In this document: positions 1 to 20,348 of the stretch, in pieces
Layout of the letters: each line of letters starts with the position of its first letter
How positions within the stretch are numbered: the first letter of the stretch is position 1
DNA from: a virus
Reading direction: 5' to 3' (one strand)
Length of the DNA: 20,348 nt
IMG/VR virus record: IMGVR_UViG_3300009170_000036
Span: 1 to 20,348 of that record
Notes under the pieces: model-generated
Databases searched by the model: none
Told to the model about the DNA's origin: nothing
Seen by the model: the letters and a program-made list of their open reading frames with translations, nothing else
Program-made: the position numbers and the translations under genes

Positions 1-25
1 ACCCCAGCCTGTCATGCTGTATTTT

Positions 26-283
26 TCAATCCGGAATCGTTCTGGTGTCATCGACCTTTTCCCAATCGCGTTGATCTGCCGAGGCGCGTCGAGCGGGTTC
101 ACCGAAGAATGCTCTCATGATCGGTGCCCGCTTCTTTTTGCTCTGTGCTGTGTAGAATTGCTGCTTTCGTTTCTTTGCGAAGACAGTCCAGCTAATGATC
201 TTCGCCGAACCCCATAGCAGGAACAAAAACCAGACCCACATCGAAAGGGCATAGGTATCACGCACCGACCACCAATCATCCAT
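26..283 (-). CDS. small single-pass membrane protein, unknown function
   Basis: Encodes about 85 aa when started at the ATG at 283. The frame is open further upstream, but that extension would lie wholly inside the preceding gene, so I chose this start, 4 nt after the upstream stop. The N-terminus is short and Trp/Asp-rich (MDDWWSVRD). It is followed by one hydrophobic segment at about residues 11-32 (rich in W, F and L), then a very basic stretch (AKKRKQQF, SKKKRAP) and a charged C-terminal tail. This suggests an inner-membrane protein with a cytoplasmic basic tail. I do not recognise a family. A lysis-related role (holin-like) is possible from size alone, but nothing specific supports it. 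It is the last complete gene of the left-hand accessory cluster and is probably co-transcribed with the gene ending at 288. Confidence 0.6.
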   Translation of the reverse strand: MDDWWSVRDTYALSMWVWFLFLLWGSAKIISWTVFAKKRKQQFYTAQSKKKRAPIMRAFFGEPARRASADQRDWEKVDDTRTIPD

Positions 284-287
284 GTGT

Positions 288-629
288 TTAAGGCCCCATC
301 TTGACGATGTTGGCGAGCGCCGCCCCGAGTCTGGTCGTATTGGATAATGCGGCGGCACGTTCCTGCGCGACCGTACCAATCTTGGTGGCATCGGCTAATG
401 TACTCATACCGATTGCGCCAGTGTGCTGAAACTCCATCTGGTCAAGGACTTCTTTGTAGATATCGCGCTGGTGCTCTAGCTGAGTACACATTGCCAGAAG
501 CCGCTCAATGCCGTCACCGACAGGGGTGTTCTTGAATACCCGTGAGTCCCTCAAGGACTCCTTCTTGACCGCCCTCAACGCCCGATTGAAATCGGCGAAA
601 TCATGGTCTAGCTGGTCGAGTCGTTCCAC
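288..629 (-). CDS. hypothetical protein, probably GTG start
   Basis: About 113 aa, mostly helical and charged, with an Ala/Thr-rich C-terminal third (residues about 75-110, including QERAAALSNTTRLGAALANIV). No known family recognised. The frame can also be opened by a TTG at 650 (120 aa). The GTG at 629 is preferred because a good ribosome-binding site (GGAG) lies 7 nt before it, while the TTG has none. A sigma70-like promoter at 664-692 would start transcription near 657, leaving about a 28-nt leader to the GTG. The stop at 288-290 is followed after 4 nt by the membrane-protein gene, so the two probably form one small operon. Confidence 0.6.
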   Translation of the reverse strand: MERLDQLDHDFADFNRALRAVKKESLRDSRVFKNTPVGDGIERLLAMCTQLEHQRDIYKEVLDQMEFQHTGAIGMSTLADATKIGTVAQERAAALSNTTRLGAALANIVKMGP

Positions 630-663
630 AGAGAATCTCCAATTGGCCAATCAATGAAGTCAT

Positions 664-692
664 AGTATAGCATACCCTAACGGGCAATGCAA
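664..692 (-). promoter_or_regulatory. sigma70-like promoter with extended -10
   Basis: Read on the minus strand, TTGCAT (687-692) and TATACT (664-669) are 17 bp apart. TG one base before the -10 box gives an extended -10. The predicted start is near 657, upstream of the GTG at 629. The -35 box is weak (3 of 6 consensus bases), so the extended -10 would carry most of the recognition. This is a sequence match only. Confidence 0.4.
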
Positions 693-714
693 TTAAATCC
701 GCCTATTGGAATGT

Positions 715-838
715 CTAGAATACTATACATTTGATCGTGTTTTGACTAGAATAGTGTACATCTCTGGCATGTTTCATATATGCAACATTAACCGACATAA
801 AGACTGTTATATGCAACACTAAGTCGGTTAAAGTGGGG
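715..838. repeat. two pairs of direct repeats on one 31-bp grid
   Basis: On the plus strand, CTAGAATA[C/G]T[A/G]TACAT occurs at 715-730 and 746-761 (14 of 16 identical). TATATGCAACA occurs at 777-787 and 808-818 (exact). The four starts (715, 746, 777, 808) are each exactly 31 bp apart, about three helical turns. The first pair of units does not resemble the second pair. The array lies between two minus-strand genes, upstream of the promoter at 664-692, so operator sites are a reasonable inference. Confidence 0.55.
788..831. repeat. 9-bp inverted repeat TTAACCGAC / GTCGGTTAA
   Basis: TTAACCGAC at 788-796 and GTCGGTTAA at 823-831 form a perfect 9-bp dyad with a 26-nt spacer, just downstream of the stop of the gene at 852. 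There is no T-run after it in either direction, so it does not look like an intrinsic terminator. It overlaps the TATATGCAACA repeats and may be part of the same operator or mRNA structure. Confidence 0.4.
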
Positions 839-851
839 ACCAGTAGTCTTT

Positions 852-1292
852 TCAATCGGTGAATAGACCTGTCTCTTTGAGCCATGCTTTCGCCGCTTCG
901 AATTTGGCAACGTCTTCGGGCTTGTAGTATTCTAGGCCCTTCCACGGTCCCATTTCCTTACGGCGCATTGAAGTCCATGCCAGATGGCCCATATAACCGA
1001 ACCGCTTGCCTAGCTCTATCAGAGTGTCAAGGTGCCTGTCAATGTCCTTATCAGGGATGCGTTCTGCATCTGCGGCAGGCGCAAAGAAATCATTGACGTT
1101 GAGGCATGGGTGCCAATCGTCGTCCCAATCTTCGATCTCCTCATTATAGGAGGAGAAGAAAATCAGGTCTTCCCGAGCAAGCCAGAATAGCTTGCGGAAC
1201 CGTTCGTTCTCTTTGACATAGGACTCTAGCTGTTGCTCTAGCTCGGTTACCCTATCTGTCTGCATTTTGTAGGCGGCATAATCACTGTTCAT
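852..1292 (-). CDS. hypothetical protein with N-terminal coiled coil
   Basis: 146 aa. The start at 1292 has a clear ribosome-binding site (AAGGA, about 8 nt upstream) that overlaps the stop codon of the preceding gene, so the two are translationally coupled. Residues about 10-35 (TDRVTELEQQLESYVKENER) form a short predicted coiled coil. The middle is acidic and aromatic (YNEEIEDWDDDWHPCL), and the C-terminal half is soluble and mixed in charge. No catalytic motif, membrane segment or known family is visible. It is one of the small accessory genes between the baseplate block and the left edge, and function cannot be assigned. Confidence 0.65.
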   Translation of the reverse strand: MNSDYAAYKMQTDRVTELEQQLESYVKENERFRKLFWLAREDLIFFSSYNEEIEDWDDDWHPCLNVNDFFAPAADAERIPDKDIDRHLDTLIELGKRFGYMGHLAWTSMRRKEMGPWKGLEYYKPEDVAKFEAAKAWLKETGLFTD

Positions 1293-1302
1293 GATGTAGT
1301 CC

Positions 1303-1554
1303 TTACAGATACCACGTTACCCAGACAACACCATCTTCTTCCTTAGACACCTCGTACTGTGGCTCTAGGCGGGTCATTGTCCCCGATGCCTGACGATACT
1401 GTGTCGCCTTGAAGACAGCGGTGATCACGCCCTTACAGGCACGCATTGCATTTGCCTTGGTGGGAAATGACTCTGAATCTGCTGTGATACGCCCCTTACT
1501 TTCGAATCTCCAATGCCACTCACCGTCAGCCCTTTTCCATACTCTTGCTTTCAT
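1303..1554 (-). CDS. small DUF1508-like protein
   Basis: 83 aa from the ATG at 1554. That start is chosen because AAGGAGC lies 6 nt before it. The frame is open to 1611, but the extension has no comparable site and lies inside the upstream gene. The sequence (RADGEWHWRFESKGRITADSE, then SFPTKANAMRACKGVI) resembles the small beta-rich DUF1508/YegP-type fold, in which a WRF-type strand is followed by 'SE.F.sKanA...I'. This is a pattern resemblance, not a search result. The start overlaps the last 29 nt of the endonuclease gene (stop at 1526), so the two are on one transcript. The molecular role of the family is unclear to me. Confidence 0.6.
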   Translation of the reverse strand: MKARVWKRADGEWHWRFESKGRITADSESFPTKANAMRACKGVITAVFKATQYRQASGTMTRLEPQYEVSKEEDGVVWVTWYL

Positions 1555-2173
1555 GTTTTGCTCCTTCGTCTTTGATACAAGTCCATCCTTTATGATGCTT
1601 CCGCTTCCCACCAGCCACCGATGACATATGGCCTACGTTCAGTTTGTGCTGTTCGCAGAACATTTTTAGATTAGTCACCTTGTGTGTATTGCCTTGCGGG
1701 TCAGTCGCAATATAGTCACCTGCTCGGTTCTTTAGAACCGATTGTTTCTTTGCGTGAATAGCGCGAGTCTCCTCAGACTTGAATGGGTGGTACTCACGCC
1801 ACTCACCACGCTCCGCAACGGCTTTTTTCTGACCCTCAGATTGCCTCTGTCTTGTTTCCATTGATGCGCCCTCACCATCCCTCTGTCTTGCCAGCTTAGA
1901 CTCGCGATGGTCAAACACCGAGACATTGTAGCCTGCCGTGTCTGCCTTGAGTTTGGTGATATGGACATTCTTGCATTGCTCAATCCATGCAAGACCATAC
2001 ACATCCTCTACCTCTTCAAGGAGAAAGACATGAAAGGCATCGATGCCATGCTTACGCAATGCTCTGGCAAAGGGGCCGTCCCCCTGAGATAGGGACGGCC
2101 AATCAATTGCCAATGTCTTTGCTAGAAAGACAAAAGGTTTGTTCTCAGGGTCACGGGCACATACAATATACAT
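1526..2173 (-). CDS. GIY-YIG-like homing endonuclease (Seg type), divergent
   Basis: 215 aa, free-standing. The N-terminal 95 residues follow the GIY-YIG layout: a first strand (MYIVCA), a second strand (PFVFLAKT), RALRKHGIDAFHVFLLEEV at about 37-55, a helix with the presumed catalytic Glu (WIEQ, E65), and the terminal AGYNVSVFDH (80-89). The GIY and YIG motifs themselves are degraded. A NUMOD3-like motif (HPFKSEETRAIHAKKQ, 129-144) follows, then a C-terminal DNA-binding helix-turn-helix repeat of the kind found in intron-encoded nucleases (YIATDPQGNTHKVTN to KGWTC, 154-199). Such genes spread between phages by cutting DNA at cognate sites. This one sits directly after the gp8 gene (18-nt gap). 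Whether it still cuts is uncertain. Confidence 0.65.
   Translation of the reverse strand: MYIVCARDPENKPFVFLAKTLAIDWPSLSQGDGPFARALRKHGIDAFHVFLLEEVEDVYGLAWIEQCKNVHITKLKADTAGYNVSVFDHRESKLARQRDGEGASMETRQRQSEGQKKAVAERGEWREYHPFKSEETRAIHAKKQSVLKNRAGDYIATDPQGNTHKVTNLKMFCEQHKLNVGHMSSVAGGKRKHHKGWTCIKDEGAKHESKSMEKG
2074..2100 (-). repeat. strong 9-bp hairpin inside the endonuclease coding sequence
   Basis: GGCCGTCCC (2074-2082) and GGGACGGCC (2092-2100) are perfect inverted repeats around a 9-nt loop, giving a stable GC-rich hairpin in the mRNA 73-99 nt after the start codon. No T-run follows. It encodes the DWPSLSQGDGPFA region, between the second strand and the Arg/His motif of the nuclease domain. 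Confidence 0.5.
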
Positions 2174-2191
2174 AACGAACCTATTGTTGTT

Positions 2192-3553
2192 TTAGAATTC
2201 TACTACTAGGCGATAGTCCTCAGTTTGAGCAGCATCACGGGCGATTGCACGGCGATTCTCAAAGTAGATGATCTTGCCAGTATATTCGTCGGTCTCACCC
2301 ATCAATGCACCACCTGATACTAGCGTCGTGCCTGATGCAGAGGAATCTGCACCTGTAACCACTTCACTATCAACAAACTCTGGACGTTCGTTGTCGCCGT
2401 TCACCAACAGCACATAGCGTAGGACACGGGTACCAGCATCATAGTCAACCACACGGCCTTGTGCCAATGATGTAGCACCATCGATGATTTCGTTAGCCGT
2501 AAACGGACCGCCTGTGATCGGGTTCTGGAACACTAGTTCACGGCAGAATTGTACTGTGTTGCTGGTCACTAGGACTGCCGAAAGCGTTGGGTTCTTTAGA
2601 AGGCCCAACTGTCGTGGTGAGTTTTCTACTGTGAAGTCGCCACCTTCGTCACCGATAAGCTTACGGGCGACAATCATATAGATGCCGCCTAGCTCGTCTG
2701 CGGGTGCTGTAGCATGGCCACCTGCAGGCGAAAGAATTGCCTTAGCCGCAGCATTAGTACCACCACCGCCCGTGAAGCTAATCGTGGCATGTGTGTAGCC
2801 AGAGCCTACGTTAGTCATGGTGATGTAGGTAACGGTGTTCGTTGTACGCACAACCGTTGCCGTTGCACCCGTGCCGTCGCCTTCAATCACTACAGTAGGA
2901 TCGGTTGAGTAACCTGAGCCTACGTTGGTAATGACGCACGCATAGATGCCACCATCAGCACCAGATACCGAATCAACGTCGGTTGTAGGAGCAGGAACAA
3001 ACGAAGGTGTGTTGTAGTCTGCTGCATCACCCGACTGCACTTCGAACATATACTTCCACACATAGCCGTCCGCCGTTGCTTGTGGGGCAGTAGCAGTTGT
3101 GGTTGGCATGACTGTCGAAGCAACAATCGCGTTTGTTGTGTGGCTGCGATTGTATAGGCACTTGTAGACGCGCAACGATGTAGGATCGATCACATAGTAG
3201 TTTGCCTCGAATAGGTGATCAGGTGTAGTTGCCGCACCCACAAGGCTGGTACCAGTAACAGACCCGTCATAGTCGTGGCGGTACATATCGTAAAACTCGC
3301 CAGTCGTCCATGGGCGCAGATAGATGCCCTGACGGACATTTGTATCTGTGACCTTCTTGCCTGCCAGCAATTCGTCATGGGTATCGCGAATCATTTCCCC
3401 TGAGTCTACAGGTGTAGGCGGCACAGCCTCGTTCGTCCATTCAGAGATACGCCCAATGAATAGGTAGAAGGAATTGTTGACTGTATCAGCAAGAGCCGCC
3501 TTGAAGGCTTTTAGATTCTCTAGCCGAAATTCGTTAGTGATAATGGATGCCAT
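2192..3553 (-). CDS. 8: baseplate wedge protein gp8
   Basis: 453 aa against 334 in T4. T4 gp8 bridges the wedge components around gp6, gp7 and gp10. The N-terminus (TNEFRLENLKAFKAALADTV ... FYLFIGRISEW) matches the family's opening, as do DGYVWKYMFEV (162-172) and the C-terminus (GKIIYFENRRAIARDAAQTE, 426-445), which aligns with T4 gp8's GEMIYMENRPPI...QTEEI. The extra length lies mainly in the middle. It contains two tandem Gly-rich beta repeats (VITNVGSGY at about 208 and MTNVGSGY at about 246), a motif common in phage appendage proteins, and possibly a surface decoration. The start at 3553 has GGAG 6 nt upstream and its own late promoter at 3579-3586. It is the last gene of the baseplate block. 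Confidence 0.9.
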   Translation of the reverse strand: MASIITNEFRLENLKAFKAALADTVNNSFYLFIGRISEWTNEAVPPTPVDSGEMIRDTHDELLAGKKVTDTNVRQGIYLRPWTTGEFYDMYRHDYDGSVTGTSLVGAATTPDHLFEANYYVIDPTSLRVYKCLYNRSHTTNAIVASTVMPTTTATAPQATADGYVWKYMFEVQSGDAADYNTPSFVPAPTTDVDSVSGADGGIYACVITNVGSGYSTDPTVVIEGDGTGATATVVRTTNTVTYITMTNVGSGYTHATISFTGGGGTNAAAKAILSPAGGHATAPADELGGIYMIVARKLIGDEGGDFTVENSPRQLGLLKNPTLSAVLVTSNTVQFCRELVFQNPITGGPFTANEIIDGATSLAQGRVVDYDAGTRVLRYVLLVNGDNERPEFVDSEVVTGADSSASGTTLVSGGALMGETDEYTGKIIYFENRRAIARDAAQTEDYRLVVEF

Positions 3554-3578
3554 CGTTTGCTCCGTTATTGATTGTTAC

Positions 3579-3586
3579 TATTTATG
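3579..3586 (-). promoter_or_regulatory. T4-type late promoter CATAAATA before gp8
   Basis: The minus strand reads CATAAATA, overlapping the stop codon of the gp7 gene. With the motif at -13 to -6, as in T4 late promoters, transcription would start near 3573. That leaves a 20-nt leader with a GGAG ribosome-binding site for gp8. Late promoters of this class are read by RNA polymerase carrying the phage sigma factor gp55; no gp55 gene is in this window. Confidence 0.75.
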
Positions 3587-5300
3587 GGGTGATTTTGACG
3601 TAGGTTTCGGGGCAGAAGTTAGACTTGGTTACCTTTGCCTTGCCATCAAAGAAGTCGCCCACACGCAATGACCTGAAGTGGATGATCTGCGAGTTGCTAT
3701 TGGTATCTGCATCCCATGCAGGAACTGCTAAGTTGCCTGGCATTGCTGCATTAGAAGCCGCAATCGTTGCACCATAGTATTGACTGCCTGCTGTATATGG
3801 TGGGATTACAAACTTGAACTTGTTGATAGACTCCAACGTTGGGCCTAACAGATTGCTCGCACTAGGCACCAACATCAGATTCAGACTCACCTCAACATCA
3901 GACTGCGACCACAGCGTTGCTTTGACTTGTAGCCAATGCACGATCATGATGGTCAGAAGGTGATACAGATAGCCACCATGGGCTACATCAAGATCATCTA
4001 CGTCGTTGGTGTTGTAGGTGTACATGCCTAGCAATGATCGCCCACCACTCTCAACGGATGGGCGAATCATCACATCACCGAATACCTCATAGCCGATTGG
4101 GTGCAGAATCTTCCGTACTGCATCGCTCCAATCAGACATAGCGACAGAAGTCCTGATCACATACGAAAACTCCTGATAGTATTCTTGTGGGATATGCCCG
4201 CTCGGATATGCTTTGTTGGGCAGTGGGCCGCGTAGCTTGATCTGATCGCTAAGGAAGCCATCAATATCCGTGTAGGTGCCAGGATAGTATGTTAGACCAC
4301 CGCGTATGATGGAGCCTACAACATCTCCATTGCCGTCAATGATCTTGTCCTGTGCAGTTGTGAGGTTGTAGCCCGAATCAATCACGTTGACTGCCTTGAT
4401 TCTGCCATTAGCATCAACAGACTTCACTTCAAGGACTACGCTCGCATTGTTCGGGTTGATATCGTCGCCAGCAAATAATGCCTCACCTGCTGTATGCCCT
4501 TCGAATGTATCGTTGACAGTCAGCAATGAGGTAACAGGTACTACAGTACCATACACAATCAGATCGCCCAGTTGCAGTTTCACCTTATTGCCAGGCTTGA
4601 ATGGGTATGCAAAGCCTGCAGGGGAATCGCTATATTCGCGAGTAGGCTTAACGATTGAATCTGGAGTCAGGAATAGCTCGTATGTCAGTCCTAGCCCTGT
4701 CGTTGCTGCAATGATAGATTCGACTGTTGCTCTGGCACCAGTCGCAACATCTGTAGGTGTAAGGTCTGTTGCTGTTGCGCTGCCGTATGTCAAATCGAAG
4801 TCACCGATATCAGCCCCTGACAGATTGTAGATTTTGACGGTGATCGGGGTGCGCCATTTGCCGTCTGACGGCTTTAGAATGACTGTCTTTGGGTAGAAGA
4901 ATTCAATTTCCTCATCGTAGAGGATACGGAACAATGCCTTGTAGGCATCTTCAACACTCTTGGAGGTGTAGATATCGCTCGCGTGTTTGACTACACGATT
5001 GATCTGTTTGCGTTGCTGCTCCTTGATCTGTGGATCAGTCTCATCAGGATCAAGGATGATAGGAAAGTTCTCAAGGAACTCTTTCGTGAAATGATCAACG
5101 AATGCGTCTAGTGTGGTGTCGATGGATCTATTGAGATCCATGTTGCTAATGATCTCCGCACCATATAGCTCATTTTCCTCTTGAAGGAAGGCGAAGTAGG
5201 CTTCCAAGAACGCTACGAGCTTATCGTAGTTCTTGTCGTGTCGTAGGTAGTCGGGCAGTTGATACTGCGCCAGCAACCACAATTGCTTGTAGTTGATCAT
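3582..5300 (-). CDS. 7: baseplate wedge protein gp7, C-terminal-type (short)
   Basis: 572 aa against 1032 in T4. It matches only the C-terminal part of T4 gp7. The N-terminal helical region (LPDYLRHDKNYDKLVAFLEA at 15-34, then DIYTSKSVEDAYKALFRILY at 109-128) corresponds to T4 gp7's 'LPDSYLLQDSNFEAFCEAY ... YSTKGIEASYKFLFKVLYNEE'. YYQEFSYVIRTSVAMSDW through RKILHPIGYEVFGDV (374-410) corresponds to its 'YYVMKIKSNLPSSRW ... RFVHPVGF'. The middle carries beta-rich segments after KPSDGKWR. gp7 links the wedge to the hub together with gp6. The gene starts 4 nt inside the end of gp6 (ATGA overlap) and ends 28 nt before gp8. The identification rests on recalled family sequence. Confidence 0.8.
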   Translation of the reverse strand: MINYKQLWLLAQYQLPDYLRHDKNYDKLVAFLEAYFAFLQEENELYGAEIISNMDLNRSIDTTLDAFVDHFTKEFLENFPIILDPDETDPQIKEQQRKQINRVVKHASDIYTSKSVEDAYKALFRILYDEEIEFFYPKTVILKPSDGKWRTPITVKIYNLSGADIGDFDLTYGSATATDLTPTDVATGARATVESIIAATTGLGLTYELFLTPDSIVKPTREYSDSPAGFAYPFKPGNKVKLQLGDLIVYGTVVPVTSLLTVNDTFEGHTAGEALFAGDDINPNNASVVLEVKSVDANGRIKAVNVIDSGYNLTTAQDKIIDGNGDVVGSIIRGGLTYYPGTYTDIDGFLSDQIKLRGPLPNKAYPSGHIPQEYYQEFSYVIRTSVAMSDWSDAVRKILHPIGYEVFGDVMIRPSVESGGRSLLGMYTYNTNDVDDLDVAHGGYLYHLLTIMIVHWLQVKATLWSQSDVEVSLNLMLVPSASNLLGPTLESINKFKFVIPPYTAGSQYYGATIAASNAAMPGNLAVPAWDADTNSNSQIIHFRSLRVGDFFDGKAKVTKSNFCPETYVKITP

Positions 5301-7156
5301 GCTACGGACACCTCTACGGTCAGACCATTAACGTCAATGCCTGCAAGCGGATCGGCTTGTGTGTCATCAAGGATCACGATGTTGTTACGCAACACAATAA
5401 CGTCAGTCGAATCCTCTTGTAGCTCGCAGGTGAATCGCACAAGACCATCGTTAGTCTTGGAGTCAATGAACTCAAGTGGGCTAATGACCAGCCTACCATC
5501 TGCATAGTTGATCGTGCCTACGTTGTTGAGAAGGATTCTGCCTTCTTCCGATGCAAGGCGCAGCATACCAGCACCATCGTAGGATGTGCTGAAATTCAAT
5601 TCGTCTGGCTGATCTACAAAGCGAACATCGTCATACTGTACGCCGTTAATAACGCATGAGAATAGGCTAGTAGTCAGCGAGCTAGGACGAATTTTGTTTG
5701 GTGAAAAGCTTAGATTGTAGCCAATGTCTCTGAATAGAGCAGGCTCTAGGCGCTTCTGCATTCTGATCGTGGTGATGTTGCCGACGATAGATGCATCCGC
5801 ATCATCGATAGCCCGCAAGAATTTGCTGTAGTAGAAGTTGCTGCTGAACTTCTCAAGGTTGCTATCGAAATAGTTGTTGATGGTGTTCGTGACCAATATA
5901 CCAATTGCCGTTGCAGTCTTGGTAGTCTTGTTCGGATTGTACTTCACCGCACAGTCAACACCGAGATAGATGTAGTCAGGATCAACGAACTCAGGAATGA
6001 TCGAAACGATTGCCTTAGTCTTGAGGAAATCGTTGGCGATGTTGTTCTTTGCTGTGTCTGAAAACTTGACACCTGATAGCGGCTTAAGGCTAATAAACAC
6101 CTTACCGTACTGAGGCGGCTCGTTCTCCTCACCACCCCATACTGTAACAGATTCCACGTTAGGAATCAAGTTTTGGATATAGTGGGTGTAGTCGTCCTTT
6201 GTGACGAGCCTATTCTGACTCGTCCAGGCTTTAGGAGCATAGAACCGAATACTGTTGGTGGTTTCTACTGCATTGCCACCTGCCGCTGCTTCAAGTGTAT
6301 CAACGCGAGCATTGTAGGTGTCGTTGCTGTCAATTGCAGGCAGCACGCCGTCAATTGAGAACTCTCGCAAGCCATTTGCTTCGACGCCTGCGACAACGAA
6401 ATATTCACACACGATGATGTTACCAGCAACGATAGAACGACCAATGTTGCCATCACCAAAGTAGATTTCGAAACGCTCACCATCCACCTCTTGAAGGAAG
6501 TAGACAGGATCGTTTGCGGTTACTGTGGTGTAGTTTGTTGCATAGTTGAATGCAGTAATAGTGGTGTCAACGTTTGATGTTTGAACAGTCACACGCAATG
6601 TGGTAGTGTCGATGTTGGTGTTAGGGATAATGAATCGTTCGTCATAGTCCCCTGTTGCCACAAATCGCGTGCGATTCAGAGAACCTTCCTTAATGCTCAA
6701 ATTGCGAATCCAATAGCGATTCTCGTTGTCAATCGTGGCAATGGCACTTTCTGAATTGTAGAAGGTGAACGAACTATTCGTGCTGATACCACCTGCTCCG
6801 AATACGGTGTACTCAGGTAGCTCGACGCCTGCAGGCGTATCACCACCAACTAGCACCTCAACGTCTACTGTGGCTGTCGCCCCTATAGCCGAACGTGGGG
6901 TATAGCCTAGCTCCTTTGCTCGCGAAACGACAGATGCTCGCTTTACCGCAGAGTCAAGGAAGCTTTCGTTGTGGGCCATGTTGGCGTAGTAACCCAGGTA
7001 GTGGGTGTTCATTGCCAGCATATCAAGGATCAACGATAGTCCTGACCCTTCAAAGTTGTAGTCGGTGAATTCTGGGTTGGCTTCTAGATAGGCCCTAAGA
7101 TTCGCCTTAATGGTATCAAAGTCCAGCTCAGTTATTCTGGTGTTGTTAGCTGACAT
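5297..7156 (-). CDS. 6: baseplate wedge protein gp6 (J-like)
   Basis: 619 aa, close to T4 gp6 (660). In T4, gp6 dimers form the continuous inner ring that holds the six wedges around the hub. The N-terminus shows the family signature: LDFDTIKANLRAYLEANPEF, then YNFEGSGLSLILDMLAMNTH, YLGYYANMAHNESFLDSAV and RASVVSRAKELGYTPRSAIG (about 11-95). The middle contains the Mu gp47/P2 J-type core region (RFYAPKAWTSQNRLVTKDDY ... IQNLIPNVESVTVWGGEENE). The start follows the gp25 stop by 3 nt and has TAAGGT about 7 nt upstream. It overlaps gp7 by 4 nt, indicating translational coupling in the order gp25-gp6-gp7. Confidence 0.92.
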   Translation of the reverse strand: MSANNTRITELDFDTIKANLRAYLEANPEFTDYNFEGSGLSLILDMLAMNTHYLGYYANMAHNESFLDSAVKRASVVSRAKELGYTPRSAIGATATVDVEVLVGGDTPAGVELPEYTVFGAGGISTNSSFTFYNSESAIATIDNENRYWIRNLSIKEGSLNRTRFVATGDYDERFIIPNTNIDTTTLRVTVQTSNVDTTITAFNYATNYTTVTANDPVYFLQEVDGERFEIYFGDGNIGRSIVAGNIIVCEYFVVAGVEANGLREFSIDGVLPAIDSNDTYNARVDTLEAAAGGNAVETTNSIRFYAPKAWTSQNRLVTKDDYTHYIQNLIPNVESVTVWGGEENEPPQYGKVFISLKPLSGVKFSDTAKNNIANDFLKTKAIVSIIPEFVDPDYIYLGVDCAVKYNPNKTTKTATAIGILVTNTINNYFDSNLEKFSSNFYYSKFLRAIDDADASIVGNITTIRMQKRLEPALFRDIGYNLSFSPNKIRPSSLTTSLFSCVINGVQYDDVRFVDQPDELNFSTSYDGAGMLRLASEEGRILLNNVGTINYADGRLVISPLEFIDSKTNDGLVRFTCELQEDSTDVIVLRNNIVILDDTQADPLAGIDVNGLTVEVSVA

Positions 7157-7159
7157 AGA

Positions 7160-7561
7160 TTACCTTAGTCTCTGAAGGATTACGGTGACTTGGAACGGCT
7201 CGTAGTAGTTGACGAGTGAGAAGTTGACGGTCACCTCATATGAATTCATGTCTGGGCTCGGCTTAACATCGACATAGTTTAGCTTGGCTCTAGGTTCGAA
7301 GTTACTGATGGTGTAAGTGACGGCTTTTTCTATGATTGAAGCCGTAATCGGTGAGGCCAGTTCGAATAGCAGCCCGTAGATCGGACTGCCAATCTCAGGA
7401 TGGAACGGCCGTTCATAGTTCATGGTTAGGATCAGATTCTTGATGCTGGCCTTTACTGCATCGTCGTCATATTTCTTGACGATATCCCCAGTAAGGGGAT
7501 TTGCCTGAAACATCAGGTCAATGTCTTTGAAGTGCCGTACTTGGCGTTTGATCGTTGTCAT
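7160..7561 (-). CDS. 25: baseplate wedge protein gp25
   Basis: 133 aa, essentially the length of T4 gp25 (132). gp25 belongs to the lysozyme-like wedge family shared by contractile tails and type VI secretion (TssE). With gp53 and gp6 it nucleates the inner baseplate and contacts the sheath. The diagnostic EPR motif is present (NFEPRAKL, E89-P90-R91), as are the family's early segment (FKDIDLMFQANPLTGDI) and NLILTMNYERPFHPEIGSPI. The start at 7561 has no Shine-Dalgarno sequence (the preceding bases are CTCCTT). A late promoter ends 6 nt before the ATG, so its own transcript would be almost leaderless. The next in-frame ATG lies inside the conserved region, so a later start is unlikely. Confidence 0.93.
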   Translation of the reverse strand: MTTIKRQVRHFKDIDLMFQANPLTGDIVKKYDDDAVKASIKNLILTMNYERPFHPEIGSPIYGLLFELASPITASIIEKAVTYTISNFEPRAKLNYVDVKPSPDMNSYEVTVNFSLVNYYEPFQVTVILQRLR

Positions 7562-7567
7562 AAGGAG

Positions 7568-7575
7568 TATTTATG
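7568..7575 (-). promoter_or_regulatory. T4-type late promoter CATAAATA abutting gp25
   Basis: The minus strand reads CATAAATA, then CTCCTT, then the gp25 ATG. With standard late-promoter spacing the start site is about 7562, one base before the ATG. It would drive gp25-gp6-gp7 as a leaderless or one-base-leader transcript. The motif lies in the 18-nt gap after the preceding gene's stop. Confidence 0.7.
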
Positions 7576-7579
7576 CCAA

Positions 7580-9370
7580 TTATACGGCACTTCCCATAGC
7601 AAAGTACATTTCGGCCACTATAGTGGCCCCATCAAACCACTCTAGTTTATACAGAGCCGGAATTTCTAATGGGGCTGCCCCGCCTTGCCAATCGGGATCA
7701 GTCTGCCAATAGTCTTGGTTAATGGCATAACGTATTCTCCAATGACCTACAGGGGTTAACACCCAATCAGTAAGATTCGTTGTAGTTTCGTCACGCCAAT
7801 CGATGATTGGAGGGGATGCTGGTTCTAGGATTGTATGATATTGGTATGTTTCTAATATAGTATAGCCCCCACCAATCCCCTTTTGGACAAGCCCCACGAA
7901 CGTTAATTGTGTGGTAAGGCTTTGCGGGTTTTTCCATATCGTACCTTGCTGGAACGTCACATGCATGGCTGCCGAGTTTTGCGCGTCTGTGTCGGCAACT
8001 AGTCTAGTCATTCCATCATTTTCATACCAATAATAGCTTTGATCCAAATACACGGGATACTGTGGTGCAAGGCCATTTGCTTGTGAAGCATATAGTTGTG
8101 GTACAAGTGTGTACGGGCCTGTTGTTACACAACCGTTCTGTCCATCTTGGCACATTTTGAAGAAGATTGGGTGATTGGTTACGATTCCTTCGGCTGTGAA
8201 CAAAATCTTGAATGAGGTGCCTGAATAGGAACCATCCTTATGTGGTAGCCGCAGCCAAATACCTTGCTCGGCAATACCACTGCCAACGTTGAATCGGTTA
8301 ATACCTATCTCAATATCATTTGGAATGCTGCCCTCAAATGAGGCAACAGTTGCAGTAATATCCCCTGGCAATAGATTTGGGAATGGGCTGATGTTGAAAG
8401 TCATATACATCGGTCCGTCTGGGTACCAAATAGGAGTTGCTGCATCTCCAGGGTATGGGTCAAGGCTGCTGAATTGGTGTGCAGGTACCGCACCATTTGT
8501 ACCATATGGCGCCCCCTCAAAACCAACCCACTGATACATGCCAGTTCCATCACCAAAATAATCGACATATTGGTATGCATATTGCTTGGTCAATTCCCAT
8601 TGGGTCTCTGTAGCAGAACCTGGACCGTACAATGAGGTGACAATCAACGTTCTGTTGCCCCATGTTCCTGACCAACCAGGATAGAACGATGGGCGCAGCA
8701 CAGTACCATTTGCCACGAACACAACTGCACTTTCGTTGACGTACACGCTTGAGCCAGCAAGCCCAGATGAATCAAAATCAACTCTATTGATAAGGTTTGG
8801 TGGATAGCCTGTTGAAAGGATTGAAGTGGACGTCGTGAAGGTTACGAGGATGCTGTTGCTCGCCCCCGCGCCTGCTGTTGGGAATAGCCCGCTAAAGTAG
8901 AGCATATAGGCACCGGCTTTGCTGAACGACAATTCCCCTGTTGTAGAATTATAGGTGATGTAGGGGTGTGCCCGTTCTTGTGTGCCGCCTATGAAATAGC
9001 CTGGTGCGGCAGCCGCACCAACACCACGGACCATTAGCGCGTGGGCCTGACCGAACAAGTTACCGACATTGCCACCACCACCGCCAGTAACCGAGAACTT
9101 GATATCCGTTTCGTCAGTCTGATCAATCACCAACGTTGTTGGGGTCAATGAAGTAAAGGCCTGATTCATCTGTAGCGTGATAATGCCGCTATCAGGCACC
9201 TCCTTCTCAGGCGTGATAATCAATCTTGGACTTAGAGAGTCTAGACCAAACTGTGGTAGGCTTGGCGCATCAGTAGTGTCTACTGCTGGTCCATTGTCTA
9301 CCGGCTTTGGTGGTGCAGGAAGCGCAGTAGGTTCAACAATCTCTAGTAATCCAGGTTTTCCTCTTGCCAT
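7580..9370 (-). CDS. unrecognised tail/baseplate-associated protein
   Basis: 596 aa with no family I recognise. The N-terminal 45 residues are Pro-rich and probably unstructured (VEPTALPAPPKPVD). The rest looks entirely beta: Gly/Ser/Thr-rich strands, many aromatics (GMYQWVGFEGAPYGTNG, YPGDAATPIWYPDG, QSYYWYEN) and a Gly run (TGGGGGNVG). Two Cys close together (MCQDGQNGC) could form a disulphide. There is no signal peptide or membrane segment. Composition and position, 3 nt after gp5 and 18 nt before gp25 inside the late baseplate operon, suggest a virion surface or receptor/carbohydrate-binding protein, but this is inference. T4 has no equivalent between these genes. The start has GGGA about 8 nt upstream. 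Confidence 0.75.
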   Translation of the reverse strand: MARGKPGLLEIVEPTALPAPPKPVDNGPAVDTTDAPSLPQFGLDSLSPRLIITPEKEVPDSGIITLQMNQAFTSLTPTTLVIDQTDETDIKFSVTGGGGGNVGNLFGQAHALMVRGVGAAAAPGYFIGGTQERAHPYITYNSTTGELSFSKAGAYMLYFSGLFPTAGAGASNSILVTFTTSTSILSTGYPPNLINRVDFDSSGLAGSSVYVNESAVVFVANGTVLRPSFYPGWSGTWGNRTLIVTSLYGPGSATETQWELTKQYAYQYVDYFGDGTGMYQWVGFEGAPYGTNGAVPAHQFSSLDPYPGDAATPIWYPDGPMYMTFNISPFPNLLPGDITATVASFEGSIPNDIEIGINRFNVGSGIAEQGIWLRLPHKDGSYSGTSFKILFTAEGIVTNHPIFFKMCQDGQNGCVTTGPYTLVPQLYASQANGLAPQYPVYLDQSYYWYENDGMTRLVADTDAQNSAAMHVTFQQGTIWKNPQSLTTQLTFVGLVQKGIGGGYTILETYQYHTILEPASPPIIDWRDETTTNLTDWVLTPVGHWRIRYAINQDYWQTDPDWQGGAAPLEIPALYKLEWFDGATIVAEMYFAMGSAV

Positions 9371-9373
9371 AGC

Positions 9374-12001
9374 TTATCCCAAATTGTTTAGCGAACCAGC
9401 AACAACTTTGTGGTTCATCATGGTCAATACTTGCTTTTGCTGTTGGTCAGACAATGAAACGTGGATCCATGGATTGCCTGTGCCTGTTGTCTTGTACTCA
9501 AGGATCAGTTGATCGAAGGTACAGTTGTCTCGGATCCAGACGGCGATATCGTAGTATTCCCTCTTTGCCACACCAGGGAACTGCATGTCCGCTGCTTGTC
9601 CCTTTTCGTGCTGGCTCTTACCCGAACCACCTGCTCTAAAGCCACTCGTCACGGTCATGTTTGGATACTTAGCCTTGATCTTGTCAAGCGTGTGGTTGCA
9701 TAGCTTGCGTAGATTGCAGACAATTTGGCCCTTCTTTAGCCCGTGCTGATCGCGCACAGCATCATGCGTAACTGCGGCACCTGTAGACACATTGCCTAGC
9801 TTGAAGCTGGAGGATAGCTGCAATGCTGGCGAGAAGTCCTTCGTCAATTCGAAACCGTCTGGGCACTTCTCTAGTTCTTCCTTTACGTCTGGCGGAGGAG
9901 TCTCGTCCAACCTGACTTCAGGTGGCGTCTTGTCAATCTGTTCTTGTGTGTAGTTACCGTTGTCGATTTGCTTGCGAATATGCTCATCGACCTCATCTGT
10001 AGGATAGCCTGGCTCATCGTAGAAGAATGCAGGCTTGTCTTTACGGTATGGAGTCTCTAGCTTAGGGAAGTCTGGCTTCGTCGGATTCTTCTTTGGATCT
10101 GGCTCAAACATCTCCTCATCACCTGGCAGGCTCTTGTCTACAAAGTCTGCGGTAGTTGATTGACGACGTTGCATAAGGAGCAACTTAGCATCCATTGCAA
10201 TGATGCCTGTAGGCTTAGTCGCCTTGATACTCAATTTCTTGTCTGCCCACAGTCGCAGGTTCTCGTCGGAGAAAATATCGATGTTGCCAATGCTTTCGAT
10301 GCGAATAGCAGACTCAGCCTTATTCTTGAACGACATAGCTTCGCCGCTCTCCTTGTCTGTCTCGACATGGAATGATTCGGCACGCACATGGAAGCCTTCA
10401 CGCACAGAGAGATTGTATTTGCCGCTAACCTCTTGCTTCACATCACCATAGTATTTGGCTTCAACGTCGCCGTCTACCTGAATCTTGGCATCGTTCTTGA
10501 TGTAGATGTTTGCGTCACCATCTACGGTCAGGGAGATATCCCCACCCATGTAGATTTTGCCATGACGGTCAAGGACCCAATAGCCATCACCGATGATCCT
10601 TGTGACCATCGTGCCGTTCTTGTCTATTTCTTGGAACGTACCCTTCTTGTGCCATAGATTGATGCGCTCGTTCTCCGCCGTATCATCGAACTCTAGAACG
10701 TGGCCACTCTCGCTTTCGAACACATGGTTGAATGGGTACTTTGCGTTATATGGTGATAGCGGTTGATCCCACGATTCACCATCAAGCGCAGTCTCGACAC
10801 CTGTAACCTGTGCGTCTTCCTTCTTCTTGACATGCGTCTTGTCAATGTGATCGTGATATGCGAGATAATTGGTGTCTGGGCGCTTGTCCTGATCATCAAA
10901 CTTAGGATAGACCTTGTTCGGATCCTTGAACCCGAGAGAGTCTGAAAAGCTGGATGGATTAGACGACGAGGTGCCTGGGGTGTTAGGTAAATTCGATGTA
11001 GGTGCCCCGACCCCTGGTTGTGATGGAGGTAGTCCTGGTGTCGCAGACCCACCACCTACTGCGTTCGAACCTGTCGAATAGTATGACGAGGCTTTTGTGC
11101 CGTTTGCATCACCCTTGTTGATGCCGTTCTTTAGTGCCGCTGCACCGCCTGGACCCACAAGGTGGGCAGACGCAAGATAGCCCGCAACCTCGCCTTTTGT
11201 CGAATCAGGGGTTACTACACCCTTAGACAACAAGGTTTGATAGTTCTGTTTTAGCAGGCGATTCATGGCATCTTCCTGCGCGTCGTGGTTCTGCAGGAAG
11301 TCCGTCTTGCTGTTGACCCCGTTCTTACCCTTCCAGTTGGCGTCTGTGTCTAGCTCTGAGTTCTTGGCTGTTGACACATAGCCCATATCTTTAAGGGCTG
11401 CTGCACCGAATTGGTACTTGCCGACGTAGTTGAATTGATTGACAGCACTATAGTTGTCGGAGCTTTCGCGTTGACCTAATGCGTCCTTCAATGCATCTAC
11501 ATCCGCCTGTGATAGCGGACCTAGAACTCCACCAGATGCTGTCTGCACCTTCTCTGGAGTAGGCGTCGTCGAGGGGGTTGATTCAGATGACGACGTAGGG
11601 GCAGAACCACCAGAGTCTGGGGTTTCGCCTGAAACTCCTGGCTTCTGCTCGTCATCTTTCAGTTCGATGCCGCCTAGCGTGCCAATCATGATAGGCTGTT
11701 GCATGTCTGAACCATCGAAGAAGAAACCAAAGACCCACGTTCCTTCTACAGGACCTAACGGTGTATGACCGATGCCTGTCATTGCGCCTGATGTGATCGG
11801 CTGCAATGGATATGCCCAAGGCAATTCCTCAATCGGGATGTAGTCTGAGCTAGGATTGTCTAGCGCAGACGATGCTACAGGAACTTTGAACTTGCTGTGG
11901 AACCCGTGTATGCGAACACGACAACGGCCAAGGAACAACGGGTCGTTGCGATCTTCAACAACGCCAGTCCAAAAGATGAGGTCTTCTCGTAGAGGTATCA
12001 T
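9374..12001 (-). CDS. 5: baseplate hub/cell-puncturing protein gp5 with transglycosylase-like and M15 peptidase-like domains
   Basis: 875 aa against 575 in T4. Domains in order: an N-terminal OB-fold typical of gp5/VgrG (1-115, WTGVVEDRNDPLFLGRCRVR); a Ser/Thr/Pro linker; a lytic-transglycosylase-like domain (about 160-310: QRESSDNYSAVN with presumed catalytic E179, GKYQFG at 194-199); a second Pro/Ser linker (about 310-355); a repetitive triple-stranded beta-helix spike (about 420-610: GHVLEFDDT, GDGYWVLDRHGKIYMGGDIS, VDGDANIYI); an acidic/Pro linker; and a C-terminal peptidase M15-like domain (about 715-865). The last keeps SQHEKGQAAD (H798, D805), the Glu of DQLILE (E835) and WIHVS (H847), the expected Zn ligands and base. 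In T4 a lysozyme occupies the transglycosylase's position. The gene overlaps the upstream hub gene by 4 nt. Confidence 0.9.
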   Translation of the reverse strand: MIPLREDLIFWTGVVEDRNDPLFLGRCRVRIHGFHSKFKVPVASSALDNPSSDYIPIEELPWAYPLQPITSGAMTGIGHTPLGPVEGTWVFGFFFDGSDMQQPIMIGTLGGIELKDDEQKPGVSGETPDSGGSAPTSSSESTPSTTPTPEKVQTASGGVLGPLSQADVDALKDALGQRESSDNYSAVNQFNYVGKYQFGAAALKDMGYVSTAKNSELDTDANWKGKNGVNSKTDFLQNHDAQEDAMNRLLKQNYQTLLSKGVVTPDSTKGEVAGYLASAHLVGPGGAAALKNGINKGDANGTKASSYYSTGSNAVGGGSATPGLPPSQPGVGAPTSNLPNTPGTSSSNPSSFSDSLGFKDPNKVYPKFDDQDKRPDTNYLAYHDHIDKTHVKKKEDAQVTGVETALDGESWDQPLSPYNAKYPFNHVFESESGHVLEFDDTAENERINLWHKKGTFQEIDKNGTMVTRIIGDGYWVLDRHGKIYMGGDISLTVDGDANIYIKNDAKIQVDGDVEAKYYGDVKQEVSGKYNLSVREGFHVRAESFHVETDKESGEAMSFKNKAESAIRIESIGNIDIFSDENLRLWADKKLSIKATKPTGIIAMDAKLLLMQRRQSTTADFVDKSLPGDEEMFEPDPKKNPTKPDFPKLETPYRKDKPAFFYDEPGYPTDEVDEHIRKQIDNGNYTQEQIDKTPPEVRLDETPPPDVKEELEKCPDGFELTKDFSPALQLSSSFKLGNVSTGAAVTHDAVRDQHGLKKGQIVCNLRKLCNHTLDKIKAKYPNMTVTSGFRAGGSGKSQHEKGQAADMQFPGVAKREYYDIAVWIRDNCTFDQLILEYKTTGTGNPWIHVSLSDQQQKQVLTMMNHKVVAGSLNNLG

Positions 12002-13548
12002 GGATTTAACGTCGGATAGGATAAGTCTGGTGAAGTTGATTCAGTATCTGGAACCTTGACGTTGAAGGCGTCCTTCATTGCTTCAAGGGTCATCTTATGC
12101 TGAATAGGCGAAATGTAGTGCTTGATTGCTGTGACTAGGTATGCGCCGGTCAGGTAAATGTCGGTGCCTTCATCTGTCACCTTCTTTGCTTGCATGTTCG
12201 GATACAAGAAGGTGATCATGGAACCTACGCGAATGTCTGTTCGTCCGTAGACCAATAGATTGATGGAGAAGTTAGTGAGTGAGGACAAACGCGCTGCCCG
12301 TTGTGCCAACCATTGCTTGTGATTAGCAAGTGGGGAGATTTCGTCGTCAAACAAGAAGTACGGTTGCCTGAATCTGCGAACAACGTGCCGTCTTGGATCG
12401 ATGACAGCATCCTTTGATCCTAACAGAAAGTCTGGTGAGTTAGGGAACATCTTGCCGTCACTACTCGTATGCTTGAAGTCATCATAATGGTCGTCGTGCG
12501 AGTATTGATGCTCACGGTACCGCTTCATGATAGGATCAATCGAACGAATTTCCTGCCCAAAGTATCCTTTGTTCTGCTGATCTAGGATGTTGAAGGCGTT
12601 GTTGAACTCAAACTTCAAAACGCGCTTCATTGCCTTTGCTGTGTCTAGCGAATAGGAATCAGCATCGGTGTCTGCTGCCTGTAGATTAGGTGGTGTGTAC
12701 TCGTATTGGAACTTATCAAGGTGGCTGAAGTTAATCAGGGAATCGATAGTCGCAAAGTGGAATGCTTTGTTTGACTCAAAGAAAAGGAATGTACCGCCTT
12801 TTCCTTTTTCGTTCGGCACCGCTCTATTGCAGATCCAATTGATACACTTCATTGGCGTCCAATTAGGCGCAATGAACTTGATCTTGTTGCTTGTAGCGTA
12901 GTCCTCACCGTTGTAGACGTTTGGGTAACGACCCTTTTCTAGTTCTTGGTAGTCATATGGAGCATAGCCTAGCACAAGATCAGATACCCCTTCTTTGGTT
13001 GTTCCACTACCTTGTCTGACAACTAGATTGCGTGGTATTGCATTTGCACCTGTCTTTGTGACATAGGTATTGAACAGAAACGGCACCAAGTCTGCTGCGC
13101 TAGGCGTAACTGAATCGTTTGACGCTGGGATAGGACGATTGAGTGGCTTGGTGAATGCGTCAGACAGTAGCTCTAGAGAGCAGAAATGCAACCGATAGAT
13201 TTGCAGACGGTCGTTGTGGATAGTCTCCTGCTCTGTGATGGCATAGATGCCAAACGTCTTGCGAATGCGTTGCTTGTCGCTAAGACCAGGCGTGCGAACA
13301 TCGATTCGCAGTCCCTCAAGCCCAAAGATTGAGAAGTCCTCAATCAGGTTGTTTGAGTCAGAGATTAGGATGTTGCCGTACAGGGAGTTGGAGAAAATGT
13401 CCTCATAGAGGTTGATTTCCGCAAAGACTCTCCTCAGATCGACCTCACGAATCTCTGTTCCGCCACCGCCCTGTACGTTGGCGATTAGGGATACCTCGTC
13501 AATCTGGATCTCGCCAGCCGAGGTAATCTTGATGGTTTCGTCGGTCAT
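11998..13548 (-). CDS. 27: baseplate hub protein, gp27-like
   Basis: 516 aa against 391 in T4. gp27 is the trimeric torus at the top of the gp5 spike and adapts the six-fold baseplate to the three-fold needle. Features fitting the hub fold are an early strand/turn region (LYEDIFSNSLYGNILISDSN, about 49-68), a middle with LYRLHFCSLELLSDAF-type strands, and a C-terminal tube-like domain with GAYLVTAIKHYISPIQHKMT, comparable to the T4 gp27 end '[20 protein letters not shown]'. Similarity to T4 is low, so the name rests largely on position: directly upstream of gp5 with a 4-nt ATGA overlap, and downstream of gp53 with the same overlap. Coupled translation with gp5 fits their 1:1 complex. Confidence 0.78.
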   Translation of the reverse strand: MTDETIKITSAGEIQIDEVSLIANVQGGGGTEIREVDLRRVFAEINLYEDIFSNSLYGNILISDSNNLIEDFSIFGLEGLRIDVRTPGLSDKQRIRKTFGIYAITEQETIHNDRLQIYRLHFCSLELLSDAFTKPLNRPIPASNDSVTPSAADLVPFLFNTYVTKTGANAIPRNLVVRQGSGTTKEGVSDLVLGYAPYDYQELEKGRYPNVYNGEDYATSNKIKFIAPNWTPMKCINWICNRAVPNEKGKGGTFLFFESNKAFHFATIDSLINFSHLDKFQYEYTPPNLQAADTDADSYSLDTAKAMKRVLKFEFNNAFNILDQQNKGYFGQEIRSIDPIMKRYREHQYSHDDHYDDFKHTSSDGKMFPNSPDFLLGSKDAVIDPRRHVVRRFRQPYFLFDDEISPLANHKQWLAQRAARLSSLTNFSINLLVYGRTDIRVGSMITFLYPNMQAKKVTDEGTDIYLTGAYLVTAIKHYISPIQHKMTLEAMKDAFNVKVPDTESTSPDLSYPTLNP

Positions 13549-14108
13549 GTTACGATCAATGCTTGAAGCTCACGCATAAAGTCGCTGATAAGCTCTTTCT
13601 TGAAGATGCGGATTTCTCGCTTGTCATCGTTGAGCTTTTCCTCATACTCTGCATTGGTGATTGGGTTGATTTCCTCTGTCGTTGGGTCCCACACCTTTGC
13701 TGTGTACTCTGGGTCAAATGTAGCAAACTCTGCTGGAGTAGGCATGAACATGCCATTGCGCCATGGTTTAGGTGACGACAGTTCATAATGATGGATGTTG
13801 TTCTTATCCACACCGTATTTGTTCTCAACGAAGTGGTTCAGGTTCACGGACGAGATAGGCCATTCAAAGAATGGATCAATGATCTTGTTGGTGTGCATAA
13901 GAATCCAATGCAGCTCTGCATTGCCATACATCTTAGCAGCCAATACGTCAGGCGTCTCTCCATCACGCACAAAGTACAGGTCATATAGCGTAGCTTCGTC
14001 TAGCAAGCGGTCGCGCACCTTTACACGGCGCATGATATCTGTGACATAGCGCCCGTTATTCTCGTTCGCGAACGAGTACAACAACGTGGGGAATAGGGTG
14101 AAGTACAT
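13545..14108 (-). CDS. 53: baseplate wedge protein gp53
   Basis: 187 aa (T4: 196). gp53 is a LysM-like inner-baseplate protein that holds neighbouring wedges together through gp6, gp25 and the hub. The N-terminus is typical (YFTLFPTLLYSF ... YVTDIMRRVKVRDRLLDEAT), followed by the LysM-like segment (YDLYFVRDGETPDVLAAKMY, GNAELHWILMHTNKIIDPFF, EWP) and the variable charged C-terminal part. It begins 1 nt inside the gp48 stop (TAATG) and ends 4 nt inside the hub gene, so all three are translationally coupled. The short length and conserved segments make this a confident call. Confidence 0.92.
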   Translation of the reverse strand: MYFTLFPTLLYSFANENNGRYVTDIMRRVKVRDRLLDEATLYDLYFVRDGETPDVLAAKMYGNAELHWILMHTNKIIDPFFEWPISSVNLNHFVENKYGVDKNNIHHYELSSPKPWRNGMFMPTPAEFATFDPEYTAKVWDPTTEEINPITNAEYEEKLNDDKREIRIFKKELISDFMRELQALIVT

Positions 14109-15088
14109 TAGAAGCCCTCTTTGATTCGGTCTGCTGTCAGTAGCTCTAGTTCCATGAAGCCCATACGCATACTGATTTCAGTCGGCATACCGTCTGTGAA
14201 AGTGTAGAACTGATCTCCACCATAATCCACTTCGAAGTCGGTCAATGCACAGGTCGAAATCTTGAACAGATTCTGCCTTGCGCTAGACGGTTGGTCGGAG
14301 TTTGCATCACCTGCTGCGGCATTTTCTTGTGTGCCAAAGTAAAACACAATGTCAAACTCAGAAGGGTATGTCAAGAACAGATTGCTTCCACCTGTTTCTG
14401 GATGCATGTGGTACTTGAACATCATGATGATGTTCCGAATCTGCTGTGCTTCGTCTGGGTTGCGTGGGTAGAAGTGATATTCAAAAGAGAAGCTTCGGAA
14501 ACGCATACTCTTGAACAACTGGGTTCTGTGTTCGTTGATTGCTGTGCGGGAAAGGATACTGAATATGTCCCGTGTGCCAGCCTCACCACCAAGTCCAACC
14601 ATTCCCGATGCTGCATTCAATGCACTCAGGCCCACTGCCTTCATTACATTGCCACCGACGTTAAGGGCACTTCTGCCTGCATCTGCTGCCTTTTTCCAAT
14701 ACGAATCTTCATTGCTTGAAGTGTCGAGCGATTCGGTCAGCGCCCAGCCCAAGACAGGGCCCAATGAGGTCATGTCCCAGTCGGCACCATACTTTGCAGA
14801 TGGACGAGATTGGATAGGTAGTGCGATAGCAGATTTCAGTCGCTTGTATGGCTTTACGTCAACCATCTTGCTTGATGTTCCAACCATACCAGGAATAGGG
14901 GACAGGGTACCGATCGTTGTGCCTTGATTCTTGAGTTTCGACTCTTGTGGGATGTTCACATAGAACACCACATAGTTTGCGTTTTCTTTTGACCAGCCCA
15001 AGTCTTTGGGATACGCCAGATAATCTAGCGTATATTTGTCGCTATCAAGTGATTCTGGGCGACGGTCGGTTTCTGGTAAATCAGCCAT
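14108..15088 (-). CDS. 48: baseplate tail-tube cap protein gp48
   Basis: 326 aa (T4: 364). gp48 sits on the hub with gp54 and forms the platform on which tube and sheath polymerise. Family features: NYVVFYVNIPQESKLKNQG near residue 40, a small-residue helical insert (about 135-175, ALNVGGNVMKAVGLSALNAA), then the tube-fold segment FRSFSFEYHFYPRNPDEAQQ, IIMMFKYHMHPE, FLTYPSEFDIVFYFG, the KISTCALTDFEVDYGGDQFY strand, and a C-terminus ending ELELLTADRIKEGF. The start has AGAGGA 6 nt upstream and a late promoter leaving a 20-nt leader. It heads the minus-strand operon gp48-gp53-hub-gp5-unknown, divergent from gp4. Confidence 0.9.
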   Translation of the reverse strand: MADLPETDRRPESLDSDKYTLDYLAYPKDLGWSKENANYVVFYVNIPQESKLKNQGTTIGTLSPIPGMVGTSSKMVDVKPYKRLKSAIALPIQSRPSAKYGADWDMTSLGPVLGWALTESLDTSSNEDSYWKKAADAGRSALNVGGNVMKAVGLSALNAASGMVGLGGEAGTRDIFSILSRTAINEHRTQLFKSMRFRSFSFEYHFYPRNPDEAQQIRNIIMMFKYHMHPETGGSNLFLTYPSEFDIVFYFGTQENAAAGDANSDQPSSARQNLFKISTCALTDFEVDYGGDQFYTFTDGMPTEISMRMGFMELELLTADRIKEGF

Positions 15089-15113
15089 TGTTTGTCCTCT
15101 ATGGTGGTCCGTC

Positions 15114-15121
15114 TATTTATG
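15114..15121 (-). promoter_or_regulatory. T4-type late promoter CATAAATA before gp48
   Basis: The minus strand reads CATAAATAG. The predicted start is near 15108, giving a 20-nt leader that carries the AGAGGA ribosome-binding site of gp48. It is the left half of a divergent pair with the promoter at 15130-15137. Confidence 0.78.
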
Positions 15122-15129
15122 CTGGTCAG

Positions 15130-15137
15130 TATAAATA
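15130..15137 (+). promoter_or_regulatory. T4-type late promoter TATAAATA before gp4
   Basis: Perfect TATAAATA consensus on the plus strand, followed by GCTTC and then the gp4 ATG. Standard spacing places the transcription start at 15143, the A of that ATG, so the transcript should be leaderless. It would drive gp4 and probably the whole plus-strand operon. Confidence 0.8.
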
Positions 15138-15142
15138 GCTTC

Positions 15143-15583
15143 ATGGCATACAAAGGACGATACACCCCAAAGAATCCCCACAAGTACAGGGGAGACCCTA
15201 CCGATGTGATCTACCGCTCTCTCTGGGAACGGAATGCATTTCGGTGGTGTGATACGTCGTCGGATGTGGAGCAATGGTCTAGTGAGACTGTCGTCGTGCC
15301 CTATATCTGCAAAACTGACGGAAAGGGCCACCGCTATTTTGTTGATCTGTGGATCAAGTTTGCAAACGGTAAAACGTTGTTGGTCGAAATCAAGCCCAAG
15401 AAACAGGTTCAGCCCCCAGTCAAGAAATCACGAATCTCAAAGCAGTATTTAGCTGAGGTTTTGACCTATACCCGCAACACCTCCAAGTGGGTACATGCTG
15501 ATCGGTATGCTAAGGATCGGGGGTGGGACTTCCAAATTTGGGATGAGGATCATCTCAAACAACTAGGCATTATTACACTCTAA
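15143..15583 (+). CDS. 4: head completion protein gp4
   Basis: 146 aa (T4: about 150). In T4, gp4 acts late in head completion, preparing the DNA-filled head for tail joining. The N-terminus MAYKGRYTPKNPHKYRGDP, then IYRSLWERNAFRW, is the family signature and fixes the start at 15143; an upstream in-frame ATG at 15092 would precede the promoter. The core looks like a restriction-endonuclease (PD-(D/E)XK, TnsA-like) fold: E29 (WERN), D68 (HRYFVDLWI) and E82-I-K84 (LVEIKPKKQ). It has no Shine-Dalgarno sequence. TATAAATA lies 5 nt upstream, implying leaderless translation. The stop overlaps the next ATG (TAATG). Confidence 0.9.
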   Translation: MAYKGRYTPKNPHKYRGDPTDVIYRSLWERNAFRWCDTSSDVEQWSSETVVVPYICKTDGKGHRYFVDLWIKFANGKTLLVEIKPKKQVQPPVKKSRISKQYLAEVLTYTRNTSKWVHADRYAKDRGWDFQIWDEDHLKQLGIITL

Positions 15584-16161
15584 TGGCAAAGAGCCTCTTC
15601 CCGAAGCTTGACGGTCAGATCACCCGACAGGGCACGATCAGATCCGTTCAATGGTACCGAGACAATGTAAAGGCTATTTACGGTAAGGTCTCATCCAAAG
15701 ACCTAATGAAAAACGTAGATCGTCTTACGACCAAGATTGAGCCTGGCAAGATGTATATGTTTTTCTATGATCCCAAGCTCAAAGACAAACTACCGTTCTA
15801 TGACACTTTCCCGCTAGTCTTGCCGTTTCGTGCAATGCCAGACGGGTTCATTGGGCTGAACTTCCACTACCTGCCTTACATGGCTCGTACCGCACTCTTG
15901 AACAAGCTAATGGAATACGCAACAGATACCAAGATGAACGACAAGACGCGGATTGCAGCTAGTTGGAGCATACTGCAAAATGCATCGACAAGTTCATTCG
16001 TGCAACCAGCAGTAAAACGATACCTATACAATCACGTTAAGAGCAGATTCCTTTCGGTCTATGCAGACGAGTGGGCAACTGCGATCATGCTTCCTGTTGA
16101 AACGTTTGAGAAAGCAACCGCAAACCAAGTTTGGGCCGACTCTAGAAGGAAGATGACCTAA
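15583..16161 (+). CDS. conserved T4-superfamily protein of unknown role, next to gp4
   Basis: 192 aa. The central segment KMYMFFYDPKLKDKLPFYDT, then FPLVLPFRAMPDGFIGLNFH, YLPYMARTALLNKL (about 56-110) resembles a protein that recurs near the gp4/gp54 genes of distant T4-like phages and that I recall mostly as hypothetical or, less certainly, as a DNA-end-protector-like (gp2) protein. The N-terminus is basic and the C-terminal half helical (SSFVQPAVKRYLYNHVKSRFLSVYADEW). There is no membrane segment or enzyme motif. It is translationally coupled to gp4 and to the gp54-like gene by 1-nt TAATG overlaps on both sides, so it is a late virion-assembly protein by context. Confidence 0.7.
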   Translation: MAKSLFPKLDGQITRQGTIRSVQWYRDNVKAIYGKVSSKDLMKNVDRLTTKIEPGKMYMFFYDPKLKDKLPFYDTFPLVLPFRAMPDGFIGLNFHYLPYMARTALLNKLMEYATDTKMNDKTRIAASWSILQNASTSSFVQPAVKRYLYNHVKSRFLSVYADEWATAIMLPVETFEKATANQVWADSRRKMT

Positions 16162-17174
16162 TGCCACTACCAATCAATATCGCGCAGGGATTTTTCAACC
16201 TATCTAATCCAGATCCGCTATCACAATTTGCGGGCATGGTGACAGGCAACGTTGATCTGTCTTCCTTTTTTGGAACCCCGACTAGTTCGTTTACTAGTTC
16301 GTTGAGTCTAAACAACCCGACGCTAATGGGTGAAATTTGGTCGCAGGCGAGTCCATACATCAATCTGCCGGCGTTCACTATCCCCGCACAGGCATTGGCT
16401 CTTCTGGCTAGAATCCCGCTGCCTAGCAACTTCACCTCAAGAGTACCTTCGACGTATGGTATTCGGTATCCGATGCCACAAATCCCAGCAGAGAGACCGA
16501 GCATTCCGCCGTCTCCAATGCGACAGCCTGCAGGGCTACAAAACAACTCGTTGACGAAGTTCATTGCCGAGGTACGAAACAGAGATTTCGCGTTCAAGTC
16601 CAAGTACAAAGTCACGCTGCCATCGTCTGTGGGCATCAGTTCACCAACGCAGCTTTTGACTGGTACGATGGATCCACAGACCATATCCTTATTTTGCGAA
16701 CACGCAGAGTTGCCTGGAATCTCGTTCAACACCCAGGCTTTCCGTGTGTATGGTCCGACGTTTGAGCGACCAACTAGCATAAGCTATGGTGGCGAGAACA
16801 TGACATTGCAGTTTCTCGTTGACCAAGAGTTTAGCGTGAAACAGTATTTTGATTCGTGGGTCGGATTGATTGCCGATCCAATAAAGTACCAATTCAACTA
16901 CCCAGATAAGTACCTTTCTTCGGGCATTGTAATCACCCAGTTGAAGCACCGCGATATTGCGTTGCAAGACAGTGGAGATATTGGGGTCTATTCGGTCAGA
17001 CTCATTGACGCATACCCAAAGTTTGTTGTTCCAATGACCGTGAACGGTGGTGACCGCGAAATGCACAGACTGTCGGTTACTTTCACCTATAGACTTTGGG
17101 TGCCAGTGTATGGAGAAGGTGAGCCTGAATTCAATTATGGTGCAGAAGATTTTGTGGGAGTCACATCCCAATAA
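16161..17174 (+). CDS. 54: baseplate tail-tube initiator, gp54-like
   Basis: 337 aa (T4 gp54: 320). In T4, gp54 joins gp48 on top of the hub and primes polymerisation of the tube protein gp19. The N-terminal 130 residues are Pro/Ser-rich and low in charge. The C-terminal 200 residues have the tail-tube fold pattern: FKSKYKVTLPS, ISLFCEHAELPGISFNTQAF, RVYGPTFERPTSISYGGENM, LQFLVDQEFSVKQYFDSWVG, ISV-type strands with GVYSVRLIDAYPKFVVPMTV, and finally MHRLSVTFTYRLWVPV. This pattern is shared by gp19, gp48 and gp54. The name gp54 is chosen over gp48 because gp48 is already present. It overlaps the preceding gene by 1 nt; AAGGAAG lies about 10 nt before the ATG. Confidence 0.8.
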   Translation: MPLPINIAQGFFNLSNPDPLSQFAGMVTGNVDLSSFFGTPTSSFTSSLSLNNPTLMGEIWSQASPYINLPAFTIPAQALALLARIPLPSNFTSRVPSTYGIRYPMPQIPAERPSIPPSPMRQPAGLQNNSLTKFIAEVRNRDFAFKSKYKVTLPSSVGISSPTQLLTGTMDPQTISLFCEHAELPGISFNTQAFRVYGPTFERPTSISYGGENMTLQFLVDQEFSVKQYFDSWVGLIADPIKYQFNYPDKYLSSGIVITQLKHRDIALQDSGDIGVYSVRLIDAYPKFVVPMTVNGGDREMHRLSVTFTYRLWVPVYGEGEPEFNYGAEDFVGVTSQ

Positions 17175-17186
17175 CGAGGAGTCATT

Positions 17187-17909
17187 ATGTCTTTGCCTAT
17201 TCTACAAGTACCTAAGTATGATCTTGAATTGCTGTCAACGAACAAGAAAGTTTCCTATCGCCCGTTCTTGGTCAAAGAGCAGAAGATTCTGATGCAGGCT
17301 CTACAGACTGGCGGCCGAAAGGATGCATTGAAGGCAATCATCGATTGCGCGGCGGCGTGTACATTTGGTGAGATCGATGTTACAGAGTTGCCGACGTTTG
17401 ATCTTGAGCGTCTGTTCTTGAACATTCGCGCAAAGTCGGTTGGTGAGGAAGTTCCAATCAATGTCAAGTGTGATGGCTGCGGTGAGTACAACCCGCTAGA
17501 CGTTAAGTTGATCGACGGGATGCAGGTAACGAACACCGACAACAAATTCGGCAAGTTGGAATTGAAGCCTGACTACGGGTTGATCTTTCGCTTTCCGAAC
17601 GTGCTTGACATGGCAGAAGCAACGCAGCTAAAGGAAGACGGGGAGATTGATGCAGTTGACTTCTACTACCGCCTTGCCAAGAAGTGCCTGAAAGGCGTCT
17701 ATCAGGGAGAGGACTTCTACTCTTCCACCGATTCGACGGAAGACGAAAAGGATGAGGTATTCGAAGCGTTCGGTGCGCTGGAGTTTGAAAAGATACAGGC
17801 GCATTTCGACAAGCTTCCGCAGATTTCGTATGATCTAGATTTCGTGTGTTCGAAGTGCAAGGCCGAGAACCATCTTCATGTAGAGGGACTAGACAGTTTT
17901 TTTGGCTGA
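17187..17909 (+). CDS. 26: baseplate hub/tail assembly protein gp26
   Basis: 240 aa (T4: 208), preceded by GAGGAG 6 nt upstream. The N-terminus (LPILQVPKYDLELLSTNKKV, YRPFLVKEQKILMQAL) and the segment DLERLFLNIRAKSVGEEVPI (72-91) are typical of gp26 in T4-like phages. In T4 the protein is needed for hub assembly. Two CxxC pairs (C95/C98 in KCDGCGE and C221/C224 in VCSKCKA) suggest a zinc-ribbon-like module. The stop follows a run of seven T and is probably bypassed part of the time by a -1 frameshift into the gp51 frame. Position immediately upstream of gp51 and the tape measure matches tail-assembly chaperone genes of other phages. Confidence 0.88.
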   Translation: MSLPILQVPKYDLELLSTNKKVSYRPFLVKEQKILMQALQTGGRKDALKAIIDCAAACTFGEIDVTELPTFDLERLFLNIRAKSVGEEVPINVKCDGCGEYNPLDVKLIDGMQVTNTDNKFGKLELKPDYGLIFRFPNVLDMAEATQLKEDGEIDAVDFYYRLAKKCLKGVYQGEDFYSSTDSTEDEKDEVFEAFGALEFEKIQAHFDKLPQISYDLDFVCSKCKAENHLHVEGLDSFFG

Positions 17910-18109
17910 GCCTGTCTCATGAGGATTTGTTCGAATACTATCGGATGAATTTCGCCTTAATGCAGCATCATGGGTACAGGCTTGAAGAACTAGAGAACAT
18001 GCTGCCCTGGGAGCGAGAAATCTATCTGGCTCTGCTGATGCAGTATTTGGAAGACAAACGAAAACAAGAACAAATGCTCCAATCACAGGCAGGAATATCA
18101 CATGGCTGA
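17187..18109 (+). CDS. 26-51: predicted gp26-gp51 fusion made by -1 frameshift
   Basis: Predicted 307-aa product: 239 residues of gp26 in the zero frame to 17903, then 68 residues in the -1 frame (TGG at 17903-17905 through the stop at 18107-18109). The extension (HEDLFEYYRMNFALMQHHGY, LEELENMLPWEREIYLALLM) matches the gp51-type hub-assembly protein of T4-like phages. The -1 frame has no credible start of its own. The first ATG (in YYRMNF) would remove the conserved DLFEYY segment and has no ribosome-binding site at normal distance, and TTG in DLF has GAGG only 2 nt away. The arrangement parallels lambda G/GT and P2 E/E'. A separately initiated gp51 from a weak start cannot be excluded. Confidence 0.65.
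17882..17903 (+). promoter_or_regulatory. -1 frameshift signal: SD-like AGAGGG plus T TTT TTT slippery heptamer
   Basis: The heptamer at 17897-17903 is in the phase required for tandem -1 slippage: zero-frame codons AGT TTT TTT GGC TGA. After slipping, reading continues TGG CTG AGC into the gp51 frame. AGAGGG at 17882-17887 lies 9 nt upstream, like the stimulatory Shine-Dalgarno of E. coli dnaX. AGACAG (17891-17896) and CTGTCT (17912-17917) also form a dyad around the site. Confidence 0.65.
17903..18109 (+). CDS. 51: gp51-like baseplate hub assembly segment (no own start)
   Basis: The 68-codon part that encodes the gp51-like sequence, beginning at the frameshift point. In T4, gp51 is required for hub assembly but is not reported as a stable virion component, which fits a chaperone role. 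The sequence is mostly helical, with a conserved-looking LPWEREIYL motif and a charged tail (LEDKRKQEQMLQ). Its frame is open upstream to 17846, but that part reads as an out-of-frame shadow of gp26. It overlaps the tape-measure start by 8 nt. It is listed separately so that a reader can see which bases encode gp51; expression probably depends on the frameshift. Confidence 0.75.
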   Translation, partial: WLSLSHEDLFEYYRMNFALMQHHGYRLEELENMLPWEREIYLALLMQYLEDKRKQEQMLQSQAGISHG

Positions 18110-20348
18110 CGAAACACCAAGACCTAAGATCGAAAACATATCGGGCATCGACCGTGAGGCCATGGCGGCCCGTAGGGCGAGTAAGCCTGGCTCGGGTATG
18201 GGAAAGAGCGGTTCGGTGAGGGCTGCTGACTTCTTCAAGCTGCAGGCTGAGATTCAAAGCGGGCAGACGCAGCCAGATGTTGTGGCTGAACGATTTGCTG
18301 CAGGCATCATGGAAGCCGTTCAGTTAATGAACCTCAAGCCAGACACTAAAGAGTTCAAGGACTTCATTTCTGGTGTCAGAACTGATATGGCGAAGGAGGT
18401 CAAGAATAAAGGCCACGCACTTCCTTCGGGTGTTGTCGAAGGTATGAAGATCATGATCGACCGTCTAGGGCAGGTTCAGGCGGAGATGCGAAAGCAAAAG
18501 GTAACCGAACGCACCGAAAAGATCGTCACGCGGGTAGAGAAAATCGCCAATGACAGCAAGAATTCGCATGAGCTAGAACGTAAGGAGAAGTTGGTCAAGC
18601 GTGAAGAGGATCTACAAAAGCAGGCGAAGGCGCATCAGAAGAAGGCAGATGAGCTTATCGTGAAACGCGAGAAGTTGATGGGTGTTGACGAGAGACAGTT
18701 TGCCTTGCGTGGCAAACTGGTTGATCTGGAAATGAAGCAACGCGAGCTGTACAACAAGGAAATTGCCAAGGGCGATATTCAATCAAAGGTCATGCATGAG
18801 AAATCTAGCAAGGCGCTAGAACTGATTGGTAAGGCAGACAAGGAGTCTATCGAACAGAAGGACAAGTATGACAAGGATATGCTTGAGTTGCTGGCGCGAA
18901 TAAACGACACACTCAAGGCAATGGGCCAGGCGCCGTTGTCTGAAAGGCACGAATATCGCAAGCAACTAGTTGGGCTGATGGGCCGTGGTAAGGCGATTGC
19001 AGATGACCCAGATCGTGGTCCTGGTCGTCGTGCTTTTGGCTATCACATGAAACAATATGAAAAGGCTGTTGAGCCAGCATTGCGTGGTCCAGGTGTCGGC
19101 GCGCAGCTAGCCGATTGGGGCAAGACCGCTGTCAAGAATACTGCAAGGAACATATGGGAGCAAAACGTTCCCATGCCACTTCGCATCATTGGTGAGGCAG
19201 CTTTTAGTGGGCTCAAGAATTCGTTCGGCAATTCGAAGCGTGAGTTGTATGCCAAGGCGAAGTACAGTTACGAACAAGACAAGATCACAGCCATTCGCGA
19301 GAAGATGCTTATGGGTGAGTCTGATGACTTCATGGAAATTGACGGCGAGCCTATCGCAATGCGTCATGGTAAGAAGAGCCGCCGTGGTCGTCGTGGAACG
19401 TCTGATAGAATCGTTGCGCGTGGCGACAGCTTCAATCCATTCCAAGGAACAAAGCGCCCTGCGGCGGATATGCATGTTGAGCGCATCGTAGTAGGAAAGC
19501 TGGAGGTAACAGGAAAGCCTGGTGGTGATGGCAAAGAATCGTTGGCAGACCGAGTGGGTAAGGAGGCTAACGATATCAAGAAAGGCGAGAAGGTCAATAT
19601 CTTCGGTCTATTGAAGGGATTCTTGGGATCATTGGGTGGTCTGTTCACCTCTTTTGGTGCCATGTTCATGGGTACCTTGGGCAAGCTTGCTTTGGCATTC
19701 GGTCCGTTGATGGGTATTTTGGCAAAGGCACTTCCACTTCTTGGTGGTGCTGCTGCTGTCGCAGGCGCTGCTGCGGCTGGTTACTATGTTGGTGGCAAGA
19801 TCAATGATGCTGCAAACTGGGTCTCAGAGAAGATCACAGGACGAGAAGGAGAGACTGCACAATCTGCAATCGTCGCTGGTGTTGACAAGCTTCAAGAGAA
19901 GGCGGGTGGTCTGCTAGGCAAGTCGTCTGCAATGCAACAGAAGGACGACGAAGTGAAGGCATCAACAAAACGCTTCGGTGAGTTGCTGAAACTGCAAGGT
20001 GGTGAGATGACTTCCAAGCAGGTTGCATTCTGGAAAGGACAGGGCGTTGATGTGTCTGCGGCCAAAGTCAACGAGAATGTAACGGTTCTCGGCACTGACA
20101 ACAAGCCAGTGCAGCCAAGAAAAACGATGGAGACGACAGACCTAGTCCCAAACATGATTCCAAAGAATCAGTTGATGCCTGATGAATCTCCTGCTGAGAA
20201 GGCGCGTATGGCTAGTGGTGGAAAGGACTCTGCGCTCGCCGCTCCTTCTGCTGCAATCTCTCGTCGCACAGATATGGTTGACTCTGCAAGTCGTCAACTA
20301 GAAGCAAGCAAGGAAGTCAGAACTGCAAAGCCGACTGTGGTTGTCAAT
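18102..20348 (+). CDS. 29: tape-measure-like tail protein (gp29 position), partial at right edge
   Basis: Open from the ATG at 18102 (MADETPRPKIENISGIDREA) to the window end: 749 codons with no stop, so the protein is longer than T4 gp29 (590 aa). AGGA lies 7 nt before the start, which overlaps the gp51 frame by 8 nt. Residues about 120-265 are a long, highly charged, coiled-coil-like helical region (VKREEDLQKQAKAHQKKADE). A basic patch (HGKKSRRGRRG, about 422-432) follows. Residues about 497-565 are hydrophobic and Gly/Ala-rich (FGLLKGFLGSLGGLFTSFGA, then GGAAAVAGAAAAGYYVGG), as in tape measures that insert into the host membrane. Position right after the gp26/gp51 unit supports this role. 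The name gp29 is by position; sequence identity with T4 is not obvious. Confidence 0.75.
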   Translation, partial: MADETPRPKIENISGIDREAMAARRASKPGSGMGKSGSVRAADFFKLQAEIQSGQTQPDVVAERFAAGIMEAVQLMNLKPDTKEFKDFISGVRTDMAKEVKNKGHALPSGVVEGMKIMIDRLGQVQAEMRKQKVTERTEKIVTRVEKIANDSKNSHELERKEKLVKREEDLQKQAKAHQKKADELIVKREKLMGVDERQFALRGKLVDLEMKQRELYNKEIAKGDIQSKVMHEKSSKALELIGKADKESIEQKDKYDKDMLELLARINDTLKAMGQAPLSERHEYRKQLVGLMGRGKAIADDPDRGPGRRAFGYHMKQYEKAVEPALRGPGVGAQLADWGKTAVKNTARNIWEQNVPMPLRIIGEAAFSGLKNSFGNSKRELYAKAKYSYEQDKITAIREKMLMGESDDFMEIDGEPIAMRHGKKSRRGRRGTSDRIVARGDSFNPFQGTKRPAADMHVERIVVGKLEVTGKPGGDGKESLADRVGKEANDIKKGEKVNIFGLLKGFLGSLGGLFTSFGAMFMGTLGKLALAFGPLMGILAKALPLLGGAAAVAGAAAAGYYVGGKINDAANWVSEKITGREGETAQSAIVAGVDKLQEKAGGLLGKSSAMQQKDDEVKASTKRFGELLKLQGGEMTSKQVAFWKGQGVDVSAAKVNENVTVLGTDNKPVQPRKTMETTDLVPNMIPKNQLMPDESPAEKARMASGGKDSALAAPSAAISRRTDMVDSASRQLEASKEVRTAKPTVVVN

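Follow-up and report, generated by a model that had tools for sequence, protein, structure and literature searches.

In this study, we asked whether genes 26 and 51 of a T4-superfamily phage are two genes or one. The window, a stretch of 20,348 nucleotides from the IMG/VR virus record IMGVR_UViG_3300009170_000036, contains a gp26 open reading frame (ORF) whose 3' end is overlapped in the −1 frame by a second, gp51-like ORF without a start of its own, which is a feature of G/GT-type gene pairs. Most long-tailed phages obtain their short and long tail-assembly helper proteins through a −1 frameshift. Genes 26 and 51 are, with high probability, one tail assembly chaperone gene read two ways by −1 slippage.

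The gp26–gp51 junction in the window

The features of the locus are listed in Table 1. The 3' end of the gp26 ORF reads GAG GGA CTA GAC AGT TTT TTT GGC TGA. The codon phase of the heptamer, T (17897) TTT (17898–17900) TTT (17901–17903), is that required for tandem −1 slippage, with GGC as the single sense codon left before the gp26 TGA. The −1 frame continues from TGG (17903) through to a TGA at 18107–18109, and the 239 residues before the slip and the 68 after it give the fusion of about 307 aa that had been predicted. The phase of the heptamer just before the stop, the spacing of exactly 9 nt to AGAGGG and the gp51-like tail, all described in an earlier sequence-only reading of this DNA, were confirmed here. 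Downstream of the heptamer, no ATG, GTG, or TTG precedes the conserved gp51 core in the window's −1 frame, and the sole upstream start in this frame is a GTG at 17846, inside gp26.

Table 1 Features of the gp26–gp51 locus in the window.
Feature	Position	Strand	Remarks
Tail tube-like gene upstream of gp26	16161–17174	+	phrog_45 tail tube, E = 9.9e-23
gp26, short tail assembly chaperone (TAC-N)	17187–17909	+	240 aa, stop TGA
Predicted frameshift product (TAC-NC), gp26–gp51 fusion	17187–18109	+	307 aa; from heptamer phase
AGAGGG, Shine-Dalgarno (SD)-like element	17882–17887	+	9 nt 5' of the slippery site; from sequence
Slippery heptamer T TTT TTT	17897–17903	+	in phase for tandem −1 slippage
gp51-like −1 frame extension	17903–18109	+	68 aa; phrog_634 and a sequence alignment
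Possible downstream RNA structure, weak	17904–17956	+	12-pair stem, 17923–17934 / 17941–17952
Probable tape measure protein ORF	18102–20348	+	runs off the window; named from position, length, and make-up

Apart from the heptamer, the 20 kb window has no run of at least seven T or A. It contains 14 in-phase X XXY YYZ heptamers in 5806 codons, a frequency of 0.0024 per codon. When the 24 overlap codons were recoded synonymously, T7 arose in 2.9% of the trials and an in-phase heptamer of whatever kind in 14%. Taken alone, the window is suggestive of a non-chance origin of the heptamer. That the heptamer is not a product of chance follows from the comparison across relatives, which we regard as decisive.

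The ATG at 18102 opens the next ORF, which encodes at least 749 aa with a charged region and one hydrophobic segment. A sequence search with this long ORF gave no database match; it probably encodes the tape measure protein, judging from its position, length, and make-up. The sequence-only reading placed the unit directly against the tape measure gene. The adjoining ORF overlaps the −1 ORF by 8 nt, and it is named from these features. Chaperone genes of the G/GT type sit between those for the tail tube and the tape measure; here, the gene upstream of gp26 is tail tube-like, and the ORF downstream is the probable tape measure gene. Elsewhere in the window, a 596-aa ORF among the baseplate genes (7580–9370, minus strand) matched no PHROGs or NCBIfam family.

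Conservation of the junction in relatives

Relatives were gathered from IMG/VR and from named phages, giving 195 loci, 157 of which are non-redundant. Peptides of gp26 or gp51, rather than the heptamer, served to find the loci, and profiles of gp26 and gp51 were used to locate the gp51 part. In all 195 loci with separate ORFs, the gp51-like part is in the −1 frame and overlaps gp26. An in-phase T TTT TTN is present in 155 of the 157 non-redundant loci, which span several families, and its last codon is TTC in 118, TTT in 22, TTA in 12, and TTG in 3. The two loci without it, Det7 and L156, have a gp26 that is apparently cut short. Single-linkage clustering at 45% gp26 identity gave 24 clusters, with the heptamer in every one. 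Carriers include P-SSM2, S-MbCM6, P-HM1, Melnitz, Ochrobactrum OC, Aeh1, phi-ST2, Moby, ACP17, phiM12, phiM9, AF3, Atu_ph04, S13, AsFcp_4, and S-B68.

Several loci differ from this pattern or from their annotation. In the Ackermannviridae phages Det7, IME250, and T765 (L026, L202, and L203), a gp51-like −1 ORF without a start before the core is present, and GAG ATT TTC ATT TAA is found where the slippery heptamer is expected. VAP7 and D492 (L206 and L028) have no canonical heptamer, and a TAATG stop-start overlap could start their gp51 part. A gp51-like −1 ORF is present and unannotated in Aeh1 (1798–1974 of its locus), S13, AsFcp_4, ACP17, S-MbCM6, and ACG-2014d (loci L017, L204, L208, L022, L029, and L030).

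Codon choice around the heptamer is biased towards keeping both the heptamer and an SD-like GGAGG upstream of it. The first F codon is TTT in 155 of 155 loci (109.7 expected from codon usage), and the codon preceding it ends in T in all 155 (91.9 expected). Five and six codons 5' of the first F codon, Glu is encoded by GAG in 85 of 111 cases (32 expected) and Leu by NTG in 68 of 113 (30 expected), preferences that together build the GGAGG. The calculated pairing energy with the anti-SD sequence has a sharp minimum 6–9 nt upstream of the heptamer in the 155 relatives. In the window, the anti-SD duplex of AGAGGG has an energy of −6.3 kcal/mol, which is not stronger than that of synonymous alternatives (z −0.2).

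Downstream of the heptamer, RNA stability is highest between +10 and +50 (mean z −2.0 over the 155 loci). The raw z values exaggerate independence, since relatedness is common among these loci; across the 24 clusters, the SD and structure signals persist at reduced strength (t about −2.4 and −3.3, respectively). In the P-SSM2-like cyanophage clade, a covarying 11-bp stem begins 5 nt past the heptamer. Across 45 sequences, 44 of them distinct, pairing is seen in 95.2% of cells, a value inflated because these sequences were chosen for fitting the stem; the three pairs with changes on both sides (19 cells) are better evidence. The covariation score of this stem exceeded those of all 500 shuffles and of all slid versions. 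Stems differ from clade to clade. A single conserved downstream stem for all loci was considered and rejected, as covariation over the 155 was dominated by clade structure. A strong stem in the window was likewise unsupported, the minimum free energy of 17904–17960 being −13.3 kcal/mol (z −1.13 against shuffles, not significant), and the window had no match in Rfam.

These observations bear on three other accounts of the frame break. A small, separate gp51 might be translated by termination-reinitiation or from its own start, with the T run serving only to encode conserved phenylalanines. An in-frame ATG overlaps the gp26 stop in 11 of 155 relatives and a later ATG is present in 58, and databases annotate the gene apart in P-SSM2, P-HM1, phi-ST2, and others. 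However, most relatives have no good gp51 start: 84 of the 155, including the window, have no ATG, GTG, or TTG before the core, and a good SD accompanies only one of the 58 later ATGs. In addition, TTT and the preceding T are kept beyond amino-acid need, and the ATG that databases give as the start of gp51 in the P-SSM2-like clade is buried within the conserved stem. We consider this account improbable as a replacement for slippage, and some relatives with a stop-overlapping or later ATG may also make free gp51.

The remaining two accounts place the event outside translation. RNA polymerase slippage on the T run could give frame-changed mRNAs, and the T7 of the window is indeed a homopolymer. 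In 118 of 155 relatives, however, the run is T6 followed by C, and transcriptional slippage usually requires a longer run. Moreover, it is on the ribosome that codon phase, an SD-like element, and a downstream stem act. We find slippage by the polymerase very unlikely. A sequencing or assembly indel in the homopolymer would have split one gene into two frames, and some sequencing methods often misread T runs. This explanation is refuted by the relatives, with the same frame break in 195 loci from many metagenomes and from cultured phage genomes and an identical site on two further contigs (L002 and L003), and we give it almost no weight. Ribosomal −1 slippage is the reading that we retain for the gp26–gp51 junction.

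Protein families, fold, and T4 homologues

The gp26 protein matches PF12322 (T4_baseplate, E = 1.4e-53) and phrog_150 (E = 5.8e-55), and the −1 tail matches phrog_634, "baseplate hub assembly catalyst" (E = 5.9e-24). A sequence search of solved structures with gp26 gave only weak matches to non-phage proteins. An AlphaFold model of gp26 had a pLDDT of 92.7. Residues 1–87 of the model aligned with 3FGX (Z 7.8), 2OB9 (Z 7.7), and 3KLU (Z 7.0), the top three among the 997 chains aligned to the model, and the next, unrelated chain scored 5.3. 3FGX, 2OB9 (HK97), and 3KLU (YqbN) have been named tail assembly chaperones (PMC9603447). With Z values just under 8, the match is of moderate strength and suggests that the N-terminal domain of gp26 has the tail assembly chaperone fold. 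The window gp26 (17187–17906) also carries CxxC motifs (CDGC and CSKC) that resemble a zinc ribbon just 5' of the slippery site. The late CPxCG is invariant in four aligned relatives, and many cyanophage homologs are without the late pair.

T4 gp26 is homologous to the window gp26 along its length (E 8.8e-18). The N-terminal part of T4 gp51 matches the gp26 profile (E 1.4e-10), and its residues 203–248 match the gp51 tail (E 4.1e-8). A single ORF, gene 51, is matched by the gp26 profile as well as the gp51 profile in T4 and in Aeromonas phage 25. T4 gene 51 is an in-frame long form. In T4, genes 26 and 51 are separate and on opposite strands, whereas the gp51 part of the window occupies the −1 frame and has no start of its own. 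The heptamer of the window gp26 is absent from the end of T4 gp26, which reads GAG TTC TTT GAG TTA CTA TAA. The sequence-only reading took 26/51 to be the chaperone pair of this T4-superfamily phage; the fold and the conservation in relatives agree with this, but T4 itself departs from it in its gene arrangement. In Klebsiella phage KP27 (L205, 3001–4295), a fused gp51 is directly followed by a separate gp26 ending in CAA TTT TTA, which may be a decayed slippery site.

Proposed mechanism, prior reports, and wider meaning

We propose a scheme for the expression of the gp26–gp51 unit, in which the slippage, its rate, and the binding partners are what we infer. Most ribosomes would read gp26 to its TGA and produce the short chaperone (TAC-N). 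A minority would slip back by one base on T TTT TTT into the −1 frame, aided by pairing of AGAGGG, 9 nt upstream, with 16S rRNA. The slipped ribosomes would then produce the 307-aa long form (TAC-NC), of which the gp51 domain is part. On the model of lambda G/GT, the role of the short form would be to coat the tape measure protein, probably the product of the adjoining ORF, and that of the less abundant long form would be to bring in subunits of the tail tube. In G/GT-type systems, the long form amounts to a few per cent, and neither form is present in virions. Conservation of the heptamer, codon bias, and the chaperone fold all support the earlier suggestion that gp26 and gp51 form a programmed −1 frameshift chaperone unit.

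The slippery site of lambda G/GT is G GGA AAG. The present unit differs from lambda G/GT and P2 E/E' in its slippery sequence, T TTT TTN, which is preceded by an SD-like element, and in its larger gp26 with an extra domain containing CxxC motifs. In Escherichia coli dnaX, an SD-like element lies about 10 nt upstream of the slippery heptamer A AAA AAG, and signals of the dnaX type have a stem-loop 5–8 nt past the heptamer. The SD-like AGAGGG 9 nt upstream resembles this arrangement; a downstream stem is strong and covarying in the P-SSM2-like clade and weak in the window. The dnaX product and its role are unrelated to a tail chaperone.

A review described the G-T frameshift as widely conserved "except T4" (Atkins et al. 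2016, PMC5009743). The PRFect paper (PMC10885494), summarizing Vladimirov et al. 2022, mentions that some T4-like phages have, instead, a short gene together with a long one that is fused. The Adele paper (PMC12846349) credits poly-T slippery sites in the TAC-N genes of T4-like phages to Vladimirov et al. 2022. According to these citing papers, the 26/51 frameshift link is in essence already reported for T4-like phages, and the sequence-only reading, which did not regard it as established, was mistaken on this point. A literature search for an open description of the 26/51 frameshift returned only citations of Vladimirov et al. 2022. The chaperone role of 26/51 likewise has prior art, and the best candidates for a new contribution are the SD-like element and the clade-specific stem. 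Sullivan et al. 2010 (PMC3037559) recorded that gp51 of cyanophages has only about 20% of its length in other T4-like phages and that gp51 is missing in Aeh1. The −1 tail offers a simple cause for both oddities, as it is present and unannotated in Aeh1.

Taken jointly, we find it rather probable that a recoding cassette shared across the T4 superfamily, the T4-type and Ackermannviridae lineages excepted, is ancestral, that the T4 genes were split later, and that the oddities of gp51 are artefacts. If so, the cassette would consist of the SD-like GGAGG, T TTT TTN, and, for some clades, a stem in which the gp51 start of the annotation is also hidden. In T4, the separate genes 26 and 51 would stem from a subsequent duplication during which the slippery site was lost, frameshift first and duplication later being the order that we infer. 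The "short" and "missing" gp51 of cyanophages and Aeh1 would then be annotation artefacts. In many phage records, the annotation of the long chaperone is wrong or absent. The frameshift reading itself ties the T4 "hub assembly" proteins 26 and 51, which have been listed as proteins of unknown function or assembly catalysts, to the general tail assembly chaperone system, a unification that is well supported by the comparisons made here.
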